Assembly (NCBI GenBank): GCA_009838195.1
Contig: VXSC01000008.1
Span: 1-64,000 of the forward strand
Source of the DNA: Rhodothermaceae bacterium
GTDB taxonomy: Bacteria > Bacteroidota > Rhodothermia > Rhodothermales > Bin80
Direction of reading: 5' to 3'
Length of the DNA: 64,000 bases
The position numbers were made by a program, and so were the translations under genes. The notes below the pieces were generated by a model. The model had not been told where the DNA came from. It ran no database searches and worked only from the letters and a program-made list of their open reading frames with translations. Numbering within the stretch: the stretch's first letter is position 1; the number at the start of each line of letters is the position of its first letter. This document shows positions 1 through 64,000 of the stretch, in pieces.

Positions 1-146
1 ATACATAGCGCCCCGTAGCCTTATCTGACGGCCGTCCTACTATACCAGGGAATCGAGGAGGGAAACAAGAAAAATCCTGTATCTTACGAGGCATGTCGAG
101 AGATAGCAAGTATCCGCAATAATTCCCAAAAAAACATACAATCTGA

Positions 147-950
147 ATGAATCCTGCCCAAGCCTATCTAAACGAGGCCAGCCGTGTGCTGGAACGAATC
201 TGTAGAAGTCAAATGGATGCCTTGGAAGAAGCGGCGGATATTTGCACGCAAAGCATTATGGGAGGTGGTCTGGTGCATCTCTTTGGGTCCGGCCATTCTC
301 GTATGGCGGTCGAAGAAATGTTTCCCCGCTATGGAAGTTTCCCAGGGTTTCACCCAATTGTAGAGTTATCTCTCACTTATCATAACCAAGTCGTGGGGGC
401 GAATGGCCAGCGCCAAGCTATCTTTCTTGAACGTGTTGAGGGACTAGGAAAAACAATCCTTCGCAACTTTGTCCTCAAACCCCCAGACAGCTTTATCGTG
501 TTTTCCAACAGTGGTGTCAATGAAGTTGTCGTTGAGGTGGCATTGGAAGCCAAAGCCAGAAATCTGCCACTTATTGTGGTCGTCTCTGAGGCACATTGTA
601 ATGCTTCCCCTACTCAGCACAGTAGTGGGAAGCGGCTCACGGATTTGGGTGATGTTATCCTGGATAACTGCGTGCCTGCAGGTGATGCAATGGTTCATAT
701 AGAGGGACACCCTGACCCCATCGGTCCAGGTTCTACCGTCGGTGTCGCACTGCTGGTCAACAGCCTAAAGTGTCTGGTTGCTCAGAAACTCACCAACTGT
801 GGCATGCCACCGATTGTATTGACGAGCAGTCACCATATCGGCAGTGAGGCATCCGCGGCCAGATTTGATGAGTGTTTTGATGATTACCGTGCCCGGGTCC
901 GCAGAGTTTACGGAGCTACCGAAGGACAATCAGCGGCTTGGTCGCCGTAA
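147..950 (+). CDS. SIS-domain sugar-phosphate-binding protein (UPF0309-like)
   Basis: A cytoplasmic protein of 267 residues with a single SIS fold. The glycine-rich stretch LFGSGHSR near residues 45-52 and the loop FSNSGVNE near 119-126 are the usual phosphosugar-binding elements of SIS isomerases. The length and the early HLFGSGHSR motif match the UPF0309 / 'sugar isomerase domain' group rather than GlmS or MurQ. The substrate cannot be read from the sequence; an aminosugar or anhydro-sugar phosphate is plausible given the cell-wall amidase next door, but that is inference. The ATG start is the first in frame and is followed directly by a helix typical of SIS N-termini. The 3' end overlaps the convergent amidase gene by 35 bases. 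Confidence 0.8.
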   Translation: MNPAQAYLNEASRVLERICRSQMDALEEAADICTQSIMGGGLVHLFGSGHSRMAVEEMFPRYGSFPGFHPIVELSLTYHNQVVGANGQRQAIFLERVEGLGKTILRNFVLKPPDSFIVFSNSGVNEVVVEVALEAKARNLPLIVVVSEAHCNASPTQHSSGKRLTDLGDVILDNCVPAGDAMVHIEGHPDPIGPGSTVGVALLVNSLKCLVAQKLTNCGMPPIVLTSSHHIGSEASAARFDECFDDYRARVRRVYGATEGQSAAWSP

Positions 951-2544
951 AGACCGTAGAAGCAAATCCGTCAACCAGGATTCTATATAGATAAACTCCA
1001 CCCGGCAAGGTGGATGCATCCAAGGTCGTGACATACCACTGTCCGGAGTCCCTGTGCTGATTTTCCCCGGTCATCACTAGCCGACCATTGAGGTCAAAAA
1101 CCTCCAAAGAAACGACACCTGATTCTCCTTCAAGAAAATATCTGATGGTGGTCTCGCTGGACGTTGGATTCGGGAAGGATTGTGCCAAAACACTGGTGAG
1201 CTCGGGCTCTACAGAAATTTCGTCAATTGCGAGTCTCTGCTGCTGACCGCTCTTGTTAAGAGCAACTAGCTCATAAATATGTTGCCCCACGCTAGGAAGA
1301 TCAATCGTACTTCCGTCCACAGCACCTTCACCTCTGGTGATCTCTGTGACTCTTTCATCTTTTTCACGTCGCCGAATTACAAATTCATCAATGCCGTAAT
1401 CCGCGGTAAACTCCCACTTGAGCCCCACGATACCCGATTGATTGAGCCGAGCTATGATGGTTCCCCCTCCCAATAGATTATTGCCTCTCAACAGCAGATC
1501 TTCTACTTTCATCATAAAATCTGAAAGCATCCGATAATTATTATCTCCCGGGCATGCGGTACTGCCAAAATCACGATGTCCTCGCATATAGTCTGGAGGC
1601 ACTTCATAACGCTCAGACATGAAGCCAAAGGTGGCCACTAACGAATCAATAGCCGACAACGTCATTTCATCACGACACCTTGCACCTTCTGGAGGGTGAT
1701 AACATCCCATGAGAGATATCCCAATATTCCCTGTATTTGCCCCTCCGGCATGGGCACCATGAGCCAAACGCGGCCCCTGATCAAAAGGCTCTGACTCATT
1801 CAAAAAAGGGCGTCCCTGATACAGGCGTCCCTCTTGATCCATTAGAAACTGGTATCCAATATCACTCCATCCACGACCATTCTGATGAAAATCCTGAATC
1901 CGACGAACCTGCTCCAATCCTTCCGCAAGTGTCGTCGCTGCAAACCCCGCAGTATGATGCAAGGTCATATAATCATAACTTGGGCGATTCAGGGGGATCG
2001 GGGTGCCTCGGAATGGCTGTGCTCCCCATTCCGTGCGTCGACGAATGTGAGGTGCTCGGATCAAAAAATCATCACTCTCTTCAACCTTTTGGGTTGATTG
2101 ACCAAACCCATCCTCATCATCTAGACGCTGATCAAAGGTCCCCGCACTCAGTATGCGCACCTCGTAAGAGGAATCCACTGCAAAACGAATTTCCAAGCTG
2201 GATGCCTTAAGGACACGGTCCCCACGGTATGCCGCAAGAAATGCATTATCCGTAGCACTACGGACGATGTAGAATGCCTGCCATTCTCCCCAGATCCCAT
2301 CCTGTTCAAGAAAGCGAACACTACCAGATAGGGAATCACTGTCCGTGAAACCCTGTAGGGCAATTCCGGTGAATTCGGCAGGAAGTTCATGGCTGACAAC
2401 ACTCACTGTCAGGGTCTTTCCTAGGATAGTAATCTCCGGGGATTGAAGTTCAATTTCTGCATGAATAACGTCATGCAGAAGCTGTGCCCGGGCTGTTGTT
2501 ACAAAAGAAAACAACAAAAGAAGGCAGAAAAACCATGACCTCAT
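916..2544 (-). CDS. T9SS-sorted N-acetylmuramoyl-L-alanine amidase (PGRP/amidase_2 fold)
   Basis: A secreted peptidoglycan amidase. After a hydrophobic signal peptide ending in ARAQ there is a beta-rich region, then a PGRP-like amidase domain in roughly the middle third. It contains RTEWGAQ, LHHTAGF (zinc His), GYQFLMD (catalytic Tyr region), and GHRDFG followed by ACPG (second zinc His and the Cys ligand). The last ~85 residues carry FPNPTSSETTIRYFL and GVYLYRILV, typical of type A T9SS sorting domains, so the enzyme is expected on the cell surface or outside the cell. I chose the ATG at 2544, five bases after the stop of the upstream PorV-like gene and preceded by AGGATTA. A TTG at 2577 would add 11 residues before the signal peptide and is less likely. 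Confidence 0.85.
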   Translation of the reverse strand: MRSWFFCLLLLFSFVTTARAQLLHDVIHAEIELQSPEITILGKTLTVSVVSHELPAEFTGIALQGFTDSDSLSGSVRFLEQDGIWGEWQAFYIVRSATDNAFLAAYRGDRVLKASSLEIRFAVDSSYEVRILSAGTFDQRLDDEDGFGQSTQKVEESDDFLIRAPHIRRRTEWGAQPFRGTPIPLNRPSYDYMTLHHTAGFAATTLAEGLEQVRRIQDFHQNGRGWSDIGYQFLMDQEGRLYQGRPFLNESEPFDQGPRLAHGAHAGGANTGNIGISLMGCYHPPEGARCRDEMTLSAIDSLVATFGFMSERYEVPPDYMRGHRDFGSTACPGDNNYRMLSDFMMKVEDLLLRGNNLLGGGTIIARLNQSGIVGLKWEFTADYGIDEFVIRRREKDERVTEITRGEGAVDGSTIDLPSVGQHIYELVALNKSGQQQRLAIDEISVEPELTSVLAQSFPNPTSSETTIRYFLEGESGVVSLEVFDLNGRLVMTGENQHRDSGQWYVTTLDASTLPGGVYLYRILVDGFASTVFTATKPLIVLR

Positions 2545-2549
2545 TAATC

Positions 2550-3599
2550 CTAAAAGGAAAGATTGAAGGTAAACCAATGGGTTTGTGTCAGGCGTCCGAA
2601 GTCAGCATATGCATAATCAAATCTTGTAGCCAGATCCCTATTGATACGAACCATGAGGCTGCCACCCGCAGTCAATCCCTGTTCGGTATCAGGCTCAAAC
2701 AGGTTTCGGTACCCAGCCCTGAACGCAATGAGGTCCCGGAAGCTGTATTCTGCACCTGCATTTACATATTCTGCGTTATCATTGGGATGCGCAGCATCAG
2801 TCGTGATCAGAATCCGATGGGTTCCAGTATCCATTGCATCCCAGGCTAAGCCCACTCGAAAAATTAATGGCATGGAGAATCCATCCATGCGGTACTGCGC
2901 ATTGACGATCTCAGCTGTTCCAATCGTATTCGGACTCGGATCTTCACTGAAAAGAATATCCCGCCCATCCATGCGCATTTTGGGACCCAGGTTAGACATG
3001 CTAGCTCCAAGACGGAGCCTCTCGAATGGTGTAGTAAATAATGTCCCTATATCAAATGCAATGGACGAAGCTTTACTGTGCCAAATACGCTCCTGAACAA
3101 ATTTCAAGCTCCCACCGATCGAAAATTGATCACTTAGGTTTCGCGCGTAGGTGAGTTGAAGTGCAAAACTGAGGGCGTTGAACTGCTCTCCCGTCCCTTC
3201 CGGCTCCATCTCTGTACGAACAGGCATGTCTCCGCTATTCACCATCAGCAGTGAGAGTCCTATAGAACCAACCGGCTCCACCGTCGTGCCAAACGCGACA
3301 AAGTTGTAGTTAATATCTGCCAAGTACCGAGTATTGCTCAGTTGCAAGTGGCTACCCGAAAGCCGTGCAAACCCTGCCGGATTCCAGTACACGGCACTCA
3401 TGTCGCTTGCTTCGGCCACATATGCACCACCAAGGGAAATAGCGCGTGCCCCTGCACCTAATTTTAGAAATTGGGCAGCCGTAGTTCCAACACGAGTAAT
3501 GGTCCCTTCTTCAAGTGAAGCCGGATCATCCTGTGCCATGACCAAACCATTGGTAGACACCCCCAAAAGCACAATAAGCACATAAATGAATCTTGCCAT
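2550..3599 (-). CDS. PorV/PorQ-family outer-membrane beta-barrel protein
   Basis: A 349-residue barrel with a signal peptide ending LVMAQ. The segment LKLGAGARAISLGGAYVA followed by YWNPAGFARL is the hallmark of the PorV/PorQ (UPF0164) family. PorV shuttles cargo bearing the C-terminal sorting domain from the T9SS translocon to the attachment complex. PorV paralogues are common next to specific cargo genes, and here the gene lies 7 bases after a very large cargo gene and 5 bases before a T9SS-sorted amidase, so a dedicated chaperone or shuttle role for this cluster is likely (inference). The protein ends in an aromatic residue (NLSF), as outer-membrane barrels usually do. It could be a paralogue rather than the main PorV of the cell. 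Confidence 0.85.
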   Translation of the reverse strand: MARFIYVLIVLLGVSTNGLVMAQDDPASLEEGTITRVGTTAAQFLKLGAGARAISLGGAYVAEASDMSAVYWNPAGFARLSGSHLQLSNTRYLADINYNFVAFGTTVEPVGSIGLSLLMVNSGDMPVRTEMEPEGTGEQFNALSFALQLTYARNLSDQFSIGGSLKFVQERIWHSKASSIAFDIGTLFTTPFERLRLGASMSNLGPKMRMDGRDILFSEDPSPNTIGTAEIVNAQYRMDGFSMPLIFRVGLAWDAMDTGTHRILITTDAAHPNDNAEYVNAGAEYSFRDLIAFRAGYRNLFEPDTEQGLTAGGSLMVRINRDLATRFDYAYADFGRLTQTHWFTFNLSF

Positions 3600-3606
3600 G
3601 TGAGAT

Positions 3607-6600
3607 TTACTTGATCACGGCAAATTTTCCGATGTAGGACCCAGCTGGACTGTCTACGTGGAAGATATAGAGACCATACGCCAAGTTCATATTGTCCTTG
3701 GTTCGCATATCCCAGAACACTTTTCCATTGTCCAGTGGAGCATCATGGTAAAGGGTCTCCACCAACTCTCCTGCCAAGGTATAGATTCGGATCGTGCACT
3801 GTTGGGGTACATTCGCAAAATACAACCTTCGCTCACCCCGTTCGGCACGTGAAATCGGATTGCGAGGCTCAAATACCGATGTGGCAACGTATGGATTCGG
3901 AACCACATAGATATCCTGTAATTCCTGAGCCGCCAACGTGTCGTCCGTTCCCGCTGCAACGGTACGGAATGTGTACTGATCTCCTTCCGCAAATGGCTTT
4001 CGAGTAGCTACAAAAAGTACATCCCCATCTTGCGGGGTTGTACCAATATCGTCCATACGTATCTCCCAGGTAGCAGTCAACTCCCCATCCAATTGCTCCA
4101 GAAATACGATACGTTCATTTACGTCCCACACCCTATTACGGTTGACATCTGGAACGAATACCTGAATTGGACGATTGGCTTGTGTCACATTGACAACCTC
4201 AAATGGAATCGGAATATTGTTACTAAAACCGGTACCGATTGGAGAGTCTGCAAACCTGATTTCATAGTCGAAGGGCTGAGTCCTGCGTCCAGGACCGGTG
4301 CTTGCTTGCTGAAATTGAAAGGGAATGTCTGTACTGTTACCGACCCATCCAGAAGCTTCCACATCAAATTCCAGGGGATCTTCCTGTACAAAAATGTGAA
4401 GTCCTTCAAATACAATGTTAGCCTCCTCGCTCTGCAGATACCTGCTTTCAAAAATCGGTGCGTATTGAAAAGAGACCATCAACTCTTCCCCAGCACGAAC
4501 CCCTGCACTCGGATTTATGTGGATGGTCCCTAACTGACCATTCACGCTATAGTCGGTATCACGTGCCAGAAGTCGACCGTCTTCGGTTCGAAGCTCTACA
4601 GAACTCTCGACAATATTCTCATATAATGTGCTTTGGCTTTTCCCGGGTGCTGCCCGAATGATTGCCGTGACCGGCCCCTCGTTGATAACCGAATACGCAA
4701 TCCCCTCCTCAGTCTCATCGAACTCAATACGATAGGCCTGATTATCCCTGACTGCCAGTTCGTCAACTACGTTGATGACAATCGTACCGGTTGCGTGTCC
4801 ACTACTATGGGTTAAGCCTGATGGATCCAATGCCGACGCAGAGACATAGCCAGCTACCCTGGGGCCCGGTATAACTGCAGCAGTATTTACATCAAAAATG
4901 TACCGATCCGTCGTTGGATCGTACGTGATCGTTTTGCTGGTCTCGCTTGGTGGAATTCCATTCGCGAATGCATCCCCGGCTGCACCTGCAAACCCCCGAT
5001 CATAAGCTGCAACTGAATAATAGTACGTCTGTCCATTCACGACATTATTGGAATCAACAAACGTATGGAAGAGTCCCGTATCATCACCTAGGTCATAGGT
5101 TACTCCTCGACCGGGAAATGGGATCGGGCTGGGACCATTTAAGCCATTGTCCAGATCAAACCGGGCATCTACTCCGAGTACAGTCTTGAGCGGCGTGAAA
5201 AGAAAATTACTTCCGTTGATATCTGTAATGGTCTGCTGATCGGAGAACTCATGATCGGTTGAACGATAAATCACATAACCTTCAAAGTCACTTTCTCGTG
5301 TGAGCGGATCCACAGATTCCTCAGCTGCATCGTCCCAATACAGTGTGACCTTCTTGTCCCCCGGCACCGCTCGGAGATTTGGTTTCTGTGGCGGTTTCGC
5401 AAAGACATAACCCACATCGTAGATCTGTTGGGCTATATTTGCATTGAGTCGTAAGTCCTCCCGATTTTGGCCAACAATCAGCGCGATTGAAAACCGTTTG
5501 GTCGCTCCGGCCCGGAGCCCAAAAGATCCCGATCCATAGAGAAACACATAATCTCCCGGTGTGGTTGGCACAACGTCAAATCGTCCAGGCTGAACAAATC
5601 CCCACACACGTTCATCATTACTGACCCGATTTCCTGCAAAAGGTGGGGAAGCAAAAGAGGTAAGTCCAAACTGGTCACTTTCATCAATATCCGTGAATTC
5701 AAAATTTGGCTCTCCAGGCTTTGTAATATCAAACTGATCTCCCGCAGTCGGTACCCCATCGCCCTCTCCCTCATCACCAGTACCTGGGATGCCATCTACA
5801 CCGACATCATCAAGGTCAGGATTCCAGTCCCCATCATTATCAATCCCGTCCGTCCATGATTCATCAACGAGACCATCATCATCATTGTCAATACCATCGT
5901 CATCAACCCCTGGACTTTCCAGAAATTTGTATCCAAAATACCCCGGCACGCGCCCAGCAATGTCACTAATACCATCATCGTCCCAAGCAAAAACCATGTT
6001 GAGATTTTCGTCGTAGAACGCCCAGTCATCCGGCCAGTCGTTTGGGCCTCCTACGTGCGGGTCCCCCCACATTCCAAAAATCACTTTATCAAGGTCTTTC
6101 TCACTTTTATTCGTGATTTTGTAGATCAAAAAGATCACATCTTCTGCCAAAGGGTTTGCCCATTGGTACAACCGAACTTCCACTTCCAGCCCCAGTCCTC
6201 TCTTTGTACTGTCACTGGGGAAGGGCCAGTAGCTGAACTCGCTATTGTTGTAGTCATTCATAAAATATAGGGTCTCCTTATCCGCATTGGAGGCCCCTTG
6301 TCGGAGTGCGCCAGGCCACAGGTACTGCTCTAAAGTTTCATTGTACCAGTCATCCGGCCATGAATCCGGTTTCCCATCCAGATCATTATCCGCGTCATCG
6401 TTTGTTGGAATCTTGATGGATTGGGGATTCACGACTTGCAGCCCTCCGAAACTCCCGACGGGCTCCGCACACGATATAGGTTGCCAACCCCAATACTCAG
6501 AGCCATCCGGCGAGAGTTCTCCACCATTGGAAACCAGGCCATCAGAAACAATCCGCATCACATATACCTGATTCCCGTTCTCATCCAATACCGGCCTGCC

Positions 6601-7008
6601 GTTGTCATCCCGCAGGGGAACACTCTGAGGATCTCGAGCACGCCCGTCTTCCCGATAGGTGTCAACGATTTCTGCTGCAACGAAGGGCCCAAACTCATAG
6701 CCATAGCCGAGACCATTCCATACAATATCCGTGATGGTATTGCCGGGAGCAGAGATTGACCCAAAGTTGAAGATCTGCGTGGTAATCCGATTGCCATTCA
6801 ATATGACATCCCGGCGGTTGGTCAGTCCTTCTTCACAATCCAGATTTGCCCCTTTTCGAAAGGGTATCTTACCCAAGTTGGTGAGCCATGCATTGACTTC
6901 ATGCTGATCCCAGCCTCGCAAGCGCTCCGTTTGGTTTTGTTGAGCATGGACCTGACTAGTGACTAGAAATAGGCCCAGAACCAAAGAAATCCCGAATCTA
7001 AGATTCAT
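3607..7008 (-). CDS. Large T9SS-exported surface protein with acidic Ca-binding repeats and FN3-like domain
   Basis: 1133 residues from the ATG at 7008; an upstream in-frame start at 7059 would put 17 residues before the clear signal peptide (MNLRFGISLVLGLF...VHAQ) and is rejected. The central region is rich in DxDxDG repeats such as DDDGIDNDDDGLVDE and DGIDNDGD, resembling thrombospondin type-3 or dockerin-like calcium sites. A fibronectin-III-like segment follows (PPQKPNLRAVPGDKKVTLYW). The end has VVPNPYVATSVF and a YGLYIFHV beta-sheet pattern, a type A T9SS sorting signal. Its ATG overlaps the TAA of the TonB receptor gene by one base (TAATG), so the two are probably translationally coupled. 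The pair may act together at the surface, as receptor and substrate-binding partner (inference). No catalytic domain is recognised. Confidence 0.8.
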   Translation of the reverse strand: MNLRFGISLVLGLFLVTSQVHAQQNQTERLRGWDQHEVNAWLTNLGKIPFRKGANLDCEEGLTNRRDVILNGNRITTQIFNFGSISAPGNTITDIVWNGLGYGYEFGPFVAAEIVDTYREDGRARDPQSVPLRDDNGRPVLDENGNQVYVMRIVSDGLVSNGGELSPDGSEYWGWQPISCAEPVGSFGGLQVVNPQSIKIPTNDDADNDLDGKPDSWPDDWYNETLEQYLWPGALRQGASNADKETLYFMNDYNNSEFSYWPFPSDSTKRGLGLEVEVRLYQWANPLAEDVIFLIYKITNKSEKDLDKVIFGMWGDPHVGGPNDWPDDWAFYDENLNMVFAWDDDGISDIAGRVPGYFGYKFLESPGVDDDGIDNDDDGLVDESWTDGIDNDGDWNPDLDDVGVDGIPGTGDEGEGDGVPTAGDQFDITKPGEPNFEFTDIDESDQFGLTSFASPPFAGNRVSNDERVWGFVQPGRFDVVPTTPGDYVFLYGSGSFGLRAGATKRFSIALIVGQNREDLRLNANIAQQIYDVGYVFAKPPQKPNLRAVPGDKKVTLYWDDAAEESVDPLTRESDFEGYVIYRSTDHEFSDQQTITDINGSNFLFTPLKTVLGVDARFDLDNGLNGPSPIPFPGRGVTYDLGDDTGLFHTFVDSNNVVNGQTYYYSVAAYDRGFAGAAGDAFANGIPPSETSKTITYDPTTDRYIFDVNTAAVIPGPRVAGYVSASALDPSGLTHSSGHATGTIVINVVDELAVRDNQAYRIEFDETEEGIAYSVINEGPVTAIIRAAPGKSQSTLYENIVESSVELRTEDGRLLARDTDYSVNGQLGTIHINPSAGVRAGEELMVSFQYAPIFESRYLQSEEANIVFEGLHIFVQEDPLEFDVEASGWVGNSTDIPFQFQQASTGPGRRTQPFDYEIRFADSPIGTGFSNNIPIPFEVVNVTQANRPIQVFVPDVNRNRVWDVNERIVFLEQLDGELTATWEIRMDDIGTTPQDGDVLFVATRKPFAEGDQYTFRTVAAGTDDTLAAQELQDIYVVPNPYVATSVFEPRNPISRAERGERRLYFANVPQQCTIRIYTLAGELVETLYHDAPLDNGKVFWDMRTKDNMNLAYGLYIFHVDSPAGSYIGKFAVIK

Positions 7009-9755
7009 TAGAAAGAAACCGTTAGACCGGCTCGTACCTGACGTGGAGAAGAGTACCAATGCGGCCGTGTATCATATTCTTCTAGGGTATGAACGCCCGG
7101 AAGATGATAATTCCGTTCCCATGTGGCATGAAGGTTCCGCTGCGCTGATAGTGAGTAGGTTGCACGACCCGTATCGTTAAAGACAAAGTTCTCGTTCAAG
7201 CGATCCAATAGATTAAAGACCTTTACAAAGGCGCGGATCGGTACACTGACCACATTAAACTCCTTGAATAGGTGTACATCTATGTCCAATTTCGCTGGCT
7301 TGCGTCCACTGCGTGTAGGCAGGTCCACATTCTGATCCAGAATCAGCGGCGAGTATGGATAGCCTGTAGCGAACTGACCACTGAACGAGAGTCCCAGCCT
7401 TCTGGAACGCGACAAAGTCACCGTGGAAGAGATCACATGGCGTTGATCAAAGGTTAGTGGAACCACCTCTAACTCATTCTCCCGGCCAGATAACCGATTA
7501 AAGAAAAACCGATTCGCATCATCATCACTTCCTTCCGCAATCTGGAACGTGTAATCCAGCGTGGCCGACAAAAACCCGTCACGCGCCCGGCGCTTGGTCA
7601 AGGAAACAGTAAGCCCGGTCACATTCGCATATGCCTTGTTCAGGTAAATATTGTAGAGATCTTCTCCGGCAATCGTAGAGTGGCGCACGAGCTGCAGCGC
7701 CATATAGTCTCGTATGTTTTTGAAATACCCCGTCAGATGAATTGCTAATAACTCGCCAATTTGCTGCTGCACTCCAAACTCATATTGCACGGTCCGTTCG
7801 GGGCGCAGGTTTGTGTTGCCAAATGTTGGCGCACTCCCCTTGGGAAATTCAAATTCTGGATTTACAAACAGATTGCGCAAGGAAGGCATTTGCGCAAAGT
7901 GTCCATAGGAAAAGTGAATGATCCCGCGTTCCGTGATCGGAAATGAGACTCCGAGGCGGGGAAGCAATAAGTTTTTGGTAGATGCCTGACCCAACTCTCC
8001 CTGAGGGTTAAACAGATCTGGGATGTAGGTACCATTTGGATCAAAGCGCTCAAATCGCAACCCTGCATTAATGATAAAGTTATCGAATTCAAGCTTGTCC
8101 TGAGCATACGCACTCAATTCGAGGACTTTCTGATCATCATACCGGTCGTGGGACGGATTATCTACCGGCTCAACCGTGGGTTCTAAATACCGATTACCAT
8201 CAAAGAGTACAACAAAATTCTGGCGGCTCAGACTGTGCTGTTGAACTTCGACTCCAGCCTTTACCTCGTGTGTGATCCCGAACTGGCGCGTAAAGTCTGC
8301 CTTACCACGAAGGGACTGGGAATCCTCGTAGATATGGGATTTTTGGTTCCCCCCAAAGAGATAATTGATTCCCGGAAAGCCAGTGACATTGCCCCCACCA
8401 ATCCCTCCGATATCCTTAACATAGCGTTCATCAAACGGATCTTCATAGAGAAAGTACTCATACGAAGCCTTAGCCCAAGAAAGCTTGACGGTGTAGAATG
8501 TTCGCGTATCCAGAGTATGCGTAAAGTGCAAACTGTGATTTTGATTCCGACGCTGATTACTGGCTACCCCGTCAGGATTATATCGGTACCCAAAACTGAA
8601 TCCTTTTGCCTTGCTATTATCAATCAGGTACGAATACTCCAACTGTGTATTATTCGTTGGCCTAGCCGTCAATTTTGAGAGCACATTGAACCGCTCACTC
8701 GGGTTCATTGCTACACGTTCATTAGGAAGTGCAAGCCCTCGTCCTCCAACTACACTCCCATCAGGGAGAGTGATGGTACTGTCTGCGTAATCCCACCAAG
8801 GATTACCATGGATTTCATAGTACCATGGATTACTGTTGAAATTCGCTGAATCGCTCGGCAAATGCTGCCGTATTCCGTACAGATGACCGTCGCTATTATC
8901 GTACCTCCCTGAAACTAGAAACCGCAATCGGGGACCCAAAGGGATGGGACCACTGAGAGACCCTTCTATGGTCGTGGAATTAAGATTCACTCCTTTGGGC
9001 AAAAGGAACAGATCCTCATTTCGCGTCACATAGTCTCCCCCGTAAGCAGTGACTGATCCTTCATATTCCTCTCCACCTTCCTTGGTGACCAGATTGACGA
9101 CTGCAGACATTGCCTTCCCGTATTCCGCGTTAAAGGCTCCAGAGATCACCGTCAGTTCTTCTATGGCATCAATCGCCACGCGTGTATTGATGCCGTTCGT
9201 ATTGAATGGATTGCTGACGGCAAGTCCATCAACTAGATAGGAAATCTCATTACTGCGTCCCCCGCGCACATGCAGCTCTCCGCTGGCTCCGGTCGTTACG
9301 CCCGCAGTCGTAGCGAGGACCCCAAAGAGGCTCTCCACGGGAAGTGCTTCAATTTCTTCGGAAATCACCGTTTTTTGGGAGGCAGTCAAATCCTTCCGAA
9401 CCAAGGGACGCTCTGCCTGAACGATTAACTCTTCCCCCTCAATAACTGACTGGTTGAGTCTAACGTCAATCCGGGTAGTCTGACCGCTGGTAACCTGGAT
9501 GTCTGTGATGCGCTGACTCTGGTAGCCGATGTAAGAATATACGAGCGTATAGAATCCGGGACGCAGGTTAAGCAACACGTAGTTCCCTTCCACATCTGTG
9601 GTGGTACCACGCCCAGTGCCTTCAATAAGAACCGCAACCCCGATGAGCTCCTCCCCGTTACCCGCATCCTCTATGTGTCCGGCAACTTTCCCCTGCCCCA
9701 ACGCAGGCATACACCAAAGACAAGTCAGGAATACGAGACCCCAAAGTTTGCGCAT
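7008..9755 (-). CDS. TonB-dependent receptor with N-terminal carboxypeptidase-like regulatory domain
   Basis: 915 residues. A signal peptide (ends ALGQ) is followed by a carboxypeptidase-D-regulatory-like beta-sandwich at about residues 22-105 (GKVAGHIEDAGNGEELIGV, YVLLNLRPGFYTLVYSYIGY). The plug follows (LHVRGGRSNEISYLVDG, EYGKAMSAVVNLVTKEGG), then a 22-strand-type barrel ending in VSF. It imports an unknown substrate through the outer membrane using TonB energy. The extra domain is common in Bacteroidota receptors of the SusC/CirA type, but no SusD partner is adjacent; the next gene is instead a T9SS cargo, with a TAATG overlap. Substrate is not predictable from the sequence. Confidence 0.88.
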   Translation of the reverse strand: MRKLWGLVFLTCLWCMPALGQGKVAGHIEDAGNGEELIGVAVLIEGTGRGTTTDVEGNYVLLNLRPGFYTLVYSYIGYQSQRITDIQVTSGQTTRIDVRLNQSVIEGEELIVQAERPLVRKDLTASQKTVISEEIEALPVESLFGVLATTAGVTTGASGELHVRGGRSNEISYLVDGLAVSNPFNTNGINTRVAIDAIEELTVISGAFNAEYGKAMSAVVNLVTKEGGEEYEGSVTAYGGDYVTRNEDLFLLPKGVNLNSTTIEGSLSGPIPLGPRLRFLVSGRYDNSDGHLYGIRQHLPSDSANFNSNPWYYEIHGNPWWDYADSTITLPDGSVVGGRGLALPNERVAMNPSERFNVLSKLTARPTNNTQLEYSYLIDNSKAKGFSFGYRYNPDGVASNQRRNQNHSLHFTHTLDTRTFYTVKLSWAKASYEYFLYEDPFDERYVKDIGGIGGGNVTGFPGINYLFGGNQKSHIYEDSQSLRGKADFTRQFGITHEVKAGVEVQQHSLSRQNFVVLFDGNRYLEPTVEPVDNPSHDRYDDQKVLELSAYAQDKLEFDNFIINAGLRFERFDPNGTYIPDLFNPQGELGQASTKNLLLPRLGVSFPITERGIIHFSYGHFAQMPSLRNLFVNPEFEFPKGSAPTFGNTNLRPERTVQYEFGVQQQIGELLAIHLTGYFKNIRDYMALQLVRHSTIAGEDLYNIYLNKAYANVTGLTVSLTKRRARDGFLSATLDYTFQIAEGSDDDANRFFFNRLSGRENELEVVPLTFDQRHVISSTVTLSRSRRLGLSFSGQFATGYPYSPLILDQNVDLPTRSGRKPAKLDIDVHLFKEFNVVSVPIRAFVKVFNLLDRLNENFVFNDTGRATYSLSAQRNLHATWERNYHLPGVHTLEEYDTRPHWYSSPRQVRAGLTVSF

Positions 9756-9814
9756 GTGTTATCAGAGATTCACAACACGAACGATCCTCAAAACCAACTT
9801 ATTCCGTGAGCAGA

Positions 9815-9849
9815 CCAGATGGAAGGGATGAGTCGTCCCTTCCATCTGG
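9815..9849. terminator. Perfect 14-bp hairpin between the FG-GAP gene and the TonB receptor gene
   Basis: CCAGATGGAAGGGA at 9815-9828 and its exact reverse complement at 9836-9849 flank the 7-base loop TGAGTCG. It lies 14 bases past the stop of the minus-strand FG-GAP gene and 60 bases upstream of the receptor start. The strength and position suggest a transcription terminator or processing site, but neither side has a T-rich run, so intrinsic termination is not certain. Confidence 0.6.
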
Positions 9850-9863
9850 CATAGCTCATAACA

Positions 9864-11783
9864 CTACTTTACAAGAACCATCCGTCTTGCATGTCTAAAC
9901 TGGCCCCACTCCAAGGTGTAGATATACTGACCACTTGCAACTGCCATCCCACTATCCCCCAGTCCATTCCAATCGACGGAGTGCGTACCCTGAGCGTAGT
10001 TCTCGTCATTGATCAGAGTTCGAACCAGGCGTCCCGTCATATCATAAATTCTGACACTGATACGCTTATCCACTGGAAGCGTAAATGAGAATGTCGTGGA
10101 CGGATTGAACGGATTGGGATAATTCGAATGCAGCTCAAAATCAGTGGGAATAATCACCCTGTCATTTGAAATACGAGTAGCGATTCCATCACCCGAAAGA
10201 ATACGCAGGAACGCCCGCCCGGGATTGGGAGCGGCAGATGTGGTTGTACGGGTGTACGTTGAGTCAGCAGGATTGAAAACTTCGCTGATTACAAAGACAC
10301 TATCGGAAACCGCTTGGAAATTCATTGCAACCTCGTTTTGCCCATCCCCATCTACGTCTCCCAAGTAAGCAAATTGATGTGCGGCTCCACCCGATCCTTC
10401 AAGATAAGTCGTCATGGTTCCCGCGCTGTCGCGGTTGACCGTATTAAACATCAACTCAGATGGAATCGGGAATTCGACATTCCGCACCGAGTAGTTCGCT
10501 GGGTCTTCCACATCGTCCCCACCATTGAAGTCTACTATTGTGACCCATCTGGGGGCAGCCCCAGTTTCCCAGGCTGATGGAGGATAGCCTGGGCCTGTTC
10601 CAATCAATTCTGGAATCCCGTCCATATCAATATCACCGGATGTGATCCCCCAGCCTATTGCATTCTCAACAATCGGATAGACTGCATTATTCATACTTAA
10701 ATCAGCACCGGTTGTATCTGGAGTAAAGTGAATCTCCAATGGATTCTCGCCAGCTTCATAGTTGATTAGAGCCACTCTGCGAGTGTTGAAATCTGGGCAA
10801 TAAACCTCATCATCTCCATTCCCATCCATATCCACTGCCGTGCACCCAAACAAGGAGACCGTGTCGCCAGGACCTAATCTCGCGTAGGCATTATCCCCTA
10901 CAGGACTTGCGTACAAGTTAGGAGCGAGTACATCAACATTTGAAAAATTCAAATTATTCCAACTCTGCAGTACAATCTCGTAGGTTCCGTCTCCATCCAA
11001 ATCGGCCGGAAGGATGTCGTATGCACTACCGCCTCCGCGATTAACTGGATCATAATCTTCCGAACTCCTACTGCTCCATCTCGCTTCTTGTGTCCATGTT
11101 GCAAGCGGCGTACCTAGGTCATTTGCGGTGACTACATACCAGCTATCGTAAGCATTGTTACTCCCATTATTTCCAAAGAGCAACTCTTGGATACCGTCTC
11201 CGTCCACATCAGCCATATTGATCTGTTCAGTTCTCCACCGATCAGGAAGATCTCCATCAAAATCCCAGAGACTGGGCAGCCCACTAAATTCATTATTACC
11301 CGTGGCTTCCATGGCAGCGAGTCGTGGTCCAGCAAAAAATGTTTTGATGATGTTATCATCCGCAATCCCATACCCTACAAAAAGGAAAATTTCTCCCATA
11401 CCATCACCGTCCAAATCTCCTGCTCCGACTCCTCTAGCATTATTCGCAGTTCCTGAAGTAGGCTCCAGCGGTGGGGAAGAGTAAATCAACTCCCAAGTGT
11501 CTACACCAATACTTTCAAGTACGTGCACACGGCCACCCCCTGAATAATCACTAAGAACAACTTCCATTTGTCCATCACCGTCCAAATCGACCGGGCCAGC
11601 AATACTTCTAGCACCAGAATGAATACCAGGTATGTAAGCAGGCGCGTCATAGTCAAGAGTCAATATCTGACCAGCAAACCCCTCTGACTGGCTGGGCTTC
11701 CACTCAAAGTCAACTTTTTGAGCAATTGCAGGAGCTACACAAAAAAGCAGAAGGGAAAAGAATAGTAAAGTGTTTCTGTACAT
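9864..11783 (-). CDS. FG-GAP/VCBS-repeat surface protein with T9SS sorting domain
   Basis: 639 residues with signal peptide (ends AIAQ). Repeated acidic loops such as DLDGDGQMEVVL, DLDGDGMGEIFL, DVDGDGIQELLF, DLDGDGTYEIVL, DIDMDGIPELIG and DVDGDGQNEVAM are FG-GAP/VCBS calcium-binding blades of an integrin-like beta-propeller. The C-terminus has NYPNPFNPSTTFSFTLP and GQYIYTLEWG, a textbook type A T9SS sorting domain. The protein is therefore probably displayed on the cell surface and may bind ligands or other cells; no enzyme signature is seen. It is the first gene of the minus-strand surface cluster, separated from the TonB receptor by a strong hairpin, so it may be a separate transcript. Confidence 0.85.
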   Translation of the reverse strand: MYRNTLLFFSLLLFCVAPAIAQKVDFEWKPSQSEGFAGQILTLDYDAPAYIPGIHSGARSIAGPVDLDGDGQMEVVLSDYSGGGRVHVLESIGVDTWELIYSSPPLEPTSGTANNARGVGAGDLDGDGMGEIFLFVGYGIADDNIIKTFFAGPRLAAMEATGNNEFSGLPSLWDFDGDLPDRWRTEQINMADVDGDGIQELLFGNNGSNNAYDSWYVVTANDLGTPLATWTQEARWSSRSSEDYDPVNRGGGSAYDILPADLDGDGTYEIVLQSWNNLNFSNVDVLAPNLYASPVGDNAYARLGPGDTVSLFGCTAVDMDGNGDDEVYCPDFNTRRVALINYEAGENPLEIHFTPDTTGADLSMNNAVYPIVENAIGWGITSGDIDMDGIPELIGTGPGYPPSAWETGAAPRWVTIVDFNGGDDVEDPANYSVRNVEFPIPSELMFNTVNRDSAGTMTTYLEGSGGAAHQFAYLGDVDGDGQNEVAMNFQAVSDSVFVISEVFNPADSTYTRTTTSAAPNPGRAFLRILSGDGIATRISNDRVIIPTDFELHSNYPNPFNPSTTFSFTLPVDKRISVRIYDMTGRLVRTLINDENYAQGTHSVDWNGLGDSGMAVASGQYIYTLEWGQFRHARRMVLVK

Positions 11784-12067
11784 GTGATTTCGTGATTTAA
11801 TTATAGATGTTCAGGCTGCAGCCCAAGGCACTCTCTGACTTCGACTGGCAATCCCAATGGCTCAACGCGTCAATATAAGCAATCTCGTAACAATTGTGGC
11901 CATGTACATCCTAAGGCTATGCATAGCTGCGTACAGGTTCTTCATACTCTACTTACTGCACGATTTTCAAGTAGCATTTTGACCCATCCAAATTCGTCCA
12001 AGCACTATTACCCTTTGAGAGTTCGCTAAAATTCTCTTACCTTTTGCCTCATCTGATCAATCCTTAT
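11784..12067. other. Divergent intergenic region
   Basis: A 284-base gap between the divergently transcribed FG-GAP gene (minus) and the MetE-like gene (plus). It must hold promoters for both. I see no convincing hairpin, riboswitch core or small gene. A TTG at 12044 in frame with the MetE-like gene is not taken as its start. Confidence 0.5.
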
Positions 12068-13084
12068 ATGATGCTGACGACTAGTGTAATCGGTAGCTAT
12101 GCCATCCCCTCTTGGCTCATTAGCTCAATTGAAGCGATGAAACGCGGCGAATATGGTCCGTTGGACATTCAGGAGACGCTTGATGACGCGGTGGATATGG
12201 CACTTCGGGACCAAGAAGAAGCAGGTATTGATATCGTGAGTGATGGAGAAATGCGCCGATTTGGCTTCTTTACTGCTGGCTTTTATGAGCGACTGGATGG
12301 GTTACGTGCTCTTGAACCGCTTCGAAAACTGGGGCCGGGAGGACACGACCAGCGCGAGCGCTATGAAGCTGTCGAACCATTCTCCGCACCCAATGGACTT
12401 GGACTGGTTGATGAGTTTCTGTATTCAAGCATTCGCACTGATCGGCCCTTAAAAGTCACCTGCCCTGGCCCCTATACACTCGCAGGACGGATCCAGACCG
12501 GGGGAATCTATGCTGACCGCATGGCGGTGTCTGCCCGTTTTTCCGAAATCATCAATTCTGAACTGAAGGCTGTGGTTGAGGTTGGTGCCACTTTTATTCA
12601 ACTGGATGAGCCATCCGCTGCAGTCCATAAAGATGCGCCAGGTAAACATGTTGAACTCTTTAATCAATGCGTCGAGGGTGTAGACGCAGAAATCGGACTT
12701 CACCTATGCTTTGGTAACTATATCGGTCGCCCAGTTGCTCATCGGACATACGCTCCCCTCTTCCCACGTATCCTTGACATTGCAGCAGGGGAGATTCATC
12801 TGGAATTTGCCAACCGGGAAATGGCAGAATTAGAACTTGCTGGCGAAATTGCTGCCACTGGCCGGAAGGTCGCCGCGGGCGTCATTGACGTAAAAAATTA
12901 CTTTATCGAGACACCGGAAATTGTCGCTGATCGAATCCGTCAAGTCTTACAACATGTACCTGCAGAACAGTTGGTGCTTGCTCCAGACTGTGGTTTCAGT
13001 GAAACTGCGCGCTGGGCGGCACGTGCGAAGATGCATGCCCTCGTTGAAGGTACACGCATAGTCAGATCTGAATTGGGTGTATAG
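12068..13084 (+). CDS. MetE-core-like zinc methyltransferase (cobalamin-independent methionine synthase C-terminal family)
   Basis: 338 residues from the ATG at 12068 (another ATG follows directly at 12071; an upstream TTG at 12044 would add 8 residues). The protein matches only the C-terminal catalytic barrel of MetE and lacks the N-terminal half. Probable zinc ligands are all visible: H212 and C214 (LHLCFGN), E246 (HLEFANRE) and C308 (APDCGFSE). The N-terminal TTSVIGSY is also typical. It should transfer a methyl group to a thiol such as homocysteine. The methyl donor is uncertain, because short core-MetE proteins in other bacteria use donors other than polyglutamyl-methyl-tetrahydrofolate. 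It stands alone on the plus strand. Confidence 0.8.
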   Translation: MMLTTSVIGSYAIPSWLISSIEAMKRGEYGPLDIQETLDDAVDMALRDQEEAGIDIVSDGEMRRFGFFTAGFYERLDGLRALEPLRKLGPGGHDQRERYEAVEPFSAPNGLGLVDEFLYSSIRTDRPLKVTCPGPYTLAGRIQTGGIYADRMAVSARFSEIINSELKAVVEVGATFIQLDEPSAAVHKDAPGKHVELFNQCVEGVDAEIGLHLCFGNYIGRPVAHRTYAPLFPRILDIAAGEIHLEFANREMAELELAGEIAATGRKVAAGVIDVKNYFIETPEIVADRIRQVLQHVPAEQLVLAPDCGFSETARWAARAKMHALVEGTRIVRSELGV

Positions 13085-13140
13085 CAGTTTTGTAATAGGG
13101 TGTCACGATTCGTATTGAGTGGCAAGAAACCATAGATAGA

Positions 13141-13959
13141 ATGCCAAAAAATCAGAAAACAGGTTCTCGGAGCATGATGATCGTAATTGCGATGATGATC
13201 GGTGTTTCCGAGATCGCAGTCGCGCAGAATAAAAGTTTCTACGCAGGCACTTTCGTCGGAACTGAGCACGTTAACTTTGAACATGCAAAAACCGTGGACA
13301 ATACGGATGTACCGGCGAATTATTTGCAGAGAGGAAATATCTACAGTACGAGCGCTTCAGCGAGCGAATCAGGTTTTAGTACGGGATTTCTCGTCGGCTA
13401 CCGCCTAGATTTGGACCCAAGCAACACCTTTGACATAGGCCTTGAGATTGATGTGCAATTCCACGGCGGCGCGGCAAACGGTATGTTTCCCGGAGACGGA
13501 CAATCCAATAGTAGAACCCAGTATGGAGAGGCTTGGCCCGACAAGTGGAGTGTGAAGAGAAATAACAGCTATGGTGCGGCATTGATGTTCCGTGTGAGCC
13601 CCTCGTTCATGGTTTCGCTTCTTGGCGCGGATACCGGTATTTACATTCTCGGCAGAGTACGCCGCTTGGATGCAGATTTAATTGTCAACTACGACGGGTG
13701 CTTTAATCCGCTTGAACTTTGCGGGCCGGGGGAGTTTGATCCAGGTACCGATTCCCATGACGAAACATTCTACACATTTACTGTAGGCGCGGGAATCGAA
13801 AAGATGATCGGAGATCGGCTAGGGGTCCGCGGCGAATTGCACCACACACAGTACGGAAAAGAAGAATGGGAAGCCTTTTCGGGGGAAGAAGCCAGGGTTC
13901 CCATATCACTTGATGGAAGTGAAACCGGGTTTTCCGTAAAAGCGATTCTCTACTTCTGA
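13141..13959 (+). CDS. Predicted outer-membrane beta-barrel protein
   Basis: 272 residues with a signal peptide (hydrophobic MMIVIAMMIGVSEIAVAQ). The mature part alternates hydrophobic and polar residues and has strand-turn-strand spacing, for example FYAGTFVGTEH, FSTGFLVGYRLDL and GVRGELHHTQYG. It ends with FSVKAILYF, a terminal aromatic residue typical of BAM-inserted barrels. It resembles the 8-10-stranded OmpA/OmpW-like 'outer membrane beta-barrel' families but I do not recognise a specific one. Two cysteines in the segment CFNPLELCGPG may form a loop disulfide. It begins 56 bases after the methyltransferase stop, so it could be co-transcribed, but functional linkage is unclear. Confidence 0.65.
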   Translation: MPKNQKTGSRSMMIVIAMMIGVSEIAVAQNKSFYAGTFVGTEHVNFEHAKTVDNTDVPANYLQRGNIYSTSASASESGFSTGFLVGYRLDLDPSNTFDIGLEIDVQFHGGAANGMFPGDGQSNSRTQYGEAWPDKWSVKRNNSYGAALMFRVSPSFMVSLLGADTGIYILGRVRRLDADLIVNYDGCFNPLELCGPGEFDPGTDSHDETFYTFTVGAGIEKMIGDRLGVRGELHHTQYGKEEWEAFSGEEARVPISLDGSETGFSVKAILYF

Positions 13960-14301
13960 TTCAGTTCTCAGGCGTATTTCCGTTTAACCTCGCGGTGATC
14001 TGTTAGTAGCTTCTATTTCACCAACTTGCAGCTAAAGAGGGGATTGTCGAATCAAGCCCAGGCGAAGAGTATCCCCTCCATTCATGTTCGCGCTCCACAG
14101 ACCAACATCGTCCTGATTTCCCTGAAATTCAACGACATTGGAATCGTTGATCCCCCGTAAGAACCTCAACTTGATCAGGTCTCCAACGCTGTTCCCGGTC
14201 TGTATCTCTTTATTTAATTGAAGCCTCGACGAGTTGAACTTAAGCGTGAGATGTTGGGAAGGGCGCGAGGCCACGCATTCTGCGGTTCATCCAAAATATT
14301 T
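13960..14301. other. Intergenic region with a doubtful minus-strand 80-codon frame
   Basis: Between the barrel gene and the repeat array there is no confident gene. A minus-strand open frame at 14032-14274 begins with GTG and encodes 80 residues of balanced composition (contains NMNGGDTLRLGL). It has no recognisable domain or obvious ribosome-binding site, and may be the decayed tail of a larger gene. Confidence 0.3.
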
Positions 14302-14517
14302 TTGACAATCTGCCGGAGGGTATATTGACAATTTTCCGAAATACTTGCTGACAATCTGCCGAAGACCATTACATTGTTCTAATATACCGTATATCCGTGT
14401 ATGGAGCCTATCAAAAGAATCAAACCGGCATTCGGTACTGAACTTCTCTGGTGAACTAATTATTCATAGAATCGTTAATTGACAATCTGCCGAAATTATT
14501 TTGACAATTTGCCGATA
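14302..14517. repeat. Five-copy TTGACAATCTGCCGA-type repeat upstream of the AAA ATPase gene
   Basis: Near-identical 15-16-bp units begin at 14302 (TTGACAATCTGCCGG), 14325 (TTGACAATTTTCCGA), 14348 (CTGACAATCTGCCGA), 14479 (TTGACAATCTGCCGA) and 14501 (TTGACAATTTGCCGA). Spacing within the two groups is 22-23 bases, about two helical turns, so a protein would meet them on one face of the DNA. Each unit carries a TTGACA hexamer. The array ends about 70 bases before the ATPase start, fitting operator or iteron-like sites. Similar GACAATCTG strings at ~14615 and ~14680 lie inside the gene and encode Arg-Gln-Ser. Confidence 0.7.
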
Positions 14518-14589
14518 ACACTATCAACGATATCAACACGAAAATATAATTCAACGTCTGCTGTATGATTCGCTGAAAATCTACCACAA

Positions 14590-15849
14590 ATGACTACACA
14601 AAAATTTATTCCTCGACAATCTGAACAGTATCTTGCCGAGTTAATTCCACACTCGCCAGTTGTATTAATTCATGGCCCTCGACAATCTGGCAAGACAACC
14701 TTGGCAAAACTGATTGGTGACCGACTCGGATATTCCTATTATACATTCGACAACTCGAAAACCCTAACAGCAGTGCAAAGCGACCCGACGGGGTTTATGA
14801 ATGCACTCCCAAACCGCGTCATACTTGATGAAATTCAGCTTGTCCCAGAGCTATTCCGACTACTAAAACTGTCTGTGGACCGTCAGCGAAGGAATGGTCA
14901 ATTTATCCTGACTGGTTCAACCAATGTCCTTTATCTACCTGGGTTGATGGATGCGCTCACTGGTCGCATGCTCATCGTTCGCCTACATCCTCTGTCTCAA
15001 GTGGAAATTGAACAAACCAAATCGGTCCCTTTCCTCGAGCGATTGTTTACGGGAGATTTCCGAATGAGCCAATTCGAGCCTCTTGGAAGTAATCTAGCAG
15101 ATCGAATTGTGGCTGGTGGCTATCCCCCTGCTCTGGCGATCCCTGTAGATAGCATACGCTCTTCTTGGTACAATAGCTATGTCGTCAGCTTGGTTCAGAA
15201 TGATATTTCTGGGCAGCTGAAGGTTCATTCTCCTGAATCGATTCCCAGTTTACTTACTGTTGCAGCCAGTTTATCTGCACAACTGTTTAACGTGTCCGCT
15301 ATCGCAGCAAGATTGCAAATGAATCGCAATACGGTTCGGCATTACTTGGCAATTCTGGAGCGCCAATTCCTGATCAAGAGACTGCCACCCTGGTACAGCA
15401 ACCGCATGAAAAGGATGACCAAGACTCCCAAAATTCATATCGGCGACACTGGCCTTGCATGTTCACTATTGAATGTTGATGCAAATGATTTACTGAATGA
15501 CCGTAGCCTCCTGGGTCAACTCGTAGAGTCGTTTGTCTTTCAGGAATTGAGACGACAAGTCAGCTCATCGGGCAAACCATACAAGTTCTATCATTTTCGA
15601 GACCGTGACGGGATTGAAGCAGACATGATCATTGAACTGGGAGGCTCCAAATTAGCCGCCATTGAAATAAAGGCGGGGGCTTCGATAATTAGTTCCGATT
15701 TCAAAGTACTACGCAAGATTAAGGCAGCTCATGAAGATAGATTCACGTTTGGTGCACTGCTGTATGACGGAGAACTTTGTGCAAGTTTTGGGAATGGGAT
15801 GTTTGCCGTCCCTATCCGCATGCTCTGGGAAACCGACTCAAAACCGTGA
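14590..15849 (+). CDS. AAA-14 / DUF4143 family ATPase
   Basis: 419 residues. The N-terminal ATPase has Walker A GPRQSGKTT at residues 29-37, Walker B VILDE at 77-81 and a sensor-1 LTGST at 107-111. A winged-helix-like segment follows in the middle (INAARLQMNRNTVRHYL-like, residues ~235-255). The C-terminal DUF4143 domain contains IEADMIIEL and AAIEIKAG, the D...ExK pattern of the PD-(D/E)xK nuclease-like fold. Members of this family are abundant in Bacteroidota and archaea, often solitary and mobile in distribution, and their cellular role is unsettled (possibly linked to toxin-antitoxin or defence). The gene is flanked by non-coding DNA on both sides and preceded by the repeat array. That isolated setting suggests horizontal acquisition (inference). 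Confidence 0.85.
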   Translation: MTTQKFIPRQSEQYLAELIPHSPVVLIHGPRQSGKTTLAKLIGDRLGYSYYTFDNSKTLTAVQSDPTGFMNALPNRVILDEIQLVPELFRLLKLSVDRQRRNGQFILTGSTNVLYLPGLMDALTGRMLIVRLHPLSQVEIEQTKSVPFLERLFTGDFRMSQFEPLGSNLADRIVAGGYPPALAIPVDSIRSSWYNSYVVSLVQNDISGQLKVHSPESIPSLLTVAASLSAQLFNVSAIAARLQMNRNTVRHYLAILERQFLIKRLPPWYSNRMKRMTKTPKIHIGDTGLACSLLNVDANDLLNDRSLLGQLVESFVFQELRRQVSSSGKPYKFYHFRDRDGIEADMIIELGGSKLAAIEIKAGASIISSDFKVLRKIKAAHEDRFTFGALLYDGELCASFGNGMFAVPIRMLWETDSKP

Positions 15850-16110
15850 AGTAGTCAAGATGAGAAGAATTCATATCCACTCAGGGGGCGCTACCGCTAA
15901 AGCTGTACGAAGTCTTTTCCGGGGGTGTGCCATTCTTAGTGGAGGTTCGTCAAGTTAGGGTTTTGGGACTAGGGTTGCCCACCTAAGCTCCACCAAAAAT
16001 GACACCTCCCCGTGTGAAATAAGGGATCAATTAGTGAGAGAATTCGTCATGTGATTTGTGCACATGTTGGAGGTTCATCGGGGTGCTGGGGGATTTTCGC
16101 ACGGATACGA
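15850..16110. other. Intergenic region between convergent genes
   Basis: 261 bases between the convergent ATPase and beta-propeller genes. TGGAGGTTC occurs at about 15941 and again at about 16069, and CTTAGTGGAG near 15937 is roughly mirrored by CTAAGCTCCACC near 15984, a weak imperfect inverted pair. No gene, tRNA or clear terminator is visible. Confidence 0.35.
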
Positions 16111-17472
16111 TTAATGGGTCCGTACAAGCGTTTCGGTGGCCACTACCTGACTATCAATCATCAGCCGACTGAAATAAGCCCCCGCCGGCAACTGGTCAGC
16201 TTCCCATACAACGCGATGCTCTCCGGCTGACCGTAGACCAGACACCGGATGGGCAACCTCACGACCCAATGCATCATAGATCGCCAGAGATACTTGCTGA
16301 GTCCGTTCAAGCGCAAAAGTGAGTGTGGTGAAGTCATTAAAGGGGTTCGGATAGGCTGGTGACAAACTTACAACTTGAGGCACGCCAATTTCATCCACGG
16401 CTGTAGCCTGAGGGGATCTATGCAAGACGAAATGCGCTGGAGCAATGCCCGCAGTGAATCGACCAACTTCTGACAGGTCATCTCGATTTGCAATCTGAAC
16501 GAAACCGGGTTGTGTAAAGCCTATGAGCGGGTTACTGTCAAATCGACCAATGTAGAACAGGCGCTCAGTCGCATCGTAAGCCAGACCACCCACACTCTCG
16601 GTCCCCGAGAAGGGGATGGACTCCTTGTACATGTTTGTGGTGGCATCAAAAACCAAGACCATCGCACTGTCGCTACGAATCAGAAATATTTCTTCACTCT
16701 CGGGGCTATAATGGGAATCTTGGCCAGGCCCACTTGAGCCGATTTGGTGGCTGAATTCAATGCGATTCAGGATGTCACCGGTTTGCGGATTCAGCACGAC
16801 GGCCGCGCCATTGGTTCTATCGACTATCTGAGTGAAGTCCGAATTCCAGACCGTTTTGCCCGTACAAAATGCCCAGAGATCGCCCTGCTGGTCAACTTCA
16901 AGGTGCCGGGGACCATCACATCCCAAATCGATCGTTTCAATTACCGTATCGGTCCGGGTGTCAATTACCGTAAGCGTAGAGTCACTACCCCATCCTGAGT
17001 TGGCCACGAATGCACGACTGCCCGCCACGGCAATGTCCTCAGGCCTAGAGCCTGTGTCTACAGAGCCGGACACAGTCCGTGACTGCAAATTCAGCACCTT
17101 GACTTTGCCTGGATCCAGTTGCTCAGATACGTAGGCTTTGTCCTGACCAACCACGCTGATATATCGCGGGCTGGCTACCTCACGAATCTGGCCGACACGC
17201 ATATTAGTGGATAAGTCTAAAATATCTACATTGTTTGATGTATTTGATGCGATATAGCCATAATTACCGTGTAGCGTGATGCTTTGGGCGATAGTGCCAA
17301 AGTCAGATAGAACCTGCTCTGCCTGTCTGGTTGATAAATCGTACCATGTAATCGAGGCATTACCGTCAGAAAAATTCCCTTGATTAGCAATGTACACGCC
17401 ATGAATTTCCTGCGCGGAAACCGGTGCGGAGATCAACAACATCAAGGTGCAAAACCGAAAAAACTTGGTCAT
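16111..17472 (-). CDS. T9SS-sorted YncE-like beta-propeller, candidate surface cobalamin-binding protein (BtuG-like)
   Basis: 453 residues. A type I signal peptide ends APVSAQ, with no lipobox cysteine. The body repeats YVTN/YncE-type blades such as VDILDLSTNMRVGQI, VKVLNLQSRTVSGSV and LTVIDTRTDTVIETI. The last ~80 residues (AYPNPFNDFTTLTFALE, GAYFSRLMID) form a type A T9SS sorting domain. The gene starts 12 bases after the BtuB-like receptor and shares its cobalamin riboswitch. In Bacteroides, BtuG is a surface beta-propeller lipoprotein that binds B12 very tightly and hands it to BtuB. The same gene pair and fold point to the same job, with T9SS anchoring replacing the lipid anchor (inference). 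It could alternatively bind another corrinoid or a precursor. Confidence 0.75.
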   Translation of the reverse strand: MTKFFRFCTLMLLISAPVSAQEIHGVYIANQGNFSDGNASITWYDLSTRQAEQVLSDFGTIAQSITLHGNYGYIASNTSNNVDILDLSTNMRVGQIREVASPRYISVVGQDKAYVSEQLDPGKVKVLNLQSRTVSGSVDTGSRPEDIAVAGSRAFVANSGWGSDSTLTVIDTRTDTVIETIDLGCDGPRHLEVDQQGDLWAFCTGKTVWNSDFTQIVDRTNGAAVVLNPQTGDILNRIEFSHQIGSSGPGQDSHYSPESEEIFLIRSDSAMVLVFDATTNMYKESIPFSGTESVGGLAYDATERLFYIGRFDSNPLIGFTQPGFVQIANRDDLSEVGRFTAGIAPAHFVLHRSPQATAVDEIGVPQVVSLSPAYPNPFNDFTTLTFALERTQQVSLAIYDALGREVAHPVSGLRSAGEHRVVWEADQLPAGAYFSRLMIDSQVVATETLVRTH

Positions 17473-17484
17473 TTTTGAGAATAT

Positions 17485-19314
17485 TTAGTGAAAGGTGAGA
17501 GTTAGAACCAGCCGTACTTGCCTCGGAGGCATTGGATTGGCCGGCAGATATTCGTAGCGGGCATCCAGAAGGTTTTCACCGTGGATACCCAAGGAAACAG
17601 GACCCATGTACATCTTCAGTTGGCCGTGTAATAGCCAAAAGGGATCTGATTCCGTAACCGACGTTACCGCAAGTGCGCCAGTGTAATTTGCGGCAATACT
17701 GGCTGCCAAAAACCTCCAGCGAAAGTGTGCGTGGCCTTTGATTGCATTCCGTGGGATAAGCCGCAAGAACAAATCGCTCTTCTGTGCCACACGTATCCAC
17801 ACCAAACCAGCTTGAGCTTTCATCCTCGTAGTAAGCGGCCGTTGAAAATCAACAGAGGTTTCCAGGCCGTAATTAGTCGCACGACTGACGTTCAGCGGTG
17901 CCCAGTACCCGGTCGGCGTGGGCTGCCAAACAATTTGATCGCGCAGCCGGATCATGAAGGTGGTCATTTCAATCTGAAGCCCACCATACAGCCATATCAG
18001 ACCGGCATCGTAAGCCTCACCACGTTCAGGCTTCAGATTTGGATTCCCCCCCGGTAACCAAAACCGGTCATTAAAGGTAGGCATCCTAAATGCCGAGGCT
18101 GCCGTGCCCTTTAGATGGAGGTTGCGTCTCAGACGGACATTTACTCCGAGACTGGGAATGACTGGACTAATCCTTTTTGGTCGGGCATAATGATCCACGC
18201 GCAGGGCTGGGTAAATGGATATCGGCCCCCAGTTACCTATCGCGTGGGCATATATAGCATAACGACGCTCCAAATTACCCTGTCGCAGACTTGGGTGATC
18301 TGCTTGACCAAAACCCGCCTCTACTCCTCCACCCAGTTGCCAGGCGCGGATTGGCGTTAGTTCAATATCGGCCTGGATAGATGATAAAATCGTTCGCCCA
18401 GTGTTATCAATGTGCATACGTGGATTGATGTAACGGAGCGCCCCCGCTTGCACGAGACCCCCGGCCTTCAATGAACCCCACGCCCACTTCCGCCTAACAT
18501 GTGTCCAGACACGCAGATGCTCATCCCACTGGCGCTCACCTGCGGGCAGCGAGGAATTAATGTCCGGCAGCCCACGTTCAGCGTCATTGTACCATGCACT
18601 CACCCGCCATTCGTCATTGGGTCGGGTCCATGTCATTGACCCGAAGATCGAACGTTTTTGTTGGTCGCCTCCTTCGCGGGGTGATTCTTGCGGGGGGAAC
18701 AGTGCACGATTCAGGTAAGGATAGTCACCTCTATACCGATCTATCTCACCTGCCACTGTGCCCGCTAGGCGTCCCTTGCGCATGGTTCCGTAAACGGCAC
18801 CACGACGTTTTCCCCATGCTCCTGTCTCAGCATGTACTGTGATGAGGTTTTCGGAGGATGCTGTTTGAAGGTTTACCACACCGCCAATAGCATCGGTGCC
18901 ATATAGAACTCCACCCGCGCCAGAGGTGACCTCTACCGCATTCAACAGTATCGTTGGCAACAGGGACAGATCCAGTTGTCCAGCTTGTGGGCTTGCGATT
19001 CGGTGGCCATCCAGCAGGACAAGAGTTTGTGAGGCCGTGCCGCCACGCTGAGATAATGTAGATAACCCTCCTACGTAATGTCGCACATACAACGCAGAAC
19101 GTTGGCGCAGTAGATCATCCACGGTCAGCGAGCCAGATTCAATGATGGCACTCCGATCAAGCACCTGCGTCCGTATGGGGGCGTGCACTACAGAAACGGG
19201 CACCCGCAAAGCGGTAACCGTAATCGGAGGAAGCACCACAGTACTATCGGCTACTTGCGCGGCGAAGACCGGAAGCGGCTGAAGTGCACAAAAAAGAAGT
19301 AGGATACGCAGCAT
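17485..19314 (-). CDS. btuB: BtuB-like TonB-dependent cobalamin receptor
   Basis: 609 residues from the ATG at 19314, which starts the signal peptide MLRILLLFCALQPLPVFA. A longer frame from 19395 would run into the riboswitch leader and is rejected. The plug has LPPITVTALRVP, then VDDLLRQRSALYVRHYVGG, TLVLLDGHRI and VLYGTDAIGGVVNL, which are TonB-receptor plug motifs. The barrel ends in LTLTFH. The size is close to E. coli BtuB (~594 mature residues) and smaller than SusC-type receptors. Regulation by the cobalamin riboswitch just upstream is the main reason for assigning B12 or corrinoid transport. The downstream gene encodes the beta-propeller partner. Confidence 0.85.
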   Translation of the reverse strand: MLRILLLFCALQPLPVFAAQVADSTVVLPPITVTALRVPVSVVHAPIRTQVLDRSAIIESGSLTVDDLLRQRSALYVRHYVGGLSTLSQRGGTASQTLVLLDGHRIASPQAGQLDLSLLPTILLNAVEVTSGAGGVLYGTDAIGGVVNLQTASSENLITVHAETGAWGKRRGAVYGTMRKGRLAGTVAGEIDRYRGDYPYLNRALFPPQESPREGGDQQKRSIFGSMTWTRPNDEWRVSAWYNDAERGLPDINSSLPAGERQWDEHLRVWTHVRRKWAWGSLKAGGLVQAGALRYINPRMHIDNTGRTILSSIQADIELTPIRAWQLGGGVEAGFGQADHPSLRQGNLERRYAIYAHAIGNWGPISIYPALRVDHYARPKRISPVIPSLGVNVRLRRNLHLKGTAASAFRMPTFNDRFWLPGGNPNLKPERGEAYDAGLIWLYGGLQIEMTTFMIRLRDQIVWQPTPTGYWAPLNVSRATNYGLETSVDFQRPLTTRMKAQAGLVWIRVAQKSDLFLRLIPRNAIKGHAHFRWRFLAASIAANYTGALAVTSVTESDPFWLLHGQLKMYMGPVSLGIHGENLLDARYEYLPANPMPPRQVRLVLTLTFH

Positions 19315-19424
19315 GTTAGTGCCTGAACCCCAATCAAGAGATCCCGGCCGCCGCGTCAGCTGGTCATCCCAGCAGATGCCGACCACAGACCTCAACGCCC
19401 GGAGGTTGGTGGCGCGTTTTCCCG

Positions 19425-19656
19425 TCGGCAGGTTTCCTGACTCGCCGTACGCACACTCAGTGTGCCCGAAGAAGCGGTGTTCATAGCCTTCCCATCAACT
19501 CAGACAGTGACTATGTACTCCCTCTCTCCTCTTCTCTGAAAGTATCACTACTTCCGTACGGCCTACAGTTGCGGGTACAGTCCCGGCTTATTCTTGCAGC
19601 AAGAAGGCACCGGATTCCCCTTTACCCAGGCAAAATGCCCGGACCGAAGGCGCAAT
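19425..19656 (-). promoter_or_regulatory. Cobalamin (B12) riboswitch
   Basis: Read on the minus strand, the leader contains the conserved core elements in order: GGGGAATCCGGTGCC near 19606-19620, CGGGACTGTACCCGCAACTG near 19567-19586 (the B12-box region), and GAGTCAGGAAACCTGCC at 19427-19443. These are the signature segments of cobalamin riboswitches. The element sits about 110 bases upstream of the btuB-like start. Binding of adenosylcobalamin or another cobalamin would be expected to shut off expression of the receptor and propeller genes. Confidence 0.95.
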
Positions 19657-19852
19657 GGCCGCAATATACGAATAAAGATTTATTCCTTGTCAAGTGGAGA
19701 GCCATTACCTAGGAAGTGTTCGGTATGTTGGTGTAAGCCTGCAGACGAAAACCTCCCCGCACGGTTCAGGCAGCTGTGCATCTTGAATGGAGTCACAAAC
19801 CACCAAAAGGCAAATTCATTTCCATTACCTATCTTGGCGCGTCGAAATGATG

Positions 19853-19895
19853 CTTACGGAGTCCCTGCGTGCCAGTATGCCACGGGCTCCGTAAG
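19853..19895. other. Strong inverted repeat upstream of the cobalamin riboswitch
   Basis: CTTACGGAG at 19853-19861 pairs perfectly with CTCCGTAAG at 19887-19895. The stem extends through CCC/GGG with one bulged T. On the plus strand it is followed by a moderately T-rich stretch (TTGATCATCTTTT). No plus-strand gene precedes it. It may be a relic terminator or a structured element near the riboswitch promoter. Confidence 0.4.
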
Positions 19896-19952
19896 TTGAT
19901 CATCTTTTCGTAGGCTCACAGCCTCGCAGAAATGCATCCGATTCAACTATGA

Positions 19953-20102
19953 TCACATCATGGCAACCTTGGATTTTGTAATCCTCCGTTGATTTTCAAT
20001 CGGCGTGAATATTTCAATGATCTGGACGAGACAGCGGATCGATTGCATAAAGAATTGCTGGAATTTCGGATGGAGGCAACACGTTGGGAAAAAAGAGAAT
20101 GA
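19953..20102 (+). pseudogene. Possible gene remnant: 49-codon C-terminal fragment
   Basis: An open plus-strand frame, bounded by a stop at 19950-19952 and ending with TGA at 20100-20102, encodes an acidic, helical tail including YFNDLDETADRLHKEL and LEFRMEATRWEKRE. It has no start codon in a suitable place. The composition resembles the C-terminal helix of sulfatases, but this is only an impression. It may be the leftover 3' end of a deleted gene between the riboswitch and the tRNA pair. Confidence 0.25.
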
Positions 20103-20113
20103 CCGACAATAAA

Positions 20114-20145
20114 AAGGGGGCATCTCAACAGTGAGACGCCCCCTT
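20114..20145 (-). terminator. Rho-independent terminator of the tRNA-Phe/tRNA-Asp transcript
   Basis: On the minus strand the stem AAGGGGGCGTCTCA pairs with TGAGATGCCCCCTT around a CTGT loop with one G-U wobble, followed by TTTTTATT. It lies 4 bases past the 3' end of tRNA-Asp. Confidence 0.85.
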
Positions 20146-20149
20146 CATG

Positions 20150-20224
20150 CGGTCCGGACGGGACTCGAACCCGCGACCTCTGGCGTGACAGGCCAGCATT
20201 CTAACCAAACTGAACTACCGGACC
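20150..20224 (-). tRNA. tRNA-Asp (anticodon GTC)
   Basis: A 75-base cloverleaf on the minus strand. The acceptor stem is GGTCCGG/CCGGACC with discriminator G73, the identity base for Asp. The anticodon arm is CTGGCC-TGTCACG-like with GTC in the loop, and the T arm carries GGTTCGAGTCC. No CCA is encoded. Confidence 0.95.
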
Positions 20225-20287
20225 AGCAAAAGTAAAACTACGAGATCCAAGTTATTTTAACAACTGCGACCCATGATTGTTTTGCTG

Positions 20288-20360
<73 letters not shown>

Positions 20361-20420
20361 GGCAGAGCGCATAAACCCATTACGAAGGATTCTGGTTTCA
20401 GTCGGATACCGTCGAAGACT

Positions 20421-21365
20421 ATGAATACACATTTTACTGAGGATCCAGCTAAAGCTGCGACCTATATTCGTGATGGTAAACTGGCAGTTTTCCCAACCGA
20501 AACGGTGTACGGGCTTGGGGCCAGCGCCCTTGATCAAGACGCTGTTGCACAGATCTATCAGGCAAAAAGACGCCCCTCTTCCAACCCGTTAATTGTTCAT
20601 CTAGGATCACTTTCAGATATTCTGCGCGTGGTATCTGAGGTAACATTTATCGCAGAAAAACTGATGGAAGCATTTTTTCCTGGGCCCTTGACTCTCATTC
20701 TTCCTCGACATCCCTCCATCCCCACGATTGTTACTGGTGGCTTGGATACTGTTGCGGTCCGAATGCCCGGTCTGCCAATTGCCAGAAAATTTTTGGAATC
20801 CGCCTGTACTCCGGTTGCTGCACCTTCTGCTAACATTAGTGGTCGCCCCAGTGCTACCACATGGCAATCTGCTGCAGAAGATCTGAATCACCGTGTCCAC
20901 TGTATTCTTTGCGGCCCTCCGGCAACCGTGGGTCTTGAATCAACAGTTGTCGACTGCACCGAAACCGCACCTACGCTTCTCCGGCCAGGAGCAATCAGTA
21001 TGGAAACGCTGCGTACTGTGATTCCAGAATTTTCAACCGATGCCCCCAAAGCATTTCGCAGTCCCGGAATGTGCTACCATCACTATACACCCGCTGCTAA
21101 AATTCAAATTGTAAGTCATCCTGAAGAGATAAATCCAGGGAATCACACAGGTTACATTGGCCTTGAGGCACCGCCTTCAGACATGCAATTCAAGAAATTC
21201 CTAGTCCCAAATCATGTCGAAGAGTATGGTCACTACCTTTTTGAGTTTTTCAGAGACTGTGACCGCTTGGGGATCACAATGATTTACTGCCAGGGGGTCG
21301 CCGAATCCGGGCTCGGCCACGCACTGATGGATCGTCTCGTACGCGCAGCTAAATCGTCCAAGTAA
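20421..21365 (+). CDS. tsaC: L-threonylcarbamoyladenylate synthase (TsaC/Sua5 type)
   Basis: 314 residues from the ATG at 20421; an upstream in-frame start at 20334 lies inside tRNA-Phe and is rejected. The enzyme makes threonylcarbamoyl-AMP from threonine, bicarbonate and ATP for the t6A modification at tRNA position 37. The YrdC domain shows FPTETVYGLGASA, QAKRRPSSNPLIVH and SANISGRPSAT. The Sua5-type linker SPGMCYHHYTPAA follows, then a short C-terminal Sua5 domain. This makes it the long Sua5 form rather than the short TsaC. Its 3' end overlaps the convergent PAP2 gene by 17 bases. Confidence 0.93.
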   Translation: MNTHFTEDPAKAATYIRDGKLAVFPTETVYGLGASALDQDAVAQIYQAKRRPSSNPLIVHLGSLSDILRVVSEVTFIAEKLMEAFFPGPLTLILPRHPSIPTIVTGGLDTVAVRMPGLPIARKFLESACTPVAAPSANISGRPSATTWQSAAEDLNHRVHCILCGPPATVGLESTVVDCTETAPTLLRPGAISMETLRTVIPEFSTDAPKAFRSPGMCYHHYTPAAKIQIVSHPEEINPGNHTGYIGLEAPPSDMQFKKFLVPNHVEEYGHYLFEFFRDCDRLGITMIYCQGVAESGLGHALMDRLVRAAKSSK

Positions 21366-22116
21366 GGGAGATCCTGTTTGCGCTCAATCCCAGTTGTGGT
21401 CCACCCGCCAAACGCTGATGCCTCCGTGAGAGCAGATACCCAGTCCCAAATCCAATCAATGCCCCTCCCAGTACATCGCTGAACCAATGATATTCATCTG
21501 CCATCCTCACCACTGCAGTCCCTACCCCCAGAACAAAGAGGGCTCCCGATGCAATACCAGGGTAGTATAAAACCCATGGGGTCGTAACGGCAAAAACAGT
21601 TGTAGCGTGCCCGGATGGAAAGGAACGATCTCCACCGAAGGGCTTAAGCGAATTAGGGCCTAAATCAGCATGTGGCCTGGCACGCCCAACTACAAGTTTG
21701 AGTGCATTCGTTAGCAGGTTTGCCAAAACAATTGACTCCAGAGAGGTGAACGCAGCATCCTGAAAATAGATATCACCACTGGTCAGAGATCCCACAAACA
21801 CGATCGCTGCCATGGGACGGATAATATTGGCATTGCCTACTTCATGCAACACCCTGCGCATGCGAGGTGCCGTTGAATCAGCAAACTTTTTCGCCTCGCC
21901 TGAAAGACTACGATCAAAATGCGACACCGCCAAAATACCGCCAGCAGCAACTCCGAGTGTCAGCCCCGTCCGAACTGTTAATGTCGCCTGAGGAACCGCA
22001 GTTATATCTCCAACTGTCCAGCGTACAAATCTCAGCGGATCTGCTGACTGTGCTTCAGCAGTATAAGCTATGAGCATGCAGATCAACCCCGAAAAAATGC
22101 TCCATCGCTTCATCAC
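21349..22116 (-). CDS. PAP2-family membrane phosphatase
   Basis: 255 residues with a signal peptide (ends AEAQ). The three phosphatidic-acid-phosphatase motifs are present: KLVVGRARP, SFPSGHAT and RMADEYHWFSDV. The family dephosphorylates lipid substrates such as phosphatidic acid, undecaprenyl diphosphate or lipid A at the outer face of the membrane; which one cannot be told here. The hydrophobic segments around IIRPMAAIVFVG, VLYYPGIASGALFVLG and VLGGALIGFGTG are likely membrane helices. The adjacent lipoprotein gene, ending 7 bases upstream of the PAP2 start codon's reading direction, may be co-transcribed. Confidence 0.85.
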   Translation of the reverse strand: MMKRWSIFSGLICMLIAYTAEAQSADPLRFVRWTVGDITAVPQATLTVRTGLTLGVAAGGILAVSHFDRSLSGEAKKFADSTAPRMRRVLHEVGNANIIRPMAAIVFVGSLTSGDIYFQDAAFTSLESIVLANLLTNALKLVVGRARPHADLGPNSLKPFGGDRSFPSGHATTVFAVTTPWVLYYPGIASGALFVLGVGTAVVRMADEYHWFSDVLGGALIGFGTGYLLSRRHQRLAGGPQLGLSANRISLTWTI

Positions 22117-22122
22117 CAGTCG

Positions 22123-22614
22123 TTATCCGTTTATGTGTATATCTCCATACGATACCAGCCTACCCCGGGTATCTACGATAAATACTCTGATTAGCCCTTC
22201 GAGGCCCAATACACTCGGCATAAATCGAAAGACGTAGGAGCCGGTCTCGCTGGCATTCGAGATACTGTCTAATCTGCGTGGGATTCTATTACTGTCATAA
22301 CTGGTGACTTCTAGGCCTCCCTGAACGGAATTGGATAATCGAATGCGAACTGGAATTGCAACGGATGCCCCTGGTGGGACTGGATTGGGAAAAGCCGGAT
22401 CTATAACGATACGCCCACTATACACCGGAGAGATCCGCCAGTCGTCATCATCTTTGGATTGGATGGCCCCATTTTCAGCTGTCTTCGTAAATCCCTCTGG
22501 ATCTGAAAATGCTTCATTCTCGAATGTATCCTGATCCTCCCCGGCGTCGCAGGCACCGAGTCCACCAATTATCGTTAACGCCAGTACAATCCGAAAAGCT
22601 ATCATCAACCGCAT
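22123..22614 (-). CDS. Small lipoprotein with a T9SS-CTD-like beta domain
   Basis: 163 residues. The N-terminus is a lipoprotein signal peptide with lipobox LGAC (Cys at about residue 22), followed by an acidic linker. The rest is a beta-rich domain with DPAFPNPVPPGASVAIPVRI, GSYVFRFMP and LIRVFIVDTRGRLVS. This echoes the PNP...beta-sandwich pattern of T9SS sorting domains, but sits on a lipoprotein with no passenger. The function is unknown. It is followed 7 bases later by the PAP2 gene on the same strand, so the two probably form one transcript. The start codon is 8 bases from the proposed GTG start of the divergent ABC ATPase, so the regulatory regions must overlap. Confidence 0.65.
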   Translation of the reverse strand: MRLMIAFRIVLALTIIGGLGACDAGEDQDTFENEAFSDPEGFTKTAENGAIQSKDDDDWRISPVYSGRIVIDPAFPNPVPPGASVAIPVRIRLSNSVQGGLEVTSYDSNRIPRRLDSISNASETGSYVFRFMPSVLGLEGLIRVFIVDTRGRLVSYGDIHING

Positions 22615-22622
22615 CCCGATTC

Positions 22623-23447
22623 GTGAAGGTTACGCAATCAAACAACAATGTTCCAGACACCCCAACGGCCCCACTGCTGACCGTTGCTGATTTGAGCATT
22701 CAGCTTCTGGGGACTCCAATTGTTCATTCTCTTCAATTTAATCTGCATCCAGGAACGATTACTGGGCTTGTTGGACCGAATGGTTGCGGGAAGACGACGC
22801 TACTTCGCGCAATCTGTGGCTATTTACCGTACTCGGGGTCAATCCTGCTCGAAGAAAAAGAAGTCAGCGAGTGGCCTAGACGGGAGTTGGCACGTAAAAT
22901 ATCTTTTGTCCGACAAGCCCCCATACTTTCTTTTGATTTTACGGTGGAAGAGCTTGTCCTATTGGGATTGTTGCCACACAAATCGCTTTTGGAGGGAATC
23001 TCCCGTCAAGATCAGGAGTCACTGAACGAAGTCTTGGAACAGATTGGACTTTCGGGTTTTTCGAAACGATCTGTCCAATCACTTAGCGGCGGTGAACGTC
23101 AACGCGCATATCTCGCGCAAGCGATCCTACAGGATTCGGCACTGCTCCTACTTGACGAACCCACTGCTCACCTGGATATAAGTCATCAGTACCAGTTCCT
23201 TGAATTGTTGAAAGACTTGGCCACTAAAGGAAAAACTATTCTTGCTGTCTTTCATGATCTTGAACTTGCAGCAAAATTTTCCGACCGCCTATTGGTATTG
23301 CACCGAGGATACCAAATTGATCATGGTAGTCCCGCAAATATTTTGAACGATGAATTATTCGCCAACGTATTCAAAATGCGCGCCAGTGTTGGGATAAACC
23401 AGAATGGCGAACATAGAATCACCTATGTATCCTCCCTAAAATCCTAA
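22623..23447 (+). CDS. ABC transporter ATPase of the BtuD/FecE/HmuV type
   Basis: 274 residues from a GTG at 22623; the frame is open further upstream, but those codons are arginine-rich and overlap the divergent lipoprotein gene, so GTG is preferred with moderate confidence. Walker A GPNGCGKTT, signature LSGGERQR, Walker B ALLLLDEP with THALD-type D-loop (PTAHLD) and the H-loop VFHDLE are all present. The family energises import of iron-siderophores, haem or cobalamin with a BtuC-like permease and a binding protein. Neither is in this window. The next gene is a cobalamin adenosyltransferase, which favours cobalamin as substrate, but this is inference. Confidence 0.85.
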   Translation: MKVTQSNNNVPDTPTAPLLTVADLSIQLLGTPIVHSLQFNLHPGTITGLVGPNGCGKTTLLRAICGYLPYSGSILLEEKEVSEWPRRELARKISFVRQAPILSFDFTVEELVLLGLLPHKSLLEGISRQDQESLNEVLEQIGLSGFSKRSVQSLSGGERQRAYLAQAILQDSALLLLDEPTAHLDISHQYQFLELLKDLATKGKTILAVFHDLELAAKFSDRLLVLHRGYQIDHGSPANILNDELFANVFKMRASVGINQNGEHRITYVSSLKS

Positions 23448-23555
23448 CCTCCAAACAGATCAATCAGGGAAATGACGTATCTTAAAAACTACCGGGCTTT
23501 AACCGCCTACCTGCATTGAGTAAGCCATAATCGATGGCTACCTCCAAGGCACCTC

Positions 23556-24101
23556 ATGAAGATCTACACCCGTACTGGAGACGATGGCACCACCGGGCTT
23601 TTTGGTGGAGGTCGAGTACCAAAATTTCATCCACGTGTCCAGGCTATGGGTGCCGTAGATGAAATCAATGCTGCTCTGGGTACTGTCTGTGCAGTATTGC
23701 CTGCTCAGTCGGAATCTATGCGCTCATTCATCGTGCATCTTCAGCATGAATTGTTTACCCTTGGGGCAGATCTTGCAACACCTGCTGACTCACGGGCAAC
23801 GGTCCCACGCATTGAGCAGGAACATGTACAGGCCCTTGAGAGAGCAATTGACGACTGGGACGCCAAGCTAGAGCGCCTCCAGTATTTTATCTTGCCAGGT
23901 GGCACCCAAGCAGCTTCCATGCTGCATCTGGCACGTGCAATATGTCGGCGTGCAGAACGTGCCCTTTCAGAACACCTGGATACTATCTCAACAAATCCGT
24001 ACGTTCTCCAGTATCTTAACCGATTATCTGATCTACTTTTTGTTCTTGCTCGGCGGGCAAACCATGATTCAGGTACTCCTGATGTGAGATGGGTTCAATG
24101 A
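23556..24101 (+). CDS. Cob(I)alamin adenosyltransferase, PduO type
   Basis: 181 residues, the usual size for the family. The N-terminal TRTGDDGTTGLFGG is the ATP-binding signature. The C-terminal helix has FILPGGTQAASMLHLARAICRRAER, the other family hallmark. The enzyme adds the 5'-deoxyadenosyl group of ATP to cob(I)alamin in the cytoplasm, making coenzyme B12. It follows the BtuD-like ATPase by about 110 bases on the same strand, and the riboswitch-controlled receptor pair lies about 4 kb away. Uptake and activation genes are therefore near each other without being one operon. Confidence 0.93.
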   Translation: MKIYTRTGDDGTTGLFGGGRVPKFHPRVQAMGAVDEINAALGTVCAVLPAQSESMRSFIVHLQHELFTLGADLATPADSRATVPRIEQEHVQALERAIDDWDAKLERLQYFILPGGTQAASMLHLARAICRRAERALSEHLDTISTNPYVLQYLNRLSDLLFVLARRANHDSGTPDVRWVQ

Positions 24102-24163
24102 GTAATCGCGATCGGCACATAGCAAGAAAGCGAACTTGACCTTAGCATTGGATGTGGGAAAAC

Positions 24164-25390
24164 ATGAAACGCTTCTATATATGCCTTGGCATATTGGCTA
24201 TATTCCAACTACCGATTACCCCGGAAACTGAGACGGGATTGTCCGCATCCGCCGAAGTAAAACGGAATCAGTTTGATCTGGCTGAGACCGGGCTAATAGA
24301 GCATACTTCCGAAGTCAAGCGAGGGGAATCTTTGGGATCAATTATGTCCGAATGGGGCATATCTCAGGACAAAATTCATCTTGCTTCCCAGAAAGCTGCA
24401 TCATTCGTGGATCTTCGGAAAATTCAAAGAGGCAACCCCCTGTATGCTTATACCGATTCGATCAAGGGGACCACTTCGTTTATTGTCTACCAACCCAGTG
24501 TTGAGCGCTTCCTGGTGTTTGATTTACGTGACTCTGTACTGGTTCACGAAGGGGTTTTCCCAGTATCTAAGATTTCGCGTACTGCATCGGGTACTATCGA
24601 GTCTTCACTTTATCAGGCAGTGACGGATGCAGAACTCCCCGGAGAACTCGCTATGAAATTGAGCGAAATATTCGCTTGGCAAATCAGCTTCTTTCACCTG
24701 CAACCCGGAGATGACTTTTCGATTGTGTATGAAGATCACATCGTGAATGGGCAATCCATTGAAACCGACATTGAGGGAGCCCGCATGAATCATGACGGGA
24801 AAGAATTCTTTGCCTTCTATTTTCCTTCTGACAGTGTCAGTGGTTTCTATGATGAAACCGGACATGCACTGAAACGACCGTTCTTGCGAGCTCCCATAGA
24901 ATACACACGCATATCCTCTCGATACAGTCTGAGTCGTTTCCACCCGGTCCAAAAGCGTTATAAACCCCATCTGGGTACTGACTTTGCCGCTCCTACAGGA
25001 ACCCCGATCGTTGCAACTGCAGACGGCTCCGTAACCCATGCATCGTACACGGGCGGAAATGGGAACTATGTGAGAATCCGCCATAACGATGTTTATAGCA
25101 CGGGCTATCTGCATATGTCCAGAATCGCAAATGGGATTCGTCCAGGAGTACGAGTGGAGCAAGGCCAGTTGATTGGCTATGTCGGCAGTACCGGCATAGC
25201 CACAGGCCCCCATGTCTGTTATCGCTTTTGGGAAAATGGTCGGCAGGTGGATGCCATGAGGGTAGAAATGCCTCCCTCCGAACCACTGTCCGAATTACTG
25301 CTGCCGCAGTTCACTCAAATCATCAGCGAATTGAAGCCACAGCTAACGCCCCCGAGTACCACAGCAGCGGCTAGCGCCGTCGTTCCCTAA
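24164..25390 (+). CDS. M23-family (LytM) peptidoglycan endopeptidase
   Basis: 408 residues from the ATG at 24164, which starts the signal peptide better than the one at 24152. An OapA/LysM-like segment follows (VKRGESLGSIMSEWGI), then a linker region and the LytM domain. Zinc site elements are HLGTD (H..D), YLHMSRI, and GPHVCYRFW where HxH is expected. The last zinc histidine thus appears as cysteine; I believe HVCY is a recurring variant among Bacteroidota M23 proteins, and Cys could still bind zinc. The likely role is cleavage of peptide cross-links in the periplasm. The 3' end overlaps the convergent VPS10-type gene by 20 bases. Confidence 0.85.
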   Translation: MKRFYICLGILAIFQLPITPETETGLSASAEVKRNQFDLAETGLIEHTSEVKRGESLGSIMSEWGISQDKIHLASQKAASFVDLRKIQRGNPLYAYTDSIKGTTSFIVYQPSVERFLVFDLRDSVLVHEGVFPVSKISRTASGTIESSLYQAVTDAELPGELAMKLSEIFAWQISFFHLQPGDDFSIVYEDHIVNGQSIETDIEGARMNHDGKEFFAFYFPSDSVSGFYDETGHALKRPFLRAPIEYTRISSRYSLSRFHPVQKRYKPHLGTDFAAPTGTPIVATADGSVTHASYTGGNGNYVRIRHNDVYSTGYLHMSRIANGIRPGVRVEQGQLIGYVGSTGIATGPHVCYRFWENGRQVDAMRVEMPPSEPLSELLLPQFTQIISELKPQLTPPSTTAAASAVVP

Positions 25391-28244
25391 CCCGGAGTGT
25401 AACGGTATCTTCCTCGTCTCCGAGTTGGAAACGAACCTGATATTGTCCAGGAAGCATATAGTACACGCCATTGTCCGCCGCCTCCAAGCTTTCTTCATCT
25501 TCTCCCACTGGTACCGTTACCTGATCCACAGATAGATCGTACACAAGGAAGTTCAATCCCTGCTCCGCTTCTTCCACCAGAGTACGGACTACCGCTCCCT
25601 CTCCATCTGTTATATCTACTGTCGCCTGCCCCATAGATCCAGACCAGTAAGCAATCTGGAGTTCCGGTTCAAAATAGTCTCCCCACCAGACAAAACGATT
25701 CCCCCAGTTTGAATTATAAATCTGTTCCTCCGGCTCAAATGCCACTAATGGACTCGCGATGACTTCAGGGGTCAGGGCCTGGAGTGGGGCGATATCTGCA
25801 CGATAAATGGATCGGCCATGTGTCCCCACGAGCAGATGGTTTCGACGTGCTTGCAGTTTCAGATCATGAACAGGCACATGTGGAAGCCCATTCTGCATTG
25901 CCGTAAAGGAGTCTCCTCCGTTTGTGGACACATATAAACCATGATCTGTACCCACATACAGCAAGGCGGAATTGACTGGATCTTCAAGTATAACATTAAC
26001 TGGCTCCGTCGGTAAACTGGTGTCCAGGGCCTCCCAAGTCTCTCCAAAATCATCGGATCGGTAAACATACGGAGCAAAATGATCCCACCTGTATCCATTG
26101 AGCGTCACATAGACCCGGCCAAGTTCATGATTTGATGCTTCGACACGGCTCACCCATAACTCCCCCCAGTCTTCTGCCGTGATATCTTTCCACGTATATC
26201 CCCCATCCTTTGATACATGTACCAGTCCATCATCTGAACCGACGTAGAGTAGCCCAAATCTGAGTGGCGACTCATCTATGGTGGTTAGTGTACCGTAAGG
26301 AACATCTCCGCGGCGGCCTCCGCGTGTCAAATCATCGGAGAGTGTTTCCCAGTCATCTCCGCGGTTAAAAGAGCGATGAAGTTTATTGGAACCATAGTAG
26401 AGGACATCCTGATTATGGCGAGACAAATGAATCGGAGTCTGCCAGTTATATCTGAGAGGACGCTCTCCTAACTGATGACGTGGTCGAACTGATGTACTTG
26501 TTCCAGTACTTGTTTCAATACGCCGATATGCACCAAACTGCGAGCCGGTGTATATGATGTCGTTTGTACGAGTATCAACCTCAACCTGCATGCCATCACC
26601 GCCTAGGTATGACCTATACGAATACCTTCCACTGCCATGCCAGCCGGTTGACTCTTGATAGGTATGAGGGCCGCCCCATACCCCATTATCCTGCAATCCT
26701 CCGTAAACATGGTAAGGGGTTTGATCATCTACGCCAATCGCATAAAACTGCCCCACTGATGGTGTATTTCCTTTAAACCAGGATTCACCATTGTCATAGG
26801 TAATGTTCAAACCCCCATCATTCCCATTGATCAGGTGACCTGGCCTGGATGGATTGATCCAAAGAGCTTGATGATCCACATGCACGCTCGGCCCACCGAT
26901 GGACTCCCAAGAGGCACCACCATCGCCTGACGTCAAAAGTGGAACACCTAGAATGTAGATGCGCTCAACGTAATTCGGATCAACACGGATTTCTCCAAAA
27001 TAATAGCCATAGGAATTGTATACGCGGTCGAGATAGTTTTCATGAGTCCGTGACCATGACTGTCCTCCATCTTCTGAGCGATAAACTTCCGCACCCACCA
27101 CAGGAGTATCGAACAACTCCCTGTTCGCATCTTCAACGTACCAAACCAGATGCACCGGCTCAAGCGATCCCTCTTCCACCATCGTTCGAATCTCCTCAAC
27201 GTCGAATTCGAAATTATTCTCCTCGAGGTATTCTGCAATCGCCTCTTCGTCCAATTCCAGAAACTCCGCAGTGGTCATTGAGCGCAGTGCTTCCCGTGTC
27301 AAGGCGGGGACTTCGTCCTCGTCTTCTGTTGGCCTGCGAGACTGATTGTCAATGAGGGCATACAAAATCTGAGGGTTACCAGGGAAAATTGCCAGCCCAA
27401 TACGTCCAACCGTATCACCACTGGGCAATCCCTCTGCTGCCATCCGCTCCCAGGAAGTCCCCCCATCAATTGACTTCCATATCCCCGATCCACTTCCTCC
27501 TTCGACAAAATTCCACGCTCGGCGATCGCGTTCCCAGCCTACGGCATACAAGATATCCGGGGTTGAAGGATCGATTACAAGGTCAATCACGCCGGCTGTA
27601 TCCGAAATAAACAGCGTCTGGGTCCAGGTTTGTCCACCATCACTCGTCTTATAGACCCCGCGATGGGGACTGGAGGAATACAGTGCCCCCAGCGCAGCGA
27701 CCCACACGGTTTGAGAATCTGTGGGGTGAATGAGAATTCGGCCAATCCTGTGTGTGTCACTGAGTCCCATATGCTCCCAGGATTCACCATGATCCAGGGA
27801 TCGATATATACCGGTCCCTGCATAGGAGGAGCGACTCGAGTTATTCTCCCCCGTCCCGACCCAGATTACCTCATCCCGAGCCCAGTCAACCGCAATGTCT
27901 CCCATCACCATGGACGCCTCCTCGTCAAACAAGGGCTCGAACGAGAGTCCGTTGGTCCTGCTGCGCCATAATCCGCCAGATGCGTACGCCACGTACATCT
28001 CTGTGGGATTTAATGGGTTGGCATCAATGTCTACGATCCTTCCACTCATGACGGTTGGCCCGATGCCCTGTAACTCCACATTGGACAAGGGCGAAGACTG
28101 TGCATCCAGGAGACGTTGTTCAAAGCTACTCAACCGTTCAGCGGCGGGAGTTGATTCTACAGGTGACAGCATCTCCGGCACCTGTGCCACAGAGAGATGA
28201 ACTCCAAAAAGGAGGAAAAAATAGGGAATTAGACCACGTCGCAT
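25371..28244 (-). CDS. Large secreted VPS10/BNR-repeat (sortilin-like) beta-propeller protein
   Basis: 957 residues with a signal peptide (ends SVAQ). Many Asp-box/BNR repeats occur, for example SLDHGESWEHMG, TSDGGQTWTQ, SIDGGTSWERM, SEDGGQSWSRT, SGDGGASWES and SKDGGYTWKDI, forming one or two beta-propellers. An acidic insert rich in Glu lies around residues 305-360. The C-terminal part (DITDGEGAVVRTLVEEAEQG, PGQYQVRFQLGD) is a beta-sandwich of the FlgD-like type seen in this family rather than a standard T9SS tail. Such proteins are widespread in Bacteroidota and Acidobacteriota. They are annotated as glycosyl hydrolases or sortilin-like, but without proven activity. Possible roles are carbohydrate binding or extracellular protein sorting. 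Confidence 0.82.
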   Translation of the reverse strand: MRRGLIPYFFLLFGVHLSVAQVPEMLSPVESTPAAERLSSFEQRLLDAQSSPLSNVELQGIGPTVMSGRIVDIDANPLNPTEMYVAYASGGLWRSRTNGLSFEPLFDEEASMVMGDIAVDWARDEVIWVGTGENNSSRSSYAGTGIYRSLDHGESWEHMGLSDTHRIGRILIHPTDSQTVWVAALGALYSSSPHRGVYKTSDGGQTWTQTLFISDTAGVIDLVIDPSTPDILYAVGWERDRRAWNFVEGGSGSGIWKSIDGGTSWERMAAEGLPSGDTVGRIGLAIFPGNPQILYALIDNQSRRPTEDEDEVPALTREALRSMTTAEFLELDEEAIAEYLEENNFEFDVEEIRTMVEEGSLEPVHLVWYVEDANRELFDTPVVGAEVYRSEDGGQSWSRTHENYLDRVYNSYGYYFGEIRVDPNYVERIYILGVPLLTSGDGGASWESIGGPSVHVDHQALWINPSRPGHLINGNDGGLNITYDNGESWFKGNTPSVGQFYAIGVDDQTPYHVYGGLQDNGVWGGPHTYQESTGWHGSGRYSYRSYLGGDGMQVEVDTRTNDIIYTGSQFGAYRRIETSTGTSTSVRPRHQLGERPLRYNWQTPIHLSRHNQDVLYYGSNKLHRSFNRGDDWETLSDDLTRGGRRGDVPYGTLTTIDESPLRFGLLYVGSDDGLVHVSKDGGYTWKDITAEDWGELWVSRVEASNHELGRVYVTLNGYRWDHFAPYVYRSDDFGETWEALDTSLPTEPVNVILEDPVNSALLYVGTDHGLYVSTNGGDSFTAMQNGLPHVPVHDLKLQARRNHLLVGTHGRSIYRADIAPLQALTPEVIASPLVAFEPEEQIYNSNWGNRFVWWGDYFEPELQIAYWSGSMGQATVDITDGEGAVVRTLVEEAEQGLNFLVYDLSVDQVTVPVGEDEESLEAADNGVYYMLPGQYQVRFQLGDEEDTVTLRVRERRR

Positions 28245-28311
28245 CAGAAGAATCGAATAAGTGTAGGCGCCAAAGTTACGACGATCTACGCTTATGATTC
28301 ATATCCCCTGA

Positions 28312-29028
28312 CTAATCGGCAGTTAACTCTGCCAACCTCTCCAATCGCCTGAATGAAATTTTGTCTCGTGCAGACTTACATACGGACATCGGAACTCCGT
28401 CACCCGAAATTGTGATCAGAAACCGATCCTCCACCCATGAATGCAGCTCACAGACTTCGTGGCCACGTTCATTGTGATATTTTTCGTAGATAGGATATTC
28501 TTTCGATCGGTTCTGGAAAATGTGTGTGCGCTCAAAACCCCGGTCACTCTCACGATCAATGTCCTCACCAACCCAGTCTGACAATGCCTCCGCGGCGAGC
28601 TTGCCAAATGCCGCCAAATCAATGATCGTGACCGTAACAACTTGTTCTCCATCTTCATACTCGCCACTTATCATCGAAAAACCGCTCCCAATTGAAAGTG
28701 TCTGTCCTTCGGTGATCGTCGGTCGAACCCCATTCACTCTTTCAGGCAGAAGCTTCTGTAAGTCCTGATAACTGATTGCAGGAGTGTGAGGGGGCTCCCC
28801 TAGTGTCTCTTCAAGAATTTCTCCTAATACTGTCGTGATAGACTCGGTATTCTCCGTATCGTACACTTTCTCAGGAAAAACACTTTCCATACCTTCTGAA
28901 TTCGACATCACTTCAGAAGCATCTACCTCCTCTTCCTCGGAGGTCGTTTGGCACCCCAAGAGAAGGAGCATGAAAAGGTTTGCAGAAAAAATCCGAACCC
29001 ACACGGCCTGAGCTGAATAATGTCGCAT
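28312..29028 (-). CDS. Hypothetical lipoprotein
   Basis: 238 residues from the in-frame ATG at 29028 (another at 29046). The signal peptide has lipobox LLGC, followed by an acidic, low-complexity linker with EEEEVDASE. The folded part begins near YQDLQKLLPERVNG and includes FSMISGEYEDGEQVVTVTI and DIDRESDRGFERTHIF. I do not recognise a domain, though the organisation (lipid anchor, linker, mixed alpha/beta domain) is common in periplasmic stress or binding lipoproteins. The neighbours, a VPS10-type protein and thymidylate kinase, give no clue. Confidence 0.6.
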   Translation of the reverse strand: MRHYSAQAVWVRIFSANLFMLLLLGCQTTSEEEEVDASEVMSNSEGMESVFPEKVYDTENTESITTVLGEILEETLGEPPHTPAISYQDLQKLLPERVNGVRPTITEGQTLSIGSGFSMISGEYEDGEQVVTVTIIDLAAFGKLAAEALSDWVGEDIDRESDRGFERTHIFQNRSKEYPIYEKYHNERGHEVCELHSWVEDRFLITISGDGVPMSVCKSARDKISFRRLERLAELTAD

Positions 29029-29164
29029 ATGGTCGCCTTGGAGCAAGCTTCTTTACACTGCCTTTACGTTACGATTCCTATCAAGATTCATTATTACTGA
29101 ATTCAATCTTATGGGAGCGAATGGAGATGGATAGGTATTCTAAATGTCTCGTCAACCTGACGAA

Positions 29165-29851
29165 CTATCCTGCGTTGGAATTTTTGTACTGAACCACTGC
29201 ATCACAAACCTCTTGTCCTATATCATCCATCGCGCGTAGTGTGCCATTACGATCCTGACAGTCTATGATGAGACAGGGATCTATAATCCGTGAAGTGATC
29301 AGCGCATGATATACCTCTCTCACACTTGAGAGATAGATTACGTCACGCTCGTGTAAATCATAAACCTTTTCCGTGTATGTCCGCGTCTCCTTCTGGGCTA
29401 CCAATTCCTTGGAGGTATGAGCAGGCACTTCCAGAAAGAACGTCAAATCAGGTTTCGGCAGATCATAGATCTCGTATTCTAGGTTAAAGAGCCATTCTGT
29501 GAACGTTGCGCGTTCCGGGTTTGTGATCCTGGCGCTTTGATACGCCAAATTTGATGCTACATATCGATCCACAATCACCAGATCATTCTCCTCACATGCC
29601 CGCTCAATATGAGCACGGCTCTCGAGACGATCCAAGGCAAAGAGTGTTGCTGCAAATACAGGAGGAACCTCCTCAAGCGTACCAAACTTCCCATTCAAGT
29701 ACGCCGCAACCATCTTTGAACAGTGGGTATCTTTGTAGCGTGGAAAGGAAACGAGTTCGGAGGTATACCCTAACTTTCGGGTACGCTCCAGAAGTTGGGC
29801 CGCCTGCGTCCCTTTTCCTGAACCATCAATTCCCTCAATCGCAATCAGCAT
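29165..29851 (-). CDS. tmk: Thymidylate kinase (dTMP kinase)
   Basis: 228 residues from the ATG at 29851, which begins with MLIAIEGIDGSGKGTQ (P-loop). A longer start at 29878 adds nine residues before the first strand and is unlikely. The DR motif is in IVDRYVASNLAYQ. The enzyme phosphorylates dTMP to dTDP in the cytoplasm. FPRYKDTHCSKM after the P-loop and the DLPKPDLTFFLEVP strand fit the family. It differs from typical bacterial Tmk, which has a DxxDxxG-like LID, and looks like the alternative subgroup seen in some Bacteroidota and archaea. Confidence 0.88.
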   Translation of the reverse strand: MLIAIEGIDGSGKGTQAAQLLERTRKLGYTSELVSFPRYKDTHCSKMVAAYLNGKFGTLEEVPPVFAATLFALDRLESRAHIERACEENDLVIVDRYVASNLAYQSARITNPERATFTEWLFNLEYEIYDLPKPDLTFFLEVPAHTSKELVAQKETRTYTEKVYDLHERDVIYLSSVREVYHALITSRIIDPCLIIDCQDRNGTLRAMDDIGQEVCDAVVQYKNSNAG

Positions 29852-30069
29852 CTTTTGTGACCATATGCAATTAGGCACCGAATCATTGAGATTTAGTTGC
29901 AGAGAGAAAACACCACACCCGACAAAATAGAATGGGCTTGTGGATTTTCTATGCTCTAATTTACAGAATTAACGTTGACCATTGATAGGGCCTCATTTAA
30001 TTCCTTCTATGTGCCCCATATTCCCAGTGGCAACCTCTAAGCACCACTGCCTAGATACTTCTCCAAGTC

Positions 30070-32064
30070 ATGAATATCCATTCTCTCTTCCTTGTATGCG
30101 GCTTTGTATTCCTCGTCCATTTGAGCCCGGCACAAGATTCTACGGTGTATTTACCCACGATGACGGTCCAGGCGACACGGCAACTGGAAACATATGCAAC
30201 GGCCACTCGAAGCATTTATATCCAACAACATGACATAGTTGCCTCCGAACCCGGTTTATCACTACAGCGTGTACTGAGAGGGATCCCCGGGATACAAATC
30301 AGTGAACGTGGCCATTATGCTCTTGGTGAGCGTATCCTCATTCGGGGAATGGGATACCGTGCCGCATTTGGAGTTCGTGGGCTGCAGGCATTTCTGAACG
30401 GGATCCCCCTCACTATGCCAGACGGTCAAAGTATGCTGGATGTAGTTGATCCAGTGTTTATTGGATCTTCCGAACTGCTTAGAGGCCCCAGCTCCCTTTT
30501 TTGGGGGAATGCCAGTGGAGGGGTTTTACACCTTGTCAATGTTCAAAGCTCTTCCCCGCTACGACTCAGGTACATGAGGGGGAGTTATGGCCTCAACCAT
30601 GTGCTGGCAAGTACAGGCCTGAAACTTGGCCCTCATCAGATACAGGCCTATGCTTCACTGGTGGAAAAAGACGGATATCGAGCACATAGCAAGGGGGATT
30701 TTTTTCGCGCAGGTCTAAGCACCCGAACAATCCCCAGCCCCAAAACAATCCTCTTGGTAACACTCAACGCCGCCATCCAGGATGTTCTGTCTCCTGGTTC
30801 CCTTACACTTGAACAATTATCCTTTGACCCGAGACAGGCAGATCCCAGGTATGTAACTACAGCGGTAGGTAAAGCCAGCACCCATCTACAGGGCGGTGTG
30901 ACACTGCATACACAAATGGGTCTGGGGAATTTGTCTGCGACCGCTTATGGAATACGAAGATCTCTTGAGAACCCGCTCACCTTTGCGTGGAGTGAATTGG
31001 AGCGTATCGCGGGTGGTCTGTATGCCCAATTCCAGATGGATATCGGAAGTGCAGTCGGATTCACTACCGGTATAGATCTACGACAATTACAAGATGATCG
31101 CGTGCGATTCAACAATGATGCGGGCCGCCGGGGGAATCGTACTCTCCTTGACCAACAGGAAAACGTTGGCAGCCTTGCCGTGTTTGCGGGCCTGAGTACA
31201 CAACTCTCATCTCGGGTTGGGGTATCCGCTGGAGTACGACTTGATCGACTGCAATTTGAGATGATGGATCATCTACATACAAATGGGGACCAAAGCGGTA
31301 GCCGAAACTTCACTGCACTGAGCCCATCACTGGGACTATCTTACCGTACTACCTCCCTAACGTGGTATGCCAACTGGAGTACTGCTTTCGAAACCCCGAC
31401 GACCACAGAACTCATCAATAGCCCATCTGGCATGGGTGGATTCAATTCAGATCTTAATCCACAACAAACCAGGGGAATGGAAGTCGGCATGCGCGGCCAA
31501 CTTGATGACTTGAAATTAAAACTGGATTTTGCACTTTTCTCCTTGCGCATAAATGATCGGCTTCTGCCTCAGCAAGGAGAAGATGGACGCACCTGGTACA
31601 GTAACGGCGGAAAAAATCGCCATAATGGTGCTGAACTTGCGCTCGAATGGCCTGTAGACTCCCCCCTTCATGCCCAAATAACCTACAGTTACGGATCTTT
31701 CATCTTCCTTAATGATCCTGGGGACGGTCTGGAAATTCCAGGAGTGCCTGCCCATCAATTTCATCTATCGCTACACGGTTCGACTTCCAAGGGATGGAGT
31801 GGACAGGTTGTTCTTGAATCTGCATCAGAGATGTGGGGGAACAATGCAAATTCCGCCAAATCTGATGGCTTTACAGTCCTGGATGTGTACCTTGCCTACT
31901 CGGACTGGGACATAGGGCGAATTACACTGCACCCCTTTGTTCGAATTCAAAACATTCTGGATAGCCAATATGTACGTTCGCTGGTTGTGAATGCCTTTGG
32001 GGGACGCTACTTTGAGCCGGCCGAGGGTCGCTCGATTCAAGGAGGTATCGGAATCAGTCTCTGA
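30070..32064 (+). CDS. TonB-dependent receptor, FecA/siderophore-like
   Basis: 664 residues with a signal peptide (LVHLSPAQ). The plug contains LPTMTVQATRQLETYA (TonB-box region), RVLRGIPGIQISERG, LIRGMGYRAAFGVRGLQ, FLNGIPLTMPDGQS and LLRGPSSLFWGNASGG. The RG(M)GxRxxFGVRGLQ and PDGQS pattern is typical of FecA-like iron-chelate receptors. The barrel ends GGIGISL. No regulatory domain precedes the plug, unlike the receptor at 7-9.8 kb. No iron regulator or partner is adjacent. The downstream DUF62 gene follows after 3 bases, so both may be on one transcript even though their functions look unrelated. Confidence 0.85.
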   Translation: MNIHSLFLVCGFVFLVHLSPAQDSTVYLPTMTVQATRQLETYATATRSIYIQQHDIVASEPGLSLQRVLRGIPGIQISERGHYALGERILIRGMGYRAAFGVRGLQAFLNGIPLTMPDGQSMLDVVDPVFIGSSELLRGPSSLFWGNASGGVLHLVNVQSSSPLRLRYMRGSYGLNHVLASTGLKLGPHQIQAYASLVEKDGYRAHSKGDFFRAGLSTRTIPSPKTILLVTLNAAIQDVLSPGSLTLEQLSFDPRQADPRYVTTAVGKASTHLQGGVTLHTQMGLGNLSATAYGIRRSLENPLTFAWSELERIAGGLYAQFQMDIGSAVGFTTGIDLRQLQDDRVRFNNDAGRRGNRTLLDQQENVGSLAVFAGLSTQLSSRVGVSAGVRLDRLQFEMMDHLHTNGDQSGSRNFTALSPSLGLSYRTTSLTWYANWSTAFETPTTTELINSPSGMGGFNSDLNPQQTRGMEVGMRGQLDDLKLKLDFALFSLRINDRLLPQQGEDGRTWYSNGGKNRHNGAELALEWPVDSPLHAQITYSYGSFIFLNDPGDGLEIPGVPAHQFHLSLHGSTSKGWSGQVVLESASEMWGNNANSAKSDGFTVLDVYLAYSDWDIGRITLHPFVRIQNILDSQYVRSLVVNAFGGRYFEPAEGRSIQGGIGISL

Positions 32065-32067
32065 CTC

Positions 32068-32871
32068 ATGGATCGCCATAATCCCATTGTGACTCTGACG
32101 ACAGATTTTGGCACTCGCGAAGGTTATGTAGGTGCCATGAAGGGCATGATGCTCGGCATCAACCCGAACTTGATGCTGGTTGATATTACCCATGAAGTTC
32201 AAGTCTTTGACGTCATGGCGGCGGCGTTTGTGGTGCAGCAGTCCCTGCAATACTTTCATCCAGGAACTGTCCATCTGATTGTTGTGGACCCCGGCGTTGG
32301 ATCTGAGCGTCGCGCCGTCGCATTGAGACATAATGACCATTACTTTGTCGGCCCAGACAACGGATTGTTTGCACTCCTTCTGGAAACGGAAACACCCGAT
32401 CAAATGGTCGAACTGAAGGTAGACAAGGACCAATCGCTCTCTTCTACCTTTCACGGTAGAGATCTCTTTGCACCTGCAGCTGCAAGATTGGCGAGTGGGG
32501 TTCCGCTTGAAGACCTGGGATCCCCTGCTTCGCACTTAGAGCCGCTTCACTGGGCATTGCCGATCGATGATGAAGAAGGTATTCGAGGCTGGGTCGTGTA
32601 TGTTGACCACTTTGGAAACTGTATCACGAATATTTCCCGTACCCTTTTTGCAAGACGTTCAGTGGGAAGAGAGGTAACGGGCTATGTCGGAAGTGGAATC
32701 ATCCGCAATGTTCATCAGACCTATAGCGATGTGCCTGTGGGGGAGGCCTTGATGTTGTTTGGGAGCACCGATCTACTTGAGGTTGCCGTAAATCAGGGCA
32801 GTGCTGCAACCCTCCTTCACATCCAAAGAGGAACCCCCATCAATATCGTGTTCGGTAGCTCCGTGGCCTAG
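32068..32871 (+). CDS. DUF62-family SAM hydrolase (SAM hydroxide adenosyltransferase)
   Basis: 267 residues, the normal size. The N-terminal VTLTTDFGTREGYVGAMKG and the strand IVVDPGVGSERR followed by FVGPDNGLF are the signatures of the family related to fluorinase and chlorinase. DUF62 members hydrolyse S-adenosyl-L-methionine to adenosine and methionine using an Asp/Arg/His-activated water. The D and R of the first two motifs and the FHGRDLFAPAAA segment are visible. It starts three bases after the TonB receptor stop, so the genes are probably co-transcribed. Confidence 0.9.
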   Translation: MDRHNPIVTLTTDFGTREGYVGAMKGMMLGINPNLMLVDITHEVQVFDVMAAAFVVQQSLQYFHPGTVHLIVVDPGVGSERRAVALRHNDHYFVGPDNGLFALLLETETPDQMVELKVDKDQSLSSTFHGRDLFAPAAARLASGVPLEDLGSPASHLEPLHWALPIDDEEGIRGWVVYVDHFGNCITNISRTLFARRSVGREVTGYVGSGIIRNVHQTYSDVPVGEALMLFGSTDLLEVAVNQGSAATLLHIQRGTPINIVFGSSVA

Positions 32872-33166
32872 TTCCCAACCAATATCAGGATACATTCAAA
32901 TATCCCCCAGATTCCTACCCATTCACGCGGATTCAGGTTAGTTTCGGTAAAGACTGCTTTTCTGCAATAGGCGGAAGATCCCCGTGTTACCTACACTCAG
33001 GATCATTTTCTGAGATCCAAAATGCCCACCTTTGGATAGTCTAAATCACGGGCATGAACCGGTGCCCGATCAATCAGTAAAGACACCGGAATTCAGAGAT
33101 GGTTGGATATTCTCGTAGTCACTATGGGCACAGTTTTTTCAGTTATTCACTGTAATTCCTAACGGT
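32872..33166. other. Intergenic region before the desaturase-reductase fusion
   Basis: 295 bases without a gene. CGGGCA at 33049-33054 pairs with TGCCCG at 33063-33068 around an 8-base loop, a weak hairpin about 100 bases upstream of the fusion gene. The run CAGTTTTTTCAG at about 33130 is T-rich. This segment probably holds the fusion gene's promoter, but no known regulator site is recognised. Confidence 0.4.
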
Positions 33167-35458
33167 ATGCCCCATCACGACCACGATACCGCCGTGTTAC
33201 TGCACCCGCCTAAGCACCTTGATTACAGTTTAACGGGTGAAAATGCGGCCGCTGCTATAGAGAGAGGCTTGGCCGAAGCCGATTGGTATCAGAGTCCTGT
33301 TTCCCGCGCGCGGCTACGCGAACTTCTTGAACGGCGAGATGGGCCAGCCATCCGTGACACAATCATCTGGTTTGTCCTCATCGCTCTGTGTGGCTGGCTA
33401 ACTATTGTCTTCTGGGGAACAGTCTGGGCAGTGATACTCTATCTGACCTATGCGGTCCTGTTTGCATCCGCTTCCGACTCTCGTTGGCATGAAGCAGGCC
33501 ACGGAACGGCATTCCGCACCGACTGGATGAACAACGTGCTTTATGAAATCGCCTCATTCATGGTCATGCGCGAATCCGTTATACGGCGCTGGAGTCACAC
33601 CCGCCACCACAGTGATACACTCATCGTGGGACGTGACCCAGAAATTCTAGTCCCGCGTCCCCCTGATGTCAAGGCAATCGTGTTGAGATTTACCAATCTT
33701 TCCGTGTATTTGAAATACTTCAAGACGATTACGCTCCACGCCCTTGGCAGACTGACTCCTGCTGAGAAGACCTTCGTTCCCGAGAGCGAATTTCCGAAGA
33801 TCTACCGCAACGCACGAATCTACTTTGCCATCTATGCTGGAGTCGTTGGCCTCTCCATCTCCACATTCAGTATTCTGCCTCTAATGATGGTCGGCCTCGT
33901 CAATCTGTTTGGCAGCTGGCTCATGGTTATCTATGGCTATACCCAGCATGCTGGTATGGCAGAGAACGTGTTGGACCATCGCCTGAATTGCCGAACGATC
34001 TACATGAATTGGGTTAACCGCTTCCTCTACTGGAATATGAATTACCACACGGAGCATCACATGTATCCCCTCGTTCCGTACTACAACCTCCCCAAGCTCC
34101 ACGAAGAGGTTAGAGATGATTGTCCGCCTCCATACACGAGCTTACTAAACGCTTACGCGGAGATCATTCCCACAGTCTTCAGGCAGATTCAGGATCCCGC
34201 ATACCATATCAAGCGCAGTCTTCCGGCGCCCAAAGCAAGAGACGAAGAGGCCAAACTTACCTCCGCCGCTGATCCAGACACGGAGGGATGGCTTGAGGTT
34301 TGCTCGGCGGAGGACCTGGGTAAGGAAGATGTCATTCGCTTCGACTATTCCAAGAAAACCTTTGCCCTCTACCGAGACGATGAAGGCAATCTCTATGCCA
34401 CGGATGGTGTCTGTACGCACGGCAATACTCATCTTGCAGATGGTCTCGTCCAGAGCAAGATCATTGAGTGCTCCAAACACAATGGTCGCTTCAATCTGGC
34501 TGATGGCTCCCCGGCCCGTGCCCCAGTTTGTCGAGGACTTGCCACGTACCCGCTGGAGGAGCGCAATGGCCGACTTTGGCTCAATGTTTCGACACCTGGT
34601 GGTGATGGGACTCGGGAACATAAAGTGTATCGTTTCCGGGTAGTCAGCAACCGGAATGTCTCTACGTTTATTAAGGAGCCTACATTGGAGCTGATTGACA
34701 AGACTCAGAGTATCGGCGCCCGTCCGGGCGAGTACATGCAGTTGGATGTTCCTGTATATGATCAGATATGCTTCAGCGATTTTGATATACCCAATCCCTA
34801 TGCGGATGTATGGGAGCGCCAACATGTCTTTGACTTGGTCGTCGCAAATTCCGAAGAAGGTCGTCGCAACAACTATTCCCTCGTCGGAGACCCTGACCGT
34901 GATGAGGTCGTGCGCCTAAATGTGCGCATTGCCACCCCTCCTCCCGGACAGGAATGTCCTCCGGGCGTCGGCTCCAGCTATATGTTCAATCTAAAGCCTG
35001 GAGACGAAGTCACTGCCATCGGACCATTCGGGGATTTCCATATCAAACCCACACAAAAGGAGATGGTATACATCGGCGGCGGTGCTGGCATGGGCCCCCT
35101 ACGTGCACACCTCAATCACCTGTTTGAAACCGAACAGACTAGGCGCCGGGTCAGTTACTGGTATGGCGCGCGCTCGAAACAAGAGATCTACTATTCGGAT
35201 TACTTCGAGCGACTTGCATCCGAGCATTCAAATTTCAGCTTCCATCTCGCCTTGTCTTCACCGCTCGAAGAAGATAATTGGAGTGGTCATATAGGTTTTA
35301 TCCATGAGGTGGTTTTTGCGCAATACCTGAAAGACCATCCTTCGCCAACCTCCGTTGAGTACTATCTCTGTGGCCCGCCGATGATGATCAAGGCATGCAA
35401 CAGAATGCTGAGAGATCTAGGTGTGGACGCTCACCAGATAGCCTACGACGAATTCTAA
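33167..35458 (+). CDS. Three-module oxygenase: membrane fatty-acid-desaturase/MocD domain + Rieske ferredoxin + NqrF-like flavin reductase
   Basis: 763 residues. Residues ~60-340 form a membrane di-iron desaturase/hydroxylase domain with three His boxes: H108-E-A-G-H112, H144-T-R-H-H148 and H294-T-E-H-H298, plus hydrophobic segments around 65-100 and 215-260. Residues ~370-465 form a Rieske domain with C416-T-H418 and C435-S-K-H438. Residues ~475-763 match the FAD/NAD part of NqrF: RPGEYMQLDV, YIGGGAGMGPLRAHL, SYWYGARS, DNWSGHIGFIHEV and YYLCGPPMM near the end. The plant-type ferredoxin of NqrF is absent, replaced by the Rieske domain. The order matches the separate rhizopine-catabolism proteins MocD, MocE and MocF. 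A single chain could pass electrons from NADH through FAD and Rieske to the di-iron site. The substrate is unknown. Confidence 0.88.
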   Translation: MPHHDHDTAVLLHPPKHLDYSLTGENAAAAIERGLAEADWYQSPVSRARLRELLERRDGPAIRDTIIWFVLIALCGWLTIVFWGTVWAVILYLTYAVLFASASDSRWHEAGHGTAFRTDWMNNVLYEIASFMVMRESVIRRWSHTRHHSDTLIVGRDPEILVPRPPDVKAIVLRFTNLSVYLKYFKTITLHALGRLTPAEKTFVPESEFPKIYRNARIYFAIYAGVVGLSISTFSILPLMMVGLVNLFGSWLMVIYGYTQHAGMAENVLDHRLNCRTIYMNWVNRFLYWNMNYHTEHHMYPLVPYYNLPKLHEEVRDDCPPPYTSLLNAYAEIIPTVFRQIQDPAYHIKRSLPAPKARDEEAKLTSAADPDTEGWLEVCSAEDLGKEDVIRFDYSKKTFALYRDDEGNLYATDGVCTHGNTHLADGLVQSKIIECSKHNGRFNLADGSPARAPVCRGLATYPLEERNGRLWLNVSTPGGDGTREHKVYRFRVVSNRNVSTFIKEPTLELIDKTQSIGARPGEYMQLDVPVYDQICFSDFDIPNPYADVWERQHVFDLVVANSEEGRRNNYSLVGDPDRDEVVRLNVRIATPPPGQECPPGVGSSYMFNLKPGDEVTAIGPFGDFHIKPTQKEMVYIGGGAGMGPLRAHLNHLFETEQTRRRVSYWYGARSKQEIYYSDYFERLASEHSNFSFHLALSSPLEEDNWSGHIGFIHEVVFAQYLKDHPSPTSVEYYLCGPPMMIKACNRMLRDLGVDAHQIAYDEF

Positions 35459-35521
35459 GCATTGCTACATACCATGGGTGTAGCGTGAATGAGTCGAGGC
35501 TTGGATTCGGAAGCTTTAGAT

Positions 35522-35538
35522 TCTAGGGACTGCCTAGA
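35522..35538. terminator. Small hairpin between convergent genes
   Basis: TCTAGG and CCTAGA flank a GACTG loop, about 65 bases after the fusion-gene stop and before the convergent kinase gene end. There is no long T run, so terminator function is only suggested by position. Confidence 0.35.
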
Positions 35539-35642
35539 TCCTTCAATAAGAATAGCAGGTGCCTGTCAGAAAGAGCTTTGTTTTCGACTTCGGCTCGTTT
35601 CAGTGGGCGTCCTGGGATAGGGATTGTGGAAAATCACTCGTG

Positions 35643-36923
35643 TTACGACTGCGGAAGCAGAATCCGAAACGTTGAGCCTTGACCAACAACCGAGTGCGTC
35701 AACGTCAGCATACCACCGTGGTAATCCACAACAATACGTTTGGCTAAGCTAAGTCCTAGGCCCCATCCCCGCGTCTTTGTACTGTACCCCGGCTTGAAGA
35801 TAGTTGACCAGTCTCCACGGTCAATTCCCTTGCCATTATCACTCACATCAATATAGACACGGTCTTTCTCCTTACCCGAATTGATTTGAATTCGTCCCTT
35901 CTCATTTTCAATGGCATCCATCGCATTCTTGAGCAAATTTTCAACCACCCAGGCAAATAATTCCGCATTGATTGGAGCCTGTAATTCTTCCGGAACATCC
36001 ACGGTAAGTGCCATACCACGACGAGGAAATCGCCTACGAATATAGTTCGCTGTTGCGTCTACAACTGGCGCCAGCGCCTGAACTTCAAGCTTCGGTACCG
36101 AGCCAATGTCATTGAACCGATTTGCAACTAGGCCAAGACGTTGAACATCTGCATCCACTTCTTTCAGGGTGTCGTGATCTGCTTCGGGATTCATACGCAT
36201 CACCTCAATCCAGCCCATCAGGCTTGAGATTGGCGTTCCCAACTGATGGGCGGCTTCACGAGCCATTCCGACCCATAGGTTACTTTGTTCACTCCTGCGG
36301 GCATACGAAAAGCCGAGATAGCCAAACGCTATAAACAATGCCACAAATGTGAGCTGCAAGTAGGGGTAAATTCGCAAATCCCGAATGATGGAGCTTTCCC
36401 CATAATGCACTCTCTGAATTAATCCCGGGGCAAGATCCATCATAATCGGGTCAAAATTTCGATCCATTCGGGCGATGCGCTGCATAACCTCAAGGGAATC
36501 CTCCGGCGTTAGCTCACTGTCCTCTGGAATACCAAGATGCTGCCACGTAATCGGGTTCCCCACCTCATCAACAATTGCCGCCGGCACATCAGGAGGGTCG
36601 GAAATAATATCAAAAATGAAGTCATTGTGATCCCCCGGAGGTAACCTGCTTGCCCATGCTAACGCCGCCCGATGTTGCTGAGTCATCGGATCATTTGGAT
36701 CCAACTTGTCGGCAATAACACGAAAATCGGCTTCATAAGGGTTTTGTGTTGCCGCAAGTGCAACCTGTTCAATTGCAGCAGCCCATATCGTGACGCTCGT
36801 ACGCTCGCGCTCTTTTAAGTGCCGAACGAGGTTACTGGTATACAGGAGTGATGCCAGTGCAATGCACATAGCAAACACGCTGAGCAAAAGCTTGAGCTTA
36901 CGCTTCGCGATAAAGGCAAACAT
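35643..36923 (-). CDS. Membrane sensor histidine kinase without adjacent response regulator
   Basis: 426 residues. There are two membrane helices, near residues 10-31 and 185-207 (LQLTFVALFIAFGYLGFSYA), bracketing an extracytoplasmic sensor region of about 150 residues. The H-box is AREAAHQLGTPISSLMGW, followed by the N-box LLKNAMDAIENE, G1 DVSDNGKGI and G2 TRGWGLGLSLAKRIV. The HQLGTP form of the H-box is common in Bacteroidota kinases. No response regulator gene is nearby, so the partner is unknown. The gene lies downstream of purA on the same strand with a 33-base gap and may be co-transcribed with it. Confidence 0.88.
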   Translation of the reverse strand: MFAFIAKRKLKLLLSVFAMCIALASLLYTSNLVRHLKERERTSVTIWAAAIEQVALAATQNPYEADFRVIADKLDPNDPMTQQHRAALAWASRLPPGDHNDFIFDIISDPPDVPAAIVDEVGNPITWQHLGIPEDSELTPEDSLEVMQRIARMDRNFDPIMMDLAPGLIQRVHYGESSIIRDLRIYPYLQLTFVALFIAFGYLGFSYARRSEQSNLWVGMAREAAHQLGTPISSLMGWIEVMRMNPEADHDTLKEVDADVQRLGLVANRFNDIGSVPKLEVQALAPVVDATANYIRRRFPRRGMALTVDVPEELQAPINAELFAWVVENLLKNAMDAIENEKGRIQINSGKEKDRVYIDVSDNGKGIDRGDWSTIFKPGYSTKTRGWGLGLSLAKRIVVDYHGGMLTLTHSVVGQGSTFRILLPQS

Positions 36924-36956
36924 GGACTAAGTGATCTGCAAGTGAAAGAGGGCTCG

Positions 36957-38225
36957 TCAGCAGCCCATTTGAATCGTCTGAGAACGCTTTGGGCCCGTCG
37001 AAATCATCGTAACAGGTATACCCGTAAAGGATTGTATCCGATTAATTAGGTCCTTTGCTGTACCCGGCAATTCATTAAAATCACGACACCCACGTATATC
37101 CTCCTCCCAACCCTGCATCACTTCGTACTGGGGGCTAACCGTATCTAGAAGCCGGGCATCGTTGATGAAACGAGAATCCGTCACGCCCCCCTGCTCGTAT
37201 TCAACACACACCTTTACATTTTCCAGGCCAGACAAAACATCCAATTTCGTGAGGGCCAGTTCTGCAAATCCATTAAGCCGACAGCTGTAGCGAAGTGCAA
37301 CCAAATCCAGCCATCCACATCTGCGTGGTCTGCCGGTTGTCGCACCAAATTCGCCGCCGGCATTCTGAAGATATGCCCCGGTGGTATCGGTTAATTCGGT
37401 TGGAAATGGACCATGACCTACCCGTGTACAATATGCTTTGCTGATTCCGATGGTTCGAGTGATAGCAGTAGGGGGCACTCCGAGGCCGGTACAGACACCA
37501 CCGGCAGTTGGTGTACTGGAGGTTACGTAAGGATAGGTACCAAAATCAATGTCCAGAAGACATCCCTGCGCCCCTTCGGCGAGGATCTTCTTCCCATGAT
37601 CAAGCGCTTCATGCAGAAAATGAGCAGTATCTGTAACGTACTCTGCAAGGGTACGTGCGCAATCTGAATATTCTGCAATAATCTCTTCTGCGTCCAGGCC
37701 TCGTTCACCGTAGCTGCCGCGAAGAATCAGATTCTTTCGTTCCACTTCGGCCCGCACGCGCTTCGAAAACACGTCTACATCAACCAACTCCGCAATCCGA
37801 ATCCCTGTCCGCGCGACTTTATCCGTATACGCCGGCCCAATCCCTCGTTTCGTTGTCCCAATTCGATCTGCAGACCGAATGTTTTCTAGCGCTTGGTGAT
37901 ACGGCAAAATACAGTGTGCATTTCCAGAAATCCACAACCGTCCCTTTAAATCATATCCCAACTCCTGAACATTCTGAATCTCGGAAACCAACGCCTTCGG
38001 ATCAATGACTACCCCATTACCGATAAGGCAATGTACACCGGGTGCAAACACACCACTCGGCAGGAGATGGAGAACATGCTCCCTGTCGCCCCACTTTATC
38101 GTATGTCCGGCATTGGCACCGCCCTGATAGCGTGCAACGATATCAAACTGGGATGCGAGCAGGTCTACAACTTTCCCCTTTCCCTCGTCACCCCACTGAC
38201 TACCTACCACAACCGTTACTGCCAT
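36957..38225 (-). CDS. purA: Adenylosuccinate synthetase
   Basis: 422 residues from the ATG at 38225 (MAVTVVVGSQWGDEGKGK); the longer start at 38246 adds seven non-conserved residues. The GTP-dependent enzyme joins IMP and aspartate in AMP synthesis. The P-loop GDEGKGK, GGANAGHTI, GPAYTDKVARTGIR and TTGRPRRCGW are family signatures. The length is normal (~430). It is flanked by a STAS-domain gene upstream and the histidine kinase downstream on the same strand. Confidence 0.96.
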   Translation of the reverse strand: MAVTVVVGSQWGDEGKGKVVDLLASQFDIVARYQGGANAGHTIKWGDREHVLHLLPSGVFAPGVHCLIGNGVVIDPKALVSEIQNVQELGYDLKGRLWISGNAHCILPYHQALENIRSADRIGTTKRGIGPAYTDKVARTGIRIAELVDVDVFSKRVRAEVERKNLILRGSYGERGLDAEEIIAEYSDCARTLAEYVTDTAHFLHEALDHGKKILAEGAQGCLLDIDFGTYPYVTSSTPTAGGVCTGLGVPPTAITRTIGISKAYCTRVGHGPFPTELTDTTGAYLQNAGGEFGATTGRPRRCGWLDLVALRYSCRLNGFAELALTKLDVLSGLENVKVCVEYEQGGVTDSRFINDARLLDTVSPQYEVMQGWEEDIRGCRDFNELPGTAKDLINRIQSFTGIPVTMISTGPKRSQTIQMGC

Positions 38226-38310
38226 CCGGGAATCATTACAGGACACATCCCCGCATTGAACAGTCCTTGGACATACGAACTGCTATGGAGATATGTAGGA
38301 AGGTTGTGGT

Positions 38311-38655
38311 TTAGGAAGTCTGATAGCTCTCCGCTGCTTCCTGAACCGAGTCAAAGTGTTCGAACACCGTAATCAACTTGGTTACTACAAGCAGGGATCT
38401 GATTTTCGCAGCCGGGTTCGCGAGACGTACGTCACCGCCAGCATTTCGCATCGTGGTCATGGCACTGATCAGCATCCCAAGACCACTTGAATTCATGAAT
38501 TTGACTTTGGCCAAATCCACAACCACATTTAATTTGCCCTGTTCTTTCAGGCTACCGAGCGTGTCCTGGAGCTTTGCTCCCATTGGGCCTCCCATAACAT
38601 TCCCTCTGAGAGTGATGACTGCTGCATTATAAACTTCATCGACTGAAAAACTCAT
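38311..38655 (-). CDS. STAS-domain anti-sigma-factor antagonist (SpoIIAA-like)
   Basis: 114 residues, a single STAS domain. VVVDLAKVKFMNSSGLGMLI contains the conserved Ser that is phosphorylated by an anti-sigma kinase in SpoIIAA/RsbV proteins. This suggests partner switching with a HATPase_c anti-sigma kinase, but none is encoded nearby. It starts 16 bases downstream of secF on the same strand and precedes purA, so it may be part of a secD-secF-STAS transcript. Confidence 0.88.
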   Translation of the reverse strand: MSFSVDEVYNAAVITLRGNVMGGPMGAKLQDTLGSLKEQGKLNVVVDLAKVKFMNSSGLGMLISAMTTMRNAGGDVRLANPAAKIRSLLVVTKLITVFEHFDSVQEAAESYQTS

Positions 38656-38670
38656 GCTTCTTGCAAAGGA

Positions 38671-39612
38671 TTAGCGGCGGCCGGCTTTCTTGGCCAAACC
38701 AGACCGATGATACAATTCAACCACTACAGGAGTGGCTACGAAAACGGACGAATATGTCCCGATAATGATACCTATGATAAGTGCAAATGAAAAACCACGC
38801 AAAACCTCCCCCCCAAACATAAACAACGTTGCAACAACTAGCAAGGTCGTTCCTGAAGTAACAAAGGTACGACTTAGCGTCGTATTCACCGATCGATTGA
38901 CAACGGTTTTGTATGGCTCTGTCTTAAACAGGTTCGTGTACTCACGAATACGATCAAAGATAACTACGGTATCATTTAAAGAGTAACCTACAATCGTAAG
39001 AAAGGCTGCTATGATTGCCTGATCAATCTGCATAGAAAAAGGCATAATCCCCTGGAGTAGCGAGAATACCCCCAGTGTAATCAAGACATCATGGAAAAGG
39101 GCCGCAACAGCCCCGAGTCCGAATCTCCACTCAAAGCGAAGCATCACATAAAGGAAAATTACCAAAAGCGACCCCAACACTGCATAAAATGAACCCCGCT
39201 TCAAATCTTCAGCAAATCGGGGACCCACAATATCGGTCTTGATGACTCTCGGATTGCTATCTGGAAATACATCTGAAATGCCTTGGATGATCAGTAACTG
39301 GACTTCTGTCGTCTCTCCTTCAGATGCGGTTCGGATCAGAAGTGCATCTTGTCCGCCCGCTCCCACATCACTGTAGGTTTTGACCTCAGGGGAAGTTTCG
39401 AGCACCGATGTTAAGGCAGCACGTACTTGGGTTACTTCCAGCACCTCATCACTTTCAACGACAAACTCCATCCCCCCTCTGAAATCTATCCCAACCTCCA
39501 ATCCACGGGTAAGGATTGCTCCAATGCTGAGAAGAATGAGAATGCCACTGAGTATATAGCCCCTTTTCCTGCTTCCAACTAAATTATAATTCGTATTCTC
39601 AAAAATGCGCAT
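38671..39612 (-). CDS. secF: Protein-export membrane protein SecF
   Basis: 313 residues, six membrane helices expected. GIDFRGGMEFVVE near residue 40 is the SecF/SecD family signature, and VGYSLNDTVVIFDRIRE the conserved fourth-helix motif. SecDF uses the proton gradient to complete protein translocation after SecYEG. The gene follows secD by 33 bases on the same strand. Normal length. Confidence 0.95.
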   Translation of the reverse strand: MRIFENTNYNLVGSRKRGYILSGILILLSIGAILTRGLEVGIDFRGGMEFVVESDEVLEVTQVRAALTSVLETSPEVKTYSDVGAGGQDALLIRTASEGETTEVQLLIIQGISDVFPDSNPRVIKTDIVGPRFAEDLKRGSFYAVLGSLLVIFLYVMLRFEWRFGLGAVAALFHDVLITLGVFSLLQGIMPFSMQIDQAIIAAFLTIVGYSLNDTVVIFDRIREYTNLFKTEPYKTVVNRSVNTTLSRTFVTSGTTLLVVATLFMFGGEVLRGFSFALIIGIIIGTYSSVFVATPVVVELYHRSGLAKKAGRR

Positions 39613-39645
39613 AACGGATATCTCGGTTCGATTGTACTGCGCTGA

Positions 39646-41529
39646 TCAGCCGAAGCCAACAACTCCACGGCGGCCAATCACTACGTAATCAAAGATGATG
39701 CGGGTAAACACAATCGCACTAAAGAGCGACGCCAAAATGCCTGCCATCAGAGTCACCGCAAAACCCTGAATCGGACCAACCCCGAATGAATAGAGAATGA
39801 TGCCTACGAAAAAGGTCGTAATATTGGCATCCACAATCGCGCTGAGCGCTTTGCCATAACCACCGTCAATGGACGCTTTCAGTGTTTTCCCGGTAGATTG
39901 CTCTTCACGTACACGCTCAAAGATCAACACATTTGCATCAACTGCCATACCAATCGTAAGAACGATCCCCGCAATACCAGGTAAGGTTAACGTCGCGTTG
40001 AATCCCGCTAGAATGCCCAGGATAAAGATGATGTTGATAATCAATGCGAGGTCAGCAACCATCCCCCCTCCCCGATAATAGATAATCATAAACAGGGCCA
40101 CGATAGAGAGACCAAACAGAAGCGACGTGAAGCCAGATCTTCGAGCGACAATGCCCAAGCTTGGGCCCACCGTCCGCTCTTCAACAATCTCCACAGGTGC
40201 GGGAAGTGCTCCACTCTTGAGTACTGTGACTATATCATCGGATTCCTCCTGTGAAGCCAACCCTGTAATTTGGGATCGTCCGCCACTGATCTGGCCAATG
40301 ACCGTTGGGTACGAGTACACGACACGGTCAAGAACGATAGCTACGTTCTTACCTACATTGGCACCGGTAATACGAGACCATACTCGAGCTCCTTCGGAGT
40401 TCATTTCCATATCAACGAGCGGTTGGTTTGTGGTCTGGTCAAAATCGGCTCTAGCGTCTGTAATTACATCTCCCGTCAATTCGGCATTTACATTGACTGC
40501 CAATACCGGATAATACTCTGCCCCTCCTGTGCCACTGGGGTTTGCATCATAAAGCAGCTCGATATCGCGTGGAAGCATTGCCTGTACTTCTGGATCTGCC
40601 ATCAACGAATTGAAGATAGCGGTATCCTGCACCGATACTTCACCGAAGACTACAGAACCTTGACCAGCTGGAATCAGAACATCCAAAAGCGGATTCCCCA
40701 CATCGTCCAAGCCTTCCGTTTCCGCGAGTAACTGACTGACATCAAAGGACGTATCTGCTTCCTCGGAGGTGTCCTCTTCTGCAGGAGTTTCTACGGAATC
40801 TGCCTCAGCTGCTACATCTACTTCATAGTAACTGATGATCCGTTGCAAGGACGAATTCAACTCACCCGGATCCGCCATAAGCCGAAATTCCAACCTTGCC
40901 GTCCCCTTGAGCAGGCGGCGCACACGCTCAGGATCATCTATGCCTGGCAATTCAACCACAATCCTTCGGCTGCCCTGCGTCTGAATAGAGGGTTCTGTGA
41001 CTCCATACCGGTCGACACGGTTACGAATGACCTGCATGGCACGCTCGATCGCCTCCAATGCCTGCGTATTCAAATAATCGGTCACTTCTGCATTACTGGA
41101 ACGTCGGGTGATCTCTTCACTACGAAAGTAGCGCGATAGGCTCGCGTCGGGATCACGACTTTCAAACTCCTCCACAAACGCATCAATCAGCGAGATGCCT
41201 TCTGCTTCGGTGCGCACATCTGCTGCCACAAGAACCTGATCAAACATGTCATCCCTGCGCTCTCCCGCCAACTGAACGAGTAATTCCCTGAGTCCAACTT
41301 CCATGGTGACATGCATCCCTCCCTGGAGATCTAACCCGAGATTGAGAGATTTTTCCTTGATTGACTCAATCCTGGAATAATTATCGCGCTCATACTCAAC
41401 TCTCTCTTCCAGAGCCATCCCCTCCAATCGGTTGTTCAGGGAAAGTCCCTGGAATGATGGGAATAAGTACCAGGCCGAAAGTGCTAGAAAGAAAACAACT
41501 GCACCTACCTTGAATCCGTTACCTTGCAT
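39646..41529 (-). CDS. secD: Protein-export membrane protein SecD
   Basis: 627 residues. An N-terminal helix is followed by NLGLDLQGGMHVTMEVG (family signature), the large periplasmic P1 region, and the C-terminal membrane part with AGIVLTIGMAVDANVLIFERVREE. The P1 head includes an acidic low-complexity insert, DSVETPAEEDTSEEAD near residue 250, not present in E. coli SecD and likely an unstructured loop. Together with SecF it forms the SecDF motor. The leader upstream contains a terminator-like hairpin at 41554-41574. Confidence 0.95.
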   Translation of the reverse strand: MQGNGFKVGAVVFFLALSAWYLFPSFQGLSLNNRLEGMALEERVEYERDNYSRIESIKEKSLNLGLDLQGGMHVTMEVGLRELLVQLAGERRDDMFDQVLVAADVRTEAEGISLIDAFVEEFESRDPDASLSRYFRSEEITRRSSNAEVTDYLNTQALEAIERAMQVIRNRVDRYGVTEPSIQTQGSRRIVVELPGIDDPERVRRLLKGTARLEFRLMADPGELNSSLQRIISYYEVDVAAEADSVETPAEEDTSEEADTSFDVSQLLAETEGLDDVGNPLLDVLIPAGQGSVVFGEVSVQDTAIFNSLMADPEVQAMLPRDIELLYDANPSGTGGAEYYPVLAVNVNAELTGDVITDARADFDQTTNQPLVDMEMNSEGARVWSRITGANVGKNVAIVLDRVVYSYPTVIGQISGGRSQITGLASQEESDDIVTVLKSGALPAPVEIVEERTVGPSLGIVARRSGFTSLLFGLSIVALFMIIYYRGGGMVADLALIINIIFILGILAGFNATLTLPGIAGIVLTIGMAVDANVLIFERVREEQSTGKTLKASIDGGYGKALSAIVDANITTFFVGIILYSFGVGPIQGFAVTLMAGILASLFSAIVFTRIIFDYVVIGRRGVVGFG

Positions 41530-41553
41530 GTATGCCTTTGACTAAATTAAAAT

Positions 41554-41574
41554 GCACCGCAAATCGCGCGGTGC
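41554..41574 (-). promoter_or_regulatory. Hairpin with U-rich tail in the secD leader
   Basis: On the minus strand GCACCGC-GCGATTT-GCGGTGC forms a perfect 7-bp stem followed immediately by ATTTTAATTT, ending 24 bases before the secD ATG. It looks like an intrinsic terminator or attenuator. It could stop antisense transcripts from the helicase operon, or control secDF read-through. Confidence 0.45.
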
Positions 41575-42098
41575 CTATTTCACAGCCCCGTGGAACGCTA
41601 ATCTACCCAAAAAGGTGCCCAATTTCATCAGAGCACTGCGAATATTGAAAAAATTGGTGCAGTCACAGTGATCGATTGTACCTGTCCTTGCAGTTCGTGA
41701 TCTGCCAGGAACTAATCCGGTTTCTACCCAAGAGCATCAGATGACCCAACCGCCGCTTCGTGCGAAACTCCCTGAATTGAGACGATAACTGCCTCTGGAG
41801 GCATTATAGACAGCTTTTCGGTTTTAATGTTACTTGGCAACAAACTTGTTCGGGTTTTTTGCCGCATCTCGGTGTCATGTCCCGTTGCGCACTGACCGTT
41901 ACGTTTCTTTGTGTATTTTCCTGAGAGAATTGCAAAATTTTCTTATGATGTGTATTGAAATATGGTAATCATTGCACCCAGAAAATAACTCGGCTGTTTA
42001 TTACATCTTGAAATGCTAATCAGGTTCAACTACTATACTAATATACCCCGCCGTATCACTGCCGATTGTGCCCCTTAACATCTGGGTATACGCTCTCT
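41575..42098. other. Intergenic region upstream of the helicase operon
   Basis: About 520 bases divergent between secD (minus) and the DrmAB-like gene (plus). It is AT-rich near the operon start, with TATACTAATATA at about 42037-42048 as a possible promoter core. No small gene, tRNA, repeat array or integrase attachment site is seen. The size is generous for a simple promoter and could hold an unannotated regulatory RNA. Confidence 0.4.
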
Positions 42099-45000
42099 AT
42101 GGATTACGTTGAGGCACGAAACCGCTTGGTTGCATGGCTGCGTGAACAAATGATCGGCCCCGCAACCGAAGACGCTGTTGTAAACGAAAACCCACTAAAA
42201 CTTTATCCTGTGGGTGTGCTCAGTCCGACTGAGTCCACTTCAAACCCTCGCATTGATGACCTAAAAGCTATTCACCCGGATGGCCCTTCAAATGCAGAGA
42301 ATGATATAGATGAAGCTCTTTCATATAGACGCTACTATACGGCTCCATCCAGTGTTGGGTTTACTTTCTTTGTGAGCCGTGATGCACAGCTTTCTATTAC
42401 AGTATCTGCAAGCCGTTATAAAAGCCGAGGGGAAAGGGATGAGTCTGGGAGATTTGTTAAGCAGTCCTATAATCGTATAGAGTTGCAACCGTTTGAAATC
42501 ACGATTGATAAGCCTAGTGGCACAATCAAACAAGCAATTTGGGAGAATCGAGCAAGCATTGTATTGGAACCACGCCTACAAACGAATGGAATCCTCTGTA
42601 CATTGGCGCTATCAAATCTCAAAAGGGGTCCAGAAAGCTTGAGGCATTCCGATAAGGCAGAGTTATACCTTTTTGAAGTCCATCTCTGTTGCATCGTTGA
42701 GTCGGGAGATCTCTTAGAGCTCCCCCGCCTTGCTCCATCCATGATGAGCGAGGAAGAGCTTGAACTGGAACTTCAATACAAAGAGAGAAAGATATTCGGT
42801 GTCGGGCATGGCGCTGCGGTAGACTGGAATGTGAGCCCTAGATGTATTACCAAGATCTGGTCAGAGTTTATGCCAGTGGTAGAAACGCCCGCACTATCAA
42901 CGAATCCGCAAGGAGACCATGATGCGCTTGATTTGAAGCGTTTATGCGATGAGGATATTACAACACTCTTAACCACGTTGAGGGATTTTTTGGACGGATA
43001 CGAAAAATGGATTGTTAAGCAACGGAAGATTATTTCGGGGTTTGCTGATGAACTGGAGAGAGAAACAGGGGAACGCATGGTGAAGCGTATGGAAGTTGCA
43101 TTAAAGCGTATGCACCAAGGCGTAGATCTGCTTGAGGATGACGAGTATGTTGCAGAGGCATTTCGCTTGGCAAATCAGACTATGCTGAATCAGATGCAAC
43201 AGGCAGATAGAATTGAGGGACGGGATCCAAGCACAAATAATTACCGATGGAGATCATTTCAGTTAGCTTTTCTTCTGACCGTGCTCGAGTCTGCTGTTCA
43301 GGAAAAAAGCAGCTTTCGAGAAACCATGGACCTCATATGGTTTCCGACTGGCGGAGGGAAAACGGAAGCGTACCTTGGACTCATCGCAATCCTCATTATA
43401 TGGCGCAGGCTTAATTATGGAACGATGGGAGGTGGTACCGTTGCAATCATGCGTTACACGTTGCGACTGCTGACCCGGCAGCAGTTTGAACGTGCTGCTC
43501 GAATGATCTGTGCACTTGAGTTGATTCGCCAAAAAGATAATCGTCTGGAAGAAGAACCGTTTAGCGTAGGATTTTGGGCTGGTACGGCAGTGAGCCCAAA
43601 CACATACGATCAGGCGAAAAAGAAAGTGAAAGCCATTGCGGATGGCAGCAACTCTGAGCGTTTCAACTTTATCCTTACCTCCTGCCCCTGGTGTGGTGAG
43701 GAATTAACAAAATACGGGTACGTGTATACGCCTGACAGTTTCAGGTTTTACTGCACAAATGAATCCAATTGTGATTTTGGAAGACGCCGCGATTCCAAGC
43801 CACAACTCCCACTTCCCTGCCAAGTTGTAGATCATGCCTTATATGATGCTCCCCCATCACTTCTTATTAGTACGATTGACAAGTTTGCCAGACTTCCTTG
43901 GATTGAAGGGCCATACGCTTTCTTTGGCCGCAATACGCGGCGGTCCCCGGAACTCATCATTCAGGATGAACTCCACTTGGTAACTGGCCCTCTTGGGTCA
44001 ATCGCTGGTGTTTATGAGGCAGGGATTGAAACGGTCATCAGGGAACTGGGCGTGAGCCCAAAATATATTGCCTCCACAGCTACAATCAGCGAAGCCCGCA
44101 AGCAGGTTCAGAGCCTATATGGGCGCGACATTGAGGTTTTCCCACCGCCAGGGCTCTCTTGTGACGACATGTATTTTGCTACTACAGATCATAGCCGACC
44201 AGGCCGTAAGTATCTGGGATATCTAGCACCAAATCTCAGTAGGCAAGAAAGCATCAGCCCGATTATGGCCGCACTGATGGCGGCACCAAGTGTTTTATTT
44301 GGGGAAAATCAAAATTTTGCAGATCTGGCAGAGGCGTGGTGGACGATGATTGTATTTAATCGCAGTCTAAGGGATGTGCGCACCTACCATAACGAGGCTT
44401 TCCGTGGTGTGCGAAAGGCAGGAATGAAGTTTGCCAATAAGAATCACTCTCAAAGCGAGAATCATGAGACGCTGGATTCGATTCGTGAGCGATTCCAGAA
44501 GCCTCGCATATCTGAACTCACCAGTCTCAGATCGGCCGAAGATTGTGCCATCACATTCAAGGAGTTAGAACATCCACGAAATCACGCGAAATGCCTTGAC
44601 GTGGTATTTGCAACCAATATGATTTCTGTGGGACTTGATGTTTCGCGGTTGGCCCTGATGGTGGTCAATGGACAACCGCAATCGGCAGGGGAATACATTC
44701 AGGTTACGGGCCGTATCGGACGGGCCGAAGTGCCCGGTTTAGTGATCGTCAATTACTATCGTACACAAGCCCGAAGTCTTGCGCATTACGAAAATTTTCG
44801 ACCATTCCACGAGTCATTCCATCGGTTTGTCGAGACTTCCAGCATCACCCCCTTCACCTATCAGGCACGGAAGCGAGCCCTTCATGCAGCTTTGGTCACC
44901 ACACTTAGGTACCTGTGTAATCATTTGATTGGAAATGCTGGTGCACTTAAAATCGGGGAACAAGAGGAGGAAGAAAGACAGATCTTAACCCAATTAAGCA

Positions 45001-47063
45001 ATCGGTTCACGAACGCATGTCTAGACCCGGTGACACAAACTCAAGTGGATGAGCATCTCAAACGGCTTTATCAAACCTGGTGTGATAAAGCTGAAGAGTG
45101 CAAGAAAAGACGCCGAGAACTGTGCTACTATGTAAGGGATGACCGGAATGATGCTGACCGCCTGCTTAAGAGTGCTGAGTTGTCTGTCAAAGGAGTATGG
45201 GATACATTGAATTCCATGCGAAATGTGGAAGAGTCGGCAAAATTAAATTATGGGCCTCATACGGTAGACGTGCGATTCTCGAACTTGCTGGGTTCATCAG
45301 GAGTCGGCTCCATAGTCCCTATGGGAGAAAATACAGAGAGTTTTAACTCGGTTGTGAAAGACATCACCCTTTGGCCTCAAGATTTACTGCCTGACCAAGA
45401 ACTGAAGTATGTTACTCAGATCAGCAAGCACCCAAATATCAGTAACCGTAGACTTATCAGGCCGCCGGTCCCAATAAAGAGAGATGACAAGTTCACTAAT
45501 TGTATCCCGGCAGAAAAATTTCCACGGTGGTCATATTGTATTAAGTGTGGACTGCTTAGTTATTACTCCCTGACCGTTGCAAATAAATGCCCCGACGAAA
45601 GCTGCGATGGAATCACGAGACAGGTTCATTGGGTTCTCGTACATCGGCAAGGCTTTTTAGCTGATGTGGACTGGCACTATATGGCACATGGGAAAAAGTC
45701 AAAAGATTGCCCCCGCACCAATGATCGGGCCTATCTCAAACTGATTCAGGAACCTAAATACCTAGTCCAGTGCACGAAATGTAATCGCACGGGTTGGCAA
45801 GATATAGCCCAGTTTGGGAGGAAAACGTGGCAACAGCCCTGGGTCCGCGAGCCTGCGGAGGAATTCATTGCCGATAGTATGGCAGAAGTCATGTATATCG
45901 GTGACTCCCGAATGTACCAAGAAGAGAAACACAGATCCCTAGTAATACCACCTGAATCACGCATTAGACGAGGTAGTATCGTTGATCTTCTGTATAGAAA
46001 TAGCGATGATCAACGGAAAATTAACCAAGATCAAACAGACTTTCAGCGTAAAAGCGTGATAAAACGTATTGCAACAAAATATGGATGCGGTCCCAAAGAG
46101 ATCAGAGATGCATTAGCGGAGATTGAACGTGGTTATCCTCTCTATGATGAACAAGTGGGCGCGGATCATCTGATGCAACTTGAATATGATGCACTTTCAA
46201 ATCCCATTCCGGACCAACGGGAGGACGAAGATCTTGTCACGACACATCATACCCTAGAATGGAAAGAACGGAGTGGTGATCATTTGCCTCCTGAAATCGT
46301 GTCGTTGGTTAACAGCTTAGCTGCAGTTGAACGTCTACGAATGGTTTCTGTGTTTTTAGGGTTCAGGCGTGATGCCTTTAGAGATCAATCTAGGGGTAGC
46401 AACATGAAAGGAAGACCCAGTTTGGTACCCCCCGATGTTTTTGGTACTTCTGATTGGCTCCCCGCAGATGAATTATATGGTGAAGGAATATTCTTTACAT
46501 TGAGCGAGCCTTTGCTGCAGGTTTGGGAGGAAAAGGTCCGAATAGCTCGACAAACCGACCGTGAACTGAACAAATTATTGGGGCGGATAGATTCCTCTAT
46601 GAAAGAAAATGACGAGGTGTCGAAAACACCACGGTTTGTACTTTGTCATTCACTATCTCATCTACTGATTCGACAACTGGAGCGCAACTGTGGTTATCCA
46701 TCTGCCTCTCTCAAAGAGCGTATATATGTAAAAGATGGTGAACGTCCCATGGCGGGGATTCTGATTTTTGTCGCTGTTTCTGACAAACATGGCTCGCTGG
46801 GCGGGCTGACGGAATGGGCTCAACCACAAAAATTTTATCGCTTGATTTCACGAGCGTTTGATGCCTCGCAGTGGTGTTCATTTGATCCGGTGTGTTGCAA
46901 TCCAGAAGACAGCAAGCTTGAGCAACTAAACGGAGCAGCGTGTCACGCGTGTCTGATGATCCCCGAGTCAAGTTGCTGCTGTAACAACAAATACCTTGAC
47001 CGAATTCTGATCAATGGAAACGGTAAAACTCTCCCATCACTTCTTGAAATAAACGAACTATAA
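42099..47063 (+). CDS. DrmA-DrmB fusion: giant SF2 helicase with C-terminal DUF1998 domain (DISARM-like)
   Basis: 1654 residues from the ATG at 42099 (a TTG at 42066 would add 11). The first ~1050 residues read as DISARM DrmA: FPTGGGKTEAYLG at 415, MRYTLRLLTRQQFERA, a zinc ribbon from C529/C532, DELH at 623-626, ASTATIS, FATNMISVGLDVSRLALMVVNG and QVTGRIGRA at 868. From about residue 1060 it reads as DrmB: GVGSIV, IPAEKFPRWSYCIKCG with further Cys pairs, then DUF1998 with CHSLSHLLIRQLERNCGYP, GILIFVAVSDKHGSLGGL and a Cys-rich end (NGAACHACLMIPESSC). In DISARM, DrmA and DrmB are separate and form a complex that targets unmodified phage DNA; a fusion is consistent with that. Two more genes follow with 4-base spacing and an 8-base overlap. 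Confidence 0.85.
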   Translation: MDYVEARNRLVAWLREQMIGPATEDAVVNENPLKLYPVGVLSPTESTSNPRIDDLKAIHPDGPSNAENDIDEALSYRRYYTAPSSVGFTFFVSRDAQLSITVSASRYKSRGERDESGRFVKQSYNRIELQPFEITIDKPSGTIKQAIWENRASIVLEPRLQTNGILCTLALSNLKRGPESLRHSDKAELYLFEVHLCCIVESGDLLELPRLAPSMMSEEELELELQYKERKIFGVGHGAAVDWNVSPRCITKIWSEFMPVVETPALSTNPQGDHDALDLKRLCDEDITTLLTTLRDFLDGYEKWIVKQRKIISGFADELERETGERMVKRMEVALKRMHQGVDLLEDDEYVAEAFRLANQTMLNQMQQADRIEGRDPSTNNYRWRSFQLAFLLTVLESAVQEKSSFRETMDLIWFPTGGGKTEAYLGLIAILIIWRRLNYGTMGGGTVAIMRYTLRLLTRQQFERAARMICALELIRQKDNRLEEEPFSVGFWAGTAVSPNTYDQAKKKVKAIADGSNSERFNFILTSCPWCGEELTKYGYVYTPDSFRFYCTNESNCDFGRRRDSKPQLPLPCQVVDHALYDAPPSLLISTIDKFARLPWIEGPYAFFGRNTRRSPELIIQDELHLVTGPLGSIAGVYEAGIETVIRELGVSPKYIASTATISEARKQVQSLYGRDIEVFPPPGLSCDDMYFATTDHSRPGRKYLGYLAPNLSRQESISPIMAALMAAPSVLFGENQNFADLAEAWWTMIVFNRSLRDVRTYHNEAFRGVRKAGMKFANKNHSQSENHETLDSIRERFQKPRISELTSLRSAEDCAITFKELEHPRNHAKCLDVVFATNMISVGLDVSRLALMVVNGQPQSAGEYIQVTGRIGRAEVPGLVIVNYYRTQARSLAHYENFRPFHESFHRFVETSSITPFTYQARKRALHAALVTTLRYLCNHLIGNAGALKIGEQEEEERQILTQLSNRFTNACLDPVTQTQVDEHLKRLYQTWCDKAEECKKRRRELCYYVRDDRNDADRLLKSAELSVKGVWDTLNSMRNVEESAKLNYGPHTVDVRFSNLLGSSGVGSIVPMGENTESFNSVVKDITLWPQDLLPDQELKYVTQISKHPNISNRRLIRPPVPIKRDDKFTNCIPAEKFPRWSYCIKCGLLSYYSLTVANKCPDESCDGITRQVHWVLVHRQGFLADVDWHYMAHGKKSKDCPRTNDRAYLKLIQEPKYLVQCTKCNRTGWQDIAQFGRKTWQQPWVREPAEEFIADSMAEVMYIGDSRMYQEEKHRSLVIPPESRIRRGSIVDLLYRNSDDQRKINQDQTDFQRKSVIKRIATKYGCGPKEIRDALAEIERGYPLYDEQVGADHLMQLEYDALSNPIPDQREDEDLVTTHHTLEWKERSGDHLPPEIVSLVNSLAAVERLRMVSVFLGFRRDAFRDQSRGSNMKGRPSLVPPDVFGTSDWLPADELYGEGIFFTLSEPLLQVWEEKVRIARQTDRELNKLLGRIDSSMKENDEVSKTPRFVLCHSLSHLLIRQLERNCGYPSASLKERIYVKDGERPMAGILIFVAVSDKHGSLGGLTEWAQPQKFYRLISRAFDASQWCSFDPVCCNPEDSKLEQLNGAACHACLMIPESSCCCNNKYLDRILINGNGKTLPSLLEINEL

Positions 47064-47067
47064 TTGT

Positions 47068-48246
47068 ATGCAGACCCGTAAATGGAAACTGCCTGGGGTG
47101 CAGGATCTGACGAAGGATCAGGAGGCAGCACTAGCATACTCGGCCAAGGGACAGCATCTTGTCATTGGTGGCCCCGGTACAGGCAAGACAGTGGTTATGG
47201 TGATGCGAGCAATACAGCTCCGAAGACAAGGTACGAAACATGTTTTCCTGGTGTACAATCACATGCTGCATCAAGCAAGCCAACAGATGGCGGGAGAGCC
47301 GTTTACAAGCTCCACATATATGTCCTGGTTCTGCAAAAAATTCAGGGAAATTACAGGCGAATATGTGCCTAACTTAAAGCCATATGAATATGATTGGACG
47401 GCATGTGTAAGTATAGCAAGTGAGATATCAGGGAAACACATTTCATTGAACGAGAAAGAACTCCTCATCATTGATGAAGGGCAGGATATGCCTCCGGGCT
47501 TCTATGAAACACTGATTTACCTTGGTTATGAAAACTTTTTCGTTGCGGCGGATCAGAATCAACAGATCTGGGGAGATCGTAACAGCAGTCGTCAAGATCT
47601 TGAGGATGTACTTGCAATTGATACCACAGATGTAATAGAACTCAAACACAATTTCCGAAACAATTATGGAATTGCTCGCCTAGCGCGGGCATTCTATACC
47701 GGTGATCCGGCTAGCCCCCCACCTAAACTACCAGACCAACAAAGAAGAATCTATGTCCCGATACTGTACACCTTTCAGAATCAACCGGGGGTATACATTG
47801 GAATCGCAAAAAAAATCATCAAGTTCTTCCTCCGTGATCGTCAAAAACTCATTGGCGTGATTACGCCAAATCACCGTGTTCGGAAAAAATATTTAGATGC
47901 CTTAAAGGAGTCCGCGGTTTTGCTTAGCGAAAATTCCGTAAAGATCTATACTTATGACTCCGAGAATAAGCATGTCCGATTTGATGAGGGATGTATTGTA
48001 GTTCTCAACGCTCAATCATGCAAGGGACTTGAGTTTGATGCCGTCGTTCTGGCTGACATTCATGAACACTTCATCCACCGTGACGACCGGGATGCGACCA
48101 AAAAGTTGTTTTATGTGATGGTTTCGAGGGCATGTGATGCAGTATTTCTGCTAATGAAGGATGACTCCTCTAATCAAATTCATGACATCCTGCCAAAGGA
48201 TGTATCTGTGTTACAACGCAAGAAAATTGCCGCCTCCCATGCCTAA
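47068..48246 (+). CDS. Compact UvrD/Rep-like superfamily 1 helicase
   Basis: 392 residues. Motifs in order: Q-motif-like LTKDQEAAL, Walker A GGPGTGKT at 34-41, Walker B IIDEGQD at 134-140, motif III AADQNQQIW at 160-168, LKHNFRNN (motif IV), NAQSCKGLEFD (motif V) and FYVMVSRA (motif VI). This is about half the length of UvrD, so the 1B/2B inserts are small or missing and unwinding may need partners. It begins four bases after the DrmAB-like gene and overlaps the next gene by eight bases, so the three are co-expressed. A role as the nucleic-acid motor of a defence complex is inferred from context. Confidence 0.85.
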   Translation: MQTRKWKLPGVQDLTKDQEAALAYSAKGQHLVIGGPGTGKTVVMVMRAIQLRRQGTKHVFLVYNHMLHQASQQMAGEPFTSSTYMSWFCKKFREITGEYVPNLKPYEYDWTACVSIASEISGKHISLNEKELLIIDEGQDMPPGFYETLIYLGYENFFVAADQNQQIWGDRNSSRQDLEDVLAIDTTDVIELKHNFRNNYGIARLARAFYTGDPASPPPKLPDQQRRIYVPILYTFQNQPGVYIGIAKKIIKFFLRDRQKLIGVITPNHRVRKKYLDALKESAVLLSENSVKIYTYDSENKHVRFDEGCIVVLNAQSCKGLEFDAVVLADIHEHFIHRDDRDATKKLFYVMVSRACDAVFLLMKDDSSNQIHDILPKDVSVLQRKKIAASHA

Positions 48247-49414
48247 ATCACATTCAATAGACTCAGGACTGTTCGTTACAAATCATTTGAACCTGATGTT
48301 CTGCTTTGCTTCTGGATTCATCACCCCGCCGTCTGGATTCGGAGACAAATACTATCAAGACACCCTCGGTGTACAACCTGGATCAATCCCACTCTTTATT
48401 AACAAAGTCCCACAAAGTGCGATTGACCTATCTGTGGAAGAAGCAGCACATCTAATTCCAATCATCGCAGAAATTAATCTCACAGATCTTGAACTGTCTG
48501 CCCCCATTCGACAACTTCAATTATTCGAACCTCTACCTCCGAAAAAGAAAACTCAAAAATCTGTCACGTTTGCACGCGCTCCTATTTCAATCACACGAAT
48601 TCTCCGAGTCTATGTTAAATCAGACAAAACACGTGAGGAAGTTCTAAGTCAGGTACAACTTCGAAATAATGTCCCTCTAAAGCCTGGAATCATAAAACGT
48701 AGAAAGACATCCTTTACCACGGCGTTAAAGAAATGGACTTGGAAACAAAACAATCAAACAGAAGAAGTAGACCCGCCTATCCTTCTTGCCCAAGCTTCAG
48801 GAGGAATTCTTGCAATGTTGAACCATGTAAAGGATAGAAGCATGGCTGCTAAGAAAGCATTTTCATCGGCGTTTGAAATTGAGTCTACAGATCCTCCCAT
48901 ACCGGGCCTTAGCGAGTGGATAGAAAAAGGTCACATTGTACCATGGACAGAATCAGAGGAAGGCTATCTGCTGTGGAGTCTCGTAGAGAAATTGGCTACG
49001 CATCGGGACAATAGCAACGACAATGATTTGGACGAATTAGTCCTTCATTTCCTTGAAAATCTTCCAGCGAAAATTCATCACCGAACTCTTCCTCTTTGCA
49101 AAACGTTGTTAGAACTCGGTGGGCTTGGTGGATCCACGATACCTGAATATTTTAATTTGCACACAGACCCACTGGGACGGGCGGTCATTCTTTTTTTCCT
49201 GCGTCGCCAATGTCGAGAGTTGTTGGAATTTGACCAAGCAATAATGACCGACCATGACTGGGCATATTCAGCGATTCTTTTTGGAGCTCGTTCTGGTTGG
49301 TTGCGACTGTCTCTAGAATTACGCAGCGACGAAAACTTGGGAGACAAGATTTGCGACTGGATGACTTCTTATTGCCATCGAATAGAAAATATCAAGACTC
49401 CAATGTCGCACTGA
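48239..49414 (+). CDS. Unrecognised third protein of the helicase operon
   Basis: 391 residues from the ATG at 48239, which overlaps the helicase stop by eight bases; a longer frame from 48161 lies wholly within the helicase gene and is rejected. I recognise no domain. The N-terminal third is hydrophobic and beta-like (LMFCFASGFITPPSGFGDKYY, GSIPLFINKVP). A basic stretch follows (PPKKKTQKSVTF, IIKRRKTSFTTALKKW) that could bind nucleic acid. The C-terminal half looks helical with many Leu (LPLCKTLLELGGLG, ILFFLRRQCREL). No signal peptide or clear membrane helix. Coupling to the helicases suggests a subunit, regulator or effector of the same system. Confidence 0.6.
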   Translation: MPKSHSIDSGLFVTNHLNLMFCFASGFITPPSGFGDKYYQDTLGVQPGSIPLFINKVPQSAIDLSVEEAAHLIPIIAEINLTDLELSAPIRQLQLFEPLPPKKKTQKSVTFARAPISITRILRVYVKSDKTREEVLSQVQLRNNVPLKPGIIKRRKTSFTTALKKWTWKQNNQTEEVDPPILLAQASGGILAMLNHVKDRSMAAKKAFSSAFEIESTDPPIPGLSEWIEKGHIVPWTESEEGYLLWSLVEKLATHRDNSNDNDLDELVLHFLENLPAKIHHRTLPLCKTLLELGGLGGSTIPEYFNLHTDPLGRAVILFFLRRQCRELLEFDQAIMTDHDWAYSAILFGARSGWLRLSLELRSDENLGDKICDWMTSYCHRIENIKTPMSH

Positions 49415-49465
49415 ACCCTGATTGAACCCATCAGTAACAAAGCCCGAACTAACTGAACGACCAAA

Positions 49466-50527
49466 GTGAAAAAACTTAAAGTACTTGTAGCTGGCTGTGG
49501 CCACATGGGGACCTCCCATGCACGCGCTTACCACTCCATGGATGCCTTCGAAATCGTTGGGCTTGTGAGTCGTACATCTTCATCTCGTAATCGACTCAGT
49601 GAAGAACTAGGCGGACTGCATACATATGCTTCATTTGAACATGCACTAGCCGCTACCACTCCCGACGTTGTCTCTATCAACACGTATCCTGATACCCACG
49701 CCAAATACGTACAAATGAGCCTTGAGGCAAATTGCCATGTATTTGTGGAGAAGCCTCTTGCTGAAACTGCAGAAGAAGCCCAGTCGCTCGTTGATCTGGC
49801 CAAAAAGACAGATCGAAAAGTCGTGATTGGATATATCCTGCGTGTACACCCGGCCTGGAAGAAATTTATTTCTCTCGCACAACAATTGGGGAAACCCCTA
49901 GTCATGCGCATGAACTTAAATCAGCAAAGTAGTGGCGCTCAGTGGGGTACGCATCGGAAATTAATGGATTCTATGTCCCCGATCGTAGACTGTGGGGTTC
50001 ACTACGTAGACGTAATGTGTCAGATGACCCGTGCCCGTCCAGCAGCTGTTAACGCCATCGGAGCGCGACTATCAGATGAAATCGCGCCGGAGATGTACAA
50101 CTATGGACAACTTCAGGTATTCTTTGATGATGGCTCTGTTGGTTGGTATGAGGCTGGTTGGGGCCCAATGATGAGTGAAACCGCTTCATTTGTGAAGGAC
50201 GTGGCTGGCCCTCTCGGCTCTGTGAGTATTATTGATGAGGTAAAAGAGCAGACCGATGATATCGAAGGGCACACTCAAACAGGTGGGTTCAAAGTCCATC
50301 ATAGCAGCCGAGGCGAAGACGGACACTTCGACCGTCCTGACGAATTGATTGATACGTCGGATGAGCCCTCACACGATGAGTTGTGTGCCCTGGAGCAGGA
50401 ATTCCTGCTCCGTGCAATTCAAGAGGATCTTGACCTGACGGACCATATGCAAGATGCCGTCAGCAGCCTAAAGATCGTACTCGCAGCCGACCAAGCTGCA
50501 CGTGAGCGGCGTACGGTTACATTCTAG
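49466..50527 (+). CDS. Gfo/Idh/MocA-family NAD(P)-dependent oxidoreductase
   Basis: 353 residues from a GTG at 49466. No ATG lies upstream of the Rossmann motif VAGCGHMGTSHARA, so GTG is well supported. EKP, the family's catalytic/nicotinamide-site motif, is in VFVEKPLAET. A later conserved His is in VDCGVHYVDVM. The enzyme probably oxidises or reduces a sugar, inositol or related polyol; the substrate is not evident. It starts 51 bases after the helicase operon with no hairpin visible, but its ordinary metabolic nature suggests it marks the right border of the inserted operon. Confidence 0.88.
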   Translation: MKKLKVLVAGCGHMGTSHARAYHSMDAFEIVGLVSRTSSSRNRLSEELGGLHTYASFEHALAATTPDVVSINTYPDTHAKYVQMSLEANCHVFVEKPLAETAEEAQSLVDLAKKTDRKVVIGYILRVHPAWKKFISLAQQLGKPLVMRMNLNQQSSGAQWGTHRKLMDSMSPIVDCGVHYVDVMCQMTRARPAAVNAIGARLSDEIAPEMYNYGQLQVFFDDGSVGWYEAGWGPMMSETASFVKDVAGPLGSVSIIDEVKEQTDDIEGHTQTGGFKVHHSSRGEDGHFDRPDELIDTSDEPSHDELCALEQEFLLRAIQEDLDLTDHMQDAVSSLKIVLAADQAARERRTVTF

Positions 50528-50591
50528 GGTTAACGTTCTTGCCGGTTATTCCCCTCCACGACTGCTTCACCGAGCACAGGAATCAATTTGC

Positions 50592-52106
50592 TTACCTGCG
50601 ATAGCTGTAGTTCGGGGCCTCCTTCGTGACATGTACGCTATGCGGATGGCTTTCACGGAGCCCGCTGTCGGTAATTCTTACAAACTCAGCCTTGGAACGG
50701 AACGCATCTAGGTTTTCGCCTCCGCAGTACCCCATTGCAGCCCTCAGTCCACCAACCATCTGGTAGATCACCTCATGCAGATAGCCACTGTAAGGGACTC
50801 TGCCTTCAATACCTTCAGGGACCAGCTTCTTGATGTCGTCCTCTGCATCCTGAAAATATCTATCCTTACTTCCCTGTTTCATTGCTCCCAAAGAGCCCAT
50901 TCCCCGATAGGATTTGAACTTTCGCCCCTCAAAGATTACGGTCTCTCCGGGGCTTTCCTCCACTGCCGCAAACAGACTCCCAATCATAATACATGACGCA
51001 CCGGCCGCCAAAGCTTTGGGAATATCTCCCGTTTGTTTGATCCCCCCATCCGCTACAATTGGAACCCCATGCGGCTTCGCAGCATCCGCACATTCAAGCA
51101 CAGCGCTAAACTGAGGGACACCTACTCCGGCAACGACCCTTGTCGTACAGATTGATCCAGGTCCAATTCCCACCTTGACCCCATCTGCACCCGCTGCAAT
51201 CAAGTCCTCCGTTCCTTTCGCGGTAGCTACATTCCCGGCAAGAATCTCAAGCGTACTGTGCTGCGCTTTCAAACTTTCTACTGCTGTTAGAACTCCTTCA
51301 GAATGTCCATGAGCAGTGTCGACCACAACAAAGTCAACTTCTGCCTCCACGAGCGCATCCACACGCTCTAACATATCTCCGAACACCCCGACTGCAGCTC
51401 CAACACGTAGGCGGCCCAAGGAATCTTTGCATGCAAAAGGGTGGCGTCGCTTCTTTTCGATATCCTTGAACGTGATCAGTCCTTTGAGATGCCCTTGGTT
51501 GTCCACAACGGGCAGTTTTTCGATCTTATGTCGCTGAAGAATCTCCTCAGCTTGCTCAAGCGTTGTTCCCACAGGTGCCGTATAGAGCGGTGTCGAAGTC
51601 ATCACATTTCGGACCGGCTTCCGGTTATCCTCCTGAAACCTCAAGTCCCGGTTCGTAATAATCCCAACCAAATGTTTTTCTTGATCTACAACGGGGATCC
51701 CCCCAATTGAGTAACGCGCCATGAGTGCACGGGCATCTCCCACTGTACTCTCCACTGCCAGCGTGATCGGATCCTGGATCATCCCGCTTTCAGAACGCTT
51801 GACTCTACGTACCTGTATGGCTTGATCTTCTACCGACATATTCTTGTGCAATACTCCAATCCCTCCCTCTCTCGCCATGGCGATTGCCAGCCTTGCTTCC
51901 GTGACGGTATCCATTGCCGCTGAGAGCAATGGAATGTTGAGTTTGATTTTGCGCGTAACCCAAGTATCAATCTTGACCTCTCTGGGCATCACACTTGACC
52001 TTCCGGGAACCAGTAGCACATCATCGTACGTCAACCCTTCGCGCGTCACTTTATCCGTAAGAATCTGCTCCACTCCAGAGGAATCTTTTGTCTGTGATTG
52101 TTTCAT
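50592..52106 (-). CDS. guaB: Inosine-5'-monophosphate dehydrogenase
   Basis: 504 residues. The first, rate-limiting step of GMP synthesis: IMP to XMP with [15 protein letters not shown] near the N-terminus, two CBS domains at about residues 105-220 ([36 protein letters not shown]), the catalytic loop GPGSICTTR (Cys) and the flap [17 protein letters not shown] are all present. The ATG overlaps the TGA of the pseudouridine synthase gene (ATGA), so translation is probably coupled. Confidence 0.97.
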
Positions 52107-52876
52107 GACCGATTATGCTGACCTACCATACGATATAATTTACGTATCTCGTTTTCTCTGAGCTCACGCCATGTTCCGCGTCGTAAATGGCGTGTTGTTA
52201 ATCCGGCGTAAGATGTTCGTTCCAGAGCCACAATTTTATTGCCAAGCGCAGCGAACATCCGCCGGATTTGACGATTTCTTCCTTCATGCAATTCAATGCC
52301 GATTTCGAAGGGATTTCTTGATTGGATATAAGCAGCTTGATCACAGGTGGCTAGGCCATCTTCCAACTCAATACCACGGCGAAGTTGATCCAGCTGTTCT
52401 GGACGGACCGGCTCTGTCGTACGTACTAGGTACTGCTTCGGGATTTGGAAACTTGGATGCATTAGCCGGTGTCCTAGATCTCCATCTGAGGTCAAGAGTA
52501 GCGCGCCCGTTGTGTTGCGGTCAAGTCGCCCCACAGGAAACAATCCGCTGATCCCTCCATCCATGTTAATCAAGTCTAGAACTGTTTTCCGCTCTTTTTG
52601 ATCTTTGACGGTAGTGATTGTGTCCTTGGGCTTATTCAGGAGTATGTATATATACTGTCGTGGCGAGATCACTTTCCCGTTGACACTGACCTTATCTCCT
52701 TTCTTGACCTGATACCAGTACTCGCGCACAACCTGTCCATTCACCTGAACCTGGCCCCTTTCGATGAGTCCATCTGCACTTCGTCGCGAGCAAATCCCAG
52801 CGCGTGCGATGTAACGATTCAGCCGCCCAGCTTCCAATGCCCGATCTTGTGCTTTAGCCGCCTTCGCTCGTGCCAT
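52103..52876 (-). CDS. RluB/RsuA-family rRNA pseudouridine synthase
   Basis: 257 residues. An S4 RNA-binding domain ([26 protein letters not shown], residues ~18-75) is followed by the RsuA-like catalytic domain with [20 protein letters not shown]; the Asp in GRLD is catalytic. [10 protein letters not shown] is also conserved. It isomerises one uridine in 16S or 23S rRNA; RluB-type (23S U2605) is likely from the domain set but RluE/RluF cannot be excluded. It lies between scpB upstream (35-base gap) and guaB downstream, which overlaps by four bases. Confidence 0.9.
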
Positions 52877-52911
52877 AAATCGCTTGAATAAAACGTAGAA
52901 ATCTGCTGTAC

Positions 52912-53595
52912 TTAGGTTGTTGCCTGATCATCGGATGAGTTATTGGTACGGCTCTGACCGTTATCGTCCAGGCCGTTTGGTATTAACAGGTTTAAACGCT
53001 CTTGATCAAAATTCGAATCTCCGAGCAATTCTTCTGCCTGACGCAGGTTCGGCAGTCCATCTAAATCACTTAATCCAAACTCTTCTAGGAACCGATCCGT
53101 AGTCGTATACAGTATAGGTCGTCCGGGAACATCTGCTCGTCCGATGATAGACAGCAGATCCAGTGACAGTAATTTTCGGATTGCATACCCTGAATCTACT
53201 CCGCGAACCGTATCCACCTCTACTTTTGTTGATGGCTGCTTATAGGCAATAATGGCCAATGTCTCCATTAGCGGCCTCGTTAAGCGACGTGCTTGCTCAC
53301 GCTGGAAAAAAGCTTCCAAAAATGGTGCAACGGTAGCTGTGGTTGCCATGCGTAGTCCACCGGCCCAGTATTGAATCCGCAGAGCACGCCCTTCTTGTTC
53401 AAGAGAGGCATTGAGGTTTTCCACCGCCTCCTCCACCGTTTCCTCACTTGGAAGAACATCGCTCGCAGTTACCTCAGCATAAACACTACAGATCTGCCCC
53501 ACACTTACCGGGGTTTCTGCAGCGAATGTCAGAGCTTCCAGAACCATACCCAAGGTTACTTCTGCATTAGAAGCTTTCTGCTTGTTATCACACAT
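52912..53595 (-). CDS. scpB: Segregation and condensation protein B
   Basis: 227 residues from the ATG at 53595, overlapping the ScpA stop by eight bases; an alternative ATG at 53616 would overlap by 29. Two winged-helix domains of ScpB are seen: MVLEALTFAAETPVSVGQI at the N-terminus and PLMETLAIIAYKQPSTKVEVDTVRGVDSGYAIRKLL in the middle. ScpAB associates with SMC for chromosome compaction. The C-terminal tail is acidic and polar. The order epimerase-scpA-scpB-rluB is close to the usual scpA-scpB-rluB cluster. Confidence 0.92.
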   Translation of the reverse strand: MCDNKQKASNAEVTLGMVLEALTFAAETPVSVGQICSVYAEVTASDVLPSEETVEEAVENLNASLEQEGRALRIQYWAGGLRMATTATVAPFLEAFFQREQARRLTRPLMETLAIIAYKQPSTKVEVDTVRGVDSGYAIRKLLSLDLLSIIGRADVPGRPILYTTTDRFLEEFGLSDLDGLPNLRQAEELLGDSNFDQERLNLLIPNGLDDNGQSRTNNSSDDQATT

Positions 53596-54310
53596 TCTCA
53601 AGCTCTCCTTTCTCAATTACGAAGGCATTTTCATCACTGACGTTCAAAATACAAATCTCGTGTCCGTAGGCCATCTCCAATATTGCCAAAAATGTGACCA
53701 CGATGAAACTTCGCGCTTGCCCTCTTACCAGATCCCGGAAGCTCACCCGTCTTTCCGTAAACAAAATTCTGCGTATTCGCTCAGATTGATCTTCAATTGA
53801 ATATCGTTGTGATTCAATCGTAATCGTTTCTTCTTCTGGTGCCTCTTCCAATACCAGACGAAGAGCATTCATTAACTCAAATATCGTTGTCTGCACTAGG
53901 ACCTCTTTCTCGGGTGATTCTACTTCAGCTGGCGTAGATGCTTTCCCCCGAGTAAAAAGCCTGGAACGCTCCTCTAACTGTTGATTCAGTGTTTCTGCCG
54001 CATCCTTATACCGGATGTACTCAAGAAGCCGATCTACGAGTTCCTGACGTGGATCAAAATCCTCCTCTTCTGTATCAATTTCTGGTTGTGGGAGCAACAT
54101 CCTCGCCTTGATACTGATCAGTAATGCGGCGAAGTAGATGTAATCTGCAACACCGTCCAGATTGATGGATTCCATCAACTGGACATAGGTTAAATACTCA
54201 TTCGTGATCTGGGCAATCGGTATATCGAAAATATCAACCTCTCGCCGATTAATTAAAAGTAGAAGAAGATCAAGGGGGCCTTCAAAATCCTCAAGTTCAA
54301 CTCTATACAT
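53588..54310 (-). CDS. scpA: Segregation and condensation protein A
   Basis: 240 residues. The N-terminal YRVELEDFEGPLDLLLLLINRREVDIFDIPIAQITNEYL is a clear kleisin signature (written here to show order; key elements FEGPLDLLL and DIPI). AALLISIKARMLLP is also conserved. It bridges the SMC heads with ScpB. The ATG overlaps the TAA of the upstream epimerase by one base (TAATG), and the stop overlaps the scpB start. Confidence 0.93.
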   Translation of the reverse strand: MYRVELEDFEGPLDLLLLLINRREVDIFDIPIAQITNEYLTYVQLMESINLDGVADYIYFAALLISIKARMLLPQPEIDTEEEDFDPRQELVDRLLEYIRYKDAAETLNQQLEERSRLFTRGKASTPAEVESPEKEVLVQTTIFELMNALRLVLEEAPEEETITIESQRYSIEDQSERIRRILFTERRVSFRDLVRGQARSFIVVTFLAILEMAYGHEICILNVSDENAFVIEKGELENV

Positions 54311-55242
54311 TAACCAGCGATCTTGCGGAAAGCAAACCAGTCTGCCGTCTGCTGAAGCCCCTTATCCAGGCTAACTTTTGGCTCCCAGGAAAGCCCATTA
54401 CCGGCCTTTGCACAGTCAAGCACGCTACGCCGCTGCTCCCCTGGCTTCTCTGGACCATGTGCTGGATCCTGTTTGATACCAAGAGCTTCTTGAAGCTTGT
54501 GGTGAAGCGTGACAACATCTGTTTCAATGCCCGTACCAATATTGAATGCAGTTGGAGATTCTCTAAAAGTAAGTGCTGCGAGGTTTGCACGAGCTACGTC
54601 ATCAACATAGACGTAATCCCGCGTCTGAAGTCCATCTCCATGAATGATGGTCGGCTGACCTGCCAGCAATCTCTCTGCAAAAATTGCAACGACTCCCGCC
54701 TCCCCATGCGAATTCTGGCGAGGACCGTACACGTTCCCATATCTTAATGCAACGTACGGGATCCCATATTCATGATAATAGAAATGCAGCAATTTCTCGC
54801 AAGTCAATTTACTGATCCCGTAGGGGGAAAGTGGTTGCTGTTGATGTATCTCGCTCTGTGGGCCTGCCTCTGGTTCGCCGTAAATTGCACCTCCAGTTGA
54901 CGCAAACACCACTTTCTGCAGACCACTTTTTATTCCCGCCTCCATGAGATTAATTAGTCCAAGGATGTTGACTTGGACATCAAAAGCCGGATCCGAAACG
55001 CTGCGGCGCACATCCATCTGTGCAGCGTGGTGAACCAAAGCAGTGTACTGATTTTCCTGTACCAGTGCGAACGCATCAGGCGACCGTACATCCATCACAT
55101 GAAGCTTTACGGAAGGTGGCACATTCTCCCGAAAACCACTGGACAGGTCATCCAATACTTCGACGTTATGCCCTTGGTGAATCAGCAGATCAGCAACATG
55201 TGAGCCGATAAATCCTGCACCACCTGTAACAAGAACTTTCAT
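54310..55242 (-). CDS. NAD-dependent sugar-nucleotide epimerase/dehydratase (GalE-like, extended SDR)
   Basis: 310 residues. The Rossmann motif TGGAGFIGSHVAD is at the N-terminus. The catalytic Ser/Thr is in FASTGGAIYGE and the Tyr-Lys pair in SPYGISKL. RYGNVYGPRQ and GDGLQTRDYVYVDDVA are typical of UDP-glucose 4-epimerase-like enzymes. The exact sugar is not determined; UDP-glucose/galactose or UDP-GlcNAc derivatives are most likely. It is coupled to scpA by a TAATG overlap, probably a matter of packing rather than function. Confidence 0.9.
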   Translation of the reverse strand: MKVLVTGGAGFIGSHVADLLIHQGHNVEVLDDLSSGFRENVPPSVKLHVMDVRSPDAFALVQENQYTALVHHAAQMDVRRSVSDPAFDVQVNILGLINLMEAGIKSGLQKVVFASTGGAIYGEPEAGPQSEIHQQQPLSPYGISKLTCEKLLHFYYHEYGIPYVALRYGNVYGPRQNSHGEAGVVAIFAERLLAGQPTIIHGDGLQTRDYVYVDDVARANLAALTFRESPTAFNIGTGIETDVVTLHHKLQEALGIKQDPAHGPEKPGEQRRSVLDCAKAGNGLSWEPKVSLDKGLQQTADWFAFRKIAG

Positions 55243-55406
55243 CTGAGGGACGGATGGAACCGACTTCCGTTATCTTGCTGTATAAGTTGACTGATCTTTA
55301 TAGTTTTCCTATACCCAAAGTTAGCAATTTGTCGACGATTTGCGTTGACCTCTGCATGTGAAAGCTCTGCGTTGGGATCGGATACCGACTACGACTCGGG
55401 ACGAAT

Positions 55407-57191
55407 ATGCCACTCACTCACTACAGGCATCGTCATTTTGAGAACTGGAGCTACATTCTCCAAGTGAGATGTAGTATTTCCTTTGGAATCTGCACAGTTC
55501 TGTGTGCGATCTTCTGTGTGGCTGCGAGGGCCCAGGCACCATCCGAGTTTCGTCAAATTTTTGATAATCAAGATGTCTTACGCTACGAAGAAGGAGCTTC
55601 CATGTACCTTGACCTGCTTCAGCAGGCTTCAGAGCCCCCACTATCGGAGGAACTGCAACAGCATTTACAATTGCTGAAACTGATTACTCCCGCGACCGGT
55701 CCCGTACGTTCATCCCTGAATGCGCTTCAGAAAGAAGATGGAGGGCCTGCTGATGTTACTACCCTCATACGTTGGTGGAACCAGCAAGACCCGATGCCAA
55801 CCACCTTTGCAAATGAGCGCATCATTGAACACTTATCCCGCATCTATTATGCACTCCATCACTACGGCCATGCTCGCAGTGAATTCGGGGTAGACGACCG
55901 TGGTGAAATCCTGATACGATTGGGATGGCCGGATACACAAACCGAGGTCAAGCTCAAAAATGCGGGCCTTTACTTGCGCCCGATTGAATACACGCTGCCT
56001 CGGAATGAATTTTGGGTTTATCGGCGAATCCATCAAGATGCACACTACTTTTTCATTTATCAATCCAAGCGTCACGGATATAAAATAGGGACCGTCGAGG
56101 ACCTGATCCCGAACAGATTTCGCACCCGGCAAGAAGATGCTGTGGTTCTTCTCAGGTGGCTTGATGAAATCTATCAGCAGCTTTCCGTCGAACATGAACA
56201 CTACGGTCCCCTATTTGACACGGTCACCAACTATGTTTCGATTGGCTACTCGGATGAAAACCGTCCTTTCTATTTTACGAAGCAGATACTACGGGACGCA
56301 CGAATACTGGATGATTTTCACCAGAATTCCCGAAATGAGCATGTCCCGATATCGGATACAGAGGTTGCCCGCTCGCCTGTCCCCCTAATTCCCGAAGTAC
56401 GGTGGGCTCGCTTCCTAGAGCCGGAAGGTACTACGCGTCTGGATATTTCATGGGCCGTTGATCCGAAATCCCTACGGCCAGATCGCAGAGTGATGCGACA
56501 CTTTCGCAGAAGTGGCACCCAGCCAACAGAAGATTTTCTGCTGACAGCATATCTCATCATGCGAGATGATTTCTTTCGCCCCTCTAATCTGAGACTTCGA
56601 CAATACCATTTGAAGGAGGGAGTAAACTCATCCTTTGCGCCACGTACATGGGTCACCAGAGGACTGAGCGGAAATACCAATGTTGCACTGCAATGGGAGT
56701 ACGCCTGGACTCATCTCGACAGTTTGAACAACCTTTTACCCGCCGCAAAACTTGGTTTTGGCGTGCAGGCACTCGATTCTATTGAGGCGCTGAACGGCGA
56801 TGGACGGGCTCTCGAAATGAGTGACATTCTCTTGACAGAACTTGATGATGAAGGTCTCCCCGACAAGGGCGTGCCGGTAACCGCGCCAGACTGGGACTCA
56901 GTAGATCCGCTTGGGATCTACTTTGAGGTCTATTTTCTGCGCTTCGACGATCAAGAACAAACCAGTTACACTGTTGCGTACGAGATCCAGAATGAAGACG
57001 GCACTAGAGAACCAAAAATCTCTACCTCAACCGCATATAACTCTGCGTCCACTACAGTAAAGGAGCACATCGTACTGGATCTTTCCGCTTGGCAAGAGCC
57101 TCAACTGGTCGCCATCAGTGTAAAAGTCACTGACGATACGTCGGGGGCTACTGTAGAGCGCTCCACCCTGTTGCAGTTAAATACACGATAA
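55407..57191 (+). CDS. GWxTD-domain protein
   Basis: 594 residues. A hydrophobic stretch ICTVLCAIFCVAARAQ is a probable signal peptide, though 27 residues precede it, so the true start may lie further in (no internal ATG fits; a GTG codon near residue 23 could). The domain core contains DDRGEILIRLGWPD, the GWxTD-family signature. This family occurs in Bacteroidota and relatives and its function is unknown. The downstream beta-rich half (IYFEVYFLRFDDQEQTSYTV, LVAISVKVTDDTSG) fits a surface or periplasmic protein. It is transcribed divergently from the epimerase gene. Confidence 0.8.
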   Translation: MPLTHYRHRHFENWSYILQVRCSISFGICTVLCAIFCVAARAQAPSEFRQIFDNQDVLRYEEGASMYLDLLQQASEPPLSEELQQHLQLLKLITPATGPVRSSLNALQKEDGGPADVTTLIRWWNQQDPMPTTFANERIIEHLSRIYYALHHYGHARSEFGVDDRGEILIRLGWPDTQTEVKLKNAGLYLRPIEYTLPRNEFWVYRRIHQDAHYFFIYQSKRHGYKIGTVEDLIPNRFRTRQEDAVVLLRWLDEIYQQLSVEHEHYGPLFDTVTNYVSIGYSDENRPFYFTKQILRDARILDDFHQNSRNEHVPISDTEVARSPVPLIPEVRWARFLEPEGTTRLDISWAVDPKSLRPDRRVMRHFRRSGTQPTEDFLLTAYLIMRDDFFRPSNLRLRQYHLKEGVNSSFAPRTWVTRGLSGNTNVALQWEYAWTHLDSLNNLLPAAKLGFGVQALDSIEALNGDGRALEMSDILLTELDDEGLPDKGVPVTAPDWDSVDPLGIYFEVYFLRFDDQEQTSYTVAYEIQNEDGTREPKISTSTAYNSASTTVKEHIVLDLSAWQEPQLVAISVKVTDDTSGATVERSTLLQLNTR

Positions 57192-57675
57192 TGAAACTGT
57201 AACCAGTGCTCTAAAGAGCTATTTGCCCAGATATACCACACTCAAAGCCTTGCATTTTACGAAATTGTATGAGCCACAATTTTGGCACAATCGGTTGATG
57301 CGCCCCTACTGTCCTCCCAGAGCACACAGACACCAGAATGCATCGAGAAAGGCTTGGGAAGTGGCTCAAAACCGAGAGGAGTTAAATACCATTGAATTTT
57401 TTGACCAGTATAACCTTCACCACAATGAAATAAATTGATTTTTATTTTTTGCCAGCCACCAACTGCACAATCTATCAATCCATCATGAACTTTTTAAACA
57501 ACTCCAAACCACACATGCCCTATATCCTTCCATAACCGACAACCAACTGTGAATCGGATACGGTACAAATGTTCAGCCAATGCATCTAATTTGATGAAAC
57601 TTGCAACCGATGCTGGACGTCAAAGTACTCACCACTAAAGTTCAATGCAGCTAACGCTACACAAGGAGCGAGGCC
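57192..57675. other. Intergenic region upstream of the toxin-antitoxin pair
   Basis: 484 bases with no supported gene. Short frames on both strands (for example 57257-57478 minus) have improbable composition and no ribosome-binding sites. A good AGGAG sits at 57664-57668, seven bases before the antitoxin ATG. No tRNA, repeat or strong hairpin is visible. Confidence 0.45.
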
Positions 57676-57909
57676 ATGGCAGTCCAAGAACCTGAAAAAG
57701 TGAGCAAAAGTAAAGTAGAACTTCTCGCTACGCTTCAAGACCTAGAAGCCCCTGAGGAGATGTGGGCCGAAATATGTCGTATAATGGCGGATTTTTTTGC
57801 TGAGCGAGCAACCGATCTGGCCAACAAGGTCGCGGATGAAAAAGGGTGGACTGATGCGGATTTTCATCGTATGGCCCAGACGCATATGCGGACACCATAT
57901 CGCTCCTGA
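57676..57909 (+). CDS. Probable antitoxin partner of a PIN toxin
   Basis: 77 residues, starting seven bases after a clean AGGAG. Mostly helical and charged, with no obvious ribbon-helix-helix or AbrB motif (KSKVELLATLQDLEAPEEMWAE, FFAERATDLANKVADEKGW). It precedes the PIN toxin gene by five bases, the usual antitoxin-toxin order. The role is inferred from position and size; I do not recognise the family. The C-terminal helix could occupy the toxin active site. Confidence 0.6.
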   Translation: MAVQEPEKVSKSKVELLATLQDLEAPEEMWAEICRIMADFFAERATDLANKVADEKGWTDADFHRMAQTHMRTPYRS

Positions 57910-57914
57910 GCCCT

Positions 57915-58343
57915 ATGGCCCTCCGAGCTGTCATTGATACCAACATTCTGCTCGTCTCAATTTCCGATAGATCGCCTCACCATTGGATATTCGAGGGCCT
58001 ACGTAACGGGCTATATTCGTTGTTGGTTAGCACCGAGATCGCCCTTGAATACGAAGAAGTCATTGGGCGAGAGATGGGAGATGACGTTGCTAGTGTGGTA
58101 CTCAGTGCGTTTGAACGCTATCCAAATGTGTTACCAGTACATCGATACTATCTGTGGAACCTGATCAAAGCCGATTTTGATGACAACAAATTCACAGATT
58201 GTGCGATTGCCGGCGGGGCCGATTGTCTGGTAACCAACGACAAGCACTTCAATGTGCTCCAAGATATTGATTTCCCCCGCGTGACGGTGGTAACACCAGA
58301 AGAGTTCAAGATCCTGCTTACAAAAACGCGACTGTCTGAATAG
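57915..58343 (+). CDS. PIN-domain toxin, probable ribonuclease
   Basis: 142 residues, a single PIN domain. The acidic metal-binding residues are visible at D8 (VIDTNIL), E45 (ALEYEEV), D95 (KFTDCAI) and D109 (VTNDKHF). The family ('putative toxin-antitoxin system toxin component, PIN family') is made of Mg-dependent RNases. The LVTNDKHF ending and length fit. It follows the small upstream gene by five bases. Such pairs stabilise chromosomal segments or act in stress and phage response; nothing here distinguishes these. Confidence 0.85.
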   Translation: MALRAVIDTNILLVSISDRSPHHWIFEGLRNGLYSLLVSTEIALEYEEVIGREMGDDVASVVLSAFERYPNVLPVHRYYLWNLIKADFDDNKFTDCAIAGGADCLVTNDKHFNVLQDIDFPRVTVVTPEEFKILLTKTRLSE

Positions 58344-58518
58344 CACCACTGTATGGCCTGATGATGTGGCACTTTCGTGGAATCATCCAGCAGGTCCTGC
58401 TTCTCATTAGCCGGTTTGTTAATAGCTTGCAAGAACACGGTAGCTTCCGTACACTTCCAGGGATTGGCATACTCCGTAGACCACCAATCAAGCGACGATT
58501 TCGTTCCCCACCGGGAAT
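58344..58518. other. Non-coding segment after the toxin gene
   Basis: Together with the degenerate frame that follows, this forms a ~500-base stretch without an intact gene. I see only incidental frames here, with no conserved motif, tRNA or terminator. Confidence 0.35.
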
Positions 58519-58863
58519 ATGTTTAATTCGGTCCTTCTGGAACTCAACAAAGCAAAACCTGCGGAGTCTAGGAATAAGTCCAGAAATGAATCTCGCTTGA
58601 AAGTGTGATTTCAAGAAATCGACGAACTGGTTGCGATTTCAAGAAATACATTTGAGCAATCTATTCAGAGAACTTCAACTAAAATTAGCAACACTTACAT
58701 CTGCTCATATGAGGATGGGAGCGTGTCTCTGCCACCTGATGACTATTCAGGCGAGGTACTGTGTGTGATTATTCTTGTGGAAACAACCATGATCATTGGA
58801 AGTCTGGATCGTACGTTTTCACATGTCTCCAGACGCACATGTTCACTGATCCGAGGGCATCAG
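58519..58863 (+). pseudogene. Possible degenerate ORF with an in-frame TGA
   Basis: An ATG at about 58519 opens a 29-codon frame (MFNSVLLELNKAKPAE...) that stops at TGA 58606-58608. The same frame then continues for ~85 codons (EIDELVAISRNTFEQSIQ, YEDGSVSLPPDDYSGEVL) to a stop at about 58863, overlapping the end of the convergent M16 gene. The composition looks protein-like rather than random, which suggests a decayed small gene. No family is recognised. Confidence 0.25.
58607..58647. repeat. Two copies of the near-palindrome GATTTCAAGAAATC
   Basis: GATTTCAAGAAATC at 58607-58620 and GATTTCAAGAAAT at 58635-58647. Each has GATTTC and GAAAT(C) arms around AA. Spacing is 28 bases start to start. 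Possibly a protein-binding site; the location between toxin and peptidase genes gives no clear target. Confidence 0.4.
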
Positions 58864-60090
58864 TGATACTCGAGAAAAAGCATCGGGAGATAAAAAGTCC
58901 CCTGCAAACGTTTGGATTTCCTCAGCGGTTACAGCTTCCAATTCTTCAATCGTTTCGTCAATCGAAATGACCCTCCCAAAATATAGCTCCTGCTTTCCAA
59001 GACGTGTCATCCGATTGGACATGCTCTCCAGCCCAAGTGCAATCCCCCCACGAGCCTGCCCTTTCGCCCGTGTCAGGACTTGGTTACTGACCGGCTTTTG
59101 AGCCAAATGGTCAAACTCCCGGAAGATCAATCGGAGTGCACGATTGATTCTCGACGGATCCAATCCCAGATAAACACCGAAGTCGCCGCAGTCGGAATAT
59201 GCATTCAGGAATGAATAAATATTGTAACAGAACCCGTAACGCTCCCTAATTCGCTGATTCAGTCGACTGGAACTCCCCCCTCCCAGAATAATATTGAGTA
59301 GCTCTAATATCGCTCTGTGTTTGGAATGCACGGAGATACCCGGTCTCCCCAGAATCAGATGCCCCTGCTGAATCGATCGCGTCAAGGATAGCTCTGTTGC
59401 CTGATACGGAGGACGAGTAGATTCCTTTTTGGGTTTGGATCCGGCTGATCGAAGATCCTTGAATGCTTTCTCGACACTCTTGACCAAGGTCCCGTGACGG
59501 AGGTTTCCGGACGCAGCAATCACAATTTGATCAGGGATATATTGCCTGGTGACGTAATCGAAAAGATCCTGGCGCTTCAGACCCGAGACCGTTTCGGGAT
59601 AACCAATAATTGGGCGGCCAATTGCCTGCGATGGGTAAATAACAGATTCAAAACGATCCGTGATATATTCTTCAGGAGCATCATCGTACATTTTTATCTC
59701 CTCAAGTACCACAGACTTCTCCTTCTCGATCTCCCGTTCTGGAAATACCGGTGAAGCAACCAGATCACACACGGAATCTACTCCCCGGTCGAGGTAGGAG
59801 TCCAGAGCACGTGCAAAATAGCACGTATGCTCTTTCGACGTAAATGCATTCAGATATCCGCCAACCGACTCCATTCGGCTGGCGATCTGATGCATCCTGC
59901 GCTTGGTCGTGCCTTTGAAGACCGCGTGTTCAACAAAGTGACTGATGCCTGCCTTAAACTCTGGGTCGTTCCGACTTCCAGAGTCAACCCATACCCCTAC
60001 CGCAATGGATCTGACCGAAGAGACAGATTCGCTGAGGATGCGGATACCACTGGGAAGCGTCGTTTTGGTAATCACGACTTTTCCCTCCAC
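58843..60090 (-). CDS. M16-family zinc protease (processing-peptidase-like)
   Basis: 415 residues from a GTG at 60090, placed immediately after the pnp TAG with no gap. The inverted zinc motif HFVEH lies at about residues 51-55 and the third ligand Glu in KEKSVVLEEIKMYDD. LGGGSSSRLNQRIRERYGFCYNIYSF is the conserved C-terminal-half motif. One-chain M16B peptidases of this length usually act as dimers on peptides. In many bacteria such a gene sits right after pnp, as here. No signal peptide, so cytoplasmic. Confidence 0.92.
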   Translation of the reverse strand: MEGKVVITKTTLPSGIRILSESVSSVRSIAVGVWVDSGSRNDPEFKAGISHFVEHAVFKGTTKRRMHQIASRMESVGGYLNAFTSKEHTCYFARALDSYLDRGVDSVCDLVASPVFPEREIEKEKSVVLEEIKMYDDAPEEYITDRFESVIYPSQAIGRPIIGYPETVSGLKRQDLFDYVTRQYIPDQIVIAASGNLRHGTLVKSVEKAFKDLRSAGSKPKKESTRPPYQATELSLTRSIQQGHLILGRPGISVHSKHRAILELLNIILGGGSSSRLNQRIRERYGFCYNIYSFLNAYSDCGDFGVYLGLDPSRINRALRLIFREFDHLAQKPVSNQVLTRAKGQARGGIALGLESMSNRMTRLGKQELYFGRVISIDETIEELEAVTAEEIQTFAGDFLSPDAFSRVSLMPSDQ

Positions 60091-62331
60091 CTAAGATCTA
60101 CGTGATCCTCGGTGCCGATTTCCTCCGCCATGATTCCCACCGCCGCGTCGATCAGGTCTGCCTCCACGAGGCGAGCGATCCCCTCGCTTAATGTGGGCAG
60201 GCCGGGGAAGTGTTGCCTTATGACTCAGGCGAAGACGCCCCCTGTCACGAATCTCCATGAGTCTCACCTTGAGCTTGTCTCCAACCTGGACGGCATCCCG
60301 CGGGTGGTCAATCCAATCCCAGGACAACTCACTCTTATGTACCAGCCCTTCTTTTCCAGGGAGTATCTCTACAATCGCACCCACATCGAGAATATTGCGA
60401 ACAGTGCCTTCATATTCCTCCCCTACTTCTGGAGCAACGACCAGGGACTGGATAATTTCAATTGCCTCGTTGACCGAGTTTTCATCCGAACCCGCAATCG
60501 TCACATAGCCTAGATTGTCTTTCTCTTCAACTTCAATCACTACCCCGGTATCGGCCTGGATCCCTCGTACGACTTTTCCACCTGGGCCAATCACGGCACC
60601 GATCAATTCACTGTCAATCGTAATCTGTGTCAGCCTGGGAGCATGTGGAGACATATTTTCGCGTGACTCGGCAAGCGTTTGATCCATGATATCAAGGATA
60701 TGTATCCTGGCCTCACGAGCCTGATACATGGCCTGCAACATGAGATCTCTTGAGAGGCCACTGATCTTGATATCCATCTGACATGCTGTGATCCCATCAC
60801 GCGTACCCGTGACCTTGAAATCCATATCTCCCAGATGATCTTCGGTGCCAAGAATATCGGTAAGAACCACATGACGGGTTTCATCTGCGATCATACCCAT
60901 TGCAACTCCTGCGACGGCTTTGTTAACAGGGACCCCCGCATCCATGAGCGCAAGACTTCCTGAACATACGCTGGCCATGGAGGATGACCCATTGGATTCA
61001 AGTACATCTGCATTGACCCGAACGGTATACGGAAACTCTTCCTGATCCAAAATCATACCTTGCAGGGCACGCTCAGCAAGGTAACCATGTCCGATTTCAC
61101 GCCTGCTTGCACCACGCAGAAACTTGACTTCTCCTGTCGAAAATGGAGGAAACTCGTAGTGAAGGAAGAAATGCTTGTCTTCCTGATCGAAGACTTGATC
61201 AACCGCCTGCTGATCACGAGTAGTTCCAAGGGTAACCGACGCCATCACTTGGGTTTCGCCTCTTGTGAAAATGGACGAACCATGTACTCGGGGCAGATAG
61301 CCTACCTCACACCAGATCGGACGCACCGTTTCAGGATCGCGCCCATCAATTCGTCTCTGATCAGCCATCACCATCTCCCGCATCACATCACGAGAAACAA
61401 TTCCTGCAGCAGAACGGATCTGTGCAGTGACCGCATTGGCCTCTTCCTCGGGAAACTCTGCCGAGATCGCTTCAACCGCTTCGTCTGTTAAATCGGAGAG
61501 GCCTCCATAAAATCCTTTCTTATCGTAAGGAGCCCGTATATGCGCTTCTAGTTTGCTCTGAATTAATTCGCGCACACGACTTACCATCTCAGGGCTTGGC
61601 AGATCCACTTCGTATTCCATCGGCTCAATCGGAGCGTGCATGGCTTCGAATTCAGCACGTAGATCTAATTGTGCCTGACAGAGCTCCTTGATTACCTCAT
61701 GTGCGACGGCAAGCGCCTCTACCACATCTTCTTCCGAACACTCCTCCATCTCGCCCTCGACCATCATAATCGCGTCCAGTTTGCCGGCCACGACAAGATT
61801 TAAATCACTTGATTTCAATTCATCCTTCGTAGGATTCACGACAAAGTCGCCGTCAACACGACCAACACGAACCTCCGCAATGGGGCCATCAAAAGGAGCT
61901 CCCGACAACAAGAGTGCAGCCGAGGCTCCGATTCCGAAGATCATATCTCCGTCATTCTCGCCGTCTGCCGAGATGACCGAACCAATCAGCTGGACTTCAT
62001 TTCGATAGCCGTCTGGAAAAAGTGGGCGAACTGCCCGATCCACCAGGCGGGAGGTGAGGATTTCTTTGTCATTCAACCGTCCCTCACGTTTAATAAATCC
62101 TCCTGGAATTTTTCCTCCCGAAGAAAATTTTTCACGATAATCCACGGTAAGTGGAAAGAAACTCTGCCCAGGTCGGGCATTTGTTGAGGCGACAGCTGTC
62201 GCCATTACCATCGTATCTCCTGTACGTACGACGACCGCACCGCCTGCCTGTTTGGCAAGCCGACCGGTTTCCATTGATATTACTCTTCCTGGCGCATACT
62301 CTACCTGCGCCGTTACTGCTTTAGGGGTCAT
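60091..62331 (-). CDS. pnp: Polyribonucleotide nucleotidyltransferase (PNPase)
   Basis: 746 residues. Two RNase PH-like core domains (MVMATAVASTNARPGQSFFPLTVDYREK summarised by FFPLTVDY; and FLRGASRREIGHGYLAERAL) are followed by a KH domain near residue 575 (GAVIGPGGKVVRGI) and an S1 domain (YEGTVRNILDVGAIVEI). It degrades RNA 3' to 5' using phosphate and adds tails. The C-terminal tail after S1 is Arg/Gly-rich (RGDRSPRGGRPDRRGG), an unusual RNA-binding-like extension. Located between rpsO and the M16 gene, the standard arrangement. Confidence 0.96.
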   Translation of the reverse strand: MTPKAVTAQVEYAPGRVISMETGRLAKQAGGAVVVRTGDTMVMATAVASTNARPGQSFFPLTVDYREKFSSGGKIPGGFIKREGRLNDKEILTSRLVDRAVRPLFPDGYRNEVQLIGSVISADGENDGDMIFGIGASAALLLSGAPFDGPIAEVRVGRVDGDFVVNPTKDELKSSDLNLVVAGKLDAIMMVEGEMEECSEEDVVEALAVAHEVIKELCQAQLDLRAEFEAMHAPIEPMEYEVDLPSPEMVSRVRELIQSKLEAHIRAPYDKKGFYGGLSDLTDEAVEAISAEFPEEEANAVTAQIRSAAGIVSRDVMREMVMADQRRIDGRDPETVRPIWCEVGYLPRVHGSSIFTRGETQVMASVTLGTTRDQQAVDQVFDQEDKHFFLHYEFPPFSTGEVKFLRGASRREIGHGYLAERALQGMILDQEEFPYTVRVNADVLESNGSSSMASVCSGSLALMDAGVPVNKAVAGVAMGMIADETRHVVLTDILGTEDHLGDMDFKVTGTRDGITACQMDIKISGLSRDLMLQAMYQAREARIHILDIMDQTLAESRENMSPHAPRLTQITIDSELIGAVIGPGGKVVRGIQADTGVVIEVEEKDNLGYVTIAGSDENSVNEAIEIIQSLVVAPEVGEEYEGTVRNILDVGAIVEILPGKEGLVHKSELSWDWIDHPRDAVQVGDKLKVRLMEIRDRGRLRLSHKATLPRPAHIKRGDRSPRGGRPDRRGGGNHGGGNRHRGSRRS

Positions 62332-62395
62332 TTAACCTCGATTATTAAAAATAAAGCGTTCCGAACATCTAATTTCGTTCGGGGGCTGCACTGAT

Positions 62396-62662
62396 CTACT
62401 TACGTAAGCCCAACGCTTTGGTGATATTTCGATAACGCTCAATATCCTTGTCAATCAAGTAATTGAGCATCCTGCGACGCTTTCCCACTAGTTTTAATAG
62501 TCCGCGCCTTGTTGCATGATCTTTTCTGTTATTCCTTAAATGTTGTGTCAGATGGCGGATCCGTTCAGAAAAAATTGCGATCTGCACCTCTGCCCTGCCC
62601 GTATCCATGGGGCCACTGCCATATTTCTCTGCAAAATGCTGTGTCTGTTCCTTCGTTATCAT
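62396..62662 (-). CDS. rpsO: Ribosomal protein S15
   Basis: 88 residues, the canonical length of S15. [38 protein letters not shown] and [14 protein letters not shown] are conserved. It binds the 16S rRNA central domain early in 30S assembly. It precedes pnp by 64 bases, a spacing in which other bacteria place an autoregulatory leader and RNase III site; I see no clear structure. Confidence 0.97.
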
Positions 62663-62759
62663 TTTGTGTAATCAATTAGTCTTTATTGGATCACATCCCC
62701 GCCAAATGCCCGTGTGCAAGACTGGTCACAGTTAAAATAAATCGGCCGACCAGGATGAA

Positions 62760-63716
62760 TCAGCCCAATGGTACCCTATGCCACTCAGACTGTTCCAAAA
62801 TCTTCCTGGAAATCACTTCGTCCTGTTGCATGGCCGCTTGTAATTTTTCCATCGAAGCAAAGTTACGCTCCGCACGGATTCGCTCGAGAAAATGTACGGT
62901 GATCTCTTCCCCATAGATGGGTCGATCAAAATCAAGCAGATGCACCTCCAGGTGTACCCCTCTACTGTCCTTGATTGCCGGGCGTGTTCCGATGCTCATC
63001 ATTCCTCCCAGCCAGGCCCCTGACACCTCTACATTCACAACATAAATTCCGTGTGAAGGAACAACCTTTTTAGGTTCCCGCAAAATCAGGTTTGCAGTAG
63101 GATAGCCCAGCTCCCGGCCACGACCATCTCCGCGAACTACCCTGCCTGTCAAAGAATGCGGACGTGCCATGAGCTTTGCCGCAAGAGATACATCCCCAGC
63201 TTCCTGTAAAATAGAGCGTACCTTCCGGGAAGAAATCACCAGATCGTGGATCTTGTACGGTCTGATCACTTCCACATCAAAATTGTGTTGCCGACCCAGA
63301 GAAGCGAGTAAATCAACATCACCCTTTCTTCCCTTCCCAAACCGATGGTCATGCCCCACAATAATCGTTTGAAGCCCTGTGCGCTTCACAAGCAGTTCCA
63401 AGACAAAGTCCTCTGCTTCCAACGTGGAGAACTTTTCCGTAAACGGCAATACAACCATCCGAGCTAATCCAAGAGAAGATAAAATCGCGGCACGTTCCTC
63501 TATGGTCGTCAGTTTGGGCAGAGTCTGCTGCAATAACACCTCACGTGGATGAGGATCAAATGTGATCAATGTGCTGAGTCCGCCCGTATTCTTGGCACGC
63601 TCTACAAGATCTGCAATGATCATCCTGTGCCCCAAATGCACGCCATCGAAGATCCCCACCGTCAATATGCTGTCCGGCCGACAAGTTAAATCGTCTAGCC
63701 CTCTTTCAAAGATCAT
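62760..63716 (-). CDS. ribF: Bifunctional riboflavin kinase/FMN adenylyltransferase
   Basis: 318 residues. The N-terminal nucleotidyltransferase domain has VGIFDGVHLGHR and VGHDHRFGKGRKGD; the C-terminal kinase domain has RVVRGDGRGRELGYPTANL and PSHGIYVV. It converts riboflavin to FMN and FAD. The ATG overlaps the truB TGA (ATGA). Normal length. RBS is inside truB. Confidence 0.95.
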   Translation of the reverse strand: MIFERGLDDLTCRPDSILTVGIFDGVHLGHRMIIADLVERAKNTGGLSTLITFDPHPREVLLQQTLPKLTTIEERAAILSSLGLARMVVLPFTEKFSTLEAEDFVLELLVKRTGLQTIIVGHDHRFGKGRKGDVDLLASLGRQHNFDVEVIRPYKIHDLVISSRKVRSILQEAGDVSLAAKLMARPHSLTGRVVRGDGRGRELGYPTANLILREPKKVVPSHGIYVVNVEVSGAWLGGMMSIGTRPAIKDSRGVHLEVHLLDFDRPIYGEEITVHFLERIRAERNFASMEKLQAAMQQDEVISRKILEQSEWHRVPLG

Positions 63717-64000
63717 GTGTTCTCAAGGACAGCGACCAACTGTTCTATACTGCACGCCCGCTCAACCTGATAACTTCCAATCGCCGTACGACGTAGTTGC
63801 GTCAGGTGAGCCCCCACATGTAAATGCTGGCCGACATCATGTGCTAATACCCTGATGTAGGTGCCCTTGCTGCATCGCACTCGAAAATGAACCTCTGCCC
63901 CCTCTACACGGAGCACCTTAAAACTATGGATGGTTACTTCATTGGGGCTGCGTTCAACAGATTCTCCTCGTCTGGCTTTCTTATACAACCGTTCTCCGCC
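63713..64000 (-). CDS. truB: tRNA pseudouridine(55) synthase TruB, C-terminal part, cut by the window edge
   Basis: The reading frame is open to the end of the window at 64000, so only about 95 C-terminal residues are seen. GERLYKKARRGE and FRVRCSKGTYIRVLAHDVG are TruB signatures; the second holds part of the catalytic-domain RNA contact. The enzyme makes pseudouridine 55 in the tRNA T loop. The order truB-ribF-rpsO-pnp on the minus strand is the usual one. Confidence 0.92.
   Translation of the reverse strand, partial: GGERLYKKARRGESVERSPNEVTIHSFKVLRVEGAEVHFRVRCSKGTYIRVLAHDVGQHLHVGAHLTQLRRTAIGSYQVERACSIEQLVAVLENT

What the first reader, a model, noticed from the sequence alone, without database searches (positions are those of the whole stretch)
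42099..47063. Single-chain DrmA-DrmB fusion
The 1654-residue protein carries DrmA-type helicase motifs (FPTGGGKTEAYL, MRYTLRLLTRQQFERA, DELH, LMVVNG, QVTGRIGR) and then a near-complete DrmB (GSIV, FPRWSYCIKCG, DUF1998 with its Cys-rich end). In described DISARM loci these are two proteins that form a complex, so the fusion is structurally sensible and could fix their stoichiometry.
Basis: partly seen in the sequence, partly recalled or inferred. Interest (0 to 1): 0.8.

Follow-up and report, generated by a model that had tools for sequence, protein, structure and literature searches.

The report
Single-chain DrmA–DrmB helicase in compact operon
Two bacterial proteins that normally work as a pair in the DISARM anti-virus system are joined here into one 1654-residue protein, inside a small three-gene cassette that differs from standard DISARM and includes an uncharacterised partner protein.

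Summary
Window 42099-47063 is one uninterrupted 1654-aa frame. Residues 7-1051 are DrmA and 1057-1641 are DrmB, by NCBIfam, PADLOC, PDB-sequence and fold comparison; no DruE model matches. A second Rhodothermales genome carries the same fusion at 57% identity, so it is not an assembly error.

The fusion is secondary. In DrmA and DrmB trees of 45 loci the two fused proteins form one pair nested inside relatives (44-45% identical) whose drmA and drmB are separate but in the same frame, 33-51 nt apart. The join has almost no added linker and falls in the segment corresponding to DrmA's "pivot arm", just after the DNA-contacting valine (V1043 = Serratia V1296).

The operon is not canonical DISARM: no methyltransferase or DrmC. 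It reads drmAB - minimal SF1 helicase - unknown protein X. Nine split loci in several phyla share the drmA-drmB-SF1 order (eight with X) and form one clade with it. X has no Pfam family; its model weakly resembles the DarT ADP-ribosyltransferase fold, without DarT's catalytic glutamate. Most likely an acquired, minimal DISARM-like anti-phage system; activity is untested. Helicase-DUF1998 single chains are normal elsewhere in the YprA family, which lowers novelty.

The parts
42099..47063 (+). Single-chain DrmA-DrmB fusion, 1654 aa
   Evidence: orthologous fusion in G014
42117..45251 (+). DrmA part (residues 7-1051): N-terminal region, RecA1 with GGGKT, DELH, STAT, RecA2 with QVTGRIGR
   Evidence: NF038325 and PADLOC DrmA models, PDB 7s9v_A
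45225..45272 (+). Junction (residues 1043-1058, VEESAKLNYGPHTVDV): V1043 aligns with DrmA V1296; little added linker
   Evidence: alignment with 7s9v chains and with split relatives
45267..47021 (+). DrmB part (residues 1057-1641)
   Evidence: NF038324 positions 4-601 of 604 over 1057-1638; PADLOC DrmB to 1641; fold match 7s9v_B
46653..46955 (+). DUF1998/MZB zinc-binding domain with four Cys (1593, 1599, 1615, 1618)
   Evidence: PF09369 over cut-off
47068..48246 (+). Minimal SF1 (UvrD/HelD-like) helicase, 392 aa, Walker A GGPGTGKT, DEGQD, motif VI VMVSRA
   Evidence: Pfam UvrD-helicase, UvrD_C_2; follows drmB in 11 loci
48239..49414 (+). Protein X, 391 aa, N-terminal domain weakly DarT-like in fold, helical C-terminus
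   Evidence: homologues in the same position in 10 of 11 loci; AF2 and Foldseek

Best explanation
The 1654-aa protein is a true, secondary fusion of DISARM-type DrmA (SF2/YprA-family helicase) and DrmB (OB-connector-DUF1998 canopy). It is the first gene of a compact DISARM-like operon: drmAB, a minimal SF1 helicase, and protein X. Proposed mechanism: the single chain patrols as an autoinhibited SF2 motor; exposed ssDNA or 5'-tailed phage DNA enters the RecA1/RecA2 groove; V1043 contacts a base as V1296 does in Serratia DrmA; and the change passes to the DrmB canopy directly through the chain, because the segment corresponding to DrmA's pivot arm is here the covalent join to DrmB. The activated motor then acts with the SF1 helicase to strip or remodel phage DNA, with X as a nucleotide- or DNA-binding effector or regulator. 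Shown: the architecture, its conservation in two genomes, its derived position in the trees, the conserved catalytic and V residues, the conserved gene order, and an empty site in a congener. Inferred: anti-phage function, ssDNA triggering, the role of the join, and everything about X beyond a weak fold match.
For: Family and fold assignment of both halves. Full-length orthologous fusion in G014 followed by the same two genes. DrmA tree: fused pair 100*, nested with split L028/L029 (100*) and then split L097 (100*); the 11 loci with this SF1 neighbour form one clade (SH-aLRT 94; 100/99 in the DrmB tree). The nearest split relatives have drmA and drmB in the same frame, 33-51 nt apart (L097: 18 nt). 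V1043 aligns without gap to DrmA V1296; the column is V in 39 and I in 5 of 45 sequences; V1296 and the pivot arm are needed for Serratia DISARM activity (PMC9142583). A search of plasmids with the SF1 protein alone gives six records, four of which are the drmAB loci. In congener G001 secD and the Gfo/Idh gene, which flank the operon here, lie 382 bp apart with no operon.
Against: No activity data exist for any member. The locus sits among housekeeping genes, not in an obvious defence island. The AF2 model of the join has low confidence (block pLDDT about 43-57 over residues 320-380 of the fragment), so the pivot-arm statement rests on sequence alignment. The X-DarT resemblance is weak (Foldseek E 4.7e-3) and not supported by profile comparison.
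Confidence: 0.6

Rival explanations
1. Ancestral single-chain state: the protein keeps the fused form typical of the YprA family, and DISARM split later.
For: Helicase and DUF1998 are normally in one chain outside DISARM (PMC12458937).
Against: The fused pair is nested inside split relatives in both trees with full support; all 43 other pairs examined are split.
Confidence: 0.04
2. Canonical DISARM that uses methyltransferases encoded elsewhere in the genome.
For: Two C5-methyltransferases on contig C18; the V1296-equivalent is conserved; some class members carry a C5-methyltransferase beside the cassette (L063, L100).
Against: No methyltransferase or PLD protein in this operon or among the flanking genes tested; different partners (SF1, X); a clade separate from drmC-bearing loci.
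Confidence: 0.12
3. DNA repair operon (MrfAB-like) rather than anti-phage defence.
For: MrfA shares the fold and is a repair helicase (PMC12458937); housekeeping surroundings.
Against: Sequence and fold are closer to DrmA/DrmB than to MrfA; patchy distribution (fusion and its linked SF1 in 2 of 99 genomes of the order), an empty site in a congener and plasmid-borne relatives suggest accessory mobile genes.
Confidence: 0.15
4. Assembly or sequencing artefact, or a decaying gene that lost a stop codon.
For: In relatives only a stop and a short gap separate the two genes.
Against: Same fusion in an independent genome at 57% identity with all motifs intact and the following genes intact.
Confidence: 0.01

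Closest known systems
DISARM DrmA + DrmB (Serratia DrmAB, PDB 7s9v/7s9w)
   Same: Both proteins, domain order, catalytic motifs, base-contacting valine, DUF1998 Cys cluster
   Different: One chain instead of two; shorter DrmA part (about 1050 versus 1325 aa); the junction takes the place of the distal pivot arm; no methyltransferase, DrmC or other DISARM accessory gene alongside
Unnamed DISARM-like drmA-drmB-SF1-X operons (e.g. plasmids of Photobacterium and Deinococcus gobiensis; Verrucomicrobiae OX638380; Rhodobacter MAG JAJEAY010000259)
   Same: Same gene order; DrmA and DrmB in the same clade; homologous SF1 and X
   Different: drmA and drmB are separate; several also carry a NERD helicase or a C5-methyltransferase; X is longer in the nearest relatives
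MrfA and other single-chain YprA helicases (DruE of Druantia, ARMADA, DpdJ)
   Same: Helicase and DUF1998-type region in one polypeptide
   Different: Sequence and fold much more distant; DruE models do not match; ARMADA and Druantia helicases typically bear C-terminal nuclease domains (PMC12458937)

Membership tests
DrmA | Best match to DrmA models over the helicase and N-terminal region | tested here: met
   NF038325 793.8 bits; PADLOC DrmA 642 bits; 7s9v_A E 7.9e-128
DrmA | Score above NCBIfam equivalog cut-off (950 bits) | tested here: not met
   793.8 bits; by that rule it would not be called a DISARM DrmA equivalog
DrmB | DrmB_fam over its curated cut-off, full length | tested here: met
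   318.8 bits vs 240, positions 4-601 of 604
DISARM system | Methyltransferase (DrmMI/DrmMII) in the operon | tested here: not met
   None in the operon or among the flanking genes tested; two unlinked C5 MTases on contig C18
DISARM system | PLD nuclease DrmC next to drmB | tested here: not met
   SF1 helicase and X follow instead; PLD matches in the genome only on other contigs
DISARM system | Anti-phage activity | not testable with these tools
   needs experiment
Druantia (DruE) | Match to DruE models | tested here: not met
   No DruE model at E<=0.01, while the DruE-type protein of the same genome scores 598 bits
DarT ADP-ribosyltransferase (protein X) | DarT fold | tested here: inconclusive
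   Foldseek top hits are DarT structures, E 4.7e-3, prob 1.00, TMt 0.51; model pLDDT 72.5; profile comparison not significant
DarT ADP-ribosyltransferase (protein X) | Catalytic Glu in the AEFLV-type motif | tested here: not met
   The aligned motif in X (SVTFARAP, RVLLIPAP, RVILVPAP) has no Glu; the alignment itself is weak

The most novel reading that the evidence does not exclude
drmA-drmB-SF1-X is a distinct, undescribed class of DISARM-like defence. In its minimal form it has no linked methyltransferase, so self/non-self discrimination does not rely on one; an ART-fold protein X takes part as effector or sensor, and in Rhodothermales the DrmAB complex has become one covalent machine.
Probability: 0.4. 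Interest if true: 0.65.

Novelty: new variant of a known kind. Interest (0 to 1): 0.5.

Why it matters
A natural single-chain DrmAB gives a stoichiometric construct for structural and single-molecule work on a motor that has been studied as a two-protein complex, and it tests whether the pivot arm must be a free end. Members without a linked methyltransferase that still keep the V1296-equivalent make a direct test of whether that residue senses methylation or simply contacts any base. The conserved SF1 and X partners point to a DISARM-like class that is not described in the papers found here.

Tried and rejected
DruE and other single-chain YprA helicases as the family: rejected by HMM scores and by the contrast with the genome's own DruE-type protein. 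Long open frames reported for G442, G149, G193 and G984 looked like further fusions; reading the loci showed separate genes, so the open-frame figure bridges stops. No relatives in viral contigs and one short, weak match in phages. X by tblastn in plasmids: none. X against a DarT profile by hhalign: not significant; some rows of that profile were wrongly picked ORFs (L146, L149), so this test is weak. The SF1 protein is not exclusive to drmAB: a copy with a DnaJ-like N-terminus sits alone in G014 (L073) and another lies in G729 without drmAB. A first idea that the fusion deleted most of the pivot arm was softened: in other members of this class the DrmA tail after the valine is only 11-20 residues, against 12 to the DrmB start in the fusion. 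A full-length fold of the fusion was not possible (1200-residue limit).

Full report
Observation. NCBIfam gives DrmA (NF038325) over residues 7-616 and on to about 1050, and DrmB family (NF038324) over 1057-1638, i.e. positions 4-601 of 604. PADLOC agrees, as do the sequences of the solved Serratia DrmAB complex: chain A E 7.9e-128, chain B E 2.6e-52. The fold of residues 691-1654, predicted from an alignment of 14 rows (mean pLDDT 68.8), matches 7s9v chain B best (E 1.4e-26, TM 0.73 on the target), then DrmA; MrfA is far behind. DruE models do not match, while a DruE-type protein on contig C47 of the same genome scores 598 bits.

Real, and conserved. The genome G014 of the same family (the Rhodothermales MAG contig CATQHT010000003.1) has the same fusion, 1654 aa, 57-58% identical, starting with the same residues. 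An assembly error or a dying gene is therefore very unlikely. The window's organism is thus most likely a member of the Rhodothermales.

How rare. P0001 was searched in 99 relatives, 394 genomes of the phylum, 289 of the phylum of L028 and 398 of the phylum of L029, sets that overlap in part. Of 45 loci where I read both parts, two are fused and 43 split. Long 'open frames' reported by the search tool in some genomes turned out to be separate genes in one frame. The plasmid collection has 89 records with matches; nearly all listed rows with annotation show two genes. Other fusions may exist in genomes not sampled.

Derived, not ancestral. In DrmA and DrmB trees the fused pair is one branch (100), inside a four-row clade with the Verrucomicrobiae locus L028 and the Rhodobacter MAG locus L029 (100), inside a five-row clade with L097 (100); those three are split. 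One fusion event explains this. In L028, L029 and L097 the two genes lie in the same frame with a stop and 33, 51 and 18 nt between them, so a short in-frame deletion that removed the stop would suffice. Only 8 of 43 split pairs are in the same frame overall.

The join. Around the junction the fused chain reads SMRNVEESAKLNYGPHTVDVRFSNLL; the split L028 reads SMRNVEGEGALKVQNWKAKKDPDNR*, then MTDEIIPVRLSHLL. The alignment with Serratia DrmA runs without a gap to residue 1302 at its end, which puts V1043 on V1296, and DrmB begins at its residue 11 seven residues later. [quoted passage not shown] mutating or deleting them cripples DISARM (PMC9142583). The column is V in 39 and I in 5 of 45 proteins. 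In this class of loci the tail after the valine is only 11-20 residues, and in the fusion 12 residues lead to DrmB, so the two chains are joined nearly end to start with little added sequence. That the covalent join takes over the pivot arm's role is my inference; the predicted model is not confident there.

Operon. Four bases after the fusion comes a 392-aa SF1 helicase with UvrD-type motifs, and overlapping it by 8 bases a 391-aa protein X without a Pfam family. The same order, drmA-drmB-SF1-X, is found in L028, L029, L097, L063 (G123), L100 (G1267), two Photobacterium plasmids and the Deinococcus gobiensis plasmid, and drmA-drmB-SF1 in a Streptomyces plasmid. With the two fused loci these make eleven, and they form a clade in both trees. 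X proteins are related by a chain of pairwise matches, some of them weak. Several members add a NERD helicase (L029, L097, L063) or a C5-methyltransferase (L063, L100). The two Rhodothermales operons are the minimal form; for the window no methyltransferase, DrmC or NERD helicase is among the operon and flanking genes tested, and the genes next to the G014 operon show none by eye. Two C5-methyltransferases exist on another contig, C18.

Mobility. The operon lies between secD and a Gfo/Idh oxidoreductase gene among housekeeping genes. In the congener G001 these two genes are 382 bp apart with nothing between; in G005 they are about 2.4 kb apart without the operon. The operon is thus an accessory insertion. 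Other congeners (G003, G008, G009) carry split DISARM-type loci of a different branch.

Protein X. AlphaFold2 (seven rows, pLDDT 72.5) gives an N-terminal alpha/beta domain and a helical C-terminus. The best PDB matches are DarT structures (Thermus 7omv E 4.7e-3, probability 1.00) and tRNA 2'-phosphotransferase, which share the ADP-ribosyltransferase-type fold, and one sub-threshold Pfam match is to an ART family (E 0.014). Sequence profiles do not confirm it and the catalytic Glu of DarT is not apparent. I therefore treat 'ART-like fold, perhaps inactive' as a lead only.

Known or new. Bell et al. (PMC12458937, a preprint) state that helicase and OB-CON-DUF1998 are typically in one chain in the YprA family, that DISARM is the only branch where they are consistently separate, and that many uncharacterised DISARM-like classes exist. 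So the fusion restores the family's usual arrangement within the DISARM branch. I found no paper describing a DrmA-DrmB fusion or this operon class, but the library holds open-licence papers only and the supplementary tables of that preprint could not be read. Verdict: new variant of a known kind, moderate interest.

Noticed in passing
L075:3314-8263 (G000 contig C47): A 1650-aa DruE-type (Druantia-like) helicase with a 959-aa unknown gene upstream and a 242-aa protein downstream, in the same genome.
   Followed up: partly
L073:8671-10458 (G014): A second copy of the SF1 helicase, 36% identical to the window's, apparently fused to an N-terminal DnaJ-like domain and not next to drmAB.
   Followed up: partly
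window 33167-35458: One 763-aa protein combines a fatty acid desaturase, a Rieske [2Fe-2S] domain and FAD/NAD reductase domains, possibly a self-contained desaturase.
   Followed up: no
L019:8913-11903 (G008): The drmA of a split DISARM-type locus ends early (996 aa, 368 bp before drmB), lacking the C-terminal pivot segment; possibly a frameshift.
   Followed up: no
window 48239-49414 versus L028:17125-18783 and L029:13288-14883: X in the two fused Rhodothermales operons lacks a C-terminal stretch of about 100 residues that the split relatives have.
   Followed up: partly
window 41530-49465; L135, L136: The secD - Gfo/Idh interval varies among congeners (empty in G001, about 2.4 kb without the operon in G005) and may be a small insertion hotspot.
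   Followed up: partly
L118:12810-13412 (Azospirillum ramasamyi plasmid): A DarT-family gene lies just downstream of a drmA-drmB-NERD helicase cassette, an ADP-ribosyltransferase next to a different DISARM-like branch.
   Followed up: no

Follow-up and report, generated by a model that had tools for sequence, protein, structure and literature searches.

A three-gene operon between two housekeeping genes

The window, a 64,000-nucleotide stretch of contig C8 (VXSC01000008.1) from a Rhodothermaceae bacterium, carries at positions 42099–49414 an operon of three forward-strand genes. These encode a fusion of DrmA and DrmB (DrmAB; 42099–47063), a compact SF1 (UvrD/GajB-like) helicase of 392 residues (47068–48246) and a 391-residue protein, ORF3 (48239–49414). 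ORF calls confirmed the tight coupling of the original prediction: the helicase gene starts 4 bases after the DrmAB ORF, and ORF3 overlaps the helicase gene by 8 bases. The DrmAB ORF starts at either TTG 42066 or ATG 42099 and runs to 47063 on its stop side; the homologue in genome G014 begins at the residue matching ATG 42099. The operon is flanked by two housekeeping genes that lie outside the system, secD on the left (39646–41529, reverse strand; SecD match) and a Gfo/Idh-type oxidoreductase gene on the right (49466–50527, forward strand; Pfam). Family scans covered the operon proteins and these two flanking genes. As predicted, none of the operon proteins matched a methyltransferase, DrmC or DrmD in Pfam, PADLOC or NCBIfam.

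In the sister species G001, the stretch 41634–49467 is missing, and 266 bp stand between the secD and Gfo/Idh genes instead of the 7.8 kb operon stretch. This empty site bears out the proposal that the operon is a cassette inserted between housekeeping genes. In G005, the same site holds 2.27 kb, in which tblastn found no triad remnants of note. The G014 copy adjoins a transposase-like ORF, and other copies are located on plasmids. Given the empty site, the transposase-like ORF and the plasmid copies, the operon is mobile.

The DrmAB fusion and the compact SF1 helicase

In the TTG-started frame, DrmA, an SF2 helicase, occupies about residues 12–1062, and DrmB, which ends in an MZB/DUF1998 zinc domain scoring above the Pfam cut-off, occupies residues 1068–1665. 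The identity of the fusion was confirmed by PADLOC (DrmA, E 2.8e-193; DrmB, E 1.4e-57), by NCBIfam and by PDB 7s9v (DrmA, 7s9v_A, E 8.2e-128; DrmB, E 2.7e-52). The NCBIfam model DrmB_fam matched with 318.7 bits (cut-off 240), and DrmAS reached 793.8 bits, short of the 950 that its cut-off requires. The DrmA helicase motifs are GGGKT (429), QDELH (633), STAT (670) and QVTGRIGR (879). No C-terminal nuclease domain was found in the fusion, and since the DrmB match stops at residue 1649 of 1665, the remaining 16 residues leave no room for a Vsr nuclease.

PMC9142583 describes a trigger loop in DrmA and a 5′-overhang filter. At the trigger-loop position, the window DrmA carries a loop of 39 residues, 8 of them acidic and 4 basic. 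The median loop length is 42 (range 21–71) in the 55 of 76 triad sequences that could be measured by motifs, and 42 (range 5–61) in seven DISARM sequences. In view of these similar lengths, loss of the trigger loop was rejected. The base-contacting (base-wedging) valine of DISARM DrmA, V1296, aligns with V1054 of the window; the equivalent motif has V in 69 of the 76 triad sequences, and the remaining seven lack the motif.

The compact SF1 helicase was confirmed by UvrD and AAA_19 matches in Pfam, and has conserved motifs in A1. The SF1 helicase had no match in phages at E 1e-5, and of 600 pattern stretches checked in virus contigs none was a relative.

Helicases dominate the operon, and YprA-family helicases act in repair (PMC12458937); both points would suit a DNA-repair or housekeeping helicase operon of the MrfAB/YprA kind. 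We consider such a role quite unlikely, given that the closest match is DISARM DrmAB, that the operon is mobile and that, of 99 genomes searched, just the window's own genome and G014 gave a full-length match to the fusion and nine gave any match at all. Neither the operon nor the two flanking genes showed the MrfB exonuclease of MrfAB repair. Among the loci searched, DrmA and DrmB are fused only in the window and G014.

ORF3 is predicted to combine ART and ARH folds

The third protein had been called unknown, which holds for families: ORF3 has no PADLOC or NCBIfam family, and its one weak Pfam match fell under the cut-off. However, structure comparison of AlphaFold2 models made two folds recognizable, a predicted DarT-like ADP-ribosyltransferase (ART) fold in residues 3–160 and an ADP-ribosylhydrolase (ARH3/DraG)-like fold in residues 180–386. 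The comparison with DarT 7omw gave a VIA Z of 11.2 (rmsd 3.8, 146 residues aligned), and the best Foldseek match for the DarT fold had E 2.0e-3, none falling below 1e-3. The comparison with ARH 6g1q gave a VIA Z of 13.8 (rmsd 3.8, 203 aligned), a mostly helical match that should be read with care. Both folds were found again in the model of a relative that is only 18% identical, L104, where the ARH fold gave a Z of 15.0. The window ORF3 lacks a C-terminal part of roughly 130 residues that is present in most relatives.

Sequence comparison was less informative. A tblastn search of plasmids with E up to 1 gave no ORF3 match, a search of 247 genomes of the phylum returned only the window itself and one match at E 0.009, and profile alignments to DarT and ARH stayed below 7% probability, as against 42% for a yardstick in which two divergent DarT-family sequences were aligned with nine others. 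Since these searches and alignments were weak, the fold assignment is drawn from structure comparison alone.

Eleven DarT-family sequences share an invariant Glu within an (A/S)E motif. This Glu falls on ORF3 column 109, where Glu occurs in 1 of 58 rows, in a weak alignment of unsure register (probability below 3%). In column 107 of the same weak alignment, 21 of 58 rows have E and 11 have D, and the window has K. The TDD and DxD (GGDTDT) motifs of ARH/DraG proteins bind metal. A conserved TDD motif was not seen in the ORF3 rows, the ARH alignment being weak, and D338 and D340 fell on the DxD motif in one weak profile alignment, these positions being acidic in 47 and 51 of the 58 rows. The canonical catalytic residues seem to be kept only in part, and enzymatic activity is uncertain.

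ORF3 may serve as a mark, a toxin–antidote or a sensor. A less likely alternative is that it acts as a DarT-like effector whose own ARH-like half restrains it: once invasion is sensed, the ART domain would be released by DrmAB and the SF1 helicase, and its ADP-ribosylation of DNA or a cell target would lead to abortive infection. The ART–ARH architecture in two distant members, the acidic pair aligned with the ARH metal motif and an Azospirillum DrmAB operon whose last gene is annotated as DarT-family are in accord with such an effector, but the scarcity of Glu in column 109, its register being unsure, and the window Lys in the often acidic column 107 are not. It seems rather unlikely that an ADP-ribose writer/eraser replaces the DNA methyltransferase, with ORF3 putting ADP-ribose on DNA and removing it, and so marking self or invader for DrmAB, although the possibly kept ARH metal motif slightly raises this reading.

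The gene order recurs across phyla

In the best 80 of 225 relatives, which span about eleven phyla, a genome-wide SF1 scan placed the SF1 helicase directly after DrmB in 79 loci, a share that is biased upwards, since these are the top-ranking loci and operon members had gone into the query. In a less biased test on plasmids, the gene order was kept in four of the six records matching the SF1 helicase; in the other two, from Cupriavidus and Nostoc, the annotation shows no DrmAB next to the helicase. Given its recurrence in both samples, the gene order is not due to chance. BLAST detected an ORF3 homologue in 66 of the best 80 loci. Nine more contain size-matched ORFs that align with ORF3, though only loosely in L109. 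Different small ORFs take its place in four Streptomyces loci, and one further contig ends there.

The triad had been proposed as a system in itself. Its gene order does recur, but the window holds the short version of a four- to five-gene system: a NERD nuclease–SF1 helicase gene is found in 56 of the best 80 loci and is absent from the window. Gene 5 of the relatives matches PADLOC RTasNERD-Hel along its length, with E 1.2e-48 in L039. A direct search for gene 5 in the window's own genome gave weak matches only. The NERD matches there were one weak match and one 672-residue protein on contig C22, which was rejected as gene 5, having no other Pfam or PADLOC match.

DrmA of the triad branches apart from DISARM DrmA

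The DrmA tree, built by a quick method and unrooted, places 76 triad sequences and seven DISARM sequences on opposite sides of a branch with SH-aLRT supports of 98 and 99. The triad sequences include 74 of the 84 loci tried; the other ten were dropped, as their DrmA match was missing or did not exceed 850 residues.

The original prediction had allowed that the operon might be only a decayed DISARM, which would have lost drmM, drmC and drmD. DrmA and DrmB are indeed the best-matching families, and three genomes of the same genus contain normal DISARM. Such decay is nevertheless very improbable and was rejected: the same gene order is shared by nearly all of the best 80 loci across many phyla, the DrmA of this set stands apart from that of DISARM, and in the window the reading frames are open and the motifs present.

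Self DNA may be spared by DNA structure

The conserved gene order, the separate DrmA branch, the motifs, loop and valine, the ORF3 folds and the mobility, all obtained by calculation, favor a defensive role. We infer, with a probability of about 0.55, that the operon is a mobile, DrmAB-based system against phages and plasmids, distinct from DISARM, in which self is spared mainly by DNA structure. DrmAB would load on invading DNA with single-stranded 5′ ends and be opened by displacement of the trigger loop, so that self DNA would be spared without a methyl mark made by the operon. A second motor, the compact SF1 helicase, would work with DrmAB, and through ORF3, as a regulator or effector, the complex might be coupled to the chemistry or binding of NAD+/ADP-ribose. 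In most relatives, the NERD-SF1 protein would supply the nuclease; the window version, which lacks it, might block and unwind the DNA, or use ORF3 instead. The missing nuclease and the only partly kept catalytic residues of ORF3 count against this defensive reading.

On contig C18 the host has two genes for C5 methyltransferases, and N6 methyltransferase matches were found on C10, C36 and C5; the PF00145 and PF02384 matches all lie on contigs other than that of the window. Given these enzymes, the lack of an operon methyltransferase does not compel the discrimination by other means that the original prediction had called for. A DrmC search of the whole genome, run without a positive control, gave no match and is uninformative. 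In 12 of 85 loci, C5-methyltransferase-like genes stand 0.4–8.2 kb away from the operon, and a sample of 76 of the 369 flank genes contained three that match models of cytosine methyltransferases, including DrmMII. These neighbours, together with the host enzymes and the kept valine, which is proposed to sense methylation, count against structure-based sparing. They would suit a DISARM whose methyl marks are supplied in trans by the host. We regard this as unlikely, since the nearby genes lie outside the operon and may belong to unrelated restriction–modification systems, and the remaining 73 loci have none in that BLAST cluster. How DrmAB spares self DNA and how far methylation matters is DISARM's open question, and it becomes directly testable in a DrmAB family that is widespread and has no methyltransferase in its operon.

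Comparison with known systems

Text searches of an open-access library found no description of this gene set. DISARM (DrmD/DrmM/DrmA/DrmB/DrmC) shares homologous DrmA and DrmB over most of their length, and its helicase motifs, trigger-position loop and V1296 are kept in the window set. Unlike DISARM, the window operon lacks methyltransferase, DrmC and DrmD, adds an SF1 helicase and an ART/ARH protein (often with NERD-SF1 in relatives), and has a fused DrmA–DrmB whose DrmA is on a separate branch. The DrmAB–NERD operons of Rhizobiales/Azospirillum plasmids (L121, L128, L130 and L023) for which we found no system name, likewise combine DrmAB with a NERD helicase and have no methyltransferase between their genes, with C5-methyltransferase-like genes nearby in L130 and L023; one of these operons includes the DarT-family gene. 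However, in place of the compact SF1 gene they have a larger UvrD gene ahead of drmA; they have no BLAST match to ORF3 and fall on the other side of the DrmA tree branch.

DarT/DarG toxin–antitoxin systems resemble the operon in the DarT fold predicted for ORF3, but the second half of ORF3 has an ARH fold, whereas DarG carries a macrodomain, and the invariant Glu of DarT is not seen at the aligned place of the weak alignment. The gene set thereby links DrmAB defence to ADP-ribosylation folds.

According to PMC12458937, ARMADA types I and II also have a YprA-family helicase, and type II adds a GajB-like helicase, but ARMADA further encodes BrxHII and the PglX methyltransferase, and its YprA helicase contains a BrxA-like insert and ends in a Vsr nuclease. 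Pfam, PADLOC and NCBIfam found no BrxHII, PglX or Vsr among the window operon proteins. The reverse-transcriptase-associated NERD helicase (RTasNERD-Hel) of DRT systems resembles gene 5 of the relatives, whereas DrmAB and the SF1 helicase define the operon as sampled; the gene set also links DrmAB defence to this NERD-helicase family, known from reverse-transcriptase defence systems.

Gene content of the operon

The operon is composed of three genes, and the ORF calls agree with their originally predicted positions: a DrmAB fusion ORF (42066/42099–47063), a short, UvrD/GajB-like SF1 helicase (47068–48246) and ORF3 (48239–49414). The proposed DrmA–DrmB fusion was confirmed by family and structure-sequence matches. 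The ORF matched the PADLOC models of DrmA (E 2.8e-193) and DrmB (E 1.4e-57), NCBIfam DrmB_fam over and DrmAS under the cut-off, and DrmA (8.2e-128) and DrmB (2.7e-52) of the solved DISARM structure 7s9v; its helicase motifs are kept. ORF3 has no family match in PADLOC or NCBIfam, and its Pfam match, to the ADP-ribosyltransferase family 2CompART, is weak and below the cut-off (E 0.014; 0.0039 for a relative).

Recurrence of the gene set

The same fused triad is present in G014, a genome of another genus in the same family, with 58% identity in DrmAB (across 9–1663) and 44–46% in ORF3. Among plasmid records, six matched the SF1 helicase, and in four of them, two from Photobacterium and one each from Deinococcus gobiensis and Streptomyces fungicidicus, the helicase directly follows DrmA–DrmB; in the other two it does not. 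The Photobacterium helicases (L020 and L035) carry an insert of about 70–80 residues past the first helicase motifs.

When one genome per species was scanned with an alignment of six such helicases as the query, at least 225 relatives were found. In the best 80 of these, the SF1 helicase lies directly 3' of DrmB at 79 loci, a count biased upwards by a query built from operon members, while DrmA was found at 78 and an ORF3 homologue, by BLAST, at 66. The sole exception to the adjacency, L064, has the helicase and ORF3, with no DrmA or DrmB match upstream. Many of the scanned loci are metagenome bins. According to record titles and tree labels, the phyla include Pseudomonadota, Acidobacteriota, Gemmatimonadota, Thermodesulfobacteriota, Myxococcota, Actinomycetota, Bacteroidota, Chlorobiota, Chloroflexota, Planctomycetota and Lentisphaerota, among others. 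In 13 actinobacterial loci (L034:3136–6957, L097, L098, L102, L106–L108, L110–L112, L114, L115 and L117), a sigma-70-domain protein cluster is located near the operon, with the domains confirmed by Pfam for L034 alone.

DrmA and DrmB share one ORF in the window and G014 only, and in none of the best 80 of the at least 225 relatives, so that the fusion seems, as far as searched, to be a local trait. One study describes DISARM as the sole branch in which DrmA and DrmB are consistently encoded by separate genes (PMC12458937). We found no description of the DrmAB–SF1–ORF3 set in the open-licence literature, judged by listings, which is weak evidence of absence.

A companion NERD helicase

A gene of about 530 amino acids, comprising a NERD nuclease domain and an SF1 helicase, recurs beside related operons. 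The protein from locus L039 matches Pfam NERD (E 1.1e-9) and the PADLOC reverse-transcriptase-associated NERD helicase (E 1.2e-48). The gene was detected at 56 of the best 80 of at least 225 loci, downstream at 42 and upstream at 14; five of the 24 loci lacking it have less than 1 kb of contig past the operon. Neither the window nor G014 has it beside the operon, and searching the window's own genome returned weak matches only.

Other arrangements were also observed. At L067:2518–8151, a NERD nuclease and a protein kinase precede DrmA in a single 1877-aa frame. On plasmids L121, L128, L130 and L023, the order is a large UvrD gene, DrmA, DrmB and the NERD helicase, with no methyltransferase between the genes; the Azospirillum version also has a DarT-family gene.

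Relation to DISARM and insertion site

The original prediction had considered that the operon might be a decayed DISARM. In a DrmA tree of 94 rows (76 triad, 7 DISARM, 8 NERD-associated and 3 other; quick method, arbitrary root), all 76 triad rows lie on one side of a branch with an SH-aLRT of 98, and the seven DISARM rows are grouped on the opposite side (SH-aLRT 99), with the eight NERD-associated and three other DrmAs. Three genomes of the same genus (G003, G008 and G009; loci L026, L030 and L031) encode DISARM with DrmD, methyltransferase and DrmC, as detected by BLAST, and their DrmA is 31–32% identical to that of the window, or 34–35% over the stretch matched in a separate genome search. 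These sequence comparisons make decay from DISARM unlikely.

The secD and Gfo/Idh flanks can both be aligned to the sister species, G001, which lacks window 41634–49467 and carries 266 bp at that point. At the same site, genome G005 (contig C15; L153:3341–5612) has 2.27 kb of other DNA, with no long ORFs and no triad remnants of note; some of its short ORF translations are alike, as if repeated. The remaining same-genus genomes are uninformative, as their flanks lie on different contigs. The ORF preceding the operon in G014 was judged, on visual inspection, to be an IS30-like transposase.

Fold and conserved residues of ORF3

An AlphaFold2 model of ORF3, generated from a 58-row alignment, had a mean pLDDT of 89.9 and a pTM of 0.91. 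Residues 3–160 resemble Thermus DarT (VIA Z 11.2, rmsd 3.8, 146 aligned), with a best Foldseek E of 2.0e-3 and none below 1e-3. Residues 180–386 resemble ARH3 and other ADP-ribosylhydrolases (Z 13.8, rmsd 3.8, 203 aligned), although helical folds may reach a Z of about 13 through a common arrangement; the top 19 structure matches are ADP-ribosylhydrolase-type by title, one being named a poly(ADP-ribose) glycohydrolase. In view of this caveat, we modelled a distant relative, Nocardioides L104 (18% identical; mean pLDDT 81.4, pTM 0.72, residues 1–101 below 50). This protein, too, matched DarT (Z 10.5) and then, further along the chain, ARH3 (Z 15.0), with a best Foldseek E of 3.4e-3. Its C-terminal part (480–593) found no match in the structure comparison and has no counterpart in the window ORF3.

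Profile alignments of ORF3 with DarT and ARH, at a probability of a few percent, suggest a register only. In the weak DarT register, the Glu that all 11 compared DarT-family sequences share corresponds to column 109, which is Glu in 1 of 58 rows, and column 107 is E in 21, D in 11 and K in the window. The ARH metal motifs are TDD and the DxD of GGDTDT. The 58-row alignment contains no conserved TDD, and D338 and D340, acidic in 47/58 and 51/58 rows, land on the DxD in the low-probability alignment; L104 has an acidic residue at one of the two corresponding positions. The conserved set of ORF3 itself consists of N18 and D41 (58/58 each), N15 and E68 (56/58 each) and T14 (53/58). Enzymatic activity is uncertain; ORF3 may act as a sensor, be a pseudo-enzyme or be an enzyme whose chemistry has changed.

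Methyltransferases and how self DNA may be spared

Pfam, PADLOC and NCBIfam searches detected no methyltransferase among the operon proteins, as originally claimed. Without one in the operon, a filter on DNA structure would be the simplest way to spare self DNA. Methyl marks supplied in trans are a possible alternative. In relatives, C5-methyltransferase-like genes of a single BLAST cluster were detected at 12 of 85 loci, 0.4–8.2 kb outside the operon, and in a flank sample (76 of 369 ORFs) three match cytosine-methyltransferase models, DrmMII included; in the same sample, 194 PADLOC models (models counted, not ORFs) had at least one ORF match. Two C5 and three N6 methyltransferase matches were found in the window's genome, none of them on the window's own contig.

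The way in which ORF3 would contribute to the mechanism is inferred. As for the proposed DNA-structure filter, a structural study describes a trigger loop (176–232) in DISARM DrmAB that closes the complex and admits 5'-tailed single strands, and a base contact by V1296, a proposed methylation sensor (PMC9142583). The window DrmAB has a 39-residue, mildly acidic loop at the trigger-loop position, and the DISARM valine is kept, as V1054.
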